DNA from: Aridibaculum aurantiacum
GTDB lineage: Bacteria; Bacteroidota; Bacteroidia; Chitinophagales; Chitinophagaceae
DNA length: 64,000 bases
Assembly (NCBI RefSeq): GCF_017355875.1
Contig: NZ_JAFEWC010000003.1
Coordinates: 935,001 to 999,000, forward strand
Direction of reading: 5' to 3'
The notes under the pieces were generated by a model. That model was not told the DNA's origin. It saw only the letters and a program-made list of their open reading frames with translations, and searched no databases. Below, piece after piece: positions 1-64,000 of this stretch. Position numbers and translations under genes: made by a program. The number at the start of each line of letters is the position of its first letter. Position 1 is the first letter of the stretch.

Positions 1-84
1 GCAACGGAAACAGCAACAGTATTTCCTGGTTATATGGAAGGAGCCATAGAGGCTGCAGCCAGGATAGCCGATCAAATTCTTTAA
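1..84 (+). CDS. Flavin monoamine oxidase family protein, 3' end only
   Basis: Only the last 27 codons and the stop are in the window. The tail reads roughly ATETATVFPGYMEGAIEAA followed by an amphipathic helix. An E-x-A ... G-x-M-x-G-A-x-x-A/S tail is typical of FAD-dependent amine oxidases, where this region closes the FAD site near the flavin. The call rests on this short stretch alone, so the substrate cannot be given. The gene starts upstream of the window. Confidence 0.55.
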   Translation, partial: ATETATVFPGYMEGAIEAAARIADQIL

Positions 85-248
85 ATGCATGCATAAGTAA
101 CCCTCTCTTATTCGTCCCTTGCCGGTTATTTTTGCTCTAAATATAGATGAGCGGTAAATGCTGCTATGGCATTGTACTGACATTTGTAACCTGAACTAAC
201 CGTTATACACTGGCTTGCAAATTTCCTCATATCGTCCTTGCCTTCATC

Positions 249-1214
249 ATGATGCTGCTTGCACATGCAGCCCTGGCTGATCCTGGTAAACCTTTACCAA
301 CGTCACCAGTATACAAGATCAAGAACACAGAGATCGAGGTAAATTATACACCTGATCCTAGGAACAGAACGGATAGCACGGGCAATATCATTCCTTTTAC
401 AAAGGTTGGCAACCTGATCATCATTAAAGCCACTGTAGATACTATACAGGGAAACTTCATCCTGGATACGGGTGCGCCTCACCTGGTGCTCAATCAAACA
501 TATTTCAGGCATTACACCACCAGTACCGATCCTGATATGATGCAAACAGGCATAACCGGTGTGGGAGCTGGAATTGCAAAAGCAACCATTAAGATGTTGC
601 AGGTAGGCAGTTTTGATTATGCTAAATGCGAAGCTGATCTTATTAGCCTGGGTCATCTTGAAAATAGCAAAGGCATCAGGATACTTGGCTTGCTGGGCAT
701 GTCACTCTTCAGGCAATGTGAAATGATGATCGATTACGAGAACAGTGTTATTCGATTGTGCTATATCAACAGGAGAGGAGCCCGCAACTTCAAGAGTGAA
801 TTGTTTAATGGCACCGACACGTATACGGAAGTGCCCATTGAAATGCTGGATAGCAGGATAACAGTAAGCACAGAGATGGCAGGCAAAAATCTAAAGTTCA
901 TTATAGATAGCGGTGCCGAAACCAATATTCTTGACAACAAATTGCCGGGCAAGGTGATGGATAATTTCGTGATTACAGGGCGAGTGATGCTGGCTGGTAC
1001 CGGCAATAAAAAAGTGGAAGCAGTATCCGGCGACCTTGCCGAAATGAAGATCGGTCCTGTTTCTATTGGAACATTGCCCGTTGTCATAACTAATCTGGAG
1101 AAAACATGTTTCTTTTACGGCGGCTGTATCAATGGCATCCTTGGGTTCGAATACCTGTCGCTACGGAAATTGGCCTTTAACTTTGTGAGCAACAAAATGT
1201 ATATATGGAAGTAA
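249..1214 (+). CDS. Exported two-lobed aspartyl protease (retropepsin-like)
   Basis: A 321-residue protein with two catalytic aspartate motifs: FILDTGAPH (Asp about residue 73) and FIIDSGAETN (Asp about 220). Each is followed by a hydrophobic-hydrophobic-Gly element (GLLGMSLF, GILGFEYL). This is the pattern of a duplicated retropepsin-like fold, giving one active site from one chain. The N-terminus is hydrophobic and ends in ALA-D, like a signal peptide, but it is short. The reading frame is open upstream to a stop at 192, and a CTG at 210 would add HIVLAFI and make a normal signal peptide, so the true start is uncertain. It overlaps the next gene by 10 bases, suggesting translational coupling. 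Substrate unknown. Confidence 0.8.
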   Translation: MMLLAHAALADPGKPLPTSPVYKIKNTEIEVNYTPDPRNRTDSTGNIIPFTKVGNLIIIKATVDTIQGNFILDTGAPHLVLNQTYFRHYTTSTDPDMMQTGITGVGAGIAKATIKMLQVGSFDYAKCEADLISLGHLENSKGIRILGLLGMSLFRQCEMMIDYENSVIRLCYINRRGARNFKSELFNGTDTYTEVPIEMLDSRITVSTEMAGKNLKFIIDSGAETNILDNKLPGKVMDNFVITGRVMLAGTGNKKVEAVSGDLAEMKIGPVSIGTLPVVITNLEKTCFFYGGCINGILGFEYLSLRKLAFNFVSNKMYIWK

Positions 1215-2701
1215 CCTTTAGCATACAAAGCATACGCGCTGCAGTACGATTAGTGATACTGGCAGCTATGCTATGTATTATGGGGACTTCCTATGCGCAG
1301 GAGCCGGTAAAAATATACACCATCAGGAACGGCAAAATGCATATAGAGCTTAGCCGCGATCTGCCGCCGGCATTGCTCGATGCCTTTATCAACAAATTCA
1401 ACCTGCACCAACTTGGTTTGATGCAACTCATAAAGTCATCCAGACCAGATTCTCTGAAGCAGGCAGGATGGCAACTACAACTGAAAGATGGAGTTTATGT
1501 TCTTACCAAACCATTTGCTGAATTGGAGTCTTTTAAGCACCCGAGCGATAAGGTGAATTTTGCAGATGCTGCAAATAATGCGCTGATGTTCCCGGCTGTT
1601 AGCAGTAGTGTTCGCTTTGGCTACAACAGGTTTAGAAATAAACATCCTTTTGCTGTTAAGGATTCCGTTGTAACTTTTTTTCTAAAGAACAATACACGGG
1701 CACAGCGGGTGATGCTGGCTGGAAGCTTCAATAATTGGGATTCACAAGTGCTGCCGATGCGAAGAACAGATAGTGGCTGGATAGCAAATGTGAAACTAGG
1801 CAGCGGTAAGTACTGGTACAAGTTTGTGATTGATGGCAATTGGCAAATAGATCATGATAACCAACTCAGGGAGAATGATGGGCTTGGCAATATGAACTCG
1901 GTATATTTTAAAACCAATACCAACTTCTTTACTACTGCTTTTCCCAATGCAGCCAAGGTTTTCGTAGCGGGCAGTTTCAACAACTGGCGCCAGCGCGACC
2001 TGCCTATGGAGCGAACTGCATCCGGGTGGATCTTGCCTTTATACCTTGCTGATGGTACGCATACCTACAAGTTTGTTGTAGATGGCAAATGGCAAACCGA
2101 TGAACAAAATCCGAAGCGTGTGCCGGATGAGTTTGGTGGCTACAACAGTGTGGTAGAAAAAGGTAAGAAGCACCTGTTTAAACTGGATGGTTTTACCAAT
2201 GCAAACCAGGTGGTGCTTTCAGGCAACTTCAATGGGTGGAAGCACCACGAACTACCTATGAAGAAAACGGCAACAGGTTGGGAGCTGCCTTACGCGTTGG
2301 GCCATGGTAACTACGAATACAAATTTGTTGTTGATGGTAAATGGATCACGGATCCTGCCAACCAACTTTCGGTAAGCAATGCTGAAGGCTCAAAAAACTC
2401 CTACCTGACCATTGGTGCTAACTACACCTTCAGGCTCAAAAACAGGAAGAATGCAAAAGCGGTGTTTGTAGCCGGTGATTTCAACAACTGGAGTAGTAAC
2501 AGCCAACAAATGCGCCGCGAAGGCGACGACTGGGTGTTTGATGTGTTCCTTGGCCCCGGCAAGCACAGGTATAAATTTATAGTAGATGGCGTTTGGATAC
2601 TTGACCCCGGCAATAAGTTGTGGGAGCAAAACGAATATGGCAATGGCAACTCGATCATCTGGATCGATCCGAATATAAACATGCCTGTAGCAAAACAATA
2701 G
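1205..2701 (+). CDS. Exported protein with four tandem AMPK-type glycogen-binding (CBM48-like) domains
   Basis: A 498-residue protein with a signal peptide (about residues 1-31, ending TSYAQ). Residues 32-150 form an N-terminal region I do not recognise. Four repeats then follow with a period near 84 residues, starting about residues 168, 252, 336 and 419. Each has V-x-(L/V)-(A/S)-G-(S/N/D)-FN-(N/G)-W, then LPM..T..GW, then Y(K/E)YKF(V/I)VDG.W..D, which is the AMPK beta / isoamylase N-terminal glycogen-binding signature. No catalytic domain is visible. Such domains bind alpha-glucans; four in one exported protein suggest polysaccharide capture or self-assembly (inference). It overlaps the aspartyl protease gene and is probably co-transcribed with it. 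Confidence 0.82.
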   Translation: MEVTFSIQSIRAAVRLVILAAMLCIMGTSYAQEPVKIYTIRNGKMHIELSRDLPPALLDAFINKFNLHQLGLMQLIKSSRPDSLKQAGWQLQLKDGVYVLTKPFAELESFKHPSDKVNFADAANNALMFPAVSSSVRFGYNRFRNKHPFAVKDSVVTFFLKNNTRAQRVMLAGSFNNWDSQVLPMRRTDSGWIANVKLGSGKYWYKFVIDGNWQIDHDNQLRENDGLGNMNSVYFKTNTNFFTTAFPNAAKVFVAGSFNNWRQRDLPMERTASGWILPLYLADGTHTYKFVVDGKWQTDEQNPKRVPDEFGGYNSVVEKGKKHLFKLDGFTNANQVVLSGNFNGWKHHELPMKKTATGWELPYALGHGNYEYKFVVDGKWITDPANQLSVSNAEGSKNSYLTIGANYTFRLKNRKNAKAVFVAGDFNNWSSNSQQMRREGDDWVFDVFLGPGKHRYKFIVDGVWILDPGNKLWEQNEYGNGNSIIWIDPNINMPVAKQ

Positions 2702-2899
2702 AAACTAAAGGATACACACTGTCTTCAACCTCCGGGAATTTTGATAGTATTTTTTATGGACCATCCATTTGTCTTTCATGGCATCAGCCGTTGCGTCGCA
2801 CACTTGTACTATTGATTTTTTAATCAACAAAGCACGTAAAATCTTTTGCCGCTGTTGTCGGCTCTTCCAAATGAATTTTTAATAACCTGCGCAATTGGT

Positions 2900-2907
2900 T
2901 AGATTTG
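2900..2907 (+). promoter_or_regulatory. Candidate Bacteroidota -7 promoter element (TAGATTTG)
   Basis: TAGATTTG matches TAnnTTTG exactly and lies 21 bases before the start of the 53-aa gene. No clear TTG is seen at the usual -33 distance. In the decayed copy the same position reads TAAATAAG, which no longer matches, consistent with loss of selection on a real promoter. Confidence 0.5.
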
Positions 2908-2928
2908 TAACAACTAAAAATTTAAAAA

Positions 2929-3090
2929 ATGGCTCTACCAACCAACAACAAAAAGAACGATAGTCTACCAAATAAGAATCAAAAAGGCACAGCACAGAAT
3001 TCCAAATTCATTAAGGGGAATACTGGTAGTTCTAAGTCGTCTGCACCAACAAAGAAGGTTAGATCTACAGGTGCAAACAGGGGTAGCTAA
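2929..3090 (+). CDS. Small basic protein of unknown function (53 aa)
   Basis: An ATG-started frame of 53 codons, rich in Lys, Asn, Ser and Thr and with almost no hydrophobic residues, ending TGANRGS. It has no signal peptide or membrane segment, so a soluble, probably disordered, cytoplasmic protein that may bind nucleic acid is plausible (inference from composition only). Support for being a gene: an A-rich leader, an upstream TAGATTTG box, and a second copy of the same locus that keeps the start and tail but is frameshifted. I do not recognise the family. Confidence 0.6.
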   Translation: MALPTNNKKNDSLPNKNQKGTAQNSKFIKGNTGSSKSSAPTKKVRSTGANRGS

Positions 3091-4164
3091 TAACCCTAAC
3101 CATCTTGCCAATGCTGTGGCGAAAAATTTCACCTCCTGGTATATAATCCTTCTGTCCACTTACAATGGGCACCTGCATAGTAATGGATAAAGATGATCAC
3201 AAAGTAGTTTGGATGGTAGTGTAAGAACTACCACCAACATCTACCTGTACCGTGTGAGTTTAAACATCTATGATAGCTCAATAAATCGTCGTTAACAATC
3301 TTGATTTTATTGGCTAGCTTAAGCACAATCAGTTCAACTGGGTCAACTTCTTTTCATTATCAACCTGTACAGTCCCAATCAATATCAATCTTCTGAAAGC
3401 TGATTTTTTTTCTATACTTTTTTGGCGGTGACACAAATTGTTAAGGGAGACTGAATTCTCTTCTAATATTAGCGCGACTCAAAAGCACAGGTTTGAACAC
3501 CTTTTCTTCAAATACTTATTTTGAATTGAGTTTTAAATAAAATAAGTAGTTGTCCACTTGTTGATGGTCTTTTACAGATTAACAGACAGATACCAAATTG
3601 CTAATGGGAAACAATTTAACTGCCTTTGATTGTAGTTTTCTTATCCGTTGGGTGCACATAAATCCTGATGCTATAATAATTTATTTAAAATAAATTTTAT
3701 ATTGAAATTTATGTTAAGTTTGAGTTATGTCTGGTAAGACAATTAATATTAACCATTTTACAATTTCCAGGTACTACGCAGTACTGGATACACGAAATTG
3801 TTTTACCTGCTCTTTCACTGAGTTTCTTCCTTTCAATTCAGCGATGTATTACTACTCTAGTTTCAAGGACTTTAAAACTATTATCCCCGTCTAAGTTCTC
3901 CGGGGCGGGGATGTTTATTGGTTTCAACTATTTTTCAAAATCTGCGTCGTCAAGCTTCTTGCTTTGTGGTCAATCTCATCTATAGTAGCTTATGTTATAG
4001 CAGATAGATAGAAGTAAGGCTGATCCAAATGCACATACTTCAATCTTGATCTTAAATAGTTGAAATGGCACATATCGTGTGCGTAAGAAAATTTAATTCC
4101 TTCTAATTAAAGGTTGTTGCTTGTATCTCTCAGCATTCCTACAGCCTTTTTAAATAAACTAGCA
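3091..4164. other. Long AT-rich gap without a convincing gene
   Basis: About 1.07 kb with stops in all frames and no tRNA-like sequence seen. Around 3180-3280 the minus strand has a short open stretch reading like THTVQVDVGGSSYTTIQ, possibly a gene fossil but too short to call. At 3883-3912 an ATCCCCG...CGGGGAT inverted repeat is present without a clear T-tract. The rest shows nothing I can name. Confidence 0.6.
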
Positions 4165-4440
4165 ATGTTACATAGAATTGAAAAAGTTGATCAAGAAGTA
4201 AAAGAGCCTTCTACTGTTAAGTTGTTTCTCGTACTGTTATTAGTTATAAATACTGTTGTTCTAAAAATAGCTTTCATACATCACGAAAAATGGTATTCAG
4301 TTCTATTGATTTCAATACCAATGCTTGTAGCCGCCATAATTTCTAATAAACGAAAAAGGAAGGTTGTACAAGACCAACCGTCTATTACTGAAAAAGTGTT
4401 TGAAAACCAGAAAAATGTCGAACATCTACAACCTTCTTGA
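4165..4440 (+). CDS. Small two-helix membrane protein, unknown function
   Basis: I chose the ATG at 4165 (91 aa); the frame is also open from a TTG at 4114, which would add 17 residues. The protein has a charged N-terminus (LHRIEKVDQEVKE), two hydrophobic segments (about residues 19-35 and 43-59), a very basic NKRKRK stretch after the second, and a polar tail. Positive-inside reasoning places the tail in the cytoplasm. It stands alone in an AT-rich region. Family not recognised; moderate confidence that it is expressed. Confidence 0.45.
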   Translation: MLHRIEKVDQEVKEPSTVKLFLVLLLVINTVVLKIAFIHHEKWYSVLLISIPMLVAAIISNKRKRKVVQDQPSITEKVFENQKNVEHLQPS

Positions 4441-4584
4441 TATTGTAAAGATGAAGCAGCCCAAGAAAATCTTCTAGTGTTTGTGTAAAATGCCCAATCG
4501 TCCAGATGAAAGTGAAGCAGATTGCATATATAACAACCATAAAGGATTAAGCCATTGTTGAAGCTGTATTTACCAGCTATAGCT

Positions 4585-4641
4585 AAATACTATAGGCGTT
4601 GTATACACCAGGATGCTGGTCATACAACGCCTACAGTATTT
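4585..4641. terminator. Long near-perfect hairpin between convergent genes
   Basis: A 57-base inverted repeat. The outer arms are 20 bases (AAATACT-A-TAGGCGTTGTAT against its complement with one A/C mismatch), the inner arms are ACCAG/CTGGT, and the loop is GATG. It lies between the small membrane gene (plus) and the exported protein gene (minus). No T-tract follows on either strand beyond AGTATTT, so it could be a bidirectional terminator or a stem-loop repeat element. Confidence 0.6.
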
Positions 4642-4722
4642 CATTAATTTAGAACCATAGTTAACAGCTTGAAGAAGGGGATAGCTCAAACTTCAAGCTC
4701 CCTATAGACCTTCATAAACAGG

Positions 4723-5274
4723 TTATTTGCCAGTTAAGAACTTTGCCACTTTTGTATCATCATAGGAACCTACAAAATCAATTTTTGTGATCTTTAATTT
4801 TAAGGTGCCGGCGCGCAACATTGCATCACCCTCTTTGGCTGCCTCAGCTTTTGCTTGCAAAACAGATTGGTAATTGCCTGCTTCCCCTTTTTTATCTAGA
4901 AGGATAGTCCATGGAAAGTTACTGGCAGCTCCACGGGTAAAGCCAGTTTTGAGCAATTTGTCGCCGTTATAGATCTCAAAATGAATGCCTGGTGACTTAA
5001 CCGAAAACTTATTAACTGATAGAATAACGTCTTCAGGAAAATGTGACGCAGGATAAGTTTTCTTGCGGTAAATGATTTTATCAATTGATTCAACTGTAGG
5101 CTTTACGTGCAGCAGCAAAGCATCCTGCCCGCCGCGTTCGAAAGAATGAGTGATGTTATAGGTTACTATTAATCCGTCAGCACCTGGTCTTTCTTCAGAT
5201 TGATATTTTTGTGATTGTACAGTACCCATCAACGATACGAGAAGTACAAGCAAGAAAAGTTTTGATTTCATCAT
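4723..5274 (-). CDS. Exported protein of unknown function (183 aa)
   Basis: It starts MMKSKLFLLVLLVSLMGTVQSQ, a clear signal peptide cleaved near residue 22. The mature part alternates polar and hydrophobic residues (KLKITKIDF, IHFEIYNGDKLLKTGF), suggesting a mainly beta, periplasmic or outer-membrane-associated protein. There is no lipobox cysteine and no catalytic motif I recognise. The neighbour upstream on the same strand is the exported UGSC-like gene, but 400 bases and the decayed repeat copy lie between, so they are probably separate units. Confidence 0.6.
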   Translation of the reverse strand: MMKSKLFLLVLLVSLMGTVQSQKYQSEERPGADGLIVTYNITHSFERGGQDALLLHVKPTVESIDKIIYRKKTYPASHFPEDVILSVNKFSVKSPGIHFEIYNGDKLLKTGFTRGAASNFPWTILLDKKGEAGNYQSVLQAKAEAAKEGDAMLRAGTLKLKITKIDFVGSYDDTKVAKFLTGK

Positions 5275-5305
5275 CTTGATTTTGTGTAGGAAGAGAACGC
5301 TTTTT

Positions 5306-5324
5306 TAGAATGTTTATTATTCTA
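5306..5324. promoter_or_regulatory. Inverted repeat upstream of the exported protein gene
   Basis: TAGAAT-N7-ATTCTA lies about 30 bases upstream of the minus-strand gene starting at 5274. A related TAGAATGTTTA sequence lies at 7654-7664 before the UGSC-like gene. Either a shared operator or coincidence in AT-rich DNA. Confidence 0.25.
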
Positions 5325-5433
5325 TAGTCTTCCACCAGCTTCAAGTAATTATCATTTATGCAGATATTTCCAGGATTGTTGTTGTGGAAGAAGTTTTCAT
5401 GTCCTTGATGATCTTTCATTCAGCTTGTTAACG

Positions 5434-5624
5434 TTCATGGCATCAGCCGTTGCGTCGCACACTTGTACTGTTGATTATCTTATGAGCAGGCCACGTTAAA
5501 GCCTGTTGCCGCTGCCATCGGCTCTTCAAATGATTTTAAACTAACCTGTGCAAATGGTTAAATAAGTAACAACTAAAATATCAAAAGATGGCTCTACCAA
5601 CGGAGCCAACAGGGGTAGCTAATA
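5434..5624 (+). repeat. Direct repeat copy B (decayed)
   Basis: Second copy of 2775-3094. It keeps the leading 36-base identity, much of the leader and both ends of the small gene, but lacks the equivalent of 2943-3069 and carries scattered substitutions, including in the promoter box. Confidence 0.85.
5588..5624 (+). pseudogene. Remnant of the 53-aa small basic protein gene
   Basis: It begins ATGGCTCTACCAAC like the intact gene, then jumps to GGAGCCAACAGGGGTAGCTAA, matching the end of the intact gene. The missing 127 bases are not a multiple of three, so the remaining tail is read out of frame. The -7 box is also lost. Confidence 0.8.
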
Positions 5625-5690
5625 TCCTGGTTCACTTCAAACAACTTCAGACTTTGCTTTCTCCTGATAAAGTCAGGACAATATTCACTT

Positions 5691-7616
5691 TCAACGTTCC
5701 AGGTAAAAGCTGCTAAGCGGAGCATAACCTAGTTCTGTCATTGAGGCGTCCCAGTTTTTTGGAAGTTCAATTTGTATGGTAACATAGGCGCCACCCGGCA
5801 TCACCTGCACTTTGTTGCGGTTGCGGTCACCCGTTACAAGTATAGGCGTCATTCCCGCTTCCATTACAGCTACTGTTTGCGTCTTAGTTTCGCCATTGGC
5901 CTGCGGAGGAAACCATGGTGGCAGATTAGTTAATTCGGCTTTTTCCCTGCGAATGGTATTGGCGAGGTATTGATTAAATGTATACCTGTCGAATTGCTGG
6001 CTGCCGGGATTTGCCCAGTAGTTGGCATAAGCACGCATATATGCAGGTCTTCTTGCGGTTTTTATCAAGTCATACTCAAGGCTATCTTTCGATGCATATT
6101 TTTTAGCAAGGTCACGTGCTACAAACTCGGTAATAAATATGGTGCGATGAACTGTAGGGTTAGTTGCGCCCAATGCGTTCTGCTGCTTTTCAGTTATATC
6201 CCACGCTACTAGCTCCATTATCTTTCCAGGGTCTGGTGTTGCAGGTGTAAGATTATTGCCCCACATAAGCGCTGAGCCTGCTGTCAGCGTATTTTGATTC
6301 AGGCCAAATCCTTTTTGCACATGGTAAGGCTGCCAGCCAATACGCAGGCATGCCTCTTCGTCCTCTGTAAATGTCCATGGTGTAAGGTAACCGAAGGTTC
6401 CCATCCGGTTTTCTTTCACGTTATAGCCGCCAAGGTTCAGCATCGCAAGGTTGATAAACCGGCCAAGCATCATGTTTTTGGGTTCGCTGATCATGCCTTG
6501 TCCTGCGTCGATACCCAACTGCCTTGCCACTGGTCCGTTAATCCAGCCGTAGGGTGTCCAGCCATGCGTGCTGGCCAAAGGGCGCCTGAAGTCTCCATTG
6601 CTCAGAGCTCTTGTATAGGCAATCAGCAAGGGCATAAACTCTGGTGGGCAGCCTGCCATGACGCCATTGGCTGCAACATGCCAAACCAGCGTTTTCCTTT
6701 GCCCTGGTGGAATTACACCAATAACATGGTCCCATGCATAATCAGTATAATTAAGAAATTCCTCAATCCTTTCTTTGGTGGGCGGAACTATGGGCAGTCC
6801 ATCCGACCAGCGATTGTCCATAAAAAAAGTATTCACTTCGTTGTAAGAGCCGGTAAATACATATTCTTTCGGCTCAACCATCCCGGCTTTGCTGTGTTGA
6901 GCTATTTCTTCCGCGGTAATAGGTTTTGTCAGTGCTTCTATGATTTGAGAAAAGAGAACTTTCCTGGCATTCTCAATAAGTTCTTCCCTCGTATGCGCCG
7001 AGAATGCACCGGGATATACAGCTGATCGTGGCGCCGGCACGCCCTGGTTTACGCTTGTAGAATTTATTTGTTTGACAAAAGTGGGAGCACCCACTGTAAC
7101 TGCGGGAATGCCAATATATTCGGCGGCTATACAGTTTCCCACTTCTTTCAGTGTACAGATACCGCATCCTGCGTTTCCAGAGATAATGGCGTCAACACCC
7201 AATTCCTTTAGTTTACTTTGGAAGGTTCTCACCTGCCGGCTCTGTGCATAATACTGTCCGGCTGATCCCACCTCCGATAGTACATACACCTTTGCTGTAG
7301 GATATCTTTGTAAGATCAAATGTTTCAATTCAGCATGTGTGATAGAGGTATTGAAGCTTCCGCCTACAAGTGCAATGGTTTTTCCTTCCAAAGTATTCAA
7401 GCGTGGTGCCTGGGTTATCATTTTCACTGCATGATGACCAACAGGAGCCACAACACCAAATACTTGTTCGCCACCTTCATTTGTTTTAGGGATTACACAT
7501 AAGTCATCAATACATTCTTCTTCTTTTGACGCTTTGATTTCCTGGCTGTAGGAGAGAGATAGCGCAGCACAACTAAGCAACATGGCTGCGAACATGTTCA
7601 GGTAATATTTTTTCAT
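5691..7616 (-). CDS. Exported UGSC-family-like protein, Cys form (641 aa)
   Basis: A signal peptide (residues 1-24, ending SYSQ) precedes two regions. Residues about 78-230 resemble the UGSC (seleno)protein family, with IALVGGSFNTSITH and then NAGCGICTLKEVGNCIA; Cys151-Gly-Ile-Cys154 sits where family members have Sec/Cys-Gly-Ser-Cys. Residues about 250-640 contain the associated conserved region with WSDGLPIVPPT at about 270 and ANGVMAGCPPEFMP at about 317. The family is poorly characterised; a thiol redox or C-S bond reaction is a guess from CxxC and context. Export to the periplasm is unusual and worth noting. It is divergent from the alcohol dehydrogenase gene. Confidence 0.7.
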   Translation of the reverse strand: MKKYYLNMFAAMLLSCAALSLSYSQEIKASKEEECIDDLCVIPKTNEGGEQVFGVVAPVGHHAVKMITQAPRLNTLEGKTIALVGGSFNTSITHAELKHLILQRYPTAKVYVLSEVGSAGQYYAQSRQVRTFQSKLKELGVDAIISGNAGCGICTLKEVGNCIAAEYIGIPAVTVGAPTFVKQINSTSVNQGVPAPRSAVYPGAFSAHTREELIENARKVLFSQIIEALTKPITAEEIAQHSKAGMVEPKEYVFTGSYNEVNTFFMDNRWSDGLPIVPPTKERIEEFLNYTDYAWDHVIGVIPPGQRKTLVWHVAANGVMAGCPPEFMPLLIAYTRALSNGDFRRPLASTHGWTPYGWINGPVARQLGIDAGQGMISEPKNMMLGRFINLAMLNLGGYNVKENRMGTFGYLTPWTFTEDEEACLRIGWQPYHVQKGFGLNQNTLTAGSALMWGNNLTPATPDPGKIMELVAWDITEKQQNALGATNPTVHRTIFITEFVARDLAKKYASKDSLEYDLIKTARRPAYMRAYANYWANPGSQQFDRYTFNQYLANTIRREKAELTNLPPWFPPQANGETKTQTVAVMEAGMTPILVTGDRNRNKVQVMPGGAYVTIQIELPKNWDASMTELGYAPLSSFYLER

Positions 7617-7903
7617 TTTGTTTTGGCTGTAGTTCTCGAGACTGAGAATGAAATAGAATGTTTAAGTGCAGCTGTATTATTCTTTTGTTTATCACCACAT
7701 GGTTGAAGAGGATGTAGATTTATATAGATGCCTTCTATCTCCTTGCTGCCAATAAACATTATCGCTTAAGGTCTATTATAACTATTTGCTATAGGTATAG
7801 TTTTTATAGCTCTTACAACAATTGCTTCTATACCGGTATCAGCTACTGGTGAGCCTGGTTGTAATTACAGGTGAAGAAGTTTTACAAGTTAAAAAATAAA
7901 CTG

Positions 7904-9064
7904 ATGTCTATGATTGCAATGAACTTTCGCGGGCCTTTCAGGGTAAGGGCCGACAGGAAACCATACCCTGAGATCAAGCATCCTGGTGATGCCATTGTAC
8001 GAGTTACCCGTTCTTGTATCTGTGGATCTGACCTTCACCTGTATCATGGCCTGGTGCCCGACACCCGTGTAGGTATGACGTTCGGCCACGAGTTTATAGG
8101 TGTGGTGGAAGAAGTAGGTGCTGATGTAAAGAAACTCAAAGTAGGAGATAAGGTGTTGGTGCCATTTAACGTGGCCTGTGGTACCTGTAATTTTTGTAAT
8201 CAAAAGCTGTATGGCAACTGTCATGAATCCAACTCGCAATCCACAGCTGTAGGAGGCATATTTGGCTACTCGCATACTGCCGGCGGTTACGATGGCGGAC
8301 AGGCTGAATATGTGCGTGTGCCATATGCCGATGTAAGTCCTGAAGTAATTCCCGACTGGATGGATCCTGACGATGCAGTGATGCTTACTGACGTATTTCC
8401 TACCGGCTACCAGGCCGCAGAAATGGGTGGTATTCGCAAAGGCGATACAGTGGTGGTATTTGGTGCCGGGCCTGTAGGTATCATGGCTGCTCGATGTGCA
8501 TGGTTGTTTGGTGCGGCACGTGTAATCATTATCGATCATTACGAGTACAGGCTAGAGTTTGCACGGAAGTTTGCTTTTTGCGAAGCGTACAATTTCTTGT
8601 CGCTTAGCGATCCGGTTGTATTTCTGAAAAAGGAAACAGGCTGGTACGGCGCAGATGTTTGTATAGATGCTGTGGGCTGTGAGGCCGCAGGTAGTGCACT
8701 GCAAACACTTACCGGAAGAAAGATGTTGCTGCAAGCTGGCTCCGCTACTGCACTTCATTGGGCTATTAATTCAGTAAAGAAAGGTGGTATCGTTTCTATA
8801 GTGGGTGTATATGGTCCTACAGGCAACCTGGTACCGATAGGGAACGTAGTTAACAAAGGCATTACCATTCGTGCTAACCAGGCATCGGTGAAGCGTATGT
8901 TGCCACGTTTGATAGAGCATGTGAAAAATGGTGTAATCAGTCCAAAAGAGATGATTACGCATCGTATACCATTGGAAGAGGTAGCTGAAGGTTACCACCT
9001 GTTTTCACGTAAGCTGGATGGTATCATCAAGCCTGTTCTCATTCCTTCAACTGCGAGAGCATAA
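7904..9064 (+). CDS. Zinc-dependent alcohol dehydrogenase (MDR superfamily)
   Basis: A 386-residue protein from the ATG at 7904; a GTG at 7871 would add 11 residues with no family counterpart. The catalytic-zinc site is CICGSDLH and GHEFIGVVEEVG; the structural-zinc cysteines are in CGTCNFCNQKLYGNC; the NAD(P) Rossmann motif is VVVFGAGPVGIMAA with an acidic IIIDH strand end, favouring NAD. The long CxxCxxC...GGYDGGQAEYVRVP architecture is that of formaldehyde or threonine-type dehydrogenases. The substrate is not predictable. It is followed 10 bases later by a 166-aa gene, so they form an operon. Confidence 0.88.
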   Translation: MSMIAMNFRGPFRVRADRKPYPEIKHPGDAIVRVTRSCICGSDLHLYHGLVPDTRVGMTFGHEFIGVVEEVGADVKKLKVGDKVLVPFNVACGTCNFCNQKLYGNCHESNSQSTAVGGIFGYSHTAGGYDGGQAEYVRVPYADVSPEVIPDWMDPDDAVMLTDVFPTGYQAAEMGGIRKGDTVVVFGAGPVGIMAARCAWLFGAARVIIIDHYEYRLEFARKFAFCEAYNFLSLSDPVVFLKKETGWYGADVCIDAVGCEAAGSALQTLTGRKMLLQAGSATALHWAINSVKKGGIVSIVGVYGPTGNLVPIGNVVNKGITIRANQASVKRMLPRLIEHVKNGVISPKEMITHRIPLEEVAEGYHLFSRKLDGIIKPVLIPSTARA

Positions 9065-9074
9065 ACTATTAATT

Positions 9075-9575
9075 ATGGAAAATCTGGAAAGCAAATTTGC
9101 ACATATACCAGGATGGGGCATAGATGCCAATCCTGAAAATGATCCTACTTATCCAATGAAAGAATGGAATGGTGACGATCATAAAAGATTGAATTACGAA
9201 CGGCCGCCGCAGCAGCCGGTAGACATAGAAGTATTGCACTCGAATGAACGGCCAACTGTATCAGCTGTATTTGGTACATCTACACCTCCCAGCGGACTTA
9301 GTGGCATGATCAGGCGGCAAGCATTTAAATATGGTGAAGGCAGCTGGGGCCACTGGCTACCATTGATACTGGCCGATAGAATAAATGTATGGGAAGGAAT
9401 GATTGATGACCTGCTGCATGGCCATTTTCCTAACGTTGTAAAAGAACGGGGATGGAAAGCAGAATGGGAACACAACCGCAAAGGAATGCTTACCAACGCT
9501 GCCATTGCGGCTGCTGCCACAGCGGCTGTTACTGCTTTCTTTGTTATTAGAAGCCGGACCAAACATTCAAAGTAG
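9075..9575 (+). CDS. Conserved-looking 166-aa protein with C-terminal membrane anchor
   Basis: The start is ATG 9075 in an AATTATGG context; the frame is open further upstream but overlaps the dehydrogenase gene. The N-terminal two-thirds is soluble and rich in Trp, Pro and Asn (FAHIPGWGIDANPENDPTYP, near residue 8). A central PPSGLSGMIRRQAFKYGEGSWGHW segment spans about residues 72-95. The C-terminus has an Ala-rich transmembrane helix (NAAIAAAATAAVTAFFVI) and a basic RSRTKHSK end. Coupled to the dehydrogenase by a 10-base gap, it may tether or chaperone it (inference). Family not recognised. Confidence 0.7.
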   Translation: MENLESKFAHIPGWGIDANPENDPTYPMKEWNGDDHKRLNYERPPQQPVDIEVLHSNERPTVSAVFGTSTPPSGLSGMIRRQAFKYGEGSWGHWLPLILADRINVWEGMIDDLLHGHFPNVVKERGWKAEWEHNRKGMLTNAAIAAAATAAVTAFFVIRSRTKHSK

Positions 9576-9592
9576 TTGATTGTTGTTCTATT

Positions 9593-9638
9593 GATAGCGG
9601 ATGCATAGCTGTTAGCTATTGCTCCGCTATCTGTTTTT
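9593..9638 (+). terminator. Rho-independent terminator after the dehydrogenase operon
   Basis: Stem GATAGCGGA/TCCGCTATC with an inner ATAGCT/AGCTAT stem, followed by TGTTTTTA. Confidence 0.85.
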
Positions 9639-9661
9639 ATTCCCAGTAACCATACTTCTAC

Positions 9662-10738
9662 ATGCTACACAACAAGACCATCGATGATCTTTTGAACATA
9701 AAGGAGATATACCTGGAACCGGAGATAAGGAAGTACCAGCGTGGTTTGGATATCCTTGCAAAATATCCAGGTGCTAACTTGATAGAAGTGCCTTCGCATT
9801 GGAAAATTCCTGAGCTGCATGGTTTTGCAGGAAGTATAGAAGATTGGACAAAGATCAAAAAGAACGTGCTGGTGTTGGGTGTGAAGAAGTCACTGGCTGC
9901 ACGCCCTAATTCACGCAGTTCGCATTGGGTGGCACCGTCGCAAAGCAATGGTTGTACCATGTCGTGCTCATATTGTTATGTCCCTCGGAGAAAAGGTTAT
10001 GCTAACCCAATCAGCATTTTTGTAAACATTGAGCAAATATGTAATTACCTGCGCCGTCATGCCGCTAAGCAAGGGCCACTGCTGCAGCCGGATCATGTAG
10101 ATGATAAGTATTGGGTGTACGAAATAGGGGAGAATGGTGACTGCTCAGCAGACGCAGGCATCTGTGATAATGTGAAGGATATGATGAACCTCTTTAAAGA
10201 AATACCCAATGCTAAGCTGACCTTCGCTACTAAATTCGTAAACCGTGAAATGCTTACCTATGATCCGCAGCATAAAACACGCATTCGTTTTAGCCTGATG
10301 CCGCATAAGATGAGCAAGCTGGTGGATGTGCGCACATCACCCATCAGCGACAGGATAGATGTGATCAATGATTTTGTGGACGCAGGATACGAGGTGAATG
10401 TGAATTTCTCACCGGTTATTTATTATGAAGGTTGGCAGGATGACTGGCATATACTGATAGATGAGATAAATGATAAGGTGAATGATAAAGCCAAAAAGCA
10501 AATGGTGGCAGAGATCATTTTTCTTACCCACAACGAACAACTACACGAAGTAAATATGGGCTGGCATCCTAAGGCTGAAGAGGTGCTGTGGCAACCGGAT
10601 ATACAAGAAGTAAAATATAGCCAGACCGGTGGCCGCAATGTGAGGTACAAAAGAGGATTGAAAAAGGATTTAGTAGATACGCTGGTAGATATGGTGCATG
10701 AAAAGATGCCTTACTGCAAGATCAGGTACGCTTTCTAA
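9662..10738 (+). CDS. Spore photoproduct lyase-like radical SAM protein
   Basis: A 358-residue protein. The radical SAM cluster motif is in NGCTMSCSYCYVPRRKG (C-x3-C-x2-C, about residues 100-107). It is preceded by SSHWVAPSQS and followed by a TIM-barrel-like region with FATKFVN and VNFSPVIYYEGW. This matches the SPL family members found in non-sporulating bacteria. True SPL repairs the spore thymine dimer 5-thyminyl-5,6-dihydrothymine using SAM; whether this protein acts on DNA is unknown. It stands alone between two terminators or repeats. Confident for superfamily, moderate for family. Confidence 0.78.
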   Translation: MLHNKTIDDLLNIKEIYLEPEIRKYQRGLDILAKYPGANLIEVPSHWKIPELHGFAGSIEDWTKIKKNVLVLGVKKSLAARPNSRSSHWVAPSQSNGCTMSCSYCYVPRRKGYANPISIFVNIEQICNYLRRHAAKQGPLLQPDHVDDKYWVYEIGENGDCSADAGICDNVKDMMNLFKEIPNAKLTFATKFVNREMLTYDPQHKTRIRFSLMPHKMSKLVDVRTSPISDRIDVINDFVDAGYEVNVNFSPVIYYEGWQDDWHILIDEINDKVNDKAKKQMVAEIIFLTHNEQLHEVNMGWHPKAEEVLWQPDIQEVKYSQTGGRNVRYKRGLKKDLVDTLVDMVHEKMPYCKIRYAF

Positions 10739-10883
10739 TTGAAGATTTTAGATTTTCGATTGCGGATTGGTGTAGGCTAGTTTCTGGTTTCTCGTAGCTA
10801 AAACGTCATCATCGATCTAGTATCGAGTATCCAGAATCATGCTTAATCTATCATCTAAAGCCTAATCTCTAAAGCCCAACCGC
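10739..10883. other. Intergenic gap with degenerate repeat sequence
   Basis: It contains TAGTTTCTGGTTTCTCG, the complement of the GAAACCAG-type repeats seen at 33154, 38333 and 58742, and AATCT/ATC-rich stretches. No gene or terminator seen. Confidence 0.4.
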
Positions 10884-12176
10884 CTAAATTTCTACTTCTC
10901 CTACCACAAACACACTTCCACATACCAGTATAAGATCATCTTTATGTGCATGTGCTAAGGCATGCTGAACGGCTGCATTTACTTCCGGGAATGTTTGCCC
11001 ATGCAGGTTGTACTTCGCAGCCTGTGATGCTAATTCATCTTCAGGTAATGCACGAGGAATACTTGCTTTGGTAAAATAATAGGTAGCGTGGGTTGGTAGC
11101 AGGCTCAGCACTTTTTCAATCTCTTTATCTTTTACCATACCTATTACAATATGCAGCTTATGAAACGTCTCATGTTCCAGTTGCTGCACTATTTGTTTTA
11201 CTCCATCTTCGTTATGGCCTACGTCCAGCACTACAGTTGGATGCTGGTGCACTACTTCCCACCTGCCATGAAGGCCGGTTAGTTTTTTTACATGCGCCAG
11301 TCCATGTTTTACATGTTCCTCTTCAATCTTCCATCCCTGCTGTTTTAATACATGTACTGTTTCTAAAACTGTCAGCAGGTTCTTTAACTGGTAAATGCCA
11401 GTAAGGTCGAGACTGTAGGTTTGCCTGTCGCTATCGAGTTGATGATGTGCGACAGTAGCTACCAGTTGGTGCTTTTCATGCGCCCAATCATTTACCCATC
11501 TTGCTTCCGATGCAAAGGAAACAGGAGCGCCAACAGTAGCAGCCTTATCTATGAAAACAGGTTTTGTTTTTTCTGTTGTTTCTCCAATAACTGCAGGTAT
11601 ATTAGGTTTGATTATCCCTGCTTTTTCCGATGCTATTTTTTCAATTGTATCTCCCAGCATATTCATGTGATCCATCCCTATATTGGTAATGACAGACACT
11701 TCAGGCGTAATGATATTGGTACTGTCGAGCCGGCCTCCCAATCCAACTTCTATCACTGCTATATCTATTTGCTGTTGCTTAAAATATTTAAAAGCCATTG
11801 CCACTGTTATTTCAAAAAAAGAAGGCTCTATCTCCTCCATCAGCGGCTGTAGTCTATGAGTAAATTCTACAACAAAATCTTCTTCTATTTCTTTACCATC
11901 GATCTTGATGCGTTCCCTAAAATCTTTTAGATGAGGAGAGGTGTAGAGGCCTGTTTTATAACCTGCAGATTGTAAAATAGCTGCAAGCATATGGCTTGTG
12001 GAACCTTTGCCATTGGTGCCTGCTATATGAATGGATTTGAAACTGTTTTGCGGGTTTCCAACCGCATTGCAGAGCGTGATGGTGTTGGTAAGATCTTCTT
12101 TATAAGCAGCTGCCCCTATGCGGCTATACATAGGCAGGCGGGTAAACAGGTATTCGAGCGTTTGCTGGTAGTTCAT
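10884..12176 (-). CDS. folC: Bifunctional folylpolyglutamate synthase / dihydrofolate synthase
   Basis: A 430-residue Mur-ligase-type enzyme that adds glutamate to dihydropteroate and to folates using ATP, in the cytoplasm. The P-loop is IHIAGTNGKGSTSHM (residues 49-63). VIEVGLGGRLDSTNI, VITNIGMDHMNMLG and the C-terminal VVLDVGHNEDGV (the conserved H-N motif of the ligase C-domain) are all present. The length is normal for FolC. The minus-strand leader has TACTTTCG shortly before the start, one base off the TAnnTTTG promoter box. No folate gene is adjacent. Confidence 0.93.
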   Translation of the reverse strand: MNYQQTLEYLFTRLPMYSRIGAAAYKEDLTNTITLCNAVGNPQNSFKSIHIAGTNGKGSTSHMLAAILQSAGYKTGLYTSPHLKDFRERIKIDGKEIEEDFVVEFTHRLQPLMEEIEPSFFEITVAMAFKYFKQQQIDIAVIEVGLGGRLDSTNIITPEVSVITNIGMDHMNMLGDTIEKIASEKAGIIKPNIPAVIGETTEKTKPVFIDKAATVGAPVSFASEARWVNDWAHEKHQLVATVAHHQLDSDRQTYSLDLTGIYQLKNLLTVLETVHVLKQQGWKIEEEHVKHGLAHVKKLTGLHGRWEVVHQHPTVVLDVGHNEDGVKQIVQQLEHETFHKLHIVIGMVKDKEIEKVLSLLPTHATYYFTKASIPRALPEDELASQAAKYNLHGQTFPEVNAAVQHALAHAHKDDLILVCGSVFVVGEVEI

Positions 12177-12243
12177 AGTAGTAGCAAAAAGCGAAAGTAG
12201 TTATTGCCATTCACGCTCCTGCATCTCTGGCACAAAATGCGGT

Positions 12244-12285
12244 AAAAAAGAACAGGGAAATGCAGCCGATCCCGCATTTCCCTGT
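12244..12285 (-). terminator. Rho-independent terminator of the GH1-like gene
   Basis: On the minus strand a stem ACAGGGAAATGC/GCATTTCCCTGT is followed by TTCTTTTTTA. It lies directly downstream of the minus-strand gene ending at 12305. Confidence 0.85.
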
Positions 12286-12304
12286 ACATGAAAATTGACT
12301 TTAT

Positions 12305-13513
12305 TTATACTAAAGGAACTCCATAACCCTCTGTGTCCAATACATCTTTCCATTGTTTGATAAGGTTGATGTATTCCCTTCCAAGTGGCCGAATTTTTCT
12401 ATCAAGATCGTACATGCCCAGCGAGTTGATGTTGCCTGCGTCATTGCGCAACGCGCTATCCCAGTCTACCTGGTCTATCAGGCTGTACCACGTAAAACCA
12501 AGAATAGGTACGCCATCTTGTTTTAGCCTATATACGTTTGCCCATTGTTTTTTTAGCCAGTGTACTGACAGTGGTTCGGTTATATTGGTTTCTGTATGCA
12601 TCACCGGCAGTTTGTACCGGCGGAAGTATTGGTGCGTTATCACATAATAGCCAAACACTTCTCCTGACGGCGAGGTGCTTCCGTTTTCATGCACCATATG
12701 TTCGTTGGTAATGTAGTAGTCATTACCCATGATGCAATTGCACTGCTTCTTCAGTCTTTGATCGATGAACCAGTTATACTCTTTCTCTGTCATGCCATGG
12801 TCCAGCAGGTACTTGTACATAGTCACATCCAGTTCATGCCCATAAGTAAGATCGAGCGATAAGAAGCGTTTTTTGTTCAGGAAATCAGCAAGTGGCCTTA
12901 CTCCTGGATGTTCTGCGTGGAAATATTCGCTTGATTCACTTTGCACAAAAATGGCATCAGGACGAACCTTTTTGATAGCCAGCATCGCCAGGGCATTTGC
13001 CTTACAAAGATTTTTAAGAGCCGTCACATAAGTGTGGTCACTGGTCTTACATTCATTCCACCAGCCATACTGGCCGGAGAACATAGCGGCAATGAAAATT
13101 TCATTTACCGGCGTATAGTACTGTAGGTGCGGATAACGTTTCGCAAATTCATACGCGTACTCAGCAAAATATTCCGGCCAGTCCAGGTTTTGAAAATCAC
13201 CAATCCAATCGGGTACACCAAAATGACAAAGGTCTACAATGGTGGTTATTTCCAGCCTTTCCAGTTCCTTGAAAGCATCGTCAGAAAAACTCCAGTCGTA
13301 CTGCCCTGGTCCCACATGAGCGCGGTAGTACGGAGGACCATAACGCAGGTAATCCATTCCCGATTCTTTTACAAGGGCAAAATCCTCTTTCCAATACTTG
13401 TAGTGCCCGGTCTTTTCCATCTCATCTACTCGTTTGATGGTGCCATCTGGTAAGGTAATGTTGGGATAACTATTTTCTATACCCGTAGCAAACATAAATC
13501 GATGCTTGTTCAT
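12305..13513 (-). CDS. Family 1 glycoside hydrolase-like protein (divergent)
   Basis: A 402-residue cytoplasmic protein with no signal peptide. A (beta/alpha)8 GH1 pattern is visible: RYGPPYYRAHVGPGQYDWSF, TTIVDLCHFGVPDW (a variant of the TL.H.D.P strand), the acid/base in YTPVNEIFI (Glu138) and the nucleophile in VMHTETN (Glu308), then GFTWYSLIDQVDW. Ordinary GH1 beta-glucosidases have ITENG at the nucleophile, so HTETN marks a diverged subfamily with unknown glycone. It has its own terminator. It may act on an imported disaccharide or a glycoside made in the cell. Confidence 0.75.
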   Translation of the reverse strand: MNKHRFMFATGIENSYPNITLPDGTIKRVDEMEKTGHYKYWKEDFALVKESGMDYLRYGPPYYRAHVGPGQYDWSFSDDAFKELERLEITTIVDLCHFGVPDWIGDFQNLDWPEYFAEYAYEFAKRYPHLQYYTPVNEIFIAAMFSGQYGWWNECKTSDHTYVTALKNLCKANALAMLAIKKVRPDAIFVQSESSEYFHAEHPGVRPLADFLNKKRFLSLDLTYGHELDVTMYKYLLDHGMTEKEYNWFIDQRLKKQCNCIMGNDYYITNEHMVHENGSTSPSGEVFGYYVITHQYFRRYKLPVMHTETNITEPLSVHWLKKQWANVYRLKQDGVPILGFTWYSLIDQVDWDSALRNDAGNINSLGMYDLDRKIRPLGREYINLIKQWKDVLDTEGYGVPLV

Positions 13514-13726
13514 GTGTTTCTTTGTAAGATTGGTTAAATGATCTGAGTATAAGGCAGCAATGCATATATAATGGAGGCTGCATCAATAGGTTTAGCAGCT
13601 TCCAAATACAAGATGCAGAAGCATCAATAACTTTGCCATGAGGAAGTTGTTTCTGGCATGCTGCCGATGGATGAGAAGGCGAGTAAAGAGTAGGTGGCAG
13701 GTAACTTCCTGAAAAAATTTGCTGAT

Positions 13727-14368
13727 CTATGATACAGTAGAAATACCTACCCGTTGTTGCAGGTAATTATTTGCGGTTGCCTCTTTTAGCATGAATTCAG
13801 CAAGGTCGCCGGCACGTATAAAACCATTGTCTGGTTGGGGAGGATATTCACTACTTGTGGTATAATGGCCGGAGCCATCTTCATCCACCAAATTTGGTGC
13901 ACCAATGATGGTCCAATCCAAGTCACTTTCTTTAAGGTATAAATACGCCTGCAGGTGTTCCTTGCCTACGGGTAAGTATTCTTCAGGATAATCCGGGAGG
14001 TCAAGCAGCAACTCATCATTTTCAGAAAGCAAAATTCCTTTACCGCCGAGAGCTACTATCCTTTTTACTTGTGCCCGCTTCATTTGGGCCACTATATTCT
14101 TGATGCCTAACGACCTTGACTTGTCTTTGCCATTAAAAGCGCCACCTAAAACTGATATAACCATATCACTTCCCTGGATAGCTTTATATACATCGCCTTC
14201 ATCAAAAACATATCCTTTAACCGCCACCAGTTTTGTGTTTCGCAAGTCCGCATCTATAAGCGATTGTACATTTCGCCCAAAGGCCTTTATAGTATGGCCC
14301 TGCGCCAGTGCTTTGCGAACAATGTATTTTCCAACCATGCCGGTAGCGCCAAAAAGAGTTATTGTCAT
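13727..14368 (-). CDS. NAD(P)-binding atypical SDR (NmrA/SDR-like)
   Basis: A 213-residue protein with an N-terminal Rossmann motif ITLFGATGMVGKYIV (GxxGxxG) and later DMVISVLGGAFNGKD, KRIVALGGKG and LDWTIIGAPNLVDEDG, typical of atypical short-chain dehydrogenases of the NAD(P)H-binding family (PF13460-like). No YxxxK catalytic pair is evident. The role could be a flavin or quinone reductase, or a sensor of NADPH. Its neighbours on the same strand (YtxJ and lipoprotein) are separated by a terminator, so it is a separate unit. Confidence 0.8.
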   Translation of the reverse strand: MTITLFGATGMVGKYIVRKALAQGHTIKAFGRNVQSLIDADLRNTKLVAVKGYVFDEGDVYKAIQGSDMVISVLGGAFNGKDKSRSLGIKNIVAQMKRAQVKRIVALGGKGILLSENDELLLDLPDYPEEYLPVGKEHLQAYLYLKESDLDWTIIGAPNLVDEDGSGHYTTSSEYPPQPDNGFIRAGDLAEFMLKEATANNYLQQRVGISTVS

Positions 14369-14407
14369 TGCAGGTAATTAAGGAGTGAATTTACTCTTCA
14401 AAGGGCA

Positions 14408-14433
14408 CAAAAAAAGCATCCGGTTGGATGCTT
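14408..14433 (-). terminator. Rho-independent terminator after ytxJ
   Basis: On the minus strand the stem AAGCATCC/GGATGCTT is followed by a run of Ts. It lies directly downstream of the minus-strand ytxJ. Confidence 0.85.
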
Positions 14434-14454
14434 AGTATGATTATAGGTAGCAGG

Positions 14455-14787
14455 CTATATAGTTACCTGTTCACGGATTTCTTCCATATCAATAGATCCA
14501 TGGCTTTCATCGTAAACACATTCGCCGTTGCGGATAACAAGCACCTGCGGACTTTCGTGGTAAACATTAAAATCCTGGGCTATCTTATTACTTATGTTCC
14601 TGTAGGCTATAAGGTCTAGATAATAAAAATCTGCATCTTCAGGTACGCTGCTTCTCTCGAGTCTGCTTTTAGCCATGCTGCTAATGCTGCACCTGGTACT
14701 ATGCTTAAATATCACTTGCGGCTTACTGTTCGATTTAAGAACAATATCCTGCAACTGACTTTCATCGGTTAGCGGAATCCAATTCAT
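14455..14787 (-). CDS. ytxJ: YtxJ family bacilliredoxin-like protein
   Basis: A 110-residue thioredoxin-fold protein. The motif FKHSTRCSISSMA has one cysteine (Cys33), as in the YtxJ (BrxC) family of monothiol bacilliredoxins. The C-terminal part SPQVLVIRNGECVYDESHGSI carries the cis-Pro loop (ESPQ). The family removes bacillithiol from mixed disulfides, so its presence implies that this organism makes bacillithiol (inference; bsh genes are not in the window). It is downstream of a 38-aa lipoprotein gene with a 40-base gap, likely co-transcribed. Confidence 0.88.
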   Translation of the reverse strand: MNWIPLTDESQLQDIVLKSNSKPQVIFKHSTRCSISSMAKSRLERSSVPEDADFYYLDLIAYRNISNKIAQDFNVYHESPQVLVIRNGECVYDESHGSIDMEEIREQVTI

Positions 14788-14827
14788 GATTTAGATGTTT
14801 CTCTTCAAAAGCGTACTAAAAACGTGC

Positions 14828-14944
14828 CTATGCACGGAAGTAGCGTGGGTTATGAGAAGGGCAACCACCTCTGCGAGATACACATGAAGAAACTAATGCA
14901 AGGGTAAATGCAAGAAGGATAATTACGATGAATGTCTTTTTCAT
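14828..14944 (-). CDS. Small lipoprotein (38 aa)
   Basis: The minus-strand frame reads MKKTFIVIILLAFTLALVSSC, then a short tail VSRRGGCPSHNPRYFRA. This is a textbook lipoprotein signal peptide with lipobox LVSSC (Cys21) and a mature peptide of only 18 residues with one further cysteine. It is followed by ytxJ on the same strand and diverges from mpl, whose start is 64 bases away. The strong signal peptide and compact position support a real gene. The function is unknown; the mature part is too small for an enzyme. Confidence 0.65.
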   Translation of the reverse strand: MKKTFIVIILLAFTLALVSSCVSRRGGCPSHNPRYFRA

Positions 14945-15008
14945 ACTTGAGATTATTACGACAAATAAACGGTTATTTTGCACCGATATTTTTGAAGCTA
15001 CAATATTA

Positions 15009-16367
15009 ATGAAAGTTCACTTTATATCCATAGGAGGAAGCGTGATGCACCAGCTTGCTATTGCGCTCAAAAGAAAGGGTTACAAGGTTTCAGGTACAGA
15101 CGATGAAATATTTGAACCTAGTTGCACCAACCTGAAGAATGAAGGTTTATTGCCTGGAAAAATGGGCTGGCAACCAGATCTTATAATCCCGGATATTGAT
15201 GCTATCATATTGGGAATGCATGCAAAAGATGATAATCCTGAGCTGGTTAAGGCAAGGGAAATGCAGCTTCCTATTTACTCGTTCCCTGAGTATATCTTTA
15301 AAGAAAGCCAACAAAAGACACGGGTAGTAGTGGGTGGAAGCCACGGCAAAACCACCACAACCAGCATGATCATGCACGTGTTAAAAATTGCACAAAAGGA
15401 ATTTGATTACCTGGTAGGGGCGAGACTGGAGGGTTTTGACCAATCGGTGAACATAACAGATGCACCGGTGATAGTGTGTGAAGGCGATGAATACCCGGCG
15501 AGTGCAATTGAGAAACGTCCAAAGTTTCACTTCCTGTTTCCACATATTGCTATTCTTACCGGCATAGCCTGGGATCATATCAATGTATTTCCAACTTGGG
15601 AATTTTACCTGGAGCAGTTTGTCATCTTTATCAATAAGATCGAAAAAGGTGGCATCCTCATATTCAACGAAACTGATCCTGTGCTCACTAAACTGGTGCA
15701 GGAAAATAAGCGAGACGACATACGATACCAGCCGTATGCAGTTCCCGGGCATGAAATAGCCAACGGGAAAACCATCATCACCATTGAAGGTAGCAGCCAG
15801 CCTTTGCAGGTTTTTGGCGACCACAACCTGTTAAATCTTCATGCTGCATATCATGTTTGCAATGAATTAGGGGTAGATACCGCCACCTTTGTAACGGCAA
15901 TCAGCAGTTTTACAGGTGCCAGCAAGCGGTTAGAAAAAATAGCGGAAACTGGTACCACAACTGTTTACCGTGATTTTGCCCATGCACCCAGCAAGGTTAA
16001 AGCAACCATAGAAGCAGTTAAGCAACAATTTCCAGGCAGGAAACTGGTAGCCGTACTGGAGCTACATACCTTCAGTAGCCTGAATGAAAACTTTATGAGC
16101 GAGTATGAAGGTGCTATGGATAAAGCCGATGCCGCGGTTGTTTTTTACTCGCAGCATGCACTGGAACTGAAAAGAATGCCACCTCTGCCAAAGAAAGTAG
16201 TAGAGAAAGGTTTTAATAAGGAAGGACTTGAGGTTATAACTGACAGAGAAACACTGGAAGCCTGGCTTCAAAAGCAGGAGTATACCAACGCCACACTTGT
16301 GTTTATGAGTAGTGGCAATTATGATGGATTAGATGTAAATGCTATTGCAAATGCAGTAGCCAAGTAA
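15009..16367 (+). CDS. mpl: UDP-N-acetylmuramate:L-Ala-gamma-D-Glu-meso-DAP ligase
   Basis: A 452-residue Mur ligase that recycles the peptidoglycan tripeptide by joining it to UDP-MurNAc. It starts MKVHFISIGGSVMHQLA with the UDP-binding Gly loop. The P-loop is GGSHGKTTTTSM (109-120). GDEYPAS, ILTGIAWDHINVFPT and YRDFAHAPSKV are the Mur-ligase family landmarks, and the tail SSGNYDGLDV is as in Mpl. I chose ATG 15009 because an upstream ATG at 14928 adds 27 residues that overlap the divergent lipoprotein gene and have no family equivalent. A TTATTTTG box lies at 14973-14980. The exonuclease gene follows after 12 bases. Confidence 0.93.
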   Translation: MKVHFISIGGSVMHQLAIALKRKGYKVSGTDDEIFEPSCTNLKNEGLLPGKMGWQPDLIIPDIDAIILGMHAKDDNPELVKAREMQLPIYSFPEYIFKESQQKTRVVVGGSHGKTTTTSMIMHVLKIAQKEFDYLVGARLEGFDQSVNITDAPVIVCEGDEYPASAIEKRPKFHFLFPHIAILTGIAWDHINVFPTWEFYLEQFVIFINKIEKGGILIFNETDPVLTKLVQENKRDDIRYQPYAVPGHEIANGKTIITIEGSSQPLQVFGDHNLLNLHAAYHVCNELGVDTATFVTAISSFTGASKRLEKIAETGTTTVYRDFAHAPSKVKATIEAVKQQFPGRKLVAVLELHTFSSLNENFMSEYEGAMDKADAAVVFYSQHALELKRMPPLPKKVVEKGFNKEGLEVITDRETLEAWLQKQEYTNATLVFMSSGNYDGLDVNAIANAVAK

Positions 16368-16379
16368 ACCCGCAAAAAC

Positions 16380-17150
16380 ATGAAATTACAGTTAGACCGG
16401 CCTATAGCCGTTATTGATCTTGAAACTACAGGTACCAATTTAGCTACAGATCGTATAGTAGAAATTGCCATAGTAAAAGTTTCAACTGATGGTCAGCGCC
16501 AGGTAAAGCGTAAGCTTATTAACCCGGAGATGCCTATACCTAAAGGTGCAAGTGATGTGCATGGTATAACCAACGAGATGGTGAAGGATGCACCAACTTT
16601 CAGGCAGGTGGCAAACGAAGTAAGGCAGTTCATTGATGGATCTGATCTTGCTGGTTATAACAGTAATCGTTTTGATATACCATTGTTGGTTGAAGAATTT
16701 CTAAGAGCAGGGCAGGATTTTTCTGTAGACGGACGTAAACTAATAGATGTACAGCGCGTGTTTCACCTGATGGAGCAGCGGACATTAAGTGCAGCCTATA
16801 AATTTTACTGCAATAAAATATTAGAAGGAGCGCATGGTGCCGAGGCAGATGCATTGGCTACGTTTGAAATATTGTGCGCACAGGTAGAGCGTTATCCTGA
16901 AATTGGTTCCACGCTGGAAGCTATCTGTAAATTCTGCGGCGAAGAAGACTTTGTAGACTTTGCACGCAGGTTCATAAAAGTAGATTGTAAAGAAGTTTTC
17001 AACTTTGGAAAGCACAAAGGAAGGCCTGTAGAAGATGTATTGCGCATGGAGCCTCAATACTACGATTGGATGATGAAAGGTGACTTTCCTATGCATACCA
17101 AACAAAAACTTACAGAGATCATGAACCGCGCACTGTTAAAGAAAGTGTAA
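16380..17150 (+). CDS. DnaQ-like 3'-5' exonuclease with extra C-terminal domain
   Basis: A 256-residue protein. The DEDDh exonuclease motifs are visible: VIDLETTGTN (Asp13, Glu15), GYNSNRFDIPLL (Asp near 98) and HGAEADALATFEIL (His/Asp near 147-152). After residue about 190 comes a separate region ending FNFGKHKGRPVEDV and YDWMMKGDFPMHTKQKL, a short domain often found attached to such exonucleases. This gives a stand-alone proofreading or nucleotide-salvage nuclease rather than the full PolIII epsilon subunit. It lies 12 bases after mpl, so is probably in the same operon. Confidence 0.85.
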   Translation: MKLQLDRPIAVIDLETTGTNLATDRIVEIAIVKVSTDGQRQVKRKLINPEMPIPKGASDVHGITNEMVKDAPTFRQVANEVRQFIDGSDLAGYNSNRFDIPLLVEEFLRAGQDFSVDGRKLIDVQRVFHLMEQRTLSAAYKFYCNKILEGAHGAEADALATFEILCAQVERYPEIGSTLEAICKFCGEEDFVDFARRFIKVDCKEVFNFGKHKGRPVEDVLRMEPQYYDWMMKGDFPMHTKQKLTEIMNRALLKKV

Positions 17151-17177
17151 CGGTATATTATCTTCAATAAAAGGTTA

Positions 17178-17206
17178 TTGCACTAGGCGGTAATATTGTA
17201 TTTTCG
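17178..17206 (+). promoter_or_regulatory. Candidate Bacteroidota promoter for the glycosyltransferase gene
   Basis: TTG at 17178-17180, an 18-base spacer, then TATTTTCG at 17199-17206, one base off TAnnTTTG. It lies 26 bases before the start codon. Confidence 0.5.
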
Positions 17207-17232
17207 GCTCTCTCAAAACCTGCTGAACCTCT

Positions 17233-17994
17233 TTGGAAAAAATAGTTATTATACCTACTTACAACGAGAAGGAAAATATTGCGAACATACTGGACGCTAT
17301 ATTTTCGCTACAGCAAGATTTTCATGTATTGGTGATTGACGATGGTTCACCAGATGGCACAGCACAAATCGTAAAAGAACTGCAGGTTAATTATGCTGGT
17401 CAGCTATTTCTTGAAGAGCGTAAAGGCAAACTAGGTTTAGGTACCGCTTACATCCACGGTTTTAGGTGGAGCATCCACAAAGGCTATAACTACATCTTCG
17501 AAATGGATGCCGATTTCTCGCATCGGCCTACAGACCTTATACGATTGTATAATGCATGTAAACATGAAGGTGGCGACGTAGCCGTAGGTAGCCGCTATGT
17601 TCCCGGTGGAAAAATTGAGAACTGGCCTTGGGACAGGCGGTTCTATAGCAAAGGCGGCGCTATGTATACAAAGCTCATTACATGGATGCCGGTTAACGAT
17701 CCTACCGCTGGTTTTGTTTGCTATAAACGAGAAGTGTTGGAAACGATCAACCTTAATGAAATCAAGTTCGTTGGTTATGCATTCCAAATAGAAATGAAAT
17801 TTGCTTCGTGGAAACTTGGTTTCAAGATTAAAGAAGTGCCTATTACTTTTATTGACCGCAAACATGGTTCTTCTAAAATGAACAAAGGCATATTGAAAGA
17901 AGGTGTGCTGGGTGTGCTTAAGATCCAATGGCAAAGCCTCTTTAAAAACTATCGCAACCGGGTAAAAAAAGCATCTGAGCCTGTTACAGTTTAA
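17233..17994 (+). CDS. Polyprenol monophosphomannose synthase-like glycosyltransferase (GT2)
   Basis: A 253-residue GT-A fold enzyme starting at TTG (MEKIVIIPTYNEKENI). VLVIDDGSPDGTA, FEMDADFSH (the metal-binding DxD-like site), VGSRYVPGGKIENW and DPTAGFVCYKREVLE match dolichyl-phosphate mannose synthases. There is no transmembrane tail, so it is the soluble, catalytic-domain-only class. It transfers a sugar from a GDP or UDP donor to a polyprenyl phosphate on the inner face of the membrane, for later use in glycan or lipid modification. It has its own promoter-like sequence. Confidence 0.88.
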   Translation: MEKIVIIPTYNEKENIANILDAIFSLQQDFHVLVIDDGSPDGTAQIVKELQVNYAGQLFLEERKGKLGLGTAYIHGFRWSIHKGYNYIFEMDADFSHRPTDLIRLYNACKHEGGDVAVGSRYVPGGKIENWPWDRRFYSKGGAMYTKLITWMPVNDPTAGFVCYKREVLETINLNEIKFVGYAFQIEMKFASWKLGFKIKEVPITFIDRKHGSSKMNKGILKEGVLGVLKIQWQSLFKNYRNRVKKASEPVTV

Positions 17995-18068
17995 TTCTCT
18001 TTTATCTAATCCTATTACTTCTCGTTCGTTATAATCTTGTCAAACTGCGGCTAATTGATTTATAGCAA

Positions 18069-18098
18069 TTGCTGTGTATGCTAATAGTGCCATCTTTG
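18069..18098 (+). promoter_or_regulatory. Candidate promoter for the EamA transporter gene
   Basis: TTG at 18069-18071, a 19-base spacer, then CATCTTTG at 18091-18098 (one base off TAnnTTTG). The ATG follows only 8 bases later, so the transcript may have almost no leader. Confidence 0.5.
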
Positions 18099-18106
18099 CG
18101 GCCTTT

Positions 18107-18994
18107 ATGAAACAGGCGTTGGTAAAGCTGCATGCAGCGGTGTTCTTATGGGGTTTTACAGGAGTGTTGGGAAGATTAATATCCCTTAATGAAGGTTTGC
18201 TGGTATGGTACCGCATTCTCATAACGGTAGTTTCATTGTATGTTTTGATGCGGGTAAAGGGAGAACTGGAAACGGTGCCACGCAGGCAGCGGATGCAGTT
18301 ATTTGGTATTGGTGGCCTGATAGCATTGCACTGGTGCTTCTTCTATGGCAGTATCAAATATGCTAACGTTTCCATAGCACTAACCTGTCTATCCTCAGCA
18401 GGTTTATTTACCGCTTTATTGGAACCGGTAATGACACGGAAGAAATTTGTTCCAATTGAAATATTGCTTGGGCTGATAGGTATAGCAGGTATTTACCTCA
18501 TCTTTCATTTCGATCCACACTATAGCACCGGCATCATATTAGGCTTGATCTGTACTTTGCTCAGTTGCATTTTCTCCATCTTAAACAAGAACCAGGTTTC
18601 GTTTACAGCACCCAAAACCATGATGCTATACGAGCTGAGTGGGGGAATTCTTTTACTGTCACTGGCTATGCCTTTTTACCTGTGGGCATTTCCTACTAAG
18701 CAGTTATTGCCTACCAGCAGCGATTGGATGTGGTTGTTCCTGTTGAGCTGGCTGTGCACCATTTTAGCAATGGATTTATCGTTGCAGGCTTTGCAAAAGG
18801 TTTCTGCATTTACACAAAACCTCACCATCAACCTTGAGCCTGTATATGGTATCATCCTGGCTTTTGTTGTGTATAAAGAAAACAAGTACCTGAGTGATGG
18901 GTTTTACCTTGGCTTTGCGCTTATACTTGGTGCCGTGGTACTACAGATGATGCGGGTGGTAAGAAGCCGCAAAAAAGGAACATCCATTAGCTAG
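18107..18994 (+). CDS. EamA family transporter (drug/metabolite superfamily)
   Basis: A 295-residue membrane protein with about ten hydrophobic segments arranged as two EamA repeats. LHAAVFLWGFTGVLGRLISL opens repeat one, and IGGLIALHWCFFYGSIKYANVSIA, ALLEPVMTRKKF and LEPVYGIILAFVVYKENKY are family hallmarks. Start chosen at ATG 18107; a GTG at 18074 would place the promoter box inside the gene. It probably exports small metabolites or amino acids across the inner membrane; the substrate is unknown. Its last 8 bases overlap the convergent gene. Confidence 0.87.
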   Translation: MKQALVKLHAAVFLWGFTGVLGRLISLNEGLLVWYRILITVVSLYVLMRVKGELETVPRRQRMQLFGIGGLIALHWCFFYGSIKYANVSIALTCLSSAGLFTALLEPVMTRKKFVPIEILLGLIGIAGIYLIFHFDPHYSTGIILGLICTLLSCIFSILNKNQVSFTAPKTMMLYELSGGILLLSLAMPFYLWAFPTKQLLPTSSDWMWLFLLSWLCTILAMDLSLQALQKVSAFTQNLTINLEPVYGIILAFVVYKENKYLSDGFYLGFALILGAVVLQMMRVVRSRKKGTSIS

Positions 18995-19712
18995 CACCTT
19001 CTTCTTTTGCCAGGTATTTTACAAAAGATCGTTTGGCTATAGGTAGTAAAGTTTCTTCCAGTGGATAGGCAAGTTTACTTTCTATATGATACACTGCCGG
19101 GTTAGGCAGTTCCTTCCTTTCTTTTATTAGCATGCGCTTAATATTCTCCGGCGAATTGCTGATTGTTCTACGCCACTGCTGTATGTAGTCAGTACGTATG
19201 CCCCTGTATCTCTCATCGTGTTTTTCAAAAATGGTAAGCCGGTATTGGTAAACGATCGTGTCGTTGTAGCGGCTGTCTTTCATCAACAGGTATCCTTCAT
19301 TTACATCAAGTGGAAGAAGGCCTACAGGTTCAATAGAAAGATTTGACTCAACAAATTCATAGATCTCCGTACCTGCTTCTATGGTGCCTCTTATTTTTGT
19401 CGCTGAATATTGGATGATATCTTCCAACTCTTTCATCAGTTCGTCATCTTCTATCATTTGCTCGTACACCAGTTGCAGCTTTTGCATATTTACATCCGTT
19501 AGTTGCTTAGGAAAATGCTCCTGCAAATACTTCTTGTTTTCCCTGAAAGCAACAATGTTGTTGTAGTGAAAAATGACGTCGGCTAATTGTGGGTAAAGCT
19601 TGTTTTCATTAAAGTATTTGTTTACCTCTTGTAGATATGCAAGCAGTGTATACTTCTTTAATTCAAAATCAATGAACCCTTCTGCAAACCATGTTTCTGA
19701 TAGTGACTTCAT
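18987..19712 (-). CDS. Conserved-looking cytoplasmic protein of unknown function (241 aa)
   Basis: A soluble, Glu/Lys-rich, mostly helical protein (VNMQKLQLVYEQMIEDDELM, near residue 76) followed by a beta-rich part (YRLTIFEKHDERYRGIRTDY). No signal peptide, cysteines or known catalytic motif. It overlaps the EamA gene by 8 bases in convergent orientation and is divergent from the EEP nuclease gene. I do not recognise the family. Confidence 0.7.
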   Translation of the reverse strand: MKSLSETWFAEGFIDFELKKYTLLAYLQEVNKYFNENKLYPQLADVIFHYNNIVAFRENKKYLQEHFPKQLTDVNMQKLQLVYEQMIEDDELMKELEDIIQYSATKIRGTIEAGTEIYEFVESNLSIEPVGLLPLDVNEGYLLMKDSRYNDTIVYQYRLTIFEKHDERYRGIRTDYIQQWRRTISNSPENIKRMLIKERKELPNPAVYHIESKLAYPLEETLLPIAKRSFVKYLAKEEGAS

Positions 19713-19829
19713 AACTGCTCCTTTTTTACTTCCTTAAAATACCTCAATCTGGCTATATAGAAAAACCTCACCTGCCAATTGCAATTGTTTTAACAACTGA
19801 TTAGTTTCAACAGAAAATAAGAAATTCTT

Positions 19830-20786
19830 ATGCCATCACTAACCATTGCCACCTTTAACTGTGAGAACCTTTTCAGGCGTTATAAGTTTAGTGATAAGTT
19901 ACCACCAGGCGAAGTGAACCAGGCAGTGGAGAATGGTTTTATCATCAACAGCTCCAGGTTTACTACAGTACCTCAGCCGGAAAGAAAGCTAACCGCTAAA
20001 GTGATCAGAGATACAAAAGCAGATATAATAGCACTGCAGGAAGTGGAGAATTTGGATACGCTGAAGAACTTTTGCGCTGAGAATAATCTTTCATCGCTAT
20101 ACCCATACAAGTTGCTGGTGGATGGCAATGATCCGCGCCTGATTGATGTGGCAGTGTTAAGCAAGTTGCCATTTGAAAGGATCATGACGCACCAATACCT
20201 GCGCAACAGCAAAAAGAACTGGCTCTTTTCGCGTGACTGCCTGGAACTTGATTTCATGGTGGAAGGCAAGCCATTTATTCTTTATAAAAACCACCTGAAG
20301 AGCATGTTTGATATGAGCAATCCTGCAAACGGACGAGCGATCTCAGCGAGCCGCCGGATAGAACAGGTAGATGGAATTTTAAAGATCGTGCAGGATAGGC
20401 TGAAGCGAAGGGTGTCAACCGCTGCATTTGCCATTGTTGGAGATTTCAATGATTATCCATCTGAGGATAGCTCCCTTGAAAAACTATTCAAGACAAAGTG
20501 GCTTTACAATGTAGTGGAGAACCTGCCGGCAGAAGAGCGGTGGACTCATTTTTGGGACACTACTAAAGTACAAGAGGCAGACAGGTATAGCCAGCTGGAT
20601 TATGTATGGTTGTCGAAGCGGCTTGTAAAAGCTAATCCCGGCGTACTACCTGTTATTAATAGAAAAGGGTTATCAAAAAAAGCCCAACATCCACTAATAA
20701 AATCGCGCTACCCGGAGATCATCAATTCTAATGAAACTATTGCTGCAAGTGATCACTGCAGTGTAAGTGTTACAATTTCTTTTTGA
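19830..20786 (+). CDS. Endonuclease/exonuclease/phosphatase family protein
   Basis: A 318-residue protein with the EEP core: ATFNCENLFRR (Asn), IIALQEVENL (the metal-binding Glu), FILYKNHLKS (His), IVGDFNDYPSED (Asp-x-Asn) and ASDHCSVSVTI (the catalytic Asp-His). No signal peptide. Such enzymes cut phosphodiester bonds in DNA, RNA or phospholipid; nothing here fixes the substrate. It stands as a single gene between the divergent unknown gene and the porin. Confidence 0.85.
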   Translation: MPSLTIATFNCENLFRRYKFSDKLPPGEVNQAVENGFIINSSRFTTVPQPERKLTAKVIRDTKADIIALQEVENLDTLKNFCAENNLSSLYPYKLLVDGNDPRLIDVAVLSKLPFERIMTHQYLRNSKKNWLFSRDCLELDFMVEGKPFILYKNHLKSMFDMSNPANGRAISASRRIEQVDGILKIVQDRLKRRVSTAAFAIVGDFNDYPSEDSSLEKLFKTKWLYNVVENLPAEERWTHFWDTTKVQEADRYSQLDYVWLSKRLVKANPGVLPVINRKGLSKKAQHPLIKSRYPEIINSNETIAASDHCSVSVTISF

Positions 20787-20836
20787 TATTTCTCATATTT
20801 CTACATTAAGTTATTTTGAACATTTTCTTGTTCTGG

Positions 20837-20869
20837 TTGTAGTCTTCTGCATTGGCAGCATTAATTTTG
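20837..20869 (+). promoter_or_regulatory. Candidate promoter for the porin gene
   Basis: TTG at 20837-20839, a 22-base spacer, then TAATTTTG at 20862-20869, an exact TAnnTTTG match, 19 bases before the ATG. Confidence 0.55.
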
Positions 20870-20888
20870 TTAAACACCACACGCAGGC

Positions 20889-22097
20889 ATGAAGAAACTA
20901 CTGATCGCATTATTATTTTTTACAACTGCATCATCCGCACAAAACGATACTACAAATCAAGAGGCTAAAGAACCGCCAAAGCAAAAGAAGTGGTATGAGA
21001 ATGTACAGATCCGTGGTTACATGCAAACTCGCTATAACAGGCTGCTTGAAACCAATCCGCAACTGAAATGTGAGCAGTGCGACCGTTCAATAGGTGAGGG
21101 TGGTGGATTCTTTATGCGAAGAATGCGTGTCATCTTTTTCGGCCAGGTACATGAGCGGGTATATTTTTATGTTCAACCTGATTTTGCCAGTTCTGCCTCT
21201 ACAAATTCACTTCAGTTTGGACAGATACGAGATGCTTATGTAGACGTAGGACTTAACCGTAAAAACGAATTACGAGTGAGAATTGGTCAAAGCAAAGTGC
21301 CATTTGGTTTTGAGAATATGCAATCAAGCCAGAATCGATTGCCGCTCGACCGTAATGATGCTCTGAATAGTGCCTTGTCAAATGAGCGCGACCTTGGTGT
21401 GTTTTTTTATTGGGCGCCAGAAGATAAGCGTCGCATGTTCTCGTCGCTGGTTAATGAAGGTTATAAAGGAGAAGGAGATTATGGTGTGATAGCTTTTGGC
21501 GCTTTTAATGGACAGACAGCTAACAGGCCGGAGCAGAATAATTCATTACATGTGGTAGGTAGAGTAGCATATCCTTTTAAAATTGGCGACCAAACATTGG
21601 AGCCGGCATTGCAGGCATACACCGGCAGGTATGTAGTACCCGCAGACCAACTTTCACCAGGAGTGAAAGTGGTGAAGGGAAATGAATACCGTGATGAACG
21701 TGTGGCGGCTACTTTGGTTATGTATCCAAAGCCATTTGGTTTTATGGCTGAATATAACGTAGGCCGCGGGCCGGAGTTCAACAAGGATACAGATTCGATA
21801 GAGCTACGCAACCTGTATGGCGGGTATATCACCCTAAATTATATGATCAAGGCCAACAAGCAGATCATCTTTCCTTTCTTTAGAGCGCAACATTATTCAG
21901 GGGGTAAAAAACATGAACTCGATGCACGTAGCTATGATGTAAATGAATATGAAATTGGAGTTGAATGGCAGCCGTGGAAAAACTTTGAATTTGTAGCAGA
22001 ATATGTTTTTTCAGAAAGAAGATTCGAAGACTTCAGGCGACAAGAGAATTTGCAGAAAGGCAGGTTGCTGCGCTTACAGGCACAGCTGAATTTTTAA
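20889..22097 (+). CDS. Phosphate-selective porin (OprO/OprP type)
   Basis: A 402-residue outer-membrane protein with a signal peptide (MKKLLIALLFFTTASSAQN). The early motif IRGYMQTRYNRLLE, then FFMRRMRVIFFGQVHERVYFYVQPDF, and GQIRDAYVDV...RVRIGQSKVPFGFENMQSS are typical of the porin O/P family. The rest alternates in beta-strands and ends in LRLQAQLNF, an aromatic C-terminus as needed for barrel insertion. Family members form trimeric anion channels, some for phosphate or polyphosphate. It has its own exact -7 box. Confidence 0.85.
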   Translation: MKKLLIALLFFTTASSAQNDTTNQEAKEPPKQKKWYENVQIRGYMQTRYNRLLETNPQLKCEQCDRSIGEGGGFFMRRMRVIFFGQVHERVYFYVQPDFASSASTNSLQFGQIRDAYVDVGLNRKNELRVRIGQSKVPFGFENMQSSQNRLPLDRNDALNSALSNERDLGVFFYWAPEDKRRMFSSLVNEGYKGEGDYGVIAFGAFNGQTANRPEQNNSLHVVGRVAYPFKIGDQTLEPALQAYTGRYVVPADQLSPGVKVVKGNEYRDERVAATLVMYPKPFGFMAEYNVGRGPEFNKDTDSIELRNLYGGYITLNYMIKANKQIIFPFFRAQHYSGGKKHELDARSYDVNEYEIGVEWQPWKNFEFVAEYVFSERRFEDFRRQENLQKGRLLRLQAQLNF

Positions 22098-22157
22098 GAA
22101 AGAAATATTTGATCTTTGCGGCGACAGGCAATTTATGTGAAAAGCCTTCAGTTGAAT

Positions 22158-22733
22158 ATGCTCCAGAAACATGATAAGGCTATCGCTGTTATTTTCTTCT
22201 CGCTGACTATCCTTTTCATTGTTCTTGCCATCACCAATGAAGCATTCTTTACATGGATATTTCACAGGCATCAAAACTCATTAAGTTGGTATATAAGACC
22301 ATTTTTTCTTGTACCGTTCTGCTTTTTTGCATACAGGCGTAGCTGGGCAGGAATAGCCATCACTGTCTTTTGCTTATTTACAAGTATGTTCTGGTTCAAT
22401 CAACCTGAGATTGTAAATGAACAGGTGCTGGAGTTCCTGGCATTTGAAAAGGAATGGCTCATGAAAGATTGGAACATTGAGAAGAGCTTACTGGCTGCAA
22501 CCATTCCACTGTCTTATACTGTATTGGGTATAGCATTCTGGCAGAGAAGTTTAGTAATGGGACTAGTGGTGATAGTGCTGATGGCAGCCGGGAAAGTATC
22601 CTGGAGTATCTACAATGCTGGTAACGCCGGAAAGTCTGTCATTGTTCCAGCCATTGTGGGCCTGGTACTATGTGTCATACTTATTCTGTGGGGCTATACC
22701 AGGATGGAAAGAAAAAATACTAAAAGCCGGTAG
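22158..22733 (+). CDS. Multi-pass membrane protein of unknown function (191 aa)
   Basis: Start chosen at ATG 22158; the frame is open from a TTG at 22116. There are about five to six hydrophobic segments (AIAVIFFSLTILFIVLAI; FFLVPFCFFAYRRSWAGIAI; SLLAATIPLSYTVLGIAFW; LVMGLVVIVLMAAG; SVIVPAIVGLVLCVILILW). A polar loop with FNQPEIVNEQVLEFL lies near residue 80. No transport or catalytic motif recognised. A GATCTTTG box at 22111-22118, one base off consensus, may be its promoter. Confidence 0.65.
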   Translation: MLQKHDKAIAVIFFSLTILFIVLAITNEAFFTWIFHRHQNSLSWYIRPFFLVPFCFFAYRRSWAGIAITVFCLFTSMFWFNQPEIVNEQVLEFLAFEKEWLMKDWNIEKSLLAATIPLSYTVLGIAFWQRSLVMGLVVIVLMAAGKVSWSIYNAGNAGKSVIVPAIVGLVLCVILILWGYTRMERKNTKSR

Positions 22734-22768
22734 TTAGAACATTCTGGCTACCAACTTACGTCAGTACA

Positions 22769-24502
22769 CTATTCACCTGCAACCGAGTCGTCAGCTCGTA
22801 TATCTGCCACCGCCTCTATCTTACCATTGTTGATCATGATCAATTCCACTCTTCCAATGGTAGAAGCATAGCCTGCAATGCCGTAAGTTTTTACCTCGTA
22901 ACCCATCTGTTGTAATTGCTGTACAATGTTCTTAGGAAAATCGTGTTCTACCTGTATGACATCGGGCAGCCACTGGTGATGAAAACGCGGCGCATAAACC
23001 GCATCAGTCGGCTGCATTTTAAAATCTACAATATTGGTAATAACCTGAAAAACACTGGTTGGTATAGTAGCACCACCTGGCGTTCCCAATATGATGTAAG
23101 GCTTGTTATCCTTCAATACGATGGTAGGCGTCATTGAGCTAAGCATTCGTTTACCTGCAGCAATTGCATTGGCCTCGCCACCAACAACACCATACATGTT
23201 AGGCACACCTGGTTTTATGCTAAAGTCATCCATTTCATTATTCAGGAAAAAGCCGGCACCGCCAACCACTGTTTTGCTTCCAAAGGTTCCATTCAAGGTA
23301 GTAGTGAGCGATACTGCATTATTCCATTTATCAACTATACTTATGTGAGTGGTCTCCATACTCTCAATCACACCCGGTTTTGTCAAGCTGCTTTTGCCTG
23401 CTTTCGTGCTGTCGTAATCAGCCATTCGTTTTTTGAGATAAGCATCACTGGTAAGCGTAGCTGTAGGCACCTTGTAAAAATCCGGATCCCCCATATATTC
23501 TGCACGGTCAGCATAAGCACGGCGTTCTACTTCTGTTACCAGTTGTACTGCTTTGGTAGAATGGAAACCATACTTCGCCAATGGCCGATCTTCCACCATC
23601 TTCAGCATTTGAAGCAGTAGTATGCCGCCACTGCTTGGTGGTGGCATAGTGATGATCGTATGTCCTTTGTAGTTGAAGGTGATAGCCTCTCGTTTCTTCG
23701 GCTGGTAATTAGCAAGATCTGCATGATCAATAATTCCATTGCCACGCTTCATTTCTGCAACCAGAAGATCAGCTGTAGTTCCTTTGTAAAATCCATCCCT
23801 GCCTTTGTCTCTTATCCTGCGTAGTGTAGCGGCCAGTTCTTTTTGTATGAGTGTGTCGCCAGCTTTCCATTTCTCTTTTATGAAAACTGTGGGCGCTGTA
23901 TTATGCTGTTTAAAAATTGACTGGTTCTCATTCATCTTGTCAGCCTCTATGGCCGTAATCACAAAACCATATTCGGCCAGGTCTATAGCGGGCTGAATTA
24001 GTTCTTTGAAAGGTTTAGTAGCATAAGGCATGCTTTCAAATAAACCAGCTACGGTGCCGGGTATACCTGCAGCCAAATGACCGCGTTGCGATAAAGAAGT
24101 TTGTGCAACACCCTTATCATCTATATACATATTGCGATGTGCTTTGGCTGGTGCTGTTTCCCTGAAGTCTAAGGTGAATGTTTCCCCGTTCTGCAACCTG
24201 GCGACCATAAAACCACCACCACCTATATTGCCAGCACCGGGGTAAACTACTGCCAATGCAAGTTGGGTAGCGATAGCCGCATCTATGGCATTGCCACCAT
24301 CTTTTAAAATTTTTGCACCCACCATACTTCCCAGTGGATGCGCTGATACCACGGCTCCACTTGTATATTTTTCATTCTTCTTAATAGTATAATGGAATGG
24401 ATCTATTGCTTTGCCTTTACCAACAATAGATGGCACCGCTGTCTTGCATGCAATGAATAATAAACTACACGTTACTGCTACTATCACTCTCATATTTGGC
24501 AA
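22769..24502 (-). CDS. ggt: Gamma-glutamyltransferase, lipoprotein
   Basis: A 577-residue Ntn-hydrolase precursor. The lipobox LLFIAC (Cys19) suggests anchoring in the periplasm. AKILKDGGNAIDAAIA and NIGGGGFMV are N-terminal family blocks. The self-cleavage site is METTHISIV with Thr385 as the expected nucleophile of the small subunit. LNGTFGSKTVVGGAGFFLNNEMDDFS and LGTPGGATIPTSVFQ are conserved in the mature small subunit. The enzyme cleaves the gamma-glutamyl bond of glutathione-like peptides. It is divergent from the TonB receptor fusion. Confidence 0.93.
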   Translation of the reverse strand: MPNMRVIVAVTCSLLFIACKTAVPSIVGKGKAIDPFHYTIKKNEKYTSGAVVSAHPLGSMVGAKILKDGGNAIDAAIATQLALAVVYPGAGNIGGGGFMVARLQNGETFTLDFRETAPAKAHRNMYIDDKGVAQTSLSQRGHLAAGIPGTVAGLFESMPYATKPFKELIQPAIDLAEYGFVITAIEADKMNENQSIFKQHNTAPTVFIKEKWKAGDTLIQKELAATLRRIRDKGRDGFYKGTTADLLVAEMKRGNGIIDHADLANYQPKKREAITFNYKGHTIITMPPPSSGGILLLQMLKMVEDRPLAKYGFHSTKAVQLVTEVERRAYADRAEYMGDPDFYKVPTATLTSDAYLKKRMADYDSTKAGKSSLTKPGVIESMETTHISIVDKWNNAVSLTTTLNGTFGSKTVVGGAGFFLNNEMDDFSIKPGVPNMYGVVGGEANAIAAGKRMLSSMTPTIVLKDNKPYIILGTPGGATIPTSVFQVITNIVDFKMQPTDAVYAPRFHHQWLPDVIQVEHDFPKNIVQQLQQMGYEVKTYGIAGYASTIGRVELIMINNGKIEAVADIRADDSVAGE

Positions 24503-24659
24503 ATTATATTTTACCTGCGAAAGATGAACAAATCAATTAAAACAGTGGCTTCAATATATTATACAATATCATGTGCCTTATGTATTATTGCATGAGAAAC
24601 AGTAGCTGTTGTGGCTCATGCCATTATAGCGGATCATTTGCCTAATAAACCGACTAACA

Positions 24660-27600
24660 ATGAGAAAATTCTACGCATCATTCCGTTCTATTGGTATGCT
24701 TGCTTTTGCTCTGTTGATTAGCAGTATTGCCATGGCGCAATCTGTAATCCGCGGCACAGTACGCGATAGCCTAATGCCACTTGAAGGAGCCTCCGTACTT
24801 CTTGAAGGACAAAATGCAGGAACCCGCACCAACAATACGGGCACTTACGAGATCAGGGTTCGTCCGGGTTCATATACCATCATCATAAGTTTTGTAGGAT
24901 ACCAGCAACAGCGGCGCGCTGTAACGGTTGGTGCCAATCAAACAGTTACTGTAGATATGACGTTGGTGAAAGAGCAAACTACACAAGTAGTAACTGTTGT
25001 CGGTTCTCGTTCTGTTACTCCTCGTACCAATATTCAAACAGCATCTCCTGTGGATGTTTTTTCTTCGCGTGAACTACAGATGACAGGACAGATAGAGCCT
25101 ACGCAAATGATCAATTTTGTTGCTCCATCATTTAATTCATCGCGCCAGACCATTGCCGATGGTACCGATCATATAGATCCAGCAACGCTTCGTGGTTTAG
25201 GCCCTGACCAGGTTTTGGTTTTGATTAATGGACGCCGCAGGCACAATACAGCTTTGCTAAACGTAAACGGTACAATTGGACGTGGTTCAGTAGGTACCGA
25301 CCTTAACAGCATACCTGCTTCCGCTATTGAGCGTATAGAAGTTTTGCGCGATGGTGCATCTTCACAATATGGCTCGGATGCAATAGCCGGCGTGGTCAAC
25401 GTTGTTTTAAAAAGAGATTTCAAAAGAACATTGGTGAACCTGCATGGCGGACAGCATTATGCAGGTGATGGCAGAACATTGGGCGCTTCATTACAACAAG
25501 CTTTTCGTTTAGGTAAAAAAGGTTTTTTAGATGTTTTTGCTGATGCACGCTGGCGCGAAGGAACCAATCGTGCAGGTGACTTCACAGGTACATGGTACTA
25601 CAATATCCCGGGCGGTGCATCACAGGCAGTAAGAGACAGTATCACACGACTTGACAACGCCTTGATACAAAGCAGGGGCATGAGCCGTAAGAATACCATG
25701 CAGGTAGGCAACTCGAAAGTGGACAATTATGGATTGATGATCAACAGCGGTATTCCACTTACTGACAGGATAAACTTCAACCTGAATGCAGGAACCAATT
25801 TCCGCCAGGGACAATCAGCAGGATTTTATCGTTTTCCAAAACAAACTACCCAGGTGATACAAGATCTGTATCCTGATGGTTTTCTTCCTTTGATCAATTC
25901 TACCATAAGAGATAACAATCTTGCAGCATCTATTGACGGTATAACCAAAGGTGGTGTAAGATGGGATTTCGGCAGCCAGTGGGGCGCCAACTCATTTCTT
26001 TTCGATATCACTAATACAAACAATGCTTCGCAGTTTGCTGAAGGCTTGAATGCACAAACAGAATTTTATGCAGGTAAACTTCGTTTTGCACAAAGCACTA
26101 CAACGCTAAACCTGAGTAAAGATTTTGGTTCGCAGCTGGGGCTAAAAAGCTTTAACCTGGCAGTAGGTGGCGAAGGAAGAATAGACCGCTACCAGATAAT
26201 GCCGGGTGAATTTGGAAGCTATGGTGACTATGCACCGGGAAGCGGCAGGGCAGTAGGAGCACAGGTATTCCCCGGATTCACACCAGCTAATGCGGTTGAT
26301 GAAAACAGGTTTGTAACTGCAGGTTATGCTGATATTGAAACTGACCTCACCAACAACTTCTTGGTGAATGTGGCAGGACGTTATGAGCACTACAGCGACT
26401 TCGGTGGCAATTTTGCTGGTAAAGCTTCTGCCCGTTATAAAATTGCAGATGCCTTTTCTATAAGAGGAACAGTGAGCAATGGTTTCCGCGCTCCTTCACT
26501 GCACCAGCGTTTCTTCAACAATGTGGCTACGCTATTTATAAACACGCCACAGGGTTTGGTGGCTTCGCAAACAGCTACGTTTAAAAATGACAGCGAAATA
26601 GCAGCTGCATTTGGAATACCTGGTTTGAAGGCTGAAAAATCGATGAACTATAGCATTGGAATTACCTCTCGTCCTTACAAGAATATCAATATCACTGTGG
26701 ATGCTTACCAGATAGAGATCAAAGACAGGATTGTTCTAAGCGGTGATTTTGACAGGAGAAACAATGCCATCGTTAACCAATTGCTGCAGCCTTTCCCTAA
26801 TGTAACCGTTGCACGTTTTTTTGCTAACGCTATTGATACTCGTACACGTGGTTTAGATGTAGTCATCAATGGAAATTATGCTATGGGCAGGGGAATACTG
26901 GATGTAACCTTAGCGGGTAACATCAACAGGACAGAAGTAATAGGTAATGTAAAAACCACAGATAAACTTCCTGCAGACTCTCTTAATTCAAACACACTTT
27001 TCAATATAGAACAGCGTGCTATCATTGAAAGAGGGCAACCGCGCAACAAGTTTATGCTGAACCTTAACTACCGCATTGGCCGCATGAGTTTCATGCTGCG
27101 CAATACAAGGTTTGGTGAAGTGTCAACTGTATTCAATGGTACAGATAGAAGACGTGATGAAACGTTTGGCGCCAAAGTGGTAACAGATGCAAGCATCTCG
27201 GTAAGACCGATCCACTGGATGAATATAACAATTGGTGCAAACAATATAGCTGATGTTTATCCTGATCCTATTCGTAATGCAGCTAATACCGGTGAAGGAA
27301 GATTTGTATACAGCCGTAATGCAACGCAGTTTGGTTTCAACGGTGGTTACTATTATACCAACCTGAATTTTGACCTTACAGATATTAAGCGTAACAGGAA
27401 GATGAAAGAAGTGCCGCAAGCACCTGTAAAAGCTACACCGCCACCGCCTCCGGCGCCTGACCGTGATGGCGATGGTGTACCTGATGCAACAGATGCTTGT
27501 CCTGACCAGGCTGGTCCTGCAAGCCTGCAAGGCTGTCCTGATCGTGATGGTGATGGAGTAGCAGACAAAGACGATCGTTGTCCTGATGTTGCAGGAATCC

Positions 27601-28154
27601 GCATTTTCCAGGGCTGTCCTGATACTGATGGCGATGGTATTGAAGATGCAAAAGACAAATGCCCTAATGTATTTGGCGTAGCTAAATACGATGGTTGTCC
27701 TGTACCTGATACTGATGGTGATGGTGTAAACGATGAATACGACCAGTGTCCTACTGTTCCAGGTTTAATTGCAAACAATGGATGTCCTGCAAAACCAAAA
27801 GAAGAGGTACAGCAGGAAGTAGATGTAAAAGCAAAACATATCTTGTTTGTAACAGGAAGTGCAAGGCTTACTACATCATCATATGGTGCATTGAATGATA
27901 TTGCTACAACCATAAAAAACGATGCAAGCCTGGAAGTGGAAATTGAAGGACATACAGATAATACCGGCGGTCAGCAACTGAATCAAAAGCTGAGCGAGGA
28001 TAGGGCTGCTTCAGTTAAAAACTACCTGGTGTCTCAAGGTGTAAGCGCAGATAAAATATCTACCACTGGTTATGGTTTTTCAAAACCAATTGCAGATAAC
28101 AAAACCGCTGCAGGCAGAGCGAAAAACAGGAGAGTAGTAATTATCATCAAATAA
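24660..28154 (+). CDS. TonB-dependent receptor fused to thrombospondin type 3 repeats and an OmpA domain
   Basis: An 1164-residue outer-membrane protein. Signal peptide about 1-26; carboxypeptidase-regulatory-like domain about 27-110 (GTVRDSLMPLEGASV...SFVGYQ); plug about 115-235 (GPDQVLVLINGRRRH; GSDAIAGVVNVVLKRDF); barrel to about 918, with FRAPSLHQRFF as a late barrel hallmark. A linker ATPPPPPAP leads into four calcium-binding-type repeats (DGDGVPDATDACPD and similar, about 935-1043), then an OmpA C-terminal domain (about 1054-1164) with EIEGHTDNTGG, LSEDRAASVKNYL and GRAKNRRVVI, which binds peptidoglycan in this family. The substrate is unknown. The fusion would tie a TonB transporter to the cell wall. 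Confidence 0.9.
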   Translation: MRKFYASFRSIGMLAFALLISSIAMAQSVIRGTVRDSLMPLEGASVLLEGQNAGTRTNNTGTYEIRVRPGSYTIIISFVGYQQQRRAVTVGANQTVTVDMTLVKEQTTQVVTVVGSRSVTPRTNIQTASPVDVFSSRELQMTGQIEPTQMINFVAPSFNSSRQTIADGTDHIDPATLRGLGPDQVLVLINGRRRHNTALLNVNGTIGRGSVGTDLNSIPASAIERIEVLRDGASSQYGSDAIAGVVNVVLKRDFKRTLVNLHGGQHYAGDGRTLGASLQQAFRLGKKGFLDVFADARWREGTNRAGDFTGTWYYNIPGGASQAVRDSITRLDNALIQSRGMSRKNTMQVGNSKVDNYGLMINSGIPLTDRINFNLNAGTNFRQGQSAGFYRFPKQTTQVIQDLYPDGFLPLINSTIRDNNLAASIDGITKGGVRWDFGSQWGANSFLFDITNTNNASQFAEGLNAQTEFYAGKLRFAQSTTTLNLSKDFGSQLGLKSFNLAVGGEGRIDRYQIMPGEFGSYGDYAPGSGRAVGAQVFPGFTPANAVDENRFVTAGYADIETDLTNNFLVNVAGRYEHYSDFGGNFAGKASARYKIADAFSIRGTVSNGFRAPSLHQRFFNNVATLFINTPQGLVASQTATFKNDSEIAAAFGIPGLKAEKSMNYSIGITSRPYKNINITVDAYQIEIKDRIVLSGDFDRRNNAIVNQLLQPFPNVTVARFFANAIDTRTRGLDVVINGNYAMGRGILDVTLAGNINRTEVIGNVKTTDKLPADSLNSNTLFNIEQRAIIERGQPRNKFMLNLNYRIGRMSFMLRNTRFGEVSTVFNGTDRRRDETFGAKVVTDASISVRPIHWMNITIGANNIADVYPDPIRNAANTGEGRFVYSRNATQFGFNGGYYYTNLNFDLTDIKRNRKMKEVPQAPVKATPPPPPAPDRDGDGVPDATDACPDQAGPASLQGCPDRDGDGVADKDDRCPDVAGIRIFQGCPDTDGDGIEDAKDKCPNVFGVAKYDGCPVPDTDGDGVNDEYDQCPTVPGLIANNGCPAKPKEEVQQEVDVKAKHILFVTGSARLTTSSYGALNDIATTIKNDASLEVEIEGHTDNTGGQQLNQKLSEDRAASVKNYLVSQGVSADKISTTGYGFSKPIADNKTAAGRAKNRRVVIIIK

Positions 28155-28174
28155 TTCAATGATATTTTAATGAG

Positions 28175-28207
28175 AAAGCAGCCTCGCAAGGGGCTGCTTT
28201 TTCTTTT
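28175..28207 (+). terminator. Rho-independent terminator after the receptor-OmpA gene
   Basis: Stem AAAGCAGCC/GGCTGCTTT with a short TCGCAAGG loop region, followed by TTCTTTT. Confidence 0.9.
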
Positions 28208-28282
28208 AAATACAGGCTGCTGTTGCCTCTGTTTTAGTTGAATAATTATTTCTATTTTACTGCCACTACCAAAACTACTACT

Positions 28283-29977
28283 GTGAAAAAATTATTGATC
28301 CTACTGTTTTCGCTGGGCAGTACATGTATGATTACTGCACAGGTCCCGCTGGAAAGGCTGCCTGATGGTGGTGGTGCTTTCTCTTTTGAAGGACACCAGG
28401 ATGAAATGACACCTGCTCAACGGGCTGAAATAGTACGCATGCTAAAAGCCAATGAGCAAATGCTAAAGGAGAGAGGTCTCCTGCAGCCGCCAACGCAGCG
28501 CCCTGGCTCTATTGCTTTTCAACCGCCGCTACGACAAAAGGCCGGCTTCAACGACAATGGCTTCTTTGGAGTATCTTATTTTGTAGATCATAACCCTGGT
28601 GTTCCTAACCAACTGCTCGATTACCAATGTGGCAACCGTACATACGACATGGGCTCAGGCTATAATCATAAAGGAACGGATATGTACCTCTGGCCCTTTG
28701 CATGGAAGAAGATGTCAAATGGAGCAGTAGAGGTGGTAGCCGCTGCCGCAGGAACCATAGTTGGCAAAATGAATGGCAACTACGACCTGAACTGTGCTTT
28801 CTGTACGAGTAGCTGCCAATGGAATGCCGTTTACATTATACACGACGATGGCTCTGTAGCATGGTATGGCCACCTGAAGAATAACAGCCTCACCAGCAAA
28901 CCAATTGGTACAACGGTGGCAGCTGGAGAATATTTGGGTGTTGTGGGAAGTTCTGGAAATAGCACCGGGCCTCACCTGCATTTGGAAATATATACCAACA
29001 CTAACTACGACCAGCTTGTAGATCCATATGGTGGCAACTGCAACAGCATGAATGGTACTACCAGCTGGTGGCAAAACCAGGAGCCGTACCGCGTTTCTAC
29101 GCTAAATAAAATAATGACACATGGCGCTGCACCATTATTAGGTTCCTGCCCGGCTAATGAGGTGGTGAATGAACAGGTAAATTTCGTCAACAGCCAGACC
29201 GTTTACCTTGGAAGTTATTACCGCGATCAGCAGAACATGCAGCAGACAGTTCACACCATTCTACGGCCAGATAATACCGTCTATCAAACATGGACGCAAA
29301 CGGCTGCCACAACCTATAACTTTTCTTATTGGTACTATTCTATTGTCCTTCCAGGTGCTGCACCTTCTGGCGTTTGGAAGTATAAAGTAAACTACAACGG
29401 CACCGAGCAGGTAACTGACTTTGCAGTGAATACTATCCTGCCATTGCAGCTTATTTCATTCAATGCCACACGACAAGGATCAGTTGTAAAACTTGATGTG
29501 TCTACGCAGCATGAAACCAATGTCTCCCATTTCAATCTTCTCCGCTCCGCCGACGGCAGAAATTATAATTCCGTTGGAAAATTGGCAGCACGCAACGAAG
29601 TGGCTAATCATTATAATTGGAGGGATGAGAAGCCTGTTGCAGGTACAAATTATTACAAGCTAGAAATGGTGGATAAAGATGGTATCATCAAACATTCAGA
29701 TGTAAGACAGGTGAAGATGATTATGGAAGGAATGTTCACATCTGTAGCCGGTAATCCTTTTATCAAGAGTATTTCACTCCAGGTAAAAGAGCGCCTGAAG
29801 GATGCGCAGTTGCAACTGGTAAACATGAATGGACAGGTTGTTTGGCAGAAAGACAGGCTACAATTGCAGCAGGGCTATATACAGATTGATGCTGCTTCAT
29901 TGGCACGTGGTGTATACCAGTTGATTGTTCGGGTACGAAATGAAGTAGTGGATCGACACACGGTGGTGAAGCAATAA
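28283..29977 (+). CDS. Secreted M23 (LytM) metallopeptidase with T9SS-type C-terminal domain
   Basis: Start chosen at GTG 28283 (564 aa) because it gives a normal signal peptide (MKKLLILLFSLGSTCMITAQ); a TTG at 28238 would add 15 polar residues. The M23 zinc site is visible in YNHKGTDMYLW (H-x3-D) and STGPHLHLEIY (HxH), with AWYGHLKNN between. M23 enzymes cut peptidoglycan cross-links or peptides. After residue about 395, LISFNATRQGSVVKLDV and LARGVYQLIVRVRNEVVDRHTVVKQ look like a type A sorting domain for T9SS export. It follows its own upstream terminator, so is transcribed separately. Confidence 0.85.
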   Translation: MKKLLILLFSLGSTCMITAQVPLERLPDGGGAFSFEGHQDEMTPAQRAEIVRMLKANEQMLKERGLLQPPTQRPGSIAFQPPLRQKAGFNDNGFFGVSYFVDHNPGVPNQLLDYQCGNRTYDMGSGYNHKGTDMYLWPFAWKKMSNGAVEVVAAAAGTIVGKMNGNYDLNCAFCTSSCQWNAVYIIHDDGSVAWYGHLKNNSLTSKPIGTTVAAGEYLGVVGSSGNSTGPHLHLEIYTNTNYDQLVDPYGGNCNSMNGTTSWWQNQEPYRVSTLNKIMTHGAAPLLGSCPANEVVNEQVNFVNSQTVYLGSYYRDQQNMQQTVHTILRPDNTVYQTWTQTAATTYNFSYWYYSIVLPGAAPSGVWKYKVNYNGTEQVTDFAVNTILPLQLISFNATRQGSVVKLDVSTQHETNVSHFNLLRSADGRNYNSVGKLAARNEVANHYNWRDEKPVAGTNYYKLEMVDKDGIIKHSDVRQVKMIMEGMFTSVAGNPFIKSISLQVKERLKDAQLQLVNMNGQVVWQKDRLQLQQGYIQIDAASLARGVYQLIVRVRNEVVDRHTVVKQ

Positions 29978-30075
29978 GAAATATTACAGGCTGTTTTACC
30001 GAAAATATTCTCCGTCACATAAGATGTAAAATTACGATTACCTGTAATTATTTCTTAGCTGAACCTTTTTATCAA

Positions 30076-30477
30076 CTACTTTATGGTATATGTTAAACCA
30101 ACAGTAGATACCATATTCTGTCCCTGTAAATCTGTTGATGAATATGTTTTTTCTGCTTTTACTTCCCCATTGATAGAAATTCTCAATGTAGCACTCCCCG
30201 GTGCAGTGAGGTAAATATTTGCAGGGGCCATATAGATATCCAGTGGCCTATATTCTGTATTGACTGTTTTAGTATGGTCCCAGGAAGTTGATCCTGCCGA
30301 CAATCCAGGGATAGACGCAATTTCTTGCAAACCTATTTTGGTAGCTACCAAATTGAAAGGCGCAGTGGCTGGAGCTGTGGAAGTGATCTCGAATTTTACA
30401 ATAAATTCAGTTTGTTTTTTACAGCCGGTAACAAGGAGGCATAGCAGCAATAGAGAAAAAAGAAAGGAAATTTTCAT
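30076..30477 (-). CDS. Lipoprotein of unknown function (133 aa)
   Basis: Signal peptide MKISFLFSLLLLCLLVTGC with lipobox LVTGC (Cys19) followed by KKQ. The remaining 114 residues look like one beta-sandwich (FIVKFEITSTAPATAPFNLV; ATLRISINGEVKAEKTYSS). Such small lipoproteins are common surface or periplasmic proteins in Bacteroidota. It is divergent from the M14 peptidase gene. Family not recognised. Confidence 0.7.
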   Translation of the reverse strand: MKISFLFSLLLLCLLVTGCKKQTEFIVKFEITSTAPATAPFNLVATKIGLQEIASIPGLSAGSTSWDHTKTVNTEYRPLDIYMAPANIYLTAPGSATLRISINGEVKAEKTYSSTDLQGQNMVSTVGLTYTIK

Positions 30478-30588
30478 TTCAGTTAGTTAGGTTTTGGAGC
30501 TTTGAATGTAAGTAATTAATCTATTTATACGGGGCATAGATCCAGCATGTGCTTTTTCCAACTTATTTTCACGGCACTAAAAGTCTTT

Positions 30589-33081
30589 ATGAAAAATATC
30601 GTCGTAGTATTCTTTTCTATTGTGCTGGCAAGTGGTGTTTCAGCACAAACATTACAAAGTCCCGAACAGTTTTTAGGTTATAAAGTAGGAACGAGGTTCA
30701 CGCCTCATCATAAGATTGTTGCCTATGTACGGTCTGTGGCCCAGGCTGTGCCGTCGCAGGTAAAAGTGGAGAAATATGGAGAGACCTATGAAGGACGGGA
30801 CCTTTTGCTGGCATACATAGGTAGTGCTGCCAATATCCAACGGCTTGAAGCCATCCGCACAAACAACCTGCAACTGGCAGGATTGGCAAATGGTAATGCA
30901 CCGCTGGCCAATGCACCGGCTATTGTCTGGTTGAGTTACAATGTGCATGGCAACGAACCATCTTCTTCGGAAGCAGCAATGTTGGCATTGCATGCTTTGG
31001 TAGATCCTACCAATACACAAACAAAGAAATATTTAGAAAATACAGTTGTTATCATTGATCCATGTCTAAATCCTGATGGCCGCGATCGTTATGTGAATTG
31101 GTATTCTTCAGTGGCTGCCAAAACACCAGATCCTAATCCACAGGCGCGTGAACATAGTGAGCCATGGCCAGGCGGCAGAAGCAATCACTACAACTTTGAC
31201 CTGAACCGCGATTGGGCATGGCAAACGCAGGTGGAAACACGGCAGCGCATTGTAAAATATAACCAGTGGATGCCGCATGTTCACGTAGATTTTCACGAAC
31301 AGTTTCACAACAACCCTTATTATTTTGCCCCTGCTGCAGAACCATTTCACGAGGTGATCACTCCATGGCAGCGCTCGTTCCAGACTACTATCGGTATAAA
31401 CAATGCACGCTACTTCGATCAGCAGGGTTGGTTGTTCTTTACCAAAGAAAGCTTCGACCTGTTGTACCCATCTTATGGCGATACTTATCCTACTTACAAC
31501 GGTGCAATTGGTATGACATACGAACAGGCAGGCCATAGCAGGGGCGGACTTGCTATACGAACAGATGTAGGTGATACGCTTACGCTGGTCGATCGTGCAC
31601 AGCACCATTTTACCACTTCTATCTCTACAGTGGAAGTAGCATCGCAGCACGCGGGTCAGTTGGTAAATGAGTTTAAAAAGTTCTTTGACGATAGCCGAAG
31701 CGGCAAAGGCAACCAGTACAAGACTTACATTATGACCAGCGACAACGAAGAAAAACTTCGCAAGCTGGCTGAATTGCTTACGCTTAATGGCATTAGCTAT
31801 GGCTCCACCAGGACTTCCGGCGTTCGCGGCATGAACTACAACAACAGCAAGATGGAAAACGTAAACCTGAAGCGTTTCCACATAGCAGTCAGTACGGCAC
31901 AGCCACGTTCGGTGCTGGCAAAAGTTTTATTAGATCCTCATACTGCTCTGCCTGATTCTAATACTTACGACATCACTGCCTGGGCACTTCCTTATGCACA
32001 TGGGGTAGATGCCTATGCCGTAAGAGAAGCATTGCCTATTCAACCTGCAGGAGCCTGGGGTGAGGCGCAGGCTTTTGAGAATTCAAGCTATGGCTATCTC
32101 ATCAAGTATAATTCTGTAGCTGGTGTTCGTATGATGAGCGAGTTGCTCCGCGAAGGCATCCGCATCCGTTATGCAGAGCAGCCATTTACCTACAAAGGCA
32201 AGCAATACAGCCGTGGAACGATGATCGTACTGGTGCAGGGCAATAAGCCAGCTCTGCATGAAACACTTACTCGACTTGCACGTACCAATGTAGTAGAGAT
32301 AGATCCCTTACGTTCAGGTTTTATGGAGCAAGGTCCTGATGTTGGCTCGCCGTATATGCGCTATGTGCAAACGCCACGTGTAGCGCTTGTAACTGGCGAG
32401 CAGGTTTCTTCCTTATCTGCAGGCCAGGTATGGCACTTTTTCGAACAGCAGATAAATTATCCTGTTACGCTTATCAATGCATCTGATATAGGAAGAGCCA
32501 ACCTGCAGGATTTCAATGTTATCATTTTTCCTGATGGTTATTTCAAGGCATTTGGAGAGGAAAGCACCAACAATAAGTTGAAAGATTATGTACGTGGCGG
32601 TGGTAGAATAATAGCAATGGAAAATGCGGTGCAGTTGATGGCTGGGAAAGATTGGGGGCTGAAGCAAAGGGAGGAAAAGCCGGAAGAAAAATCAACGTAT
32701 GCTAACCTCCGCACATATGCTAACCGTGAAAGGGAAGGATTGACTGATCATATACCAGGTGCTATCTACCGGGTTCACCTGGATAGAACACACCCGCTTG
32801 CTTTTGGCTACGACAGTACTTATTACAGCTTAAAACTGAATGGTGATGTGTACGAGTACATGAAGGATGGCTGGAATGTTGGCTACTTCAAACGTGATAA
32901 TTATGTAACAGGGTTTGCTGGCACAAACGTAAAGGCCAGGCTGGTGGATGGATTGAACTTTGGCGTACAGGAAATGGGCCGCGGATCAGTTATATATTTT
33001 GTAGATGATCCATTATTCCGCGCCTTCTGGGAAAATGGAAAACAGTTGTTTGCTAATGCTGTTTTTTTGGTGGGGCAGTAG
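30589..33081 (+). CDS. Secreted M14 family zinc carboxypeptidase
   Basis: An 830-residue protein; the ATG at 30589 gives a signal peptide ending VSAQ, while the frame is open from an ATG at 30547 with a less typical N-terminus. The M14 zinc-binding pair lies in VWLSYNVHGNEPSSSEAAM (HxxE), followed by DPCLNPDGRDRYVNW and the third ligand His near HVHVDFHEQFHNNPYYF. The Glu of GMTYEQAGH is the likely catalytic base. From about residue 590 a glutamine-amidotransferase-like region (VIIFPDGYFKAFGEE; YVRGGGRIIAMENAV) is attached, an arrangement known in Bacteroidota M14 proteins. Substrate peptide unknown. Confidence 0.87.
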   Translation: MKNIVVVFFSIVLASGVSAQTLQSPEQFLGYKVGTRFTPHHKIVAYVRSVAQAVPSQVKVEKYGETYEGRDLLLAYIGSAANIQRLEAIRTNNLQLAGLANGNAPLANAPAIVWLSYNVHGNEPSSSEAAMLALHALVDPTNTQTKKYLENTVVIIDPCLNPDGRDRYVNWYSSVAAKTPDPNPQAREHSEPWPGGRSNHYNFDLNRDWAWQTQVETRQRIVKYNQWMPHVHVDFHEQFHNNPYYFAPAAEPFHEVITPWQRSFQTTIGINNARYFDQQGWLFFTKESFDLLYPSYGDTYPTYNGAIGMTYEQAGHSRGGLAIRTDVGDTLTLVDRAQHHFTTSISTVEVASQHAGQLVNEFKKFFDDSRSGKGNQYKTYIMTSDNEEKLRKLAELLTLNGISYGSTRTSGVRGMNYNNSKMENVNLKRFHIAVSTAQPRSVLAKVLLDPHTALPDSNTYDITAWALPYAHGVDAYAVREALPIQPAGAWGEAQAFENSSYGYLIKYNSVAGVRMMSELLREGIRIRYAEQPFTYKGKQYSRGTMIVLVQGNKPALHETLTRLARTNVVEIDPLRSGFMEQGPDVGSPYMRYVQTPRVALVTGEQVSSLSAGQVWHFFEQQINYPVTLINASDIGRANLQDFNVIIFPDGYFKAFGEESTNNKLKDYVRGGGRIIAMENAVQLMAGKDWGLKQREEKPEEKSTYANLRTYANREREGLTDHIPGAIYRVHLDRTHPLAFGYDSTYYSLKLNGDVYEYMKDGWNVGYFKRDNYVTGFAGTNVKARLVDGLNFGVQEMGRGSVIYFVDDPLFRAFWENGKQLFANAVFLVGQ

Positions 33082-33153
33082 GTAGCTGACGGCTTTCAGC
33101 TATCAGCAGTCAGCTTTCAGAAATCAGGAAGCTAAAGTGAATCCGGCCAAGCA

Positions 33154-33220
33154 GAAAAAAAAACTAGAAACTAGAAACAAGAAACAAAAAACCAGGAACC
33201 AGGAAACAGAAACCAGTTCC
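33154..33220. repeat. GAAAC-AGAAAC-CAGGAAC repeat tract
   Basis: Tandem variants of a heptamer (CCAGGAA, CTAGAAA, AGGAAAC). The same family recurs at 38333-38414 and 58742-58792. Confidence 0.75.
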
Positions 33221-33235
33221 CGCTCATTACTCAAA

Positions 33236-33274
33236 AAAAAAGCACCTCTTCCAAACGAAGAGGTGCTTTTTTTA
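33236..33274. terminator. Bidirectional terminator between M14 and S9 genes
   Basis: Stem AAAGCACCTCTT/AAGAGGTGCTTT style with CCAAACG loop, A-run on the left and T-run on the right, so it can serve both convergent genes. Confidence 0.9.
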
Positions 33275-33363
33275 TAAATGAAAAATGAAAAATTAAAAAT
33301 TAGAACGAAGCTTGTGCTAGTCCTGAATTTATTCGATAATCATCACTTAGATCATAATTCATA

Positions 33364-33405
<42 letters not shown>

Positions 33406-33418
33406 GTTCATATTTTAT

Positions 33419-35818
33419 TTACTTCTTCACGTACTTCTCCAGCCATTGGTGCTGCTCCCACAGCATATGAAGCAGGTTTTCTTTGGCGCTGTAGCCATGG
33501 CTTTCAAAAGGAAGCACTACATATCTTACTGTACCGCCATGACCTTTAATGGCATTGTACAAACGCTCTGACTGGATAGGGAAGGTTCCTGAATTGTTAT
33601 CCGCTTCACCGTGTATCAACAGGATTGGCGTCTTGATCTTATCTGCATGGCTAAACGGACTCATAGCATTATATATCTGCGGTGCCTGCCAGTACGTACG
33701 CTCCTCGTTCTGGAAACCAAAAGGAGTAAGTGTGCGGTTATATGCTCCACTTCGTGCCAGTCCTGCTTTAAAAAGATTGGTATGAGCAAGCAAGTTAGCT
33801 GTCATGAACGCGCCATAACTATGTCCTCCAACAGCTACTCGATTGCGATCTCCAATACCCATGTCCACTATTTTATTGATGGCAGCTTCTGCATTCCAGC
33901 TTAGCTGGTCAATGAAATTGTCATTTGGTTGTACATCACCTTCACCCACTATTGGGAATTCTGTAGCATCCATTACTGCATAACCTTGCGTTACCCAAAA
34001 TACTGGTGAGCCATAGTTGATACGCGTAAATGTATTCTGGCTACCGCGAACCTGCCCTGCATCATCTGCATTCTTGAATTCACGCGGGTAAGCCCACATC
34101 AACACAGGCAGCCTGCCATCACGAGCAGCATCATAACCTGCAGGCGTATATAAAGTGGCAGTAAGATCGATCCCGTCCTGGCGCTTGTATTTTATTTTCT
34201 CCTTTTTTACCTGGCGTAGCGCCGGCTGCGGATCAGCAAAATTGGTAATAGCAACTGCTGTATTATTTTGCAGGTTGCGGATGTAATAATTAGGCGCATC
34301 CTCCTGCGTTTCTTTGCTGGTAACAAATATCTTCTTGTCTGCATCCAGCACTTTTACCACCGGCTCATAAGTGCCTTCTTCTGTTCTCCAGATGATGTTG
34401 TTCTTCTTATCATCCATACTGAAAACAGCAAGAAAAGGAAGATCACCTTTTGGCGATGCACCCGTACTCGTCATCAGGAGCTTGTTGCCATCAATTACCT
34501 GAAGCACCTGCCGGCCATATTGATTTTTAGTAGTAACAGGCGTACCTGGATTGTTATACGCATCATTAATGCTGCGTTCTAGCATTGGTTCCATTTGGCC
34601 GGTCGATGGGTTGAGTTTATTCACCCGCATTACCTGTTGCCTTCTCAAGCCTTCCGATACCAGCGCTGTAGTTGCATTGCCCCAGGTAATTCCATTGAAC
34701 CTGTATTTGGTCTTTAATAGTTCTTTAGGTGTGCCTGTAAAAGGAGCAGTAAGTGTATACACCGCATCGTGGTACTCCATTTTGTTGGCATACATGCCGC
34801 TGTCTAGTGGCTGCATCCAATAAATGGTAGAAGGCTGATCTGCTCTCCATGCAAACCGCTGTGGTATGTTCTGTATGTTGTCAAACCCAGTCGGAGCTGT
34901 TTCGCCACTTGGGTTCTTAGCCAGCACTTTCAGCTCTTTGCCGGTTTTGTCAAGTATAGAATATGTAGATGCAAAGCTGCTCGCCGGCACCAGGTAAGAA
35001 AATGGTTTATTGATCCTTCTCACCAATACATAATTCTTATCAGGAGAAATAGAGATGCTCCTGTAAATAGCAGGTGCACCAACTTTTGTTTCTACACTAT
35101 TATTATTACGCACTAATTGAGCTGTACCATAAAATTCAAATAAGGCTTCATCATATGGATTGCGGATAAGGTCTTGGTAGGTGCGGCTAGGGGCTGCCTT
35201 ACCAAGATTTTGCTGCACGATCGGTCCTTTGGGAGCCAGCGGCTGTGGCGGTGCTGCAGATGCAGGTTTTGTAGTGGCTGGGTACCAAATGGTATTCTCA
35301 TCCTCCCAGCTTAGATCGTCCAGCACCATGTTCAGGTAGCTTTTGTTGAATTTGGTAGCAGTTGCTGCCTGCACATTTACCACGTACAGATCAATACCAT
35401 TTGTAGTGGTGTTGGTAAAAGCAAACTTTGTCTGCTGCGGGCTCCATGTAGGCGTACTTGCTTTAAGATTGGCAGGTAGTCCTTTTACCTGCGTTTCTTT
35501 ATTCGTCTTAAGGTCTTTGATCTTAAAGTTAGAAACGAAACTTGCCCGGCTCGGACCATAGTTTCTTGGGTTGATCCTCAGACCAGCAATGCGTAGTTCT
35601 GGCTGCGCCAATTCTTCAATGGTAGGATGTGGGCTGCGCTCCATCAGCAGCATATACTGCCCTTTATCATCTATACTTACAGATGGAGTAGGTGCAGCTA
35701 AAGCCAGGTCAGCAATGGCTTTTGGCGGCGTCTGATAAGTAACTGCATCTTGTGCTTTAGATGCCTGGGTAAGCAACAAACTTACCAGCATAGCACCTGC
35801 TACTTTTGTTATTCTCAT
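33419..35818 (-). CDS. Secreted S9 family prolyl oligopeptidase-like peptidase
   Basis: A 799-residue protein from the ATG at 35818 (MRITKVAGAMLVSLLLTQASKAQ, a good signal peptide); an upstream start at 35860 adds 14 residues before it. Residues 30-540 are a probable beta-propeller. The C-terminal alpha/beta hydrolase has the Ser nucleophile in VGGHSYGAFM, Asp in LLIHGEADNNSGTFP and His in PFESHGYSAKE. The pattern resembles glutamyl endopeptidases of the S9D type. It cleaves exported or periplasmic peptides. Convergent with M14 over a shared terminator. Confidence 0.88.
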   Translation of the reverse strand: MRITKVAGAMLVSLLLTQASKAQDAVTYQTPPKAIADLALAAPTPSVSIDDKGQYMLLMERSPHPTIEELAQPELRIAGLRINPRNYGPSRASFVSNFKIKDLKTNKETQVKGLPANLKASTPTWSPQQTKFAFTNTTTNGIDLYVVNVQAATATKFNKSYLNMVLDDLSWEDENTIWYPATTKPASAAPPQPLAPKGPIVQQNLGKAAPSRTYQDLIRNPYDEALFEFYGTAQLVRNNNSVETKVGAPAIYRSISISPDKNYVLVRRINKPFSYLVPASSFASTYSILDKTGKELKVLAKNPSGETAPTGFDNIQNIPQRFAWRADQPSTIYWMQPLDSGMYANKMEYHDAVYTLTAPFTGTPKELLKTKYRFNGITWGNATTALVSEGLRRQQVMRVNKLNPSTGQMEPMLERSINDAYNNPGTPVTTKNQYGRQVLQVIDGNKLLMTSTGASPKGDLPFLAVFSMDDKKNNIIWRTEEGTYEPVVKVLDADKKIFVTSKETQEDAPNYYIRNLQNNTAVAITNFADPQPALRQVKKEKIKYKRQDGIDLTATLYTPAGYDAARDGRLPVLMWAYPREFKNADDAGQVRGSQNTFTRINYGSPVFWVTQGYAVMDATEFPIVGEGDVQPNDNFIDQLSWNAEAAINKIVDMGIGDRNRVAVGGHSYGAFMTANLLAHTNLFKAGLARSGAYNRTLTPFGFQNEERTYWQAPQIYNAMSPFSHADKIKTPILLIHGEADNNSGTFPIQSERLYNAIKGHGGTVRYVVLPFESHGYSAKENLLHMLWEQHQWLEKYVKK

Positions 35819-35905
35819 GGTTAAACATTTTTCCGAAGTTAATGATAGCAGCATCACCAACTGCTGTTAAAAACCACTCTGCGGCAGCAGGTAAAACAAA
35901 TATTT

Positions 35906-35935
35906 TTGGCAGCAATACTTCTGCTCCTATCTTTG
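35906..35935 (+). promoter_or_regulatory. Promoter of the histidine operon
   Basis: TTG at 35906-35908 (in TTTTTGG), a 19-base spacer, and an exact TATCTTTG at 35928-35935. The leader peptide ATG is only 5 bases beyond, so transcription should begin at or next to it. Confidence 0.7.
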
Positions 35936-35940
35936 CGCCC

Positions 35941-35988
35941 ATGAATTTACACCTGCACATCCATCATCATGCTCTTGCCGAAAGGTAG
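35941..35988 (+). CDS. hisL: Histidine operon leader peptide (15 aa)
   Basis: Fifteen codons reading MNLHLHIHHHALAER. Five of 15 residues are histidine, three in a row. It lies just downstream of an exact Bacteroidota promoter box and 35 bases before an attenuator-like terminator, ahead of hisG. This is the classic arrangement by which shortage of charged tRNA-His stalls a ribosome on the His codons and prevents terminator formation. The peptide is therefore regulatory rather than functional in itself. Confidence 0.85.
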   Translation: MNLHLHIHHHALAER

Positions 35989-36023
35989 GCCGGTGTTGTA
36001 TTGTGTATAATGATATAAACATG

Positions 36024-36052
36024 AAAGGCTTACCTCTGGTAAGCTTTTTTGT
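36024..36052 (+). terminator. Attenuator terminator of the histidine operon
   Basis: Stem AAGGCTTACC/GGTAAGCTTT with TCT loop (one G-T pair), followed by TTTTTGTTTT. It lies between the leader peptide and hisG. An alternative antiterminator pairing with 35989-36023 is expected but I did not establish one. Confidence 0.8.
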
Positions 36053-36082
36053 TTTACCTACTATTCATTTCAAAAGAAACTT

Positions 36083-36934
36083 ATGCTGCGAATAGCAATT
36101 CAAAAATCTGGCAGGTTGAACGAAGACAGCCTCAAGCTGTTGAAAGAATGCGGTATCGACATTTCCAACGGCGTCAATAAGCTGAAGGCAGAAGCCAGCA
36201 ACTTTCCGCTGGAGATCTTTTTTTTCCGCGACGATGATATTCCGCAATATGTAGAAGACGGTGTGGCTGATATTGGTATCGCCGGCGAAAATGTTGTTTT
36301 TGAAAAGAACAAGAAAGTACAGGTGGCCGAGCAGCTAGGCTTTGGCAAATGCAGGCTGAGCATTGCAGTAGACAAGCGCGAAGAATATGATGATGTAAAC
36401 TACCTGCAGGGAAAGAAGATTGCTACCACGTATCCTGTGTTGGTGCAGCAGTTTTTAGATAAGAACAATATCACCGCCGAGATACACGAGATCAGCGGTA
36501 GTGTAGAGATCGCTCCGGGTATAGGATTGGCAGACGCCATCTGCGACCTGGTGAGCAGCGGTTCTACCTTATTTATGAATGGCCTGAAAGAGGTGGAGAC
36601 AATACTGAAGTCGCAGGCTGTACTCATCAAGAACGCAAACCTTTCACCGGAAAAGGAAGAGCTACTGGCTAAACTGCTGTTTCGCATTCACGCGGTGCGC
36701 AGGGCAAAAAACAACAAATACATTTTGCTAAATGCACCTAACGAAAAGCTGGACGAGATCATTCGACTACTGCCAGGCATGAAAAGCCCTACTGTGTTAC
36801 CACTTGCTGAATCTGGATGGAGTAGCCTACACAGCGTACTTACAGAAAATGATTTCTGGGACATCATTGAAAAACTGAAAGCTGCCGGCGCTCAAGGCAT
36901 ACTGGTAGTTCCTATCGAAAAAATGATTGTATAA
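36083..36934 (+). CDS. hisG: ATP phosphoribosyltransferase, long form
   Basis: A 283-residue enzyme of the first step of histidine synthesis (ATP + PRPP to phosphoribosyl-ATP). It starts MLRIAIQKSGRLNEDSL. GVADIGIAGENVV, TTYPVLVQQFLDKN and the PRPP-binding DAICDLVSSGSTLFMNGL are family blocks. Residues from about 210 to the end (KYILLNAP...GAQGILVVPIEKMIV) form the C-terminal regulatory domain, so this is the long HisG that needs no HisZ and is feedback-inhibited by histidine. It is followed by hisD after 9 bases. Confidence 0.95.
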   Translation: MLRIAIQKSGRLNEDSLKLLKECGIDISNGVNKLKAEASNFPLEIFFFRDDDIPQYVEDGVADIGIAGENVVFEKNKKVQVAEQLGFGKCRLSIAVDKREEYDDVNYLQGKKIATTYPVLVQQFLDKNNITAEIHEISGSVEIAPGIGLADAICDLVSSGSTLFMNGLKEVETILKSQAVLIKNANLSPEKEELLAKLLFRIHAVRRAKNNKYILLNAPNEKLDEIIRLLPGMKSPTVLPLAESGWSSLHSVLTENDFWDIIEKLKAAGAQGILVVPIEKMIV

Positions 36935-36943
36935 AAACTTTGC

Positions 36944-38242
36944 ATGCTCACTATTTATAATAATCCTCCTAAAGCTGAGTGGCCAAATCTGTTGCAGCGA
37001 CCTACAATGGATACAGCAGCACTGGAGGCCAATGTAACAGGAATATTAGAATCCGTAAAAGCAAACGGCGACCTGGCGCTCCGCAATTTCGCTTTGAAGT
37101 TTGACAAGGTGACTGTAGATGAACTGGCTGTTTCTCAGCAAGAAATCATTGAAGCAGAAAAGCTGGTAAGCGACGATTTAAAAGCAGCCATCAAGCAAGC
37201 AGCAGAAAATATTGAGAAGTTTCACGGGCAGCAGCTGGTACAAGAGGAGGTGGTGGAAACTATGCCCGGCGTACAGTGCTGGCGCAAAAGTGTGGGTATA
37301 GAAAAAGTAGGGCTATACATTCCGGGAGGAACTGCGCCTCTATTTTCGACTATTCTTATGCTTGCTATTCCTGCGGCTATTGCGGGTTGTAAAGAAGTGC
37401 TGTTATGTTCTCCGCCCAATGCCGAAGGCAAACTTCACCCGGCTATTTTATATACGGCCAGCCTGGTTGGCGTCAGCAAAATCTTTAAAACAGGTGGAGC
37501 GCAGGCTATAGCTGCCATGGCTTATGGCACCGAAAGCATTCCGCAGGTGTATAAGATCTTCGGCCCGGGAAACCAATATGTGACCTGTGCGAAGCAACTG
37601 GTACAGAAGGATGGAGTGGCTATCGACATGCCCGCTGGTCCGAGCGAAGTAGCCGTTTTAGCCGATGAAACAGCCGATCCAATATTTGTAGCTGCTGATC
37701 TTTTGTCTCAAGCTGAGCACGGAGCTGATAGCCAGGTTTTATTGGTAACTACTTCAGAAACAGTGGCTTCATCAGTATCTGCTGAAGTTGAACTTCAGCT
37801 GGAGCAGCTGCCCCGGAAAGATTTTGCAGCCCAATCTTTGGCTAAAAGCAAAGTAATTGTAGTAGGTGACCTAAAAGAAGCAGTTGAACTATTAAACCAG
37901 TACGCAGCTGAGCACCTCATTATCAATTGTGAAAATGCTGATGCCATAGCAGAACAAGTGGTAAATGCAGGTTCTGTTTTCATCGGTAACTACTCGCCAG
38001 AAAGTGTGGGCGATTATGCCAGCGGCACCAATCACACTTTACCTACCAACGGTTATGCAAAAGCATACAGTGGTGTAAGTGTAGACAGCTTTGTAAAAAA
38101 GATCACATTTCAAAAGCTAACCAAAGCGGGACTGGAAAACATTGGGCAGGCTGTTCAACTGATGGCCGCAGCCGAAGGATTAGAAGCACACGCCAATGCA
38201 GTCTCTAAGCGGCTGGATATGCGGGTGGAGAATTTGATGTGA
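36944..38242 (+). CDS. hisD: Histidinol dehydrogenase
   Basis: A 432-residue zinc enzyme of the last two steps (histidinol to histidine, NAD-dependent). VGLYIPGGTAPLFSTILMLA, KTGGAQAIAAMAYGTE, FGPGNQYVTCAKQLV, DMPAGPSEVAVLAD and DLLSQAEHGADSQ are the conserved blocks, the last with catalytic-site residues. The C-terminal ASGTNHTLPTNGYAKAYSGVSVDSF is typical. It is separated from hisC by 180 bases holding a repeat tract, unusual within this operon. Confidence 0.96.
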   Translation: MLTIYNNPPKAEWPNLLQRPTMDTAALEANVTGILESVKANGDLALRNFALKFDKVTVDELAVSQQEIIEAEKLVSDDLKAAIKQAAENIEKFHGQQLVQEEVVETMPGVQCWRKSVGIEKVGLYIPGGTAPLFSTILMLAIPAAIAGCKEVLLCSPPNAEGKLHPAILYTASLVGVSKIFKTGGAQAIAAMAYGTESIPQVYKIFGPGNQYVTCAKQLVQKDGVAIDMPAGPSEVAVLADETADPIFVAADLLSQAEHGADSQVLLVTTSETVASSVSAEVELQLEQLPRKDFAAQSLAKSKVIVVGDLKEAVELLNQYAAEHLIINCENADAIAEQVVNAGSVFIGNYSPESVGDYASGTNHTLPTNGYAKAYSGVSVDSFVKKITFQKLTKAGLENIGQAVQLMAAAEGLEAHANAVSKRLDMRVENLM

Positions 38243-38332
38243 GGGCGTGCTCAGAGATAATGATTGGTGATTAGAAATCAGAGTTTAGAGATCAGTTATC
38301 AGAGATCAGCGAGAGCAATTGATTATCAATCC
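38243..38332. other. hisD-hisC spacer, first part
   Basis: AT-rich, with ATCAGAGATCAG-like direct repeats (TTAGAGATCAG, TTATCAGAGATCAG). No gene. Confidence 0.4.
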
Positions 38333-38414
38333 ACAACCAGGAACCAGGAACCAGAAACCACAGACCAGAAATAGCAAGTAGAAGCTAGAAACCAGAAACA
38401 AGAAACCAGAAACT
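38333..38414. repeat. CCAGGAA/GAAACCAG repeat tract inside the his operon
   Basis: Begins ACAACCAGGAACCAGGAACC and continues as AGAAACCA variants almost to the hisC ATG at 38423. Same family as 33154 and 58742. Confidence 0.85.
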
Positions 38415-38422
38415 CCAAATTC

Positions 38423-39493
38423 ATGTCTTTCAATATAGAGAACCTTACCAGGGAAAATATAAAAAGCCTTACTCCATATTCATCAGCTCGTGATGAGTTT
38501 AGCGGGGAGGCCAAAGTCTTTTTAGATGCTAATGAGAATTCTATCGGTTCACCGCTGATAAAGTGGTACAACCGGTATCCTGACCCGCACCAGCAAAAGG
38601 TGAAGGAGGCGATCAGTGCAGTAAAATCTGTTCCGGCTGAAAACATCTTCTTGGGCAACGGCAGCGACGAATGTATTGACCTGCTGTACCGCTGCTTCTG
38701 TAATCCCGGCAAAGACAATGTCGTCATTTGCCCACCAACCTACGGTATGTACGAGGTGAGCGCCAACATCAACGATGTGGAGGTGCGCAGGGCACCGCTG
38801 CTCGATGATTTTCAACTTGATCTTGTTCACCTGGAGAACCTGGTGGATGAGCATACCAAAATCATCTGGATCTGCTCGCCCAACAATCCAACCGGCAATT
38901 CAATGGATCGTGCAGATATAGAAGCTGTCCTCAACAACTTCAATGGACTTGTGGTGGTTGACGAAGCGTATATCAACTTCTCCCGACATAAATCATTTAC
39001 AGCTGAGTTGATTGATTATCCAAACCTGGTAGTGTTGCAAACGTTTAGTAAAGCATGGGGAATGGCAGGCCTTCGATTGGGAATGGCGTTCGCCAGCCCA
39101 GAGATCATCCACACGCTCAACAAGGTGAAGCCGCCGTACAACATCAACCAGGCTACGCAAGACCTTGCACTAAAAGCGCTGGAAGAAGTAGGACAGGTGA
39201 ATGACATGATAAAAGAACTGGTGCAAATGCGTGTGGCGCTGAAAGGTGTTTTTGAAAAAATACCTTTCATTGAGAAGGTCTATCCGTCAGATGCAAACTT
39301 CCTGTTGGTGAAGATGAAGGATGCCAGAAAAGTGTACGAATTCCTGCTTGACCGCGGAATAGTGGTGAGGGACAGGAGCAATGTTACCCTGTGCGAGAAC
39401 TGCCTGCGCATTACCATTGGTACCGAACAAGAGAACACAGACCTCGTGGATGCATTGGCTGATTGGCACTTCAACACATTAAAAAGCAACTAA
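38423..39493 (+). CDS. hisC: Histidinol-phosphate aminotransferase
   Basis: A 356-residue PLP enzyme (class I/II aminotransferase) converting imidazole acetol phosphate to histidinol phosphate. LDANENSIGSP (N-terminal HisC motif), LGNGSDECIDLLYRC, WICSPNNPTGNS, VVVDEAYINFS and TFSKAWGMAGLRLGMA (PLP lysine Lys in SKAWG) are seen. The C-terminus has RDRSNVTLCENCLRITIGTEQEN. It is the last his gene in this operon within the window; hisB, H, A, F and I do not follow. Confidence 0.95.
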   Translation: MSFNIENLTRENIKSLTPYSSARDEFSGEAKVFLDANENSIGSPLIKWYNRYPDPHQQKVKEAISAVKSVPAENIFLGNGSDECIDLLYRCFCNPGKDNVVICPPTYGMYEVSANINDVEVRRAPLLDDFQLDLVHLENLVDEHTKIIWICSPNNPTGNSMDRADIEAVLNNFNGLVVVDEAYINFSRHKSFTAELIDYPNLVVLQTFSKAWGMAGLRLGMAFASPEIIHTLNKVKPPYNINQATQDLALKALEEVGQVNDMIKELVQMRVALKGVFEKIPFIEKVYPSDANFLLVKMKDARKVYEFLLDRGIVVRDRSNVTLCENCLRITIGTEQENTDLVDALADWHFNTLKSN

Positions 39494-39853
39494 TATTCAA
39501 CTGGTCTTATTTCTAAGATGTGAATTATTATCAGGTAATTATGACCTGTAAGTTGGATCACTTATATGTGATTTATTTTTCCCACACAAAGGGTGTGTCC
39601 ACAGGTTGCTGCTGTAGAAGAAGCTGCCTTGCGAATTCCATACGGTAGATCAGTTTTAGTAATTTTTAACTGAACCAGAAATAATCGCTTTAATACTCTT
39701 TTCCTAAAGATGCTGATGTTGAAGTAGTTGAATATGAGAAACAGGGTTAATGAAACTCCGTAGGTAGCATTTGTTGTATGTAGAAAGAGCATCCTTGATC
39801 TATACCTTCACAAACGGTACAACATTTTCATTTATATGGTATAACACGACCAT
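39494..39853. other. Gap between hisC and cyanophycin synthetase
   Basis: 360 bases. A possible weak hairpin ATCACTTATATGTGAT followed by TTATTTTT lies near 39558-39580 and may end the his transcript. A CACACAAAGGGTGTG inverted repeat lies just after. No gene seen. Confidence 0.5.
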
Positions 39854-42532
39854 ATGAAAATCGAACAGATTAACGTGCTTTCAGGACCAAACTTTTGGTC
39901 CATTAGCAGGAAGAAGCTAATAGCAATGCGGATAGACCTGGAAGAACTGGAACAAAGACCTACAAACAAAATTCCCGGTTTTCTTACAAGATTAAAATCA
40001 CTTCTACCTACCCTTTATTCTCACCGCTGTTCTCGTGGTAAAGTAGGCGGCTTTTTAGAACGCGTGAAAGAAGGCACATGGATGGGCCATGTGATAGAGC
40101 ATATTGCGCTTGAAATCCAATCGCTGGCTGGTATGCCTACCGCATTTGGCCGTACCCGCAAGGCTGGTAAGCCAGGAGTGTATAATGTAGTTTTTGCTTA
40201 CCAGGAACCTAAAGCCGGCAGGTATGCTGCTGTTGCAGCCGTTAGGATAGCTGAAGCATTGATCAAAGGTGAGCCTTACGACCTTGCAAAAGATATCGCT
40301 GAACTAAAGAAGTATGGTGACTCCGAGCGCCTTGGCCCCAGTACTTACTCCATTGTTCGCGAAGCTGAGAAACGCGGTATCCCGTTTATCCGCCTTGATG
40401 ATAATGCACTGGTGCAATTAGGCTATGGAAAAAATCAAAAACGGATAGAGGCGACGATTGCCAGCACCACCAGCTGTATAGCCGTAGAACTTGCAGGCGA
40501 TAAAAGTGCCACCAAAAAAGTGCTGGATGCTGCCGAAGTGCCTGTTCCTAAAGGTGCCGTGGTTTATTCCCTGGAAGAACTAAAAAACGAAATAGAAGAC
40601 ATAGGTTTTCCTGTTGTGGTAAAACCACGAGACGGTAACCAGGGCAAAGGAGCAACTACCAATATCAATTCATGGGAAGAAGCTGCTGTGGCTTTTGAAG
40701 CAGCGCAACATTATTCAAGAGCGGTTATTTGCGAGCGCTTTATCCAGGGAGATGATTACCGGGCGCTGGTAGTAAATTATAAATTTGTGGCTGCCGCACG
40801 TCGTAAACCTGCAGCCGTTGTAGGCGATGGAAAACATACCATTGCACAGCTGGTAGAGATGGTGAATAAAGATCCGCGTCGTGGTAATGGTCACGAGAAC
40901 GTGATGACAAAGATCAAACTGGATGATGCCACCCTGCAGCTATTGGAGAAGAAAGGATATACCACCGATACAGTTCTGGCCAAAGGCGAAGAATGTTATT
41001 TAAAAACCACAGCCAACCTTAGCACAGGTGGCACCGCTACAGATGTAACGGACCAGGTGCATCCTAAGAATGTGTCGCTGTTTAATCGTATTGCTCGTGT
41101 TATTGGTCTTGATATCTGTGGTATAGACATAATGGCTACCGACCTCAGCAGGCCAATTACAGAAAATGGCGGAGCGGTAATAGAAGTAAATGCAGCCCCT
41201 GGTTTCCGCATGCATTTGCAGCCATCAGAAGGTAAGGCTAGAAATGTTGCCGCACCTGTCATTGATATGCTTTTCCCTAAAGGCACAGAAGCTACCATTC
41301 CAATCATTGCTGTTACAGGTACCAATGGTAAAACTACCACCACAAGATTGTTGGCGCACATGTGCCAGCAGGAAGGTTTTACTACAGGCTACACTACCAC
41401 TGAGGGCATTTACATACAAGGAGAGAAACTAGTAGAGGGTGACTGTTCTGGTCCACGGTCTGCTCAATTCATTTTGAAAGATCCAAGTGTAGAGATGGCC
41501 GTACTGGAATGTGCACGTGGCGGTATGCTGCGCAATGGATTGGCCTTTGATGAATGTGATGTAGCTGTTATCACCAATGTAGCAGAAGATCATCTTGGAT
41601 TGAATGGTATTGATACTCTTGAAAAGTTGGCTAAAGTAAAAGCTGTGGTAGCTGATACGGTAAAAGAAGAAGGTTATGCCATTTTGAATGCTGATGATGA
41701 CCTTGTGTATGCAATGGCAGAAGATCTGTCTTGCAAAGTGGCCTTTTTCTCACTTGATGAAAATAACCCACGCATAAAACAGCATTGCCGTAAAGGTGGA
41801 TTGGCTGCAGTGAACAGCGGAGGTTATATCACCTTGATCGATGGAAAAAATAAGATAAAAGTTGAACGTGCCAGTCGTATACCGATCACTTTTGATGGAA
41901 AAGCAGATTTCAATATAGCTAATGTATTAGGTGCAGTATTGGCATGTTATGCACGCAATTTTAGCATTGAGAGCATCAGGCAATCACTCACCACTTTTGT
42001 TCCTTCAGCCGAACAAACGCCTGGACGCATGAATATGTTTGAGTATAGCAACTTCACTTTGATGATCGATTATGCACACAATCCTCATGGCATACGTGCA
42101 GTAGGAAAATATATTCAATCTGTAAAAGCAACTAAGAAGATAGGAGTAATTGCCGGTGTAGGCGATCGTAGAGATGAAGACCTGGTGGCATTAGGACAGG
42201 AAGCAGCAAAAATATTTGATGAGATTGTAGTGCGGATGGATGATGACCTGAGAGGTAGAACTAAGGATGAGATTTTTGAACTTATAGCAGCGGGCGTGAA
42301 AAGCGTAACTAAGAATAAAAAGATGACAATGATTGCGGATGAACAGATGTCGCTGCGAACAGCCATTGTTAATGCGGAAAAAGGCTATTTCATTGCCTTC
42401 TTCACCGACAAGATTTTTAAAGCAATAGAGATAGCTAATGAATACCTGCAGCAGGAAAAATCAATCAAACGTAAGCCTGCAAAGCTTACACCTATGCAGC
42501 GTTTTCCTTTCCTTAAAAATGTAGCTATGTAA
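39854..42532 (+). CDS. cphA: Cyanophycin synthetase
   Basis: An 892-residue enzyme that makes multi-L-arginyl-poly-L-aspartate from Asp, Arg and ATP. Three regions are visible: N-terminal domain (VKEGTWMGHVIEHIALEIQSLAG); ATP-grasp domain about 205-480 (VVVKPRDGNQGKGATTNI; FIQGDDYRALVVNYKFVAAARRKPA); Mur-ligase-like domain from about 485 (AVTGTNGKTTTTRLLAHM; VLECARGGMLRNGLAFD; DYAHNPHGIRAV). The length is typical. A short leader and a terminator after it make it a separate unit, followed closely by the peptidase of the same pathway. Confidence 0.95.
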   Translation: MKIEQINVLSGPNFWSISRKKLIAMRIDLEELEQRPTNKIPGFLTRLKSLLPTLYSHRCSRGKVGGFLERVKEGTWMGHVIEHIALEIQSLAGMPTAFGRTRKAGKPGVYNVVFAYQEPKAGRYAAVAAVRIAEALIKGEPYDLAKDIAELKKYGDSERLGPSTYSIVREAEKRGIPFIRLDDNALVQLGYGKNQKRIEATIASTTSCIAVELAGDKSATKKVLDAAEVPVPKGAVVYSLEELKNEIEDIGFPVVVKPRDGNQGKGATTNINSWEEAAVAFEAAQHYSRAVICERFIQGDDYRALVVNYKFVAAARRKPAAVVGDGKHTIAQLVEMVNKDPRRGNGHENVMTKIKLDDATLQLLEKKGYTTDTVLAKGEECYLKTTANLSTGGTATDVTDQVHPKNVSLFNRIARVIGLDICGIDIMATDLSRPITENGGAVIEVNAAPGFRMHLQPSEGKARNVAAPVIDMLFPKGTEATIPIIAVTGTNGKTTTTRLLAHMCQQEGFTTGYTTTEGIYIQGEKLVEGDCSGPRSAQFILKDPSVEMAVLECARGGMLRNGLAFDECDVAVITNVAEDHLGLNGIDTLEKLAKVKAVVADTVKEEGYAILNADDDLVYAMAEDLSCKVAFFSLDENNPRIKQHCRKGGLAAVNSGGYITLIDGKNKIKVERASRIPITFDGKADFNIANVLGAVLACYARNFSIESIRQSLTTFVPSAEQTPGRMNMFEYSNFTLMIDYAHNPHGIRAVGKYIQSVKATKKIGVIAGVGDRRDEDLVALGQEAAKIFDEIVVRMDDDLRGRTKDEIFELIAAGVKSVTKNKKMTMIADEQMSLRTAIVNAEKGYFIAFFTDKIFKAIEIANEYLQQEKSIKRKPAKLTPMQRFPFLKNVAM

Positions 42533-42550
42533 AAACTGATTTTCATTGAC

Positions 42551-42584
42551 GCTGTGCTGGCCTAACGGGTAGCACAGCTTTTTT
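42551..42584 (+). terminator. Terminator between cphA and iaaA
   Basis: Stem GCTGTGCT/AGCACAGC followed by TTTTTT. It lies only 14 bases before the next start codon, so some read-through to iaaA is likely. Confidence 0.85.
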
Positions 42585-42597
42585 ATAGATATTAATT

Positions 42598-43512
42598 ATG
42601 GCAAAAATAGCAATAGCAGTACACGGAGGAGCCGGACCAGATTCGGAATTCATACAACAAAACCAGGAAGCATACAAGCAAGGCATTCAGCAAGCGGTGG
42701 ACGCTGGCTATGCTGTTTTAGAAAAAGGAGGAACAGCAGTGGAGGCAGTAGAAGCTGCTGTAAATATTTTGGAGAACAATCCGCTATTTAATGCAGGTCG
42801 CGGTTCTGCTATCAATGCTCTAGGAGACATAGAAATGTGCGCCAGCATTATGAATGGTAAGACAGCTGAAAGTGGGGCAGTGGCAATAGTAAGAGAAATA
42901 AAAAACCCGGTGACACTTGCCAAGCATGTAATGATAGACTCACAACATATTTATCTGGGAGATAGTGGCGCGCTTATGTTTGCAGAGGGCGCAGGTACAC
43001 CAAAAGAACCTACAGCTTATTTTGTTACAGATCATGCTTATGAGCAGTACGAACAAAAGAAGCAGGAACTGGAAGAGCAGGGTGAAAGATTCAATAACTC
43101 TATGCATGGAACAGTAGGGGCAGTAGCCTTAGATAAAGATGGAAATATTGCTGCTGCTACGTCTACGGGTGGTACAGAATGCAATGCACCAGGAAGAATT
43201 GGTGATAGCTCAATGATAGGAGTGGGGACTTATGCGGATAATGAAACTTGTGCGGTATCTGCTACCGGCGATGGTGAATTCAACATAAGATATGTGGCGG
43301 CGTTTCATGTAGCTGCATTAGTAGAATATAAAGGACTTCCATTGAAGGATGCAGCAAATTATCTTATTCATACAAAAGCTAAAGGCAGTGGTGGTGATAT
43401 GGGGCTGATTGCTATTAATAAAGAAGGAGACATAGCAATGGCCTTCAACAGCGAACGCATGCACCGCGGCTGGAAATCCAATTCAGAAGAAGGTTCAGTC
43501 GAAATATATTAA
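42598..43512 (+). CDS. iaaA: Isoaspartyl peptidase / plant-type L-asparaginase
   Basis: A 304-residue Ntn-hydrolase. IAVHGGAGPDSEFI opens the family; NPLFNAGRGSAINALG is conserved; autoproteolysis and catalysis are at MHGTVGAVALDKDGN (Thr172) followed by AAATSTGGTECNAPGRIGDSSMIG. It hydrolyses beta-aspartyl dipeptides. Next to cphA and near cphB, its likely substrate is beta-Asp-Arg released from cyanophycin, finishing the recycling to Asp and Arg (inference from context). It overlaps the DUF2243 gene by 4 bases, convergently. Confidence 0.92.
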   Translation: MAKIAIAVHGGAGPDSEFIQQNQEAYKQGIQQAVDAGYAVLEKGGTAVEAVEAAVNILENNPLFNAGRGSAINALGDIEMCASIMNGKTAESGAVAIVREIKNPVTLAKHVMIDSQHIYLGDSGALMFAEGAGTPKEPTAYFVTDHAYEQYEQKKQELEEQGERFNNSMHGTVGAVALDKDGNIAAATSTGGTECNAPGRIGDSSMIGVGTYADNETCAVSATGDGEFNIRYVAAFHVAALVEYKGLPLKDAANYLIHTKAKGSGGDMGLIAINKEGDIAMAFNSERMHRGWKSNSEEGSVEIY

Positions 43513-44006
43513 TCAGAAGTAGAGTTATTGGATAGTGCTGGCCCTAGCTTTGGTGTCAGCACTTCCTTTTTGATTATCATCCTCCCAATGATGATGAATA
43601 TAATACCTGAAGCCAGGTACAAGTGGTCGTAAATAGACAAACCGTAGATCTCCACTACATGGTGTATTTGCAGTGCATAATGATCTATTAGTCCTTCCAC
43701 AAGGTTAAAGATGCCCCAGCCCATTACCGAAGCGCCAAACATAGTTTTACCTGACCACGGTACATCACTTCTCTTACCTGCATTCCACAATAATATTATT
43801 GCTATGGCAGTGGCTAACCAGGTAAAGGCATGAAACAAACCATCCCAAACCATGCTGGTCTTTACGTTTACCAGTTCGTCTTGTGGCAGCTTTGCCGACA
43901 GCATGCTATGCGTTTGCAAAACCTGGTGAAAAACAATTCCGTCAACAAAGCCGCCCATTCCTATTCCTAGTAATGTACCTGCAGCTATTAAGGGTTTGAA
44001 ATTCAT
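43509..44006 (-). CDS. DUF2243 family membrane protein
   Basis: A 165-residue protein with about four hydrophobic helices (LIAAGTLLGIGMGGFVDGIVFHQVLQ; LFHAFTWLATAIAIILL; FGASVMGWGIFNLVEGLIDHYAL; LYLASGIIFIIIGRMII). The conserved His-rich GGFVDGIVFHQVLQTHSM and LIDHYALQIHHV are hallmarks of DUF2243. Histidines in the helices suggest metal or heme binding (inference). Its start overlaps the end of the upstream 73-aa gene by 4 bases, so the two are coupled. Confidence 0.88.
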   Translation of the reverse strand: MNFKPLIAAGTLLGIGMGGFVDGIVFHQVLQTHSMLSAKLPQDELVNVKTSMVWDGLFHAFTWLATAIAIILLWNAGKRSDVPWSGKTMFGASVMGWGIFNLVEGLIDHYALQIHHVVEIYGLSIYDHLYLASGIIFIIIGRMIIKKEVLTPKLGPALSNNSTSD

Positions 44007-44224
44007 ATGCTTTTTTTAGTTTGGTTGGTAATGCCGCCACGGTATATCAAAATCACGATGATGCTAAAAACAATAAATGGTAAAACCGTAATTAAAATAT
44101 TTGAATAAAAGTCTTCACCAAAAATATTTGAGCGTATGGCAATTGCATTTGGTGAATTACAGGTGGTGCAGGCTGACGAGGAAGAATAAATAAAACATGC
44201 TAAAATCAGGAATATCCATTTCAT
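44003..44224 (-). CDS. Small membrane protein with CTTC motif (73 aa)
   Basis: Signal peptide or first helix MKWIFLILACFIYSSSSA, then CTTCNSPNAIAIRSNIFG and one transmembrane helix ILITVLPFIVFSIIVILIY with a basic tail. The CxxC just outside the membrane is suited to binding a metal or a redox centre. ATGA overlap with the DUF2243 gene means co-translation; the two probably work together. Family not recognised. Confidence 0.7.
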   Translation of the reverse strand: MKWIFLILACFIYSSSSACTTCNSPNAIAIRSNIFGEDFYSNILITVLPFIVFSIIVILIYRGGITNQTKKSI

Positions 44225-44270
44225 GCGGGATAATTGTATTAATCATTATTCAATTTTTATTCCTGCGCAT

Positions 44271-44295
44271 AAAAAAAGCCCGGCTGTACCGGGCT
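44271..44295 (-). terminator. Terminator of the SPW gene
   Basis: On the minus strand AGCCCGG/CCGGGCT followed by TTTTTTT. It sits between the SPW gene and the downstream CTTC gene, so these two are separate or only partly coupled. Confidence 0.85.
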
Positions 44296-44316
44296 CAATT
44301 TAAATTCAATTTAATA

Positions 44317-44715
44317 CTAGTGCGCACCTGCAGTTCTATGATGCATCCTGGTGTGCGTTGTACGCTCATTCGAAGGATGTGTCTTGGTCATCAGCGATGC
44401 GCCAATTTCCAGGATACCGAAGATCAGGTGTGGTGCCCAAACAGTTTCAGCAAAACCAAACAGCCATGGTGAAACCGCCAGCAAAATACCACCCATTAGG
44501 TCCAGCATCAGGTGTGTACGCATAGAGATACTGCGGGTAGTTCCTAATTCGTAATCAGTCATCAAACTATATAATATCACTCCCGCACCCAGTACTACAG
44601 GTACCCATGTTTCCGCACCGCCAGCTGCAAATCCTAGTATCCATGGTGCTCCGATCAGTAGCAGACCCATGATATAATCCATATATCCGTGGGTCTTTGT
44701 TCCTATCATTCTCAT
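44317..44715 (-). CDS. SPW repeat membrane protein
   Basis: A 132-residue protein; I chose the ATG at 44715 (MRMIGTKTHGYMDY), with 44709 equally possible, since upstream residues to 44745 are polar and not membrane-like. There are two SPW repeats: YIMGLLLIGAPWILGFA and LMLDLMGGILLAVSPWLFGFAE, each followed by a second helix. The C-terminus is His-rich (THTRMHHRTAGAH). The family has no established function. Confidence 0.85.
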   Translation of the reverse strand: MRMIGTKTHGYMDYIMGLLLIGAPWILGFAAGGAETWVPVVLGAGVILYSLMTDYELGTTRSISMRTHLMLDLMGGILLAVSPWLFGFAETVWAPHLIFGILEIGASLMTKTHPSNERTTHTRMHHRTAGAH

Positions 44716-44891
44716 AGTATATACGTTTTTCTTAGATAGAACCATAAATATGCCACCTGTGGTAGTAGAAGCTCCTTCAATTCAATAAAAAGCATTCAAA
44801 AATCACTATTAAACATCAATGAGTTGATTGATAATACATTGCTGAATTTCGTAATTATTACCAGAGTTATTTAGTGAATTTAAGTTGATGT

Positions 44892-44918
44892 AATAATTCA
44901 GCACATTGTTGAATTATT
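44892..44918. promoter_or_regulatory. Inverted repeat in the gap upstream of cyanophycinase
   Basis: AATAATTCA-N9-TGAATTATT, 115 bases before the cphB start, in an AT-rich 290-base gap. Could be an operator or a chance palindrome in AT-rich DNA. Confidence 0.3.
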
Positions 44919-45032
44919 TGAACAGTATTTATTTTAATACCTGCGAAATTGTCAATTTGATTGGAATTATTTGTTTAACCATATAATAGCAGCAGGCGCA
45001 AAAGTTGAAGATGCTAATAGAAATACAACAGC

Positions 45033-45908
45033 ATGGCAAAAAATGTAAAGCAAATTGAGAATCCGTGCCCGGTTCCCAAAGGAACTTTATTAATAATAGG
45101 CGGCAGGGAAAATAAAGGGCAGGAAGTTAAAAGACCAGAGGAAACAGAGAAAGAACACAGGATGGAGATCCTGGAAACTTTTGTGAAGCTTGTAAATAAA
45201 AAAGATCCGGTAATAGAAGTAGTAACCACTCCCACGAGTTTACCAGAAGAAAGTTTTAGTGAATACAAAGAAGCTTTTACTAAACTAGGCGTAAAAAAAG
45301 TTGGACAGATCCACCACACTGTGCGGCAGCAGGTTTTGGATGAAGATCTGACAGAACGTATAGATAAAGCAGACGCTTTTTTTATAACTGGCGGCGACCA
45401 GTTGTTGCTTACTTCTATATATGGAGGAACATCTTTTCTTACCCAGCTAAAGGAAAAATATATTAACTCCGATTTTGTTGTTGGTGGAACAAGTGCTGGT
45501 GCTATGGCTTTGTCTACACCAATGATATATGCAGGTAATAAAGAAATACAACAAATAGCTGGCGAAATCAAAATAACAACAGGCCTTGAGTTTTTGAAAG
45601 ATGTATGTATTGATACACACTTTGTGGATCGCAGCAGGTTTGTAAGAATAGCCCAGGTAATTGCTACTAATCCTACATCCATAGGTATTGGTATAGATGA
45701 AGACACTGCTATCATTGTAAGAGCAGGTGCTCATGTAGAAGTGATTGGATCTGGACTAATCACCATCATCGATGGTTTTAATATTAAGAGCACCAACATT
45801 GCAGATTTTTCTCCTACTACACCTATAGCTATCCGCGATATACGTGTGCACTTATTATGTGCTGGTGAAAAATTTGAGATCCCGCTAACCAATCCACCAC
45901 ATAAATAA
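45033..45908 (+). CDS. cphB: Cyanophycinase
   Basis: A 291-residue serine exopeptidase of the S51 family that cuts cyanophycin into beta-Asp-Arg dipeptides. LLIIGGRENKGQE, FFITGGDQLLLTSIYGGT and the nucleophile elbow VVGGTSAGAMALS (Ser154) are conserved. No signal peptide, so it is intracellular like the synthetase. It lies 1.5 kb after iaaA on the same strand, with the minus-strand membrane cassette in between. Confidence 0.94.
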   Translation: MAKNVKQIENPCPVPKGTLLIIGGRENKGQEVKRPEETEKEHRMEILETFVKLVNKKDPVIEVVTTPTSLPEESFSEYKEAFTKLGVKKVGQIHHTVRQQVLDEDLTERIDKADAFFITGGDQLLLTSIYGGTSFLTQLKEKYINSDFVVGGTSAGAMALSTPMIYAGNKEIQQIAGEIKITTGLEFLKDVCIDTHFVDRSRFVRIAQVIATNPTSIGIGIDEDTAIIVRAGAHVEVIGSGLITIIDGFNIKSTNIADFSPTTPIAIRDIRVHLLCAGEKFEIPLTNPPHK

Positions 45909-46053
45909 GGTTGGTGGTGATAAAGATGAGTAACAAGGATCGGAAACAATGACTACGATAACGCTTTGATTATCCTCATCTTCTTCCTCTTGCCATGGCA
46001 AGGAAATTGAATGTTTGCTTTCATAAAAATTTAAATAACTAAAAACTGTTCGT

Positions 46054-46293
46054 ATGGCAACAAACAACAATCCACAACATTCAGAAGGACCAGTAGCAAC
46101 CGCTATTGAAGAGCAAACAGCGAAGCTACCTTCAGATTTATTCCTTTGGATAGGTGTTGGTTTCATGGCTATCTCTGCAGCATTGCAAATAGCCGGAAAA
46201 CAAAAGGCAAGTAACTTTGTTGGTCACTGGCCAACCAATATCCTGATCATGGGTTTGTATAACAAACTAGTGAAACTGGAAGGACACGATTAG
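46054..46293 (+). CDS. Small membrane-associated protein (79 aa)
   Basis: N-terminal polar region (TNNNPQHSEGPVATAIEEQTAKLPSD, about residues 3-28), one hydrophobic helix (LFLWIGVGFMAISAALQIAG), then ASNFVGHWPTNILIMGLYNKLVKLEGHD with a second weaker hydrophobic segment. It follows cphB by 145 bases and is closed by a strong terminator. Unknown function, but well-formed start context (AACTGTTCGTATGGC) and terminator support expression. Confidence 0.65.
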   Translation: MATNNNPQHSEGPVATAIEEQTAKLPSDLFLWIGVGFMAISAALQIAGKQKASNFVGHWPTNILIMGLYNKLVKLEGHD

Positions 46294-46321
46294 ATTTTTC
46301 TCTTAACAAAGAAAACTTTCT

Positions 46322-46356
46322 ACGGAGCCTGTTTAAACGAGCAGGCTCCGTTTTTT
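46322..46356 (+). terminator. Rho-independent terminator
   Basis: ACGGAGCCTG/CAGGCTCCGT with a TTTAAACGAG loop, then TTTTTTAT. Confidence 0.92.
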
Positions 46357-46377
46357 ATGTCCTGTGTTTCATTGGTT

Positions 46378-46397
46378 CCTCGCCTTGAAAGGCGAGG
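46378..46397. promoter_or_regulatory. Perfect 9-bp palindrome upstream of dnaK
   Basis: CCTCGCCTT-GA-AAGGCGAGG, about 100 bases before the dnaK start. A 2-base loop is too tight for a stable RNA hairpin, so a DNA operator is more likely. It is not the CIRCE sequence. Confidence 0.45.
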
Positions 46398-46498
46398 CAA
46401 TAGATAGAGCCTTCTGCCATTTTTTCACCTTTCTCCCATTGGCATGGTGATTGACTTCTGTTACGGACCAATTAAAGCTTAAACTAAAAGAATAAACA

Positions 46499-48403
46499 AT
46501 GGGAAAGATTATAGGAATTGACCTTGGAACCACCAATAGTTGCGTGGCCGTAATGGAGGGAAACGAGCCGGTGGTTATTGCCAACGATGAGGGTAGGCGT
46601 ACTACACCTAGTATCGTTGCCTTTTTGAACAACGGAGAGCGGAAAGTGGGTGATCCTGCCAAGCGTCAGGCTATTACTAACCCGCAAAAAACCATCATGA
46701 GCGTGAAGCGTTTCATGGGTCACAAATACGAAGAAGTGACAGATGAAATGGGTCATGTTAGCTATAAGATTGTAAAAGGTGACAATAATACCGTTCGTTT
46801 GGATATAGATGGCCGTCAATATACGCCACAGGAAATAAGCGCTATGACACTGCAGAAAATGAAAAAAACTGCAGAAGATTACCTTGGACAAGAGGTGAGC
46901 GAAGCTGTTATTACTGTTCCGGCTTATTTTAATGATGCACAGCGTCAGGCTACCAAAGAGGCAGGTGAGATTGCAGGATTGAACGTTCGCAGGATCATCA
47001 ACGAACCTACTGCTGCAGCATTGGCATATGGTCTTGACAAAAAGCACAGCGACCAGAAGATCGCGGTTTTCGACCTTGGTGGTGGTACTTTCGATATTTC
47101 TATCCTTGAACTTGGTGATGGTGTATTTGAAGTAAAATCTACCAATGGTGATACGCACTTAGGTGGTGACGATTTCGACAGGGTGATCATGGATTGGCTG
47201 GCAGAAGAATTCAAAAAAGACGAGAACGTTGACCTGCGTAAAGATCCAATGAGCTGGCAGCGTTTAAAAGAAGCAGCTGAAAAAGCAAAGGTTGAACTGA
47301 GTTCTTCTTCTGAAACTGAGATCAACCTGCCTTACATCACTGCTATCGATGGAGTGCCTAAGCACCTTGTAAAGAAGCTTAGCCGTGCAAAATTTGAACA
47401 ACTTTCTGATGACCTGTTTAGCCGTTGCTTGAAGCCATGTGAGCAAGCGCTTAAAGACGCAGGTTATTCTACATCTCAAATTGATGAAGTAATACTGGTG
47501 GGTGGTAGTACACGTATTCCTAAGGTGCAGGAGATCGTTGAGAAATTCTTCGGTCGCAAGCCTAATAAAGGTGTAAATCCTGATGAAGTGGTTGCTATAG
47601 GTGCAGCTATTCAAGGTGGGGTACTTACCGGTGAAGTAAAAGATGTATTGCTACTTGACGTAACGCCGCTAAGCTTAGGTATAGAAACAATGGGTGGTGT
47701 AATGACAAAGCTGATCGAATCAAATACAACCATTCCTACTAAGAAAACAGAAGTTTTCTCTACTGCCAGCGATAATCAACCAGGTGTGCAAATTCATGTA
47801 CTGCAAGGTGAGCGTCCTTTGGCTTCTCAAAACAAGAGCCTGGGTATGTTCAACCTGGATGGTATTCCACCAGCTCCACGCGGTGTTCCTCAAATTGAAG
47901 TAATATTTGATATTGATGCTAACGGTATACTACATGTAACCGCTAAGGATAAAGGAACCGGCAAGTCGCACAATATCCGTATTGAAGCAGGTAGCGGCTT
48001 AAGCAAAGAGGAAATTGAAAAGATGAAGAATGAGGCTAAAGCCAACGAAGCTGCTGATAAGGAAGCGCGTGAAAAGATTGAAAAGATCAACCAGGCTGAT
48101 AGCTTGATATTCCAGACTGAAAAGCAGTTGAAAGAATACGGAGATAAAATTCCTGGCGACAAGAAAGGAAACATTGAGTCTGCTTTAGAGAAATTGAAAG
48201 AGGCTCATAAAACACAGGATCTTGCACAGATCGAAACAGCAATGGCTGATTTGAACAATGCATGGACTGCAGCCAGCGAGGATATGTATAAAGCTACTCA
48301 AGAAGCAGGCGGTCAACCTGGAGCTAATGGTCAGCAAGGCCCACAAGGTGGCAATGCTGGTGGCGAAACAGTTACCGATGCTGAATTTGAAGAAGTGAAA
48401 TAA
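46499..48403 (+). CDS. dnaK: Chaperone DnaK (Hsp70)
   Basis: A 634-residue chaperone. ATPase domain starts [37 protein letters not shown] and [37 protein letters not shown] are the conserved Hsp70 signatures. The substrate-binding domain runs from about 390 ([25 protein letters not shown]), and the C-terminal tail is Gly/Gln/Pro-rich ending EFEEVK. It folds and refolds proteins with DnaJ and GrpE, neither of which is adjacent. A 20-bp palindrome precedes it and a strong terminator follows, so it is a single-gene unit. Confidence 0.97.
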
Positions 48404-48427
48404 GTTGATAAGGTAAGATAAAGTATG

Positions 48428-48458
48428 AGCCCGCCTGGCAACAGGTGGGCTTTTTTAT
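48428..48458 (+). terminator. Terminator of dnaK
   Basis: AGCCCGCCTG/CAGGTGGGCT with GCAA loop, followed by TTTTTTATTTTT. Confidence 0.92.
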
Positions 48459-48464
48459 TTTTGC

Positions 48465-48516
48465 CTATTTCCCAAGACAGTTTCCCTTTTATAAGAATAT
48501 AAAATCTTGGGAATAG
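48465..48516. repeat. Widely spaced inverted repeat after the dnaK terminator
   Basis: CTATTTCCCAAGA is repeated inverted as TCTTGGGAATAG 27 bases later. It could be a hairpin or an operator. The rest of 48404-48698 holds no gene. Confidence 0.4.
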
Positions 48517-48698
48517 GGTAGGGTCAATTTAGAAGATTTTGAAGTGGAAGCTCATTCCATTGTAATTGTCTCAAAAATGGAAGCGCAAGTATTCTCCCAA
48601 AGCGGGAGGAGCTGTGGAAAATTATAGATTTTCAAATATGGGTTTTATATAAATGTTAGTGTTTTATTTGCCCCACTAAAACAACAACAACCCTGTTT

Positions 48699-49349
48699 AT
48701 GAAAAAACACCTAGCCCTTGCGTGTGCAGGCATCATCATGTCTGCTGCGAGCTTCGCTCAAATTTCTTTGTCAGATTTTTCTGCCGGTATCTCTGGTGAC
48801 TACACTATGTACAAAGGCGATCTTCAACGCTCTGCTCCTGGAGTAAAAGTAGAAGTTAACTATGGTTTGTACGAGCGCCTTGGTTTTACTGTAGGTTTCA
48901 CCAAAGGATTTGCTATCACTGAACCTTCAACCATTAGTGTTCGCAACAATGCTGGCGAAAGAAGAAGCATCGATTCTGAATTACGCCTGAAATTCTCTAC
49001 AGTTTCTATCGCTACCCATTATCGTTTGGTTGGTAACAGCGAGTCTAATTTCCAGGGATATATTCCTGTGGGCGCTTCTCTTGTTTTTGCAAAAGTTGAA
49101 GAAAAAGCAAAACAAGATGTTCCTTCTGGCTATACTGCTGAAGACCAAATGGAAACTGAAAAGATCAATGGATTTACTTTAAATCTAGGCGTTGGTGCAC
49201 AGTACACCATTGGTACTCCTGTCATTTTTGCTGAAGCTGGTATTCGTCTTCCTGCAAACCAGGTTCAAAATGCTTATGTACAAAATCCTATCCCTGCTCA
49301 TTTCAATTTCAATGTAGGTGTTAGGTTTCCTTTCGGTTCAAGAGAATAA
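48699..49349 (+). CDS. Outer-membrane beta-barrel protein (216 aa)
   Basis: Signal peptide MKKHLALACAGIIMSAASFAQ. The mature part has repeated amphipathic strands (VKVEVNYGLYERLGFTVGFTKGF; STVSIATHYRLVG; GFTLNLGVGAQYTIG; IFAEAGIRLPA) and ends FNFNVGVRFPFGSRE, a late barrel strand with a charged end. Such eight-strand small porins are common in Bacteroidota envelopes. Own terminator; probably a single-gene unit. Function unknown. Confidence 0.8.
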   Translation: MKKHLALACAGIIMSAASFAQISLSDFSAGISGDYTMYKGDLQRSAPGVKVEVNYGLYERLGFTVGFTKGFAITEPSTISVRNNAGERRSIDSELRLKFSTVSIATHYRLVGNSESNFQGYIPVGASLVFAKVEEKAKQDVPSGYTAEDQMETEKINGFTLNLGVGAQYTIGTPVIFAEAGIRLPANQVQNAYVQNPIPAHFNFNVGVRFPFGSRE

Positions 49350-49376
49350 TCTTTGTTGACCAATAACTAACTGTTA

Positions 49377-49410
49377 CAAGCCCTGCCCTTATCGGCGGGG
49401 CTTTTCTTTT
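49377..49410 (+). terminator. Rho-independent terminator
   Basis: AAGCCCTGCC/GGCGGGGCTT with CTTATC loop, then TTCTTTT. Confidence 0.9.
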
Positions 49411-49505
49411 AGATGTTTCTTCCATTGTATAATAAGATATCTGTGCAGGTACAAAAACATCCGGGCTTCTATAGCAGACACTGATTTATAAGAAATGAAC
49501 TTGTA

Positions 49506-49513
49506 TATATTTG
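49506..49513 (+). promoter_or_regulatory. Bacteroidota -7 element (TATATTTG)
   Basis: Exact TAnnTTTG match 22 bases before the start of the 70-aa gene. No clear TTG at -33. Confidence 0.5.
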
Positions 49514-49535
49514 CCAACACGAAAAAAATGTAAAC

Positions 49536-49748
49536 ATGGATATAGATAGCTTCAAAAAGCTGACATTGGATCAAAAGCTAGACAAAATAAAATATGATGG
49601 CGAGCTGCTTGGTCCTTACGAAAGATATGTAGCTGACGGTGCTCCAAAAGAGCCGGGTGATATTTACACCCTGTACGATTTTTGGGTTTACCTAAGCGAA
49701 GACGAACTAACAGTAATTCCAACCAGGAGAAATCCATTAGCCGAATAA
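49536..49748 (+). CDS. Small acidic cytoplasmic protein (70 aa)
   Basis: Soluble protein MDIDSFKKLTLDQKLDKIKY..., ending IPTRRNPLAE. It has an exact -7 promoter box and its own terminator. The pattern of conserved-looking YERYVADGAPKEPGDIYTL and FWVYLSEDEL suggests a compact fold. Family and function not recognised, but the flanking signals make it a convincing gene. Confidence 0.72.
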   Translation: MDIDSFKKLTLDQKLDKIKYDGELLGPYERYVADGAPKEPGDIYTLYDFWVYLSEDELTVIPTRRNPLAE

Positions 49749-49752
49749 TTAG

Positions 49753-49779
49753 AAAGTACCTGCCCTGGCAGGTACTTTT
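49753..49779 (+). terminator. Rho-independent terminator
   Basis: AAAGTACCTGCC/GGCAGGTACTTT with a CT loop and following TTA. Compact, stable. Confidence 0.85.
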
Positions 49780-50128
49780 AGTTTAGCCAAACTTCAATGC
49801 TGGAATACAAGCCTTTAGTGCTTTTATTTCTGCTTATCACCATCTCCATCTCCAGAACAACAGGCAGTTCCAGTTCTTCACCCTGTTTCTGTCATTCATC
49901 TGCAGTTATACCATCCTTGTCTTTTCTTCTTTCTTAGCTCTATTCACAGCAAGTAGTTTTATTCCAGCATATAAAAATTTCATAGTTGCTACCGGATTTT
50001 GAGCTCATCCTCTAAGCAGCCAGTCATCATCAAATGCTACCGTTCATGCTAAAACAATGTACTATGCTAAACATAGTAGCTAGTTTTGAATTGTAATAAT
50101 CATCAACAAGTACTAAAACTACATACTC
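49780..50128. other. Gap upstream of the OMP gene
   Basis: It contains one weak plus-strand frame at 49797-49937 (46 codons, hydrophobic N-terminus, then Ser/Cys-rich), a palindrome and a -7 box (listed separately). I do not call the frame a gene. Confidence 0.4.
50060..50088 (+). promoter_or_regulatory. Operator-like palindrome adjoining a -7 promoter box
   Basis: TACTATG-N5-CATAGTA at 50060-50078 is followed 2 bases later by an exact TAGTTTTG at 50081-50088, 40 bases before the outer-membrane barrel gene. A repressor bound here would occlude the promoter (inference). Confidence 0.55.
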
Positions 50129-52573
50129 ATGAAAAAGATTTTTGCCATACTAACTGCTTTCGGACTTTGTGCCGGTAGTGCCTTTGGCCAGGGAACCGGG
50201 AAAATTACAGGTTCAGTAGCATCTGGTTCAAAGCCAGTAGAAGCGGCAACCATTGCTCTTCTAAACGTAGAAGACAGCTCACTGATAAAGCAGATACCTT
50301 CTTCTAAAACCGGTGCTTTTACAGTAGAAGGCCTGGCTACAGGAAAATACATTTTAAGAGTAACTGCTGTGGGATATGCTACTAAATATTCGAATGTAGA
50401 ATTGACCGCCGAAAACCTTTCTTCAAACCTGGCTGAGATTGAATTAGCAAAAGCTAACAAAGCGCTTACTGAAGTGGTGGTGACTGCTAAGAAACCAATG
50501 ATAGAGCAGAAGCCAGGTAAAACCATTGTGAATGTAGATGCATCTCCATCTAACGCTGGTATAAGTGCCTTAGACCTGCTGGAGAAGTCGCCTGGCATTT
50601 CAGTAGACAAAGATGGGAATGTGAACCTTCGCGGTAAAAGTGGCGTAATGATCTTGATTGATGGAAAGCCTAGTTACCTAAGCTCAGCCGACCTGGTAAA
50701 CATGCTTCGCAATATGCAGAGTAACAATATTGACCAGATAGAGATCATGACTAATCCTCCTGCACGCTACGATGCAGCTGGTAACTCTGGTATCATCAAT
50801 ATCAAGACAAAGAAGAATACAACCCGCGGAACCAACGGAAATGCTTCTGTTACCTATTCTCAAGGTATCTATGGCCGCAGCAATAACAATATCAGCCTAA
50901 ACCACCGCAACAATAAGGTGAACATCTTCACCAGCTATGGTTTCTCTCGTTACGAAGGTTTCAACGACCTCAGGATTACCCGCAAATTCCTGGAGGCTGA
51001 TAAAAAAACAGTGGCAGGTACTGCAGATCAAATTTCCAAGCCACATTGGTTTGGCTATAATCACAATGCTAAAGTGGGAGTGGATTATAATTTAAGTAAG
51101 AAAGATGTATTGGGTGTAGTGGTAAACGGCAACTTTAGTAATGGTAAAGAAGATCCTTTCAGCACTTCTAATGTACGCGACGCAGAAGGAAGGATCATTT
51201 ATTCGCTACGTTCTGAAAATGACAATGCTTACACTTTTGCCAATATCTCTTCAAATATCAACTACAAGCATACATTCGACTCTTCTGGTAAAGAGATAAC
51301 TGCAGACGTTGACCATGTATACTATAACAAGAAAAACAATACCCTTTTAACCACCCGTACATTTGATGCTCATGGCAACCAGAATGCAGCTCCGGTAGCG
51401 CTTAAGGGTATTTTCCCATCTGATATCAATATCTACAGCTTTAAATCTGATTATGTACATCCATTCAGCAAAACGATGAAGCTGGAGGCTGGTGTGAAAA
51501 CAAGTATTGTAAAAACAGATAACAAAGTTGACTATACCCGCAACCAGGGCAGCAGCCAGTGGTTTGCAGATGACAGGAGCAACCATTTCTTATACGATGA
51601 GAATATCAATGCTGCTTACCTGACACTGACCAGGAATATGAAGAAGTGGAATGTAATAGCTGGCTTGCGTTTAGAAAATACAATTGCAAAAGGTACACAG
51701 GTGAAAACAGATTCTTCTTTTGAACGTAACTATACCAACCTGTTTCCAAACCTGGGTATAGGCTACGAGGCTAGCATCAAGCACCAGTTCAACCTGAGCT
51801 ATAGTCGCAGGATCAACCGCCCTGATTATGACGACCTGAACCCTTTCACATTTTTCCTGGACTCACTAACCTACGGCCAAGGAAATCCATACCTGCAGCC
51901 ACAATTGAGCAACAACTTTGAGTTCACGCATAGCTTCAATCGTTTCCTTACTACTACCCTTAACTATAGCCAAACAAATAACGTGATCACACAGTTGCTA
52001 AAGCAAGACACTGAAAGAAAGATCACTTACCAAACACGTGAGAACGTAAGTATGATGCGCCAGTATGGCCTAACTGTGATGGTGAATAAGCCTGTAACTA
52101 AATGGTGGAATACCAACGTGTTTGTAAACGTATTTAATAATCACTACACAGGTTTCTACCAGGCTGATCCAATTGATATCCAGTTCACGTCTTTGCAAAC
52201 CAACATCAACAACAACTTCACTTTCAAAAATGGTTGGAGCGCTGAGTTGAGTGGTTTCTATCGCAGCAAATCTGTAGATGGCCTATTGGTAGCAAGAGAA
52301 ATGTATGCAGTTAACATGGGAGTTAGCAAGCAGGTACTCAAGAAGAAAGGAACAGTTCGCCTGGTAGTTCGCGATATCTTCTACACTCAAATATTCTCAG
52401 GTTATGCAAGGTATAGCGATGTAGATGTAGACCTGTCAAGCCGCAGAGACAGCAGGCAGGTAAGCCTGGGCTTTACTTACCGCTTTGGTAAAACAAACTT
52501 TGCTCCTGCAAAACGCAAATCTGGTGGCGCAAGCGATGAGCAAAACAGGGTAAAAGGCGGAGGCAATGGTTAA
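50129..52573 (+). CDS. TonB-dependent receptor-like outer-membrane protein (OMP_b-brl_3 type)
   Basis: An 814-residue protein. Signal peptide MKKIFAILTAFGLCAGSAFG; carboxypeptidase-regulatory-like domain about 22-108 (GKITGSVASGSKPVEAATIALL); a plug-like region about 115-230 (VVVTAKKPMIEQKPGKTIVN; LLEKSPGISVDKDGNVNLRG; IDGKPSYLSSADLVNMLR; DAAGNSGIINIKTKK); then a large beta-barrel, with YSRRINRPDYDDLNPF typical of the OMP_b-brl_3 family. The C-terminus is a basic, Gly-rich tail (FAPAKRKSGGASDEQNRVKG), not a standard aromatic end. The substrate is unknown. Confidence 0.87.
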   Translation: MKKIFAILTAFGLCAGSAFGQGTGKITGSVASGSKPVEAATIALLNVEDSSLIKQIPSSKTGAFTVEGLATGKYILRVTAVGYATKYSNVELTAENLSSNLAEIELAKANKALTEVVVTAKKPMIEQKPGKTIVNVDASPSNAGISALDLLEKSPGISVDKDGNVNLRGKSGVMILIDGKPSYLSSADLVNMLRNMQSNNIDQIEIMTNPPARYDAAGNSGIINIKTKKNTTRGTNGNASVTYSQGIYGRSNNNISLNHRNNKVNIFTSYGFSRYEGFNDLRITRKFLEADKKTVAGTADQISKPHWFGYNHNAKVGVDYNLSKKDVLGVVVNGNFSNGKEDPFSTSNVRDAEGRIIYSLRSENDNAYTFANISSNINYKHTFDSSGKEITADVDHVYYNKKNNTLLTTRTFDAHGNQNAAPVALKGIFPSDINIYSFKSDYVHPFSKTMKLEAGVKTSIVKTDNKVDYTRNQGSSQWFADDRSNHFLYDENINAAYLTLTRNMKKWNVIAGLRLENTIAKGTQVKTDSSFERNYTNLFPNLGIGYEASIKHQFNLSYSRRINRPDYDDLNPFTFFLDSLTYGQGNPYLQPQLSNNFEFTHSFNRFLTTTLNYSQTNNVITQLLKQDTERKITYQTRENVSMMRQYGLTVMVNKPVTKWWNTNVFVNVFNNHYTGFYQADPIDIQFTSLQTNINNNFTFKNGWSAELSGFYRSKSVDGLLVAREMYAVNMGVSKQVLKKKGTVRLVVRDIFYTQIFSGYARYSDVDVDLSSRRDSRQVSLGFTYRFGKTNFAPAKRKSGGASDEQNRVKGGGNG

Positions 52574-52616
52574 AAGAATAAGATAAGAGTCTCCCGTTTC
52601 CCGAGTACATTTTTAA

Positions 52617-52653
52617 AAGAGAAACCTGCTGATTTATAGCAGGTTTTCTCTTT
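52617..52653 (+). terminator. Rho-independent terminator
   Basis: AGAGAAACCTGCT/AGCAGGTTTTCTCT followed by TTCC. Confidence 0.85.
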
Positions 52654-52857
52654 CCTTTCAAGTACAAAATTTGCCCGTTTATACTAAATGACTACTTCAG
52701 GTACAGCTAGTTAATCATCTTAGCACTATAAACATATACAGCGCTTTTTCTGCTAATTCAAAAGCAAAGAACTGGTGAATAAGGGGCAGGAAATGAAGAC
52801 CAGGTAATACCAGTTCCATCAACATCGTGTTTTTCTCATGTGCATTATAAGGGAATC

Positions 52858-52879
52858 GGCCCCGGTGTCTACCGGGGCC
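52858..52879. terminator. GC-rich hairpin, possible second terminator
   Basis: GGCCCCGGT-GTCT-ACCGGGGCC followed by TTCTGTTTGG. Stable stem but a weak T-tract. Confidence 0.55.
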
Positions 52880-52971
52880 TTCTGTTTGGTTCAACTATTC
52901 ATCATACTCTTTGATTGGGCTAACACTTTACCGAAGCGCATCTTATCTTTACGCCCTAAAAACCAATACAT

Positions 52972-53463
52972 ATGGCCTCTTTCGATATCACTAGTAAGGT
53001 TGATCTACAGACACTGGACAATGCTATAAACACCGTAAAAAAGGAGATACAGAACCGCTTCGACTTCAAGGATAGTCATGTAGAAATAGAGCTGAACAAA
53101 AAGGAGTACAAGGTGAACATTGAAGTAGAAAGTGAAATGAAGATGGACCAGGTAACGGATGTTATCATTAGCCGTAGTATGAAGCAGGGCATTGCACCCG
53201 AAGCATTTGATTTTAGCAAAGAAGCTTACCAGAGCGGGAAAGTGGTAAAAAAAGAAGTTCCTGTGCGCAATGGTATAAAGCAGGAAGATGCAAAGAAGAT
53301 AGTTAAGGCCATAAAAGATAGCGGGCTAAAAGTACAGGCACAGATAATGGATGAGGTAGTGCGGGTGACTGGCAAAAAGATAGATGATCTGCAAGATGTA
53401 ATTGCGCTTTGCAAAAGTTCTAACTTCGGTCTGCCTTTGCAGTACGTGAATATGAAATCTTAA
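52972..53463 (+). CDS. yajQ: YajQ family nucleotide-binding protein
   Basis: A 163-residue cytoplasmic protein. It starts MASFDITSKVDLQTLDNAIN, the classic YajQ N-terminus. ELNKKEYKVNIEVESEMKM, GNG-like VRNGIKQEDAKKIVKAIKDSGLKVQAQIMDEVVRVTGKKIDDLQ and LPLQYVNMKS at the end match the DUF520 fold of two ferredoxin-like domains. Some members bind cyclic di-GMP and act as transcription cofactors; not shown here. Start context has TATCTTTA at -28. Confidence 0.92.
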   Translation: MASFDITSKVDLQTLDNAINTVKKEIQNRFDFKDSHVEIELNKKEYKVNIEVESEMKMDQVTDVIISRSMKQGIAPEAFDFSKEAYQSGKVVKKEVPVRNGIKQEDAKKIVKAIKDSGLKVQAQIMDEVVRVTGKKIDDLQDVIALCKSSNFGLPLQYVNMKS

Positions 53464-53498
53464 AAAAAGCTAAGAAAGCGGATTACTCAGAATTTCAT

Positions 53499-53529
53499 TT
53501 GGCTGCAATGGTTCAATCTGCTACTTTTG
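53499..53529 (+). promoter_or_regulatory. Promoter of rpmE2
   Basis: TTG at 53499-53501, a 20-base spacer and an exact TACTTTTG at 53522-53529, 54 bases before the L31 start. One of the best promoters in the window. Confidence 0.7.
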
Positions 53530-53583
53530 CACGTCGAAAATAAAAAAGCATGCCGGACAACATGCTATCGAAAAATAAATTTT

Positions 53584-53835
53584 ATGAAACAAGGTATCCA
53601 TCCAGAAAATTATCGTTTAGTTGTATTCAAAGACATGAGTAACGGTCACAGCTTTTTGAGCCGCTCTACTGCAAATTCAAAAGAAACCGTTCAGTGGGAA
53701 GATGGTAACGAGTACCCGGTAATCAAACTAGAGATCTCTAATACTTCTCATCCTTTCTATACTGGTAAGAATATGCTGGTAGATACTGCGGGTCGTATCG
53801 ATAAATTTAAGAAGCGTTACGAGAAGAAGAAGTAA
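53584..53835 (+). CDS. rpmE2: Large ribosomal subunit protein bL31, type B
   Basis: An 83-residue ribosomal protein from ATG 53584 ([20 protein letters not shown]); the frame is open earlier but with no start context. It has [54 protein letters not shown], the type B pattern. The CxxC zinc pair of type A L31 is absent, so this is the zinc-independent paralogue type. Own promoter and terminator. Confidence 0.95.
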
Positions 53836-53859
53836 TTCAACTTCTGTCTGAAAACATTC

Positions 53860-53888
53860 GCCCCTCTGTTTTACGGAGGGGCTTTTCT
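53860..53888 (+). terminator. Terminator of rpmE2
   Basis: GCCCCTC/GAGGGGC-like stem with TGTTTTACG loop, followed by TTTTCTATTT. Confidence 0.88.
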
Positions 53889-53910
53889 ATTTGTGGTATA
53901 TCCAAAACAA

Positions 53911-53939
53911 AAAGAACGTGGTGCTGCACCACGTTCTTT
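53911..53939. terminator. Second, perfectly symmetric terminator between convergent genes
   Basis: AAAGAACGTGGTGC-T-GCACCACGTTCTTT, 14-bp arms. It serves the minus-strand cargo gene ending at 53961 and backs up the rpmE2 terminator. Confidence 0.88.
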
Positions 53940-53960
53940 TAATGTAAAACAATCAGATGA

Positions 53961-56717
53961 TTACCTGAATAATGTTACACTTCCAGAAAACTTTTCTTCC
54001 CGTTTCAGGTTTTGATTGATGAATGTGATGATGTAATAATATGTTCCAACTCCCAATAAACTTCCATTTACCTGGCCATTCCATCCCCTGACGTAATCAA
54101 AACCTTCGTATAGCTTTTGGCCATAACGGTTGAAAATGGTCATTTTAAAATTGATAGGGGCACATTGAATAGTAGGTTTGAAGAAATCGTTTATGCCATC
54201 ATTATTAGGTGAGAATGCATTTGGTATAGTTACCTCGCACGAGCAATCCTTGTAGGCTACTACTACTGTGTCGCGGTAACTGCATCCGTTTACTGTAGCC
54301 TCTGCCCAGTAACTTCCTGCAGTTCCGGTAGTGATGGTGCTATCCCTGCTGCCGGTGCTCCATAAGTATTGTGCACCTGCACCAGCATACGATACTGAAA
54401 GTGGAACTGTAAAGCCCATACACATACTTGTATCCCTCCCTGCAGAAATGCGTGGCAGCGGGCGAATACCAACATTTAACTGGCTGGTGCGGATACATCC
54501 AATATTGTTTGCTGTAATTCCAATTGTTCCTCCGTACAATGTATTTGTATTGCCAGTTGTTCCATCGCTCCATGTTATAGATGTACCTGCATGTGGTTGT
54601 AGTGCAAGTGTGATTGAACTTTGCTCGCATATACTTGTATCACCGGGAAAATTGAAGCTATTAATTGGATTAGAAGAGATATCGATGGTATCGCGCACCT
54701 TACAACCGGCAGCGTCGGAAGCTTCTACCCAGTACCTGCCGGGGCCTGTAATGGTAAGGCTATTGTTTGTTGAACTATTGCTCCACAAGTAAGAAGCTAC
54801 GGGCACTGATGTAGCTGGTGAGAGTACAAGTGGACTGGTGGCGCAAAAACTGGTATCACGTCCAAGGTTCACAGAATATGGTGTGGTCGGAAGTACTTCA
54901 ATGGTATCGGTGCGGCTGCAATTATTCAAATTTCTTACTTGTACCCAATACCTGCCTGGTTGAGTAACAGGTAATGAAGTGCCGGTTGCACCAGTATTCC
55001 AGGTGTATGTATTTCCACCTTGTACATTGCCCACCCGCAGGGTTATCGACTGCCCCGAACACATGGCTGTATCAGGTCCAAGGTTTGGCTTTACAGGACT
55101 ATCCAGTACCACCAGGTTAAAGGTAGTATCGTGGTTACAGCCAAAATTGTCTACTACCGTATAAGTATATGGAAAGGTTCCTGGTGAATTAAGAACAATA
55201 GTAGCAGTACTATCAGAACCTGTGATCACGTTCAAGCCAGGCGACCAGTTGCCCCCGGTAAAACTCGTGTTGTACACTTCCGCTGTTGGGTATAAGGCTG
55301 GATTGAACTTAAGCGTCCAATAGAAGATAAATCCATTATCCACCGAATAACGGTCTATCACTGATATGGTCCAAAGGCCATTTAATGGAGTACCTATAAG
55401 AGCCGCCAGGCTTTCCTCTGAAGCATAGCTACCGGCAGGTAAGTAATTGTGATTGTTCACTGATTGCCCTGCATTGTCTACATAGCTATACTTGTATTTG
55501 CCCCGTTCAAATGTCATAGTGCCATAAGTAGGGGTAGGGCTGAATAGATAATCATATCCTTTGCCGGCAATAGATGCGAAAGGATGCGTGGAAGAAGGTT
55601 CATCAACAGGTTCACCCAGGTAGCTATCCCAACCGCTGCCGATACCAGTTTGGTACTTCAACCTAACAACTGCGCCATTCGGAGCTTTAATTGACATCTC
55701 AAGATCTCCCAGCCAGGAGTGTTCCATATTGATGAGTATCCCTTGCAGGTCAGTCAGGTTGTTGAGTGTTTGTCCCGGGGCAAATTGAGAAATATTTAAT
55801 GAAGTTTCGTAGGCAGCATTTGTACCATCAGGAAGGAAAATAGAGTCTGCCACAACTGGTGGATTACTAAAACTACCCGTAACCATTCTTGGCCTGGTAG
55901 TAATACGGATGCTATCGCTTGAACAGTTTCTTGGAGGTACCTGTACATTGAAATTAGGACGTATGCCGGTTCTTACTTTTAAGAAGCTCTTGGTTGTATT
56001 AATACATCCTGTGGTATCCGTTATTCGCAGCTCTACTAAAAATCCTCCTTCACTATTGAACCTATGGCGGAAGCTGTCAAGGAAAACGGCGGAAGTATCC
56101 CTGTTGTCAGACACTCGCCACGCAAACCGGTGCAGCGTATCGGTTTGATGATAATACATCCCATTATCAGGATAGCTGCCACTCCCTTTAAATAAAACGG
56201 ACTGCCCTTTACATATGTTAATGAAGCCAGACGCATCCGGCTGTGGCATCATAGAAACAATGGAAGCATTGATTTTTTGACAAGGACTTTTACATCTTAT
56301 AGTAGCTGTCCATCCACGCGATACGCCGGAAGCATCTGAAATGAAGCGTACCGTAAGTGAGCCGCTTGTATTGGTAGCCGATGCTCTCACTGAAGTAGTT
56401 CCTGAGTTGCTTGAAAATGCATCTATCAGTGGATCACTCATGCTGGCGCCATCGTAAACCCATAGCGTATCACCAGGGCCTAAAGCAAGATCAGTAAATT
56501 GTAATTCTATGGCCTGGATAGAGCTGCCGGGAGAAAAGGTAACTGCATAATTTTCGTTATTGCCATAGTTACCGTTCCTGTTTGCATCTAAGAAAGTACC
56601 AGAGCAAGTAGTTACTGTTCCTCCGTTTGTAAAGCCAGCATTCAACGAGTATACCTGACTTTGCAAAGTAGAAAAAAGGAAGAGGGCAGTTAGCGTGGTT
56701 AAAAAATTTCTGATCAT
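53961..56717 (-). CDS. T9SS type B cargo protein with CUB, proprotein convertase P and gliding-motility C-terminal domains
   Basis: A 918-residue protein from the ATG at 56717 (MIRNFLTTLTALFLFSTLQSQ, a signal peptide); the frame is open to 56795 but that part overlaps the next gene. A CUB-like domain is at about 22-150 (TVTTCSGTFLDANRNGNYGNNENY; DTLWVYDGASMSDPLID), followed by a PKD-like region, then a P-domain-like sandwich about 300-470 (SWLGDLEMSIKAPNGAVV; LNGLWTISVIDRY). Four to five Ig-like repeats (LGPDTAMCSGQSITL; LGRDTSFCATSPLVL) follow. The C-terminus has IPNAFSPNNDGINDFF...GQKLYEGFDYVRGWNG..GTYYYIITF, the gliding-motility-associated sorting domain. Likely surface adhesin. Confidence 0.9.
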   Translation of the reverse strand: MIRNFLTTLTALFLFSTLQSQVYSLNAGFTNGGTVTTCSGTFLDANRNGNYGNNENYAVTFSPGSSIQAIELQFTDLALGPGDTLWVYDGASMSDPLIDAFSSNSGTTSVRASATNTSGSLTVRFISDASGVSRGWTATIRCKSPCQKINASIVSMMPQPDASGFINICKGQSVLFKGSGSYPDNGMYYHQTDTLHRFAWRVSDNRDTSAVFLDSFRHRFNSEGGFLVELRITDTTGCINTTKSFLKVRTGIRPNFNVQVPPRNCSSDSIRITTRPRMVTGSFSNPPVVADSIFLPDGTNAAYETSLNISQFAPGQTLNNLTDLQGILINMEHSWLGDLEMSIKAPNGAVVRLKYQTGIGSGWDSYLGEPVDEPSSTHPFASIAGKGYDYLFSPTPTYGTMTFERGKYKYSYVDNAGQSVNNHNYLPAGSYASEESLAALIGTPLNGLWTISVIDRYSVDNGFIFYWTLKFNPALYPTAEVYNTSFTGGNWSPGLNVITGSDSTATIVLNSPGTFPYTYTVVDNFGCNHDTTFNLVVLDSPVKPNLGPDTAMCSGQSITLRVGNVQGGNTYTWNTGATGTSLPVTQPGRYWVQVRNLNNCSRTDTIEVLPTTPYSVNLGRDTSFCATSPLVLSPATSVPVASYLWSNSSTNNSLTITGPGRYWVEASDAAGCKVRDTIDISSNPINSFNFPGDTSICEQSSITLALQPHAGTSITWSDGTTGNTNTLYGGTIGITANNIGCIRTSQLNVGIRPLPRISAGRDTSMCMGFTVPLSVSYAGAGAQYLWSTGSRDSTITTGTAGSYWAEATVNGCSYRDTVVVAYKDCSCEVTIPNAFSPNNDGINDFFKPTIQCAPINFKMTIFNRYGQKLYEGFDYVRGWNGQVNGSLLGVGTYYYIITFINQNLKREEKFSGSVTLFR

Positions 56718-56754
56718 CAAGGGCCGGATCTTTACGGCGCTTAAAAGTAATAAT

Positions 56755-57798
56755 TTAAATGGTCTTGTTCTGTACGTACCTGCGCCACTTATCAATTAGT
56801 GTTTTCATGTCATCCGGCAGTTCCAACTCAAAAAACATCTCTCTTTCATCTTCAGGATGGCGGAAGCCTAAGGTTTTTGCATGAAGCGCCTGGCGTGGGC
56901 AGATCTCCAGGCAATTATCTACAAATTGCTTGTACTTCGTAAAAACGGTTCCCTTCAAAATTTTATCACCACCATACGTGTTGTCGCCAAATAAAGTATG
57001 GCCTATGTGTTTCATGTGAACGCGGATCTGGTGTGTTCTGCCTGTTTCCAATTTGCATTGAACCAGCGTAACATAGTTTAATCGTTCTAAAACTTTATAG
57101 TGCGTGATAGCTTCTTTGCCATGCTCTCCATCTGGGTATGCTTCAAATAATTTTCTGAAACGTTGGTTGCGCCCTACATGTGCTACAATAGTTCCTTCAT
57201 CCTGTTCTACATCGCCCCATACAAGCGCTATATAATTTCGCTGTATGTCGTGGTTAAAAAACTGTTTTGCCAAATGACTGGCAGCTTTAGCTGTTTTTGC
57301 AAGAACAAGTAAGCCGCTGGTGTTTTTATCAATCCGGTGAACCAGTCCGTAGCGTGGTAAAACAGACTCGTCAAGGTGCGGGTTCTGTTGCCGTAGGTAG
57401 TAAGCTATTCCATTTAATAAAGTACCGCTGTAGTTTCCGCTGCCTGGATGCACTACCATGCCTGGTTGCTTATCAATGATCATCAGCGAATCATCTTCAT
57501 ATACAATATGAAGTGGCAGCGGTTCAGGAGTGATATCACTTTCATCAGGCGCGTTTGTGGTGAAAATGATGATCTCCATGTTTCCTTTCACCTTAAAGTT
57601 GGATTTCACCTGCTGGCCATTTACCGTTACCAACCCGGCCTCTATACCTTGTTGTATTTTATTTCGTGTTGCACCCTCTATACGTCCCATCAGGAATTTA
57701 TCAATGCGCAAAGGCTCTTGTCCTTTATCCGTCTTTATCACCTGTCGTTCGTAAAGCGCTTCTCCTTCTTCGGGAAGCAGGTCTGTTTCTTCTGTCAT
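56755..57798 (-). CDS. RluD-family 23S rRNA pseudouridine synthase
   Basis: A 347-residue protein. An S4-like RNA-binding region is at about 30-95 (LRIDKFLMGRIEGATRNKIQQGIEAGLVTVNGQQ), then the catalytic motif GLVHRIDKNTSGLLVLAKT with Asp in HRIDKNTSG, and GRTHQIRVHMKHIGHTLFGDNTYGG. The family includes RluD, which modifies 23S rRNA around position 1911. Which uridine is changed here cannot be told. An exact CAAATTTA (TAAATTTG on its strand) lies 8 bases before the start, giving an almost leaderless transcript. Confidence 0.9.
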   Translation of the reverse strand: MTEETDLLPEEGEALYERQVIKTDKGQEPLRIDKFLMGRIEGATRNKIQQGIEAGLVTVNGQQVKSNFKVKGNMEIIIFTTNAPDESDITPEPLPLHIVYEDDSLMIIDKQPGMVVHPGSGNYSGTLLNGIAYYLRQQNPHLDESVLPRYGLVHRIDKNTSGLLVLAKTAKAASHLAKQFFNHDIQRNYIALVWGDVEQDEGTIVAHVGRNQRFRKLFEAYPDGEHGKEAITHYKVLERLNYVTLVQCKLETGRTHQIRVHMKHIGHTLFGDNTYGGDKILKGTVFTKYKQFVDNCLEICPRQALHAKTLGFRHPEDEREMFFELELPDDMKTLIDKWRRYVQNKTI

Positions 57799-57806
57799 GA
57801 TGGGCG

Positions 57807-57814
57807 CAAATTTA
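57807..57814 (-). promoter_or_regulatory. -7 promoter box of the RluD-family gene
   Basis: TAAATTTG on the minus strand matches TAnnTTTG exactly; the start codon lies 8 bases beyond. Confidence 0.55.
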
Positions 57815-57898
57815 AGCTGAACCAGTAAGCTTTGAAGTTAACTGCCAAGGTTTATTGGTGGCGGAATTCGTGAAGATGCTGATGTTGTTGGTTACATC

Positions 57899-57906
57899 TA
57901 TTTTTG
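57899..57906 (+). promoter_or_regulatory. -7 promoter box of lipB
   Basis: Exact TATTTTTG, 6 bases before the lipB ATG. No TTG at the usual distance; the promoter would give a leaderless or near-leaderless transcript. Confidence 0.5.
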
Positions 57907-57912
57907 CGTTAC

Positions 57913-58626
57913 ATGAAACAGAAGGTACAACTGGTAGACCTGGGAGAACAAAGGGCCTATAAAGAAATTTGGGATATGCAGGAAGAGTTGCTGCAAGAAA
58001 AAGTGCGGCTGAAATCTTTAGCAAGAGAAAGTGGTGCAGCCGCGGCAGGTGAAGGAGATCATCATTTGTTTTTTGTAGAACATACGCCGGTTTATACGCT
58101 TGGAAAAAGCGGCCATATAACCAATGTGCTCATTTCTGATGAAGAGCGTAACGCAAAGGGGATTGAGTTTTTCAAGATCAACCGCGGTGGCGATATCACA
58201 TTTCATGGACCGGGACAACTAGTTGGTTATCCTGTTATAGACCTGGAAAAATTCAGAACAGACTTAGGTTGGTACTTACGCAGCCTGGAAGAAGTTATCA
58301 TTCTTACTATGGCAGAATATGGTTTGAAGGGTGAACGCAGTGCCGGCGAAACAGGCGTCTGGTTGGATGCACAGGTGAAAGGCAAGGAGCGTAAGATTTG
58401 TGCAATGGGCATTCGCTGCAGCCGTTGGATCACTATGCATGGCTGGGCTTTTAATGTAAATACAGATCTTGATTACTTCGGCTATATCATTCCATGCGGC
58501 ATACAGAACAAGCAAGTAACTTCTTTAGAAAAAGAGCTAGGTAGAAAACTGGATATGCAGGAGGTGAAGGATAAGGTGAAGAAAAACTTTGAGAAGGTGT
58601 TTGATGTGGAGATAGAGAAGGTTTAG
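57913..58626 (+). CDS. lipB: Lipoyl(octanoyl) transferase
   Basis: A 237-residue enzyme moving octanoate from ACP to lipoyl domains. VDLGEQRAYKEIWDMQEE, FFVEHTPVYTLGKSGHITN, FFKINRGGDITFHGPGQLVGYPVID and GVWLDAQVKGKERKICAMGIRCSRWITMHGWAFNVNTDL are strongly conserved; the catalytic pair is Lys in RKICAMGI and Cys in IIPCGIQNKQVTSL. A TTG at 57904 is also in frame, but the ATG fits the family start. It is divergent from the RluD-family gene. Confidence 0.95.
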   Translation: MKQKVQLVDLGEQRAYKEIWDMQEELLQEKVRLKSLARESGAAAAGEGDHHLFFVEHTPVYTLGKSGHITNVLISDEERNAKGIEFFKINRGGDITFHGPGQLVGYPVIDLEKFRTDLGWYLRSLEEVIILTMAEYGLKGERSAGETGVWLDAQVKGKERKICAMGIRCSRWITMHGWAFNVNTDLDYFGYIIPCGIQNKQVTSLEKELGRKLDMQEVKDKVKKNFEKVFDVEIEKV

Positions 58627-58741
58627 TATTTCTTGTTTCTTGTTCCTGGTTAACTGCGGCATTAGGTGACCATGTTGGAATCAGTGATTAGTTATGATCA
58701 GTAGCTAATGATTATTAGCTTTAAAGTGATGTAGCCCGTAT

Positions 58742-58792
58742 ACAGGAAACAGGAAACAGGAAACAGGAAACAGAAACCAGAAACCAGAAACT
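58742..58792. repeat. AGGAAAC / GAAACCA tandem repeat tract
   Basis: Four consecutive CAGGAAA heptamers followed by variants of AGAAACC, ending 7 bases before the stop of the minus-strand phosphodiesterase gene. Confidence 0.9.
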
Positions 58793-58798
58793 TCTCCC

Positions 58799-59293
58799 TC
58801 ATCTCTTCCCCAAACCTATCACTTCGCAATTACTGATATTGCTGCCGTCTATGCTAAACCTGATAAGCGTTCGTGTCTTGTGCCATCCTTGTTTACCGGC
58901 AGCGCCCGGGTTCATATGCAGGCACTGAAACTTTTCATCGTATATGATCTTTAGTATGTGCGAGTGACCGGAGATAAAAAGCTTTGGCTTCTTATCTGCT
59001 ATCTCTTTTTTTGCCAAAGGAGAATAGCGGTTGGGATATCCACCAATATGAATCATCAAAACATCTACTTCTTCTACTTTGAAAGAAGCCACTTCAGGCA
59101 TTCTGCTGCGTACGTCGTAGCCATCTATGTTTCCATATACACCTCGCAAAGGTTTGAATGCTTCCAGTTTATTAATGATCTCTTCAGTTCCAAAATCACC
59201 TCCATGCCATATCTCATCGCATTCTTCAAAATACCTGAATACTGCTTCGTCTAAATAATGGTGTGTATCGGAAATAAGGCCTATTCTTCTCAA
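58799..59293 (-). CDS. YfcE/MJ0936-type metallophosphoesterase
   Basis: A 164-residue calcineurin-like phosphoesterase starting at TTG (MRRIGLISDTHHYLDEAVFR). The metal-binding motifs are IGLISDTHHYLD (DxH), EIWHGGDFGTEE (GDxxx), GVYGNIDGYD (GN-D) and LFISGHSHILKI followed by CLHMNPGAAGKQ. This matches small phosphodiesterases with broad activity; the natural substrate is not known. Confidence 0.88.
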   Translation of the reverse strand: MRRIGLISDTHHYLDEAVFRYFEECDEIWHGGDFGTEEIINKLEAFKPLRGVYGNIDGYDVRSRMPEVASFKVEEVDVLMIHIGGYPNRYSPLAKKEIADKKPKLFISGHSHILKIIYDEKFQCLHMNPGAAGKQGWHKTRTLIRFSIDGSNISNCEVIGLGKR

Positions 59294-59589
59294 AATTTTT
59301 CTTTAAGAGCAAGATGCATAAAAATTGTTTGCCATCGTGATAGATAGCAACTATTGGCAATATCCATTATACCTGGAGATATCATTACTTTTATAAAAGA
59401 AACAGATTGCCTCATGCCACTCTATCGCAACTTTACCTACTGGATCGACAAGCGCCGATGGAAGTACTACTTCCTGCTGCAGGCCTTGAACGAATTGATG
59501 TGATGAAAAATGCGAAGTGAAAAACCTCTGGTTATCATTTCTGCACTAAAACAAGGGTTCCAAACTTTTATTTTTAAATTTTACTTTCT
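59294..59589. other. Gap upstream of homogentisate dioxygenase
   Basis: It contains an unconvincing 29-codon frame at 59414-59503 (MPLYRNFTYWIDKRRWKYYF...). Nothing else recognised. Confidence 0.4.
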
Positions 59590-60747
59590 ATGCCGCATTA
59601 TACCAAACTCGGAACAATTCCGCATAAACGACATACTCAGTTTCGTAAGCCTGATGGCGGGTTGTATTCAGAACAACTTTTTTCTACTGAAGGTTTCAGT
59701 AATGATTATTCTATCCTTTATCATACTTACCCTCCAACCAAGATCGTAAAGACAGGCGAGCCAAGGAATGTAGCACCAACAGTAGCGGAGGAAAAAATGC
59801 TGAAGCATCGCAGTTTGGAAGGCTACAATATTAAACCAACAGTTGATTACCTGGAAAGCAGGAAGGCTGTGTTGGTGAACAATGATCTTCACATTGTGTT
59901 GGCTGCTCCCCAGCAAAGCATGCAAGATTATTTTTTTAAAAACGCTGATGCCGATGAAATGATCTTCGTGCATGAAGGATCAGGTAAGCTAACTACCCAA
60001 TATGGTGAGTTGACTTTTTCTTATGGAGATTATTTGGTGATCCCAAGGGGAACTATCTACCAGATCAGTTTCAACGATACGAACAACCGCTTGTTTATAG
60101 TTGAAAGTTTTAGCCCGATCCGTTACCCGAAGCGCTACCTAAGTAAGTATGGCCAGTTGCTTGAACATTCTCCTTTTTGCGAACGCGATATTCGTACGCC
60201 GCAAAACCTACAAACCAATGATGTTGACGGCGACTTCCTGATACTAACCAAGAAGAAAGGTGTACTGTATCCGCTGCATTATGGTCATCATCCTTTTGAT
60301 GTAGTTGGATGGGATGGCTGTTGTTACCCATTTGCTTTCAGCATCCACGATTTTGAACCCATTACTGGTCGAGTGCATCAACCACCGCCAGTTCATCAAA
60401 CTTTTGAAGCACACAACTTTGTAGTGTGCAGCTTTGTACCGCGTTTATACGATTATCACCCTGATGCAATACCAGCTCCGTACAACCATAGCAATATTGA
60501 TAGCGATGAGGTTTTGTATTATGTAGATGGTGATTTTATGAGCCGTAAAAACGTTACGCGTGGCATGATTACTTTACACCCTGCAGGCATACCGCATGGG
60601 CCGCACCCTGGTACAGTAGAAAAAAGTATAGGTAAAAAAGAAACAAAAGAACTGGCTGTTATGGTTGATACATTTCACCCGCTGCAGCTTACGAAAGAAG
60701 CATTGGAAATAGAAAATGACGGTTATACTATGAGTTGGGCTGAATAG
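59590..60747 (+). CDS. hmgA: Homogentisate 1,2-dioxygenase
   Basis: A 385-residue cupin enzyme that opens the ring of homogentisate in tyrosine and phenylalanine degradation, using iron. MPHYTKLGTIPHKRHTQFRKPDGGLYSEQLF, HHPFDVVGWDGCCYPFAFSIHDFEPITGRVHQPPPVHQTFEAHNFVVCSFVPR and YNHSNIDSDEVLYYVDGDFMSR...ITLHPAGIPHGPHPG are family blocks, with the Fe ligands in the last stretches. The usual partner genes (hppD, fumarylacetoacetase) are not adjacent. Length is slightly short of some homologues but all core motifs are present. Confidence 0.95.
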   Translation: MPHYTKLGTIPHKRHTQFRKPDGGLYSEQLFSTEGFSNDYSILYHTYPPTKIVKTGEPRNVAPTVAEEKMLKHRSLEGYNIKPTVDYLESRKAVLVNNDLHIVLAAPQQSMQDYFFKNADADEMIFVHEGSGKLTTQYGELTFSYGDYLVIPRGTIYQISFNDTNNRLFIVESFSPIRYPKRYLSKYGQLLEHSPFCERDIRTPQNLQTNDVDGDFLILTKKKGVLYPLHYGHHPFDVVGWDGCCYPFAFSIHDFEPITGRVHQPPPVHQTFEAHNFVVCSFVPRLYDYHPDAIPAPYNHSNIDSDEVLYYVDGDFMSRKNVTRGMITLHPAGIPHGPHPGTVEKSIGKKETKELAVMVDTFHPLQLTKEALEIENDGYTMSWAE

Positions 60748-60861
60748 CAGTATCTATGTTTTCTCTAGATGTTCAGTGAGCATCTTTATAATTCATTAAA
60801 TCATAAACCACAACAGTTCCAGTTTTTCTGTAACTTATCATCTTTAAAAATTGCAAAGCAT

Positions 60862-61269
60862 ATGATCAAGTACAATGAATTAAAAGTCGGCGACATTGTT
60901 ATGGCCGAGTATGATGGTGTATGGAAAGAAGGTGAAGTGATTGATTTGAATGGAGATGAAAAACAAGTATGTGTGCAGATAGAAGATCTGCAGGAATTCT
61001 GGTTCGAACCCCAGCAGTTAAAGTCGATTTTGCTTGATGAGGCGCAGTTGTTCCGGCTAGGATTTCAAAAGCATGTAAATGATGATGGTTCTGTGAAGTA
61101 CATGCACGGAGCATTCAGGGTACTACTGCCAAATGCAAACAATTTTGGTATAGTAGATATTTGGTACCGTGAAGATAAGCGTCATATTACGCATCATATG
61201 ACCGTGCATGAGTTTCAAAATAACTACCTCGATATGACCAAGGTTCACCTGGCAAAGGCCGAGGCATAA
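60862..61269 (+). CDS. Cytoplasmic protein of unknown function (135 aa)
   Basis: Start chosen at ATG 60862 (MIKYNELKVGDIVMAEYDGVWKEGEVIDLNGDEKQV); the frame is open from 60769 without a good start. The first 60 residues look like a small SH3-like barrel (VGDIV.AEYDGVWKEGEVI). Then YMHGAFRVLLPNANNFGIVDIWYRED and a C-terminal HHMTVHEFQNNYLDMTKVHL. It is closed by its own terminator. Follows hmgA by 114 bases, possibly in the same transcript. Family not recognised. Confidence 0.7.
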   Translation: MIKYNELKVGDIVMAEYDGVWKEGEVIDLNGDEKQVCVQIEDLQEFWFEPQQLKSILLDEAQLFRLGFQKHVNDDGSVKYMHGAFRVLLPNANNFGIVDIWYREDKRHITHHMTVHEFQNNYLDMTKVHLAKAEA

Positions 61270-61287
61270 TCTATAAAAATGATCTGT

Positions 61288-61320
61288 AAAAGCCGGTGCT
61301 TCAGAGCTCCGGCTTTTCTA
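61288..61320 (+). terminator. Rho-independent terminator
   Basis: AAAAGCCGG/CCGGCTTTT with TGCTTCAGAGCT loop, then CTATTTG. Confidence 0.85.
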
Positions 61321-61416
61321 TTTGTAGAAATTTCGTCTTTCACAAGCAATATCTGGACGAGCGGCTACAATAAGAGCTGCGAGTTTTGTACAATTGTATT
61401 CGTTAATTCAAAACAT

Positions 61417-62550
61417 ATGAGAATTCTATTGCTTCTAGCAGCCGTATTAGTGGGAATTATGGCCAATAGCCAGGAGGAGAAAAAGTTCATCCTCAAAGGC
61501 AAGATCAAGAATATAAACATGCCGGTTGAAAAAGTGTACCTGCGCTATAGTAACGGCGGAGAGAGACGACTAGATAGCGCGGTAGTGAACAAAGGAAGTT
61601 ATACCATTTCGAATACCATTGCCGAACCTGTACGTGCAACGCTTTCTGTAAAATATGTAGCTGCAGCCGATGGTACACCAGTGAAAACAAATACAGCCAG
61701 AGATTACACAGCCGTTTTTCTTAGCCCTACAACCATAAGCATTGTTTCTGTTGATTCTTTTAGCAATACAACAGTGAAGGGATCTGCAGCTCATGATGAG
61801 ATGAAGAAACTGACCGCGTTGCTAAAACCATACAATGACGAGATCGCTCAGCTAAGCAACCAGTGGCGCGAAGCGAAAGACGAGGAAACTAAAAATAAAC
61901 TGACGTCTCTTTTTGAAGCGGTGGAAGTGAAATCGAAAGAAGCGAATAAACAATATGTCCAGGCCAATCCTTCCTCGCCGATAGCTATTTATGCAGTTAA
62001 CCAATTTGCAGGATACGATATAGATGCAGATAAGGTACAGCCTGTTTTCGACTTGCTACCTGCCAATCTAAAAGCGCTACCATCAGCACAAGATCTAGCT
62101 GCAAGAATTGATATAGCTCGTAAGCTTGGAATTGGCAAGACAGCTATTGATTTCACGCAAAACGATACTGCAGGAGTTCCTGTTTCGTTGTCTTCACTTC
62201 GTGGAAAAGTTTTGCTTGTTGACTTTTGGGCTAGTTGGTGTGGCCCTTGCCGGAGAGATAACCCTAATGTGGTAAAGATCTTCAACCAGTATAGAGACAA
62301 AGGTTTTCATGTATTGGGTGTGAGCCTCGATCAGCCGGGCGCACAGGAAAGGTGGATAAAAGCAATACACGATGATAAGCTTACATGGACACATGTGAGC
62401 GACCTGAAGTTCTGGGAAAATGAAGTAGCTAAACTGTATGGTATTCGAGCTATTCCTTTCAATCTTTTACTTGACAGGGAAGGCAAGATCATCGCACGCA
62501 ATCTTCATGGCGAAGAGCTTGAAAAGAAGTTGTCTGAAGTGCTTAATTAG
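61417..62550 (+). CDS. TlpA-family thiol-disulfide protein with DUF4369-like N-terminus
   Basis: A 377-residue exported protein from ATG 61417 (MRILLLLAAVLVGIMANSQ); the upstream in-frame start at 61279 overlaps a terminator. The N-terminal DUF4369-like domain is at about 20-120 (FILKGKIKNINMPVEKVYLRYSNGGERRLDSAVV), a helical middle part, and a thioredoxin domain from about 240 with SLRGKVLLVDFWASWCGPCRRDNPNV (WCGPC), GVSLDQPG, and the cis-Pro loop GIRAIPFNLLLDREGKII. Such proteins keep periplasmic cysteines reduced or assemble cytochromes. Terminator follows. Confidence 0.9.
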   Translation: MRILLLLAAVLVGIMANSQEEKKFILKGKIKNINMPVEKVYLRYSNGGERRLDSAVVNKGSYTISNTIAEPVRATLSVKYVAAADGTPVKTNTARDYTAVFLSPTTISIVSVDSFSNTTVKGSAAHDEMKKLTALLKPYNDEIAQLSNQWREAKDEETKNKLTSLFEAVEVKSKEANKQYVQANPSSPIAIYAVNQFAGYDIDADKVQPVFDLLPANLKALPSAQDLAARIDIARKLGIGKTAIDFTQNDTAGVPVSLSSLRGKVLLVDFWASWCGPCRRDNPNVVKIFNQYRDKGFHVLGVSLDQPGAQERWIKAIHDDKLTWTHVSDLKFWENEVAKLYGIRAIPFNLLLDREGKIIARNLHGEELEKKLSEVLN

Positions 62551-62574
62551 ATAAATCCTTAATTGCAGTTATCG

Positions 62575-62603
62575 ATGCCACCTTTTTTGGTGGCATTTTT
62601 TTT
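62575..62603 (+). terminator. Rho-independent terminator
   Basis: ATGCCACC/GGTGGCAT with TTTTTT loop and TTTTTTTT tail. Confidence 0.92.
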
Positions 62604-62643
62604 ATTAGTAAATGCGTACATAACTTCCGGTACAAACAACTTC

Positions 62644-64000
62644 ATGCAAGTAAAAGATCATTTGCCAGCCAGCTTCTTTGTAAGCTTCAAACCTATTCTA
62701 CGTTGTTCTTTTTATTCTTTGTTATTCATCATTTGTCTACTTGTGGTTAGCCATACGCATGCACAAGTATTCGGAGGCAATCCATCTTCTATAAAATGGA
62801 AGCAAGTAAGTACTGATACAGCGCGTGTCATCTATCCTGAAGGCTTGGATGATGCGGCAAGAAGAGTTGCTTCCGTAGTTCATGAAGTACATAAACAGCA
62901 ATCGGCTACTATAGGCAACAGGCTGCGTAAGATCAATATTGTTTTACAAAATCAATCGACCGTTTCCAATGCTTATGTGGGGCTGGGACCATACCGTAGC
63001 GAGTTTTACCTGACGCCACCGCAAAACAGCTTTCAACTTGGAGGCCTTAGCTGGTTAGATAATCTTTCTGTTCACGAATACAGGCACGTACAGCAGTACA
63101 CCAACTTCAATGTTGGATTAGCCAGGGCTATGTCATTTGTATTTGGCCAGCAGGGACAGGACCTGCTGAATAGCGCTGCTGTTCCGGATTATTTTTTTGA
63201 AGGTGATGCTGTTTTTTCTGAGACTGTTTTGAGCAGGCAGGGTAGGGGTAGGATCCCTTACTTCTTCAATGGTTTCCAGTCGCTCAATCGCGATGGCCGC
63301 AAGTATTCGTTCATGAAGCTACGCAATGGTTCACTAAAGGATTTTGTTCCCGATCATTATTCGTTGGGGTATATGTTGGTGTCGTATGGTCGCGAAAAAT
63401 ATGGGCAGGACTTCTGGCTAAAAGTTTCGCAGGATGCAGTACGTTTCAAGCCGATCATTTACCCGTGGCAAGGTGCCATCAGGCGGCATGCAGGCATTCC
63501 ATATAAGCAGTTTGTAAATGATGCCTTCAACTTTTACCAGCAAAAATGGCAGCTGGCAAAAGGAGTAGAACCTACTTACGTAACGCCTAAAAATGTAGCT
63601 ACGCGAGTAGATTACAAATACCCTTACATGACTGAAGATGGGTCGTTGATTGTAATGAAAAGGGGTTACAGGCAAATTCCTGCTTTTTATAAAGTAAAAG
63701 AAAATGGAGAGGAGGAGAAGCTGGCAACACGCGATATTGCTCATGATGATTACTTCTCTTACAAGAATGGAAGAATAGTATATGCGAGCTTGAACCCGGA
63801 CAGCAGGTGGGGCTACAGGGAGTATAGCAATATCATTTTGATGGATGCAGCTACTGGTGATAGAAAGGTTATCACCAACCATCAAAGATATTTTGCACCT
63901 GATATAAGTAACGATGGTAGTAAAATAGTAGCGGTAGATATGCGTACTGATCTTACTTCTACATTGGTGGTAGTTGACGAAACAGGTAACAATACATTCA
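62644..64000 (+). CDS. Exported protein with HEYRH metallopeptidase-like motif and likely beta-propeller, 5' part
   Basis: The gene starts at ATG 62644 and stays open to the window end (452 codons seen). After a polar start, a signal peptide ends SHTHAQ (about residue 42). Residues 60-230 contain LSVHEYRHVQQYTNF, an HExxH-like zinc motif, and later VPDYFFEGDAVFSETVL with a candidate third ligand Glu, as in gluzincin peptidases. From about 300, repeated units such as YPYMTEDGSLIVMKRG and FAPDISNDGSKIVAVDM are TolB/WD40-like propeller blades. Other Bacteroidota proteins combine such parts; the peptidase activity is not shown. Runs off the window. Confidence 0.75.
   Translation, partial: MQVKDHLPASFFVSFKPILRCSFYSLLFIICLLVVSHTHAQVFGGNPSSIKWKQVSTDTARVIYPEGLDDAARRVASVVHEVHKQQSATIGNRLRKINIVLQNQSTVSNAYVGLGPYRSEFYLTPPQNSFQLGGLSWLDNLSVHEYRHVQQYTNFNVGLARAMSFVFGQQGQDLLNSAAVPDYFFEGDAVFSETVLSRQGRGRIPYFFNGFQSLNRDGRKYSFMKLRNGSLKDFVPDHYSLGYMLVSYGREKYGQDFWLKVSQDAVRFKPIIYPWQGAIRRHAGIPYKQFVNDAFNFYQQKWQLAKGVEPTYVTPKNVATRVDYKYPYMTEDGSLIVMKRGYRQIPAFYKVKENGEEEKLATRDIAHDDYFSYKNGRIVYASLNPDSRWGYREYSNIILMDAATGDRKVITNHQRYFAPDISNDGSKIVAVDMRTDLTSTLVVVDETGNNTF

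What the first reader, a model, noticed from the sequence alone, without database searches (positions are those of the whole stretch)
24660..28154. TonB-dependent receptor with thrombospondin repeats and an OmpA cell-wall domain
A complete receptor (regulatory-like domain, plug, barrel) continues in frame through a Pro linker, four DGDG calcium-type repeats and a complete OmpA domain. The last barrel strand is at about residue 910, so the added part must lie in the periplasm. That places a peptidoglycan anchor on the TonB side of the channel, which could fix the receptor beneath a cell-wall site or change how it meets TonB. Such a fusion is not part of the standard receptor plan.
Basis: seen in the sequence. 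Interest (0 to 1): 0.82.

Follow-up and report, generated by a model that had tools for sequence, protein, structure and literature searches.

The report
Nutrient receptor with cell-wall anchor
A bacterium carries a nutrient-uptake channel whose gene continues into a complete cell-wall-binding tail like that of another outer-membrane protein, a real and conserved but uncommon arrangement that would be expected to pin the channel to the wall.

Summary
Window 24660-28154 (+) is one open frame of 1164 aa: signal peptide, CarboxypepD_reg domain, plug, 22-strand TonB-dependent barrel, Pro-rich linker, four DxDGDGxxDxxDxCP repeats and a complete OmpA domain. It is not a sequencing or assembly join: intact fused genes occur in seven further distinct loci (receptor part 39-71% identical), plus one with a broken frame and one that stops after the repeats. 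The tail resembles the whole periplasmic half of the genome's own OmpA-type protein (54% identical), is under purifying selection and keeps the Asp/Arg pair that binds diaminopimelate in A. baumannii OmpA. Most homologous receptors fetched lack the tail, with no OmpA or repeat DNA in their flanks. The receptor lies divergent to gamma-glutamyltransferase and often upstream of an M14 carboxypeptidase, tail or no tail, so it is probably an importer of peptides or peptide-derived compounds with an added peptidoglycan anchor, accessory to transport, that limits receptor mobility and adds an outer membrane-wall link. Wall binding, substrate and effect on TonB are inferred. New variant of known kinds.

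The parts
24660..28154 (+). Fused TonB-dependent receptor-TSP3-OmpA gene, 1164 aa
   Evidence: Single ORF; Pfam domains; fused homologues
24660..24740 (+). Signal-peptide-like N terminus (residues 1-27, ...AMAQ)
   Evidence: Read from the translation; helix 2-25 in the model; no signal-peptide tool was run
24747..24965 (+). CarboxypepD_reg-like N-terminal extension (residues 30-102)
   Evidence: Pfam 1.4e-17
25032..25394 (+). Plug domain (residues 125-245)
   Evidence: Pfam 1.5e-17
25428..27374 (+). Beta-barrel, 22 strands (residues 257-905)
   Evidence: AlphaFold2/DSSP, strands counted by me; Foldseek to PirA, PfeA, Cir, FepA, BtuB
27384..27455 (+). Pro-rich flexible linker (residues 909-932)
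   Evidence: Residues 920-931 pLDDT < 50; least alike part in 4 of the 6 pairs compared
27456..27779 (+). Four thrombospondin type 3 calcium-type repeats (residues 933-1040)
   Evidence: Motif scan; PF02412 whole-protein score 42 bits, cut-off 25; match to 5wtl chain A
27843..28130 (+). OmpA domain (residues 1062-1157), with LSx2RAx2Vx3L motif at 1111-1123
   Evidence: Pfam 2e-25; motif; block pLDDT 86-96
27957..27959 (+). Asp1100, counterpart of A. baumannii OmpA D271 (DAP contact)
   Evidence: GHTD motif position and the same 15-residue spacing to the Arg; a PMC6572160 passage names D271/R286; the equivalence, by motif and spacing, is mine
28002..28004 (+). Arg1115, counterpart of A. baumannii OmpA R286 (DAP contact)
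   Evidence: As for Asp1100
22769..24502 (-). Gamma-glutamyltransferase, divergent neighbour
   Evidence: Pfam 7e-163, NCBIfam TIGR00066 over cut-off; recurrent neighbour
30547..33081 (+). M14 zinc carboxypeptidase family protein, downstream neighbour
   Evidence: Pfam 1.8e-21; same-strand downstream gene in part of the fused and unfused loci
28238..29977 (+). M23 peptidase with type IX secretion sorting tail, between receptor and M14 gene in this genome
   Evidence: Pfam; no match at 1e-5 in the other 71 receptor loci scanned, whose flanks are mostly short

Best explanation
It is a TonB-dependent outer-membrane transporter, most likely for peptides or peptide-derived compounds processed by the adjacent gamma-glutamyltransferase and M14 carboxypeptidase, onto whose last barrel strand the entire periplasmic half of an OmpA-type protein (linker, four TSP3 repeats, OmpA domain) has been grafted. 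Import runs in the ordinary way: ligand binds outside, the N-terminal side of the plug is engaged by TonB. The tail reaches through the periplasm as a calcium-stiffened spacer and its OmpA domain binds diaminopimelate in peptidoglycan non-covalently. This pins the receptor relative to the wall, limits its drift, and adds one more outer membrane-wall link in a genome in which no TolB was detected. Shown here: architecture, predicted fold and strand count, conservation, purifying selection, kinship of the tail with OmpA proteins, recurrent neighbours. Inferred: wall binding, calcium binding, substrate class, reduced mobility, the direction of the graft.
For: Domains; 22 strands with the last ending at 905 and a disordered linker; Foldseek best hits are TonB-dependent receptors; tail 54% identical over 246 residues to the genome's own 470-aa-frame OmpA-type protein L002 and 270 bits to solved chain 5wtl_A, listed as 'OmpA family protein'; D1100/R1115, the same Asp and Arg in 9 of 9 fused tails and 14 of 15 standalone ones; dN/dS of the OmpA part 0.14 (L019-L020) and 0.10 (L018-L060), of the repeats 0.04 and 0.02; divergent gamma-glutamyltransferase in 9 of 9 fused, broken-fused or TSP3-only loci with at least 600 bases upstream, and in 14 of 47 unfused ones (related sequences, so not independent counts); no TolB_N match in the genome, six TonB_C matches.
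Against: Most homologous receptors have no tail (43 of 52 rows in the barrel tree), among them ones in the same neighbourhood, and L017 lacks the OmpA domain while keeping the repeats: the tail is dispensable for the main function. No ligand evidence. M14 lies downstream on the same strand in only 3 of 6 testable near fused loci, one of them (L110) 8 kb away, and the window's own M14 gene lies behind an M23 gene. The TolB_N control rang in Bacteroides ihuae, so its absence is not a rule for the phylum. One pair, window-L025, gives dN/dS 0.39 for the OmpA domain, with dS near saturation. The repeats are modelled with only moderate confidence (block pLDDT 58-80).
Confidence: 0.62

Rival explanations
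1. Structural moonlighting: the fused receptor has become mainly an OmpA-like wall tether, a substitute for Pal or OmpA, with transport secondary.
For: No TolB_N in the genome; [quoted passage not shown] in G001 (94% complete) the fused gene is the only match at 1e-25 to the TSP3-OmpA query.
Against: The genome has 15 OmpA-domain places including a standalone TSP3-OmpA protein; the plug is 82-98% identical in the six pairs of near fused homologues compared and the barrel is under purifying selection where measurable, so transport is kept; L017 lacks the OmpA domain. Passages of PMC5053529 report no outer-membrane defect on loss of the wall-binding PorE in P. gingivalis, so such domains need not matter for stability.
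Confidence: 0.12
2. Neutral or weakly useful domain accretion: a chance fusion that is tolerated and repeatedly lost.
For: Patchy distribution; fused receptors are not one clade in the barrel tree (AU p 2e-5); L017 lacks the OmpA part.
Against: dN/dS about 0.1 in the OmpA domain and 0.02-0.04 in the repeats for the two pairs with unsaturated or least saturated synonymous sites; wall-binding Asp and Arg kept in 9 of 9 fused tails; four repeats kept even in L038, whose receptor is 39% identical.
Confidence: 0.13
3. The OmpA domain is a periplasmic ligand-binding part: it catches diaminopimelate-containing wall peptides that come in or leave through the barrel, feeding the gamma-glutamyltransferase and M14 enzymes (wall-peptide salvage).
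For: Neighbours able in principle to act on gamma-glutamyl and C-terminal peptide bonds; an M23 wall-hydrolase-type gene next door in this genome; DAP-type pocket residues present.
Against: Unfused orthologues have the same neighbours, so salvage would not need the tail; the M23 gene was found in none of the other 71 loci; M14 has only one weak match among solved structures, a carboxypeptidase B; the gamma-glutamyltransferase matches ordinary solved gamma-glutamyltranspeptidases (best 2e0w).
Confidence: 0.08
4. Assembly or sequencing error joining two genes.
For: None found; reads were not available.
Against: Eight distinct intact fused loci from separate genomes, receptor part 39-100% identical to the window's.
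Confidence: 0.01

Closest known systems
TonB-dependent transporters of the FepA/PirA/BtuB fold, Bacteroidota type with CarboxypepD_reg extension
   Same: Plug, 22-strand barrel, N-terminal extension; Foldseek top hits
   Different: Continues after the last strand into about 260 residues: linker, TSP3 repeats and an OmpA domain
OmpA-type proteins with TSP3 spacer (own-genome L002; solved chain 5wtl_A)
   Same: Whole periplasmic half, 54% identical to L002, 270 bits to 5wtl_A; same Asp/Arg pair and, in the window and L002, the LSx2RAx2Vx3L motif
   Different: The small barrel in front is replaced by a TonB-dependent transporter
PorE (PG1058) of the type IX secretion system
   Same: Multidomain Bacteroidota envelope protein with a carboxypeptidase-regulatory-type fold and an OmpA domain; P. 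gingivalis PorE is stated to bind peptidoglycan in vitro (PMC12204202 section 10; architecture in passages of PMC5053529)
   Different: PorE is a predicted lipoprotein with TPR and beta-propeller and no channel
Pal of the Tol-Pal system
   Same: OmpA-type wall-binding domain at the outer membrane
   Different: Pal is lipid-anchored and mobilised by TolB; here a channel carries the domain and no TolB_N was found in the genome

Membership tests
TonB-dependent transporter | Plug domain | tested here: met
   PF07715 1.5e-17, residues 125-245
TonB-dependent transporter | 22-strand barrel | tested here: met
   DSSP of the AlphaFold2 model, 22 strands by my count, 257-905; Foldseek
TonB-dependent transporter | TonB box before the plug | tested here: inconclusive
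   VVTVVGSR at 110-117 looks like one (resemblance recalled); no test of TonB contact
SusC/RagA (TIGR04056) | Score over the family cut-off, and a SusD neighbour | tested here: not met
   76.9 bits against cut-off 368; none of the seven neighbouring proteins scanned is SusD
OmpA family, periplasmic domain | OmpA domain with wall-binding Asp and Arg | tested here: met
   PF00691 2e-25; D1100 and R1115
OmpA family, periplasmic domain | Binds peptidoglycan | not testable with these tools
   Needs a pull-down
OmpA protein in the strict sense | Small 8-strand barrel in front | tested here: not met
   22-strand TonB-dependent barrel instead
PorE | TPR, beta-propeller and lipoprotein signal | tested here: not met
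   No TPR or propeller family among the seven Pfam families at E <= 0.01; no Cys in the first 27 residues as read
Pal / Tol-Pal | Lipoprotein anchor and TolB partner | tested here: not met
   No lipobox Cys as read; no TolB_N match in the genome
Thrombospondin type 3 repeats | DxDGDGxxDxxDxCP motif | tested here: met
   Four exact copies; calcium binding itself not tested

The most novel reading that the evidence does not exclude
A natural force-bearing anchor: because TonB pulls on the plug from the inner membrane, fixing the same receptor to the wall gives the pull a fixed counterpoint and lets TonB-powered transport act, at the same time, as an energised outer membrane-wall link, a partial stand-in for a missing Tol-Pal system. 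The anchored receptor would also sit at fixed wall positions rather than drift with the membrane.
Probability: 0.13. Interest if true: 0.78.

Novelty: new variant of a known kind. Interest (0 to 1): 0.52.

Why it matters
Whether a TonB-dependent transporter works when tied to the wall, and how outer-membrane proteins are fixed or moved in Bacteroidota, are open questions. Here nature offers matched sets: the same receptor in the same gene neighbourhood with the full tail, with repeats only (L017), and with no tail (L021, L022, L061). That makes the effect of wall anchoring on mobility, TonB use and envelope stability directly testable by tail deletion.

Tried and rejected
Assembly error: rejected by eight distinct intact fused loci. 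Receptor and OmpA as separate neighbours in relatives: not seen. A translated search with the OmpA domain and the repeats over 72 receptor loci (L016-L079 and L105-L112, duplicates included) matched 19, in each of these only at the fused or repeat-bearing receptor gene, and none of the other 53; a first pass had been stricter, asking for 200 aligned residues. Most of these loci have about 1.5 kb of flank, so a more distant OmpA gene is not excluded. SusC/SusD: rejected. A single clade of fused receptors: rejected on the barrel tree (AU p 2e-5; a quick-search tree of 52 rows that leaves out L026, L027, L037 and duplicates), whereas the tails are one side of a branch against 15 standalone OmpA tails (from 12 of the 14 genomes searched) with modest support 89/88. 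So either one old fusion with several losses, or transfer of the tail, or repeated fusion with the same kind of tail; I cannot decide. L037 and L038 tails as a pair are not rejected (p 0.46).

Other long frames: I looked at the ends of G260 (L076), G221 (L079), G337 (L107), G110 (L112), G537 (L106) and G533 (L105): none has the tail. Not looked at: G210, G125, G133, G209, G355, G361, G624 and G643 (frames 1003-1038 aa), and matches cut from the lists. A search for unrelated receptor-OmpA fusions by the OmpA domain (60 genomes) lists only its best-scoring rows, so such fusions elsewhere are not excluded. From memory, protein databases list some receptor-OmpA architectures; I could not check.

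Literature: ten full-text searches, seen as listings (titles and starts of abstracts; one search listed 20 of 178 papers), showed no description of a TonB-dependent receptor fused to an OmpA domain and no link of gamma-glutamyltransferase to such a receptor; the library lacks most subscription journals and bioRxiv. Seen further: PMC12204202 passages and section 10, PMC6572160 passages, PMC5053529 passages.
Full report
What is there. Window 24660-28154 (+) is a single open frame of 1164 aa. Pfam finds CarboxypepD_reg 30-102, Plug 125-245, the TonB-dependent barrel 375-863, TSP_3 repeats and OmpA 1062-1157. Four exact DxDGDGxxDxxDxCP motifs stand at 934, 961, 988 and 1017, and the OmpA motif LSx2RAx2Vx3L at 1111 (the motif is given in PMC5053529, passage). 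AlphaFold2 on an alignment of 32 sequences gives mean pLDDT 81.6, pTM 0.68. I count 22 barrel strands from 257 to 905; residues 920-931 are below pLDDT 50, the repeats are moderate (block means 58-80), the OmpA domain high (86-96). Foldseek's best solved matches are PirA, PfeA, Cir, FepA and BtuB. An even number of strands with the plug on the N-terminal side puts the tail in the periplasm (established for this family).

Not an artefact. and the genome searches brought in relatives. Among distinct receptor loci, fused intact genes are: the window (L028), L016, L018, L019, L020, L025, L110 (same gene as L060) and L109 (same gene as L038); L111 (same gene as L037) is fused but its frame is broken in that assembly; L017 ends after the four repeats. 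The receptor part of the seven others is 39-71% identical to the window's. In one search, 394 genomes of the family were searched, 136 had a match at 1e-100, and I identified 8 intact fused genes, 1 broken one and 1 repeats-only one in them; the match list was cut, so these are lower bounds. In one search, 396 genomes of the order were searched and 43 had a match at 1e-130; the fused genes visible there are only in the window's family (G000, G019, G277). G001 and G003, which the search calls same genus, correspond in position, length and identity to L016 and L017, Segetibacter records, so the window is very probably from Segetibacter or close kin (inference).

Kin of the tail. Of 15 OmpA-domain places in the genome, one, L002, is a 470-aa-frame OmpA-type protein whose linker, repeats and OmpA domain are 54% identical to window residues 919-1164. 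Solved chain 5wtl_A aligns over repeats and OmpA domain together with 270 bits. The simplest reading is that a complete OmpA periplasmic half was moved onto a transporter barrel; the direction is inferred.

History. In a tree of 24 tails, the 9 fused ones are one side of a branch against 15 standalone ones, support 89/88, not starred. In a tree of 52 receptor barrels (8 fused, 1 repeats-only, 43 plain), fused ones fall in two places: a near group of 7 plus L017, and L038 beside unfused L039 and L076; one clade is rejected (AU p 2e-5). One fusion with several losses, transfer of the tail, or repeated fusion all remain possible. Some unfused genes end in short linker-like tails (L022, L023, L076), which would fit losses.

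Constraint. dN/dS in the OmpA domain is 0.142 (L019-L020) and 0.099 (L018-L060), in the repeats 0.043 and 0.022, in the plug 0.012 and 0.068; in L018-L060 the synonymous distances are already high (1.3-2.1). Of the other four pairs, synonymous sites are saturated or nearly so; of the two that still give a value for the OmpA domain, L018-L019 gives 0.114 (dS 2.9) and window-L025 0.388 (dS 1.47). The tail is therefore kept by selection in these lineages, in the OmpA domain somewhat more loosely than in the plug. D1100 and R1115 have the spacing of D271 and R286 of A. baumannii OmpA, reported to contact diaminopimelic acid (PMC6572160 discussion passage). The Asp and the Arg at this spacing are in 9 of 9 fused and 14 of 15 standalone tails; the strict LSx2RAx2Vx3L pattern is in only 6 of 9 and 6 of 15.

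Neighbourhood. Divergently placed upstream is a gamma-glutamyltransferase (TIGR00066 over cut-off); downstream, behind an M23 protein with a type IX sorting tail, an M14 carboxypeptidase. Among distinct loci with at least 600 bases upstream, the divergent transferase is present in 6 of 6 near fused, 1 of 1 repeats-only, 1 of 1 broken fused and 1 of 1 distant fused loci, and in 5 of 12, 8 of 20 and 1 of 15 unfused loci at 50% or more, 40-50% and 30-40% identity. M14 downstream on the same strand is found in 3 of 6 near fused (one of them, L110, as a partial match 8 kb away at the edge of the stretch), 1 of 1 repeats-only, 1 of 1 broken fused (2.6 kb away), 0 of 1 distant fused, and 4 of 12, 4 of 16 and 1 of 14 unfused loci with at least 900 bases downstream. 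Flanks of the genome-search loci are only about 1.5 kb, so M14 counts are low estimates; for the window the M14 gene lies beyond the flank of L028 and is not in these counts. The fusion thus appeared only in receptors of the transferase-linked kind, in the loci that could be judged. The set suggests uptake of peptides, perhaps gamma-glutamyl ones; that is inference from neighbours.

No separate OmpA gene. Of 72 receptor loci (duplicates included) searched with the OmpA domain and the repeats, 19 match, all at a fused or repeats-only receptor; 53 do not match at all.

How it probably works. Ordinary TonB-driven import, with an added non-covalent wall anchor on a calcium-stiffened spacer. The anchor is not required for transport, since unfused orthologues keep the same neighbours and L017 lacks the OmpA part. 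Its likely gain is to fix the receptor relative to the wall and to add an outer membrane-wall link; [quoted passage not shown] Against a stability role: loss of PorE in P. gingivalis is reported to leave the outer membrane normal (PMC5053529 passages). The control genome Bacteroides ihuae did match TolB_N, so the absence is for this genome only.

Verdict. It joins two known kinds in an uncommon way: new variant of a known kind, interest 0.52.

Noticed in passing
L017:5992-9174 (Segetibacter sp. 3557_3; also L030): Same receptor with four TSP3 repeats but a stop right before where the OmpA domain would begin, and no OmpA-domain DNA anywhere in the 15 kb locus: a natural tail-truncated form.
   Followed up: partly
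G003 and G001: No standalone TSP3-OmpA protein at 1e-25 in these two genomes of the same genus, although 12 of the other 12 genomes searched have one or more; G003 also lacks the OmpA part on its receptor.
   Followed up: no
L037/L111 (G032): A distant fused gene whose frame is interrupted in that assembly; assembly error or recent inactivation not told apart.
   Followed up: no
L018 versus L060: The barrel is only 58% identical while the repeats are 92% and the OmpA domain 80% identical, which hints at exchange of tail or barrel between copies.
   Followed up: no
window 28238-29977: M23 peptidase with type IX sorting tail between receptor and M14 gene; not found in the other 71 receptor loci scanned, most with short flanks.
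   Followed up: partly
G000:C1:2692207-2692479: A second TSP3 protein (466-aa frame) in the genome, not at any of the 15 OmpA places.
   Followed up: no
L108:4557-7466 (G000:C1): Own-genome paralogue of the receptor, 40% identical, without tail and without the transferase neighbour.
   Followed up: partly
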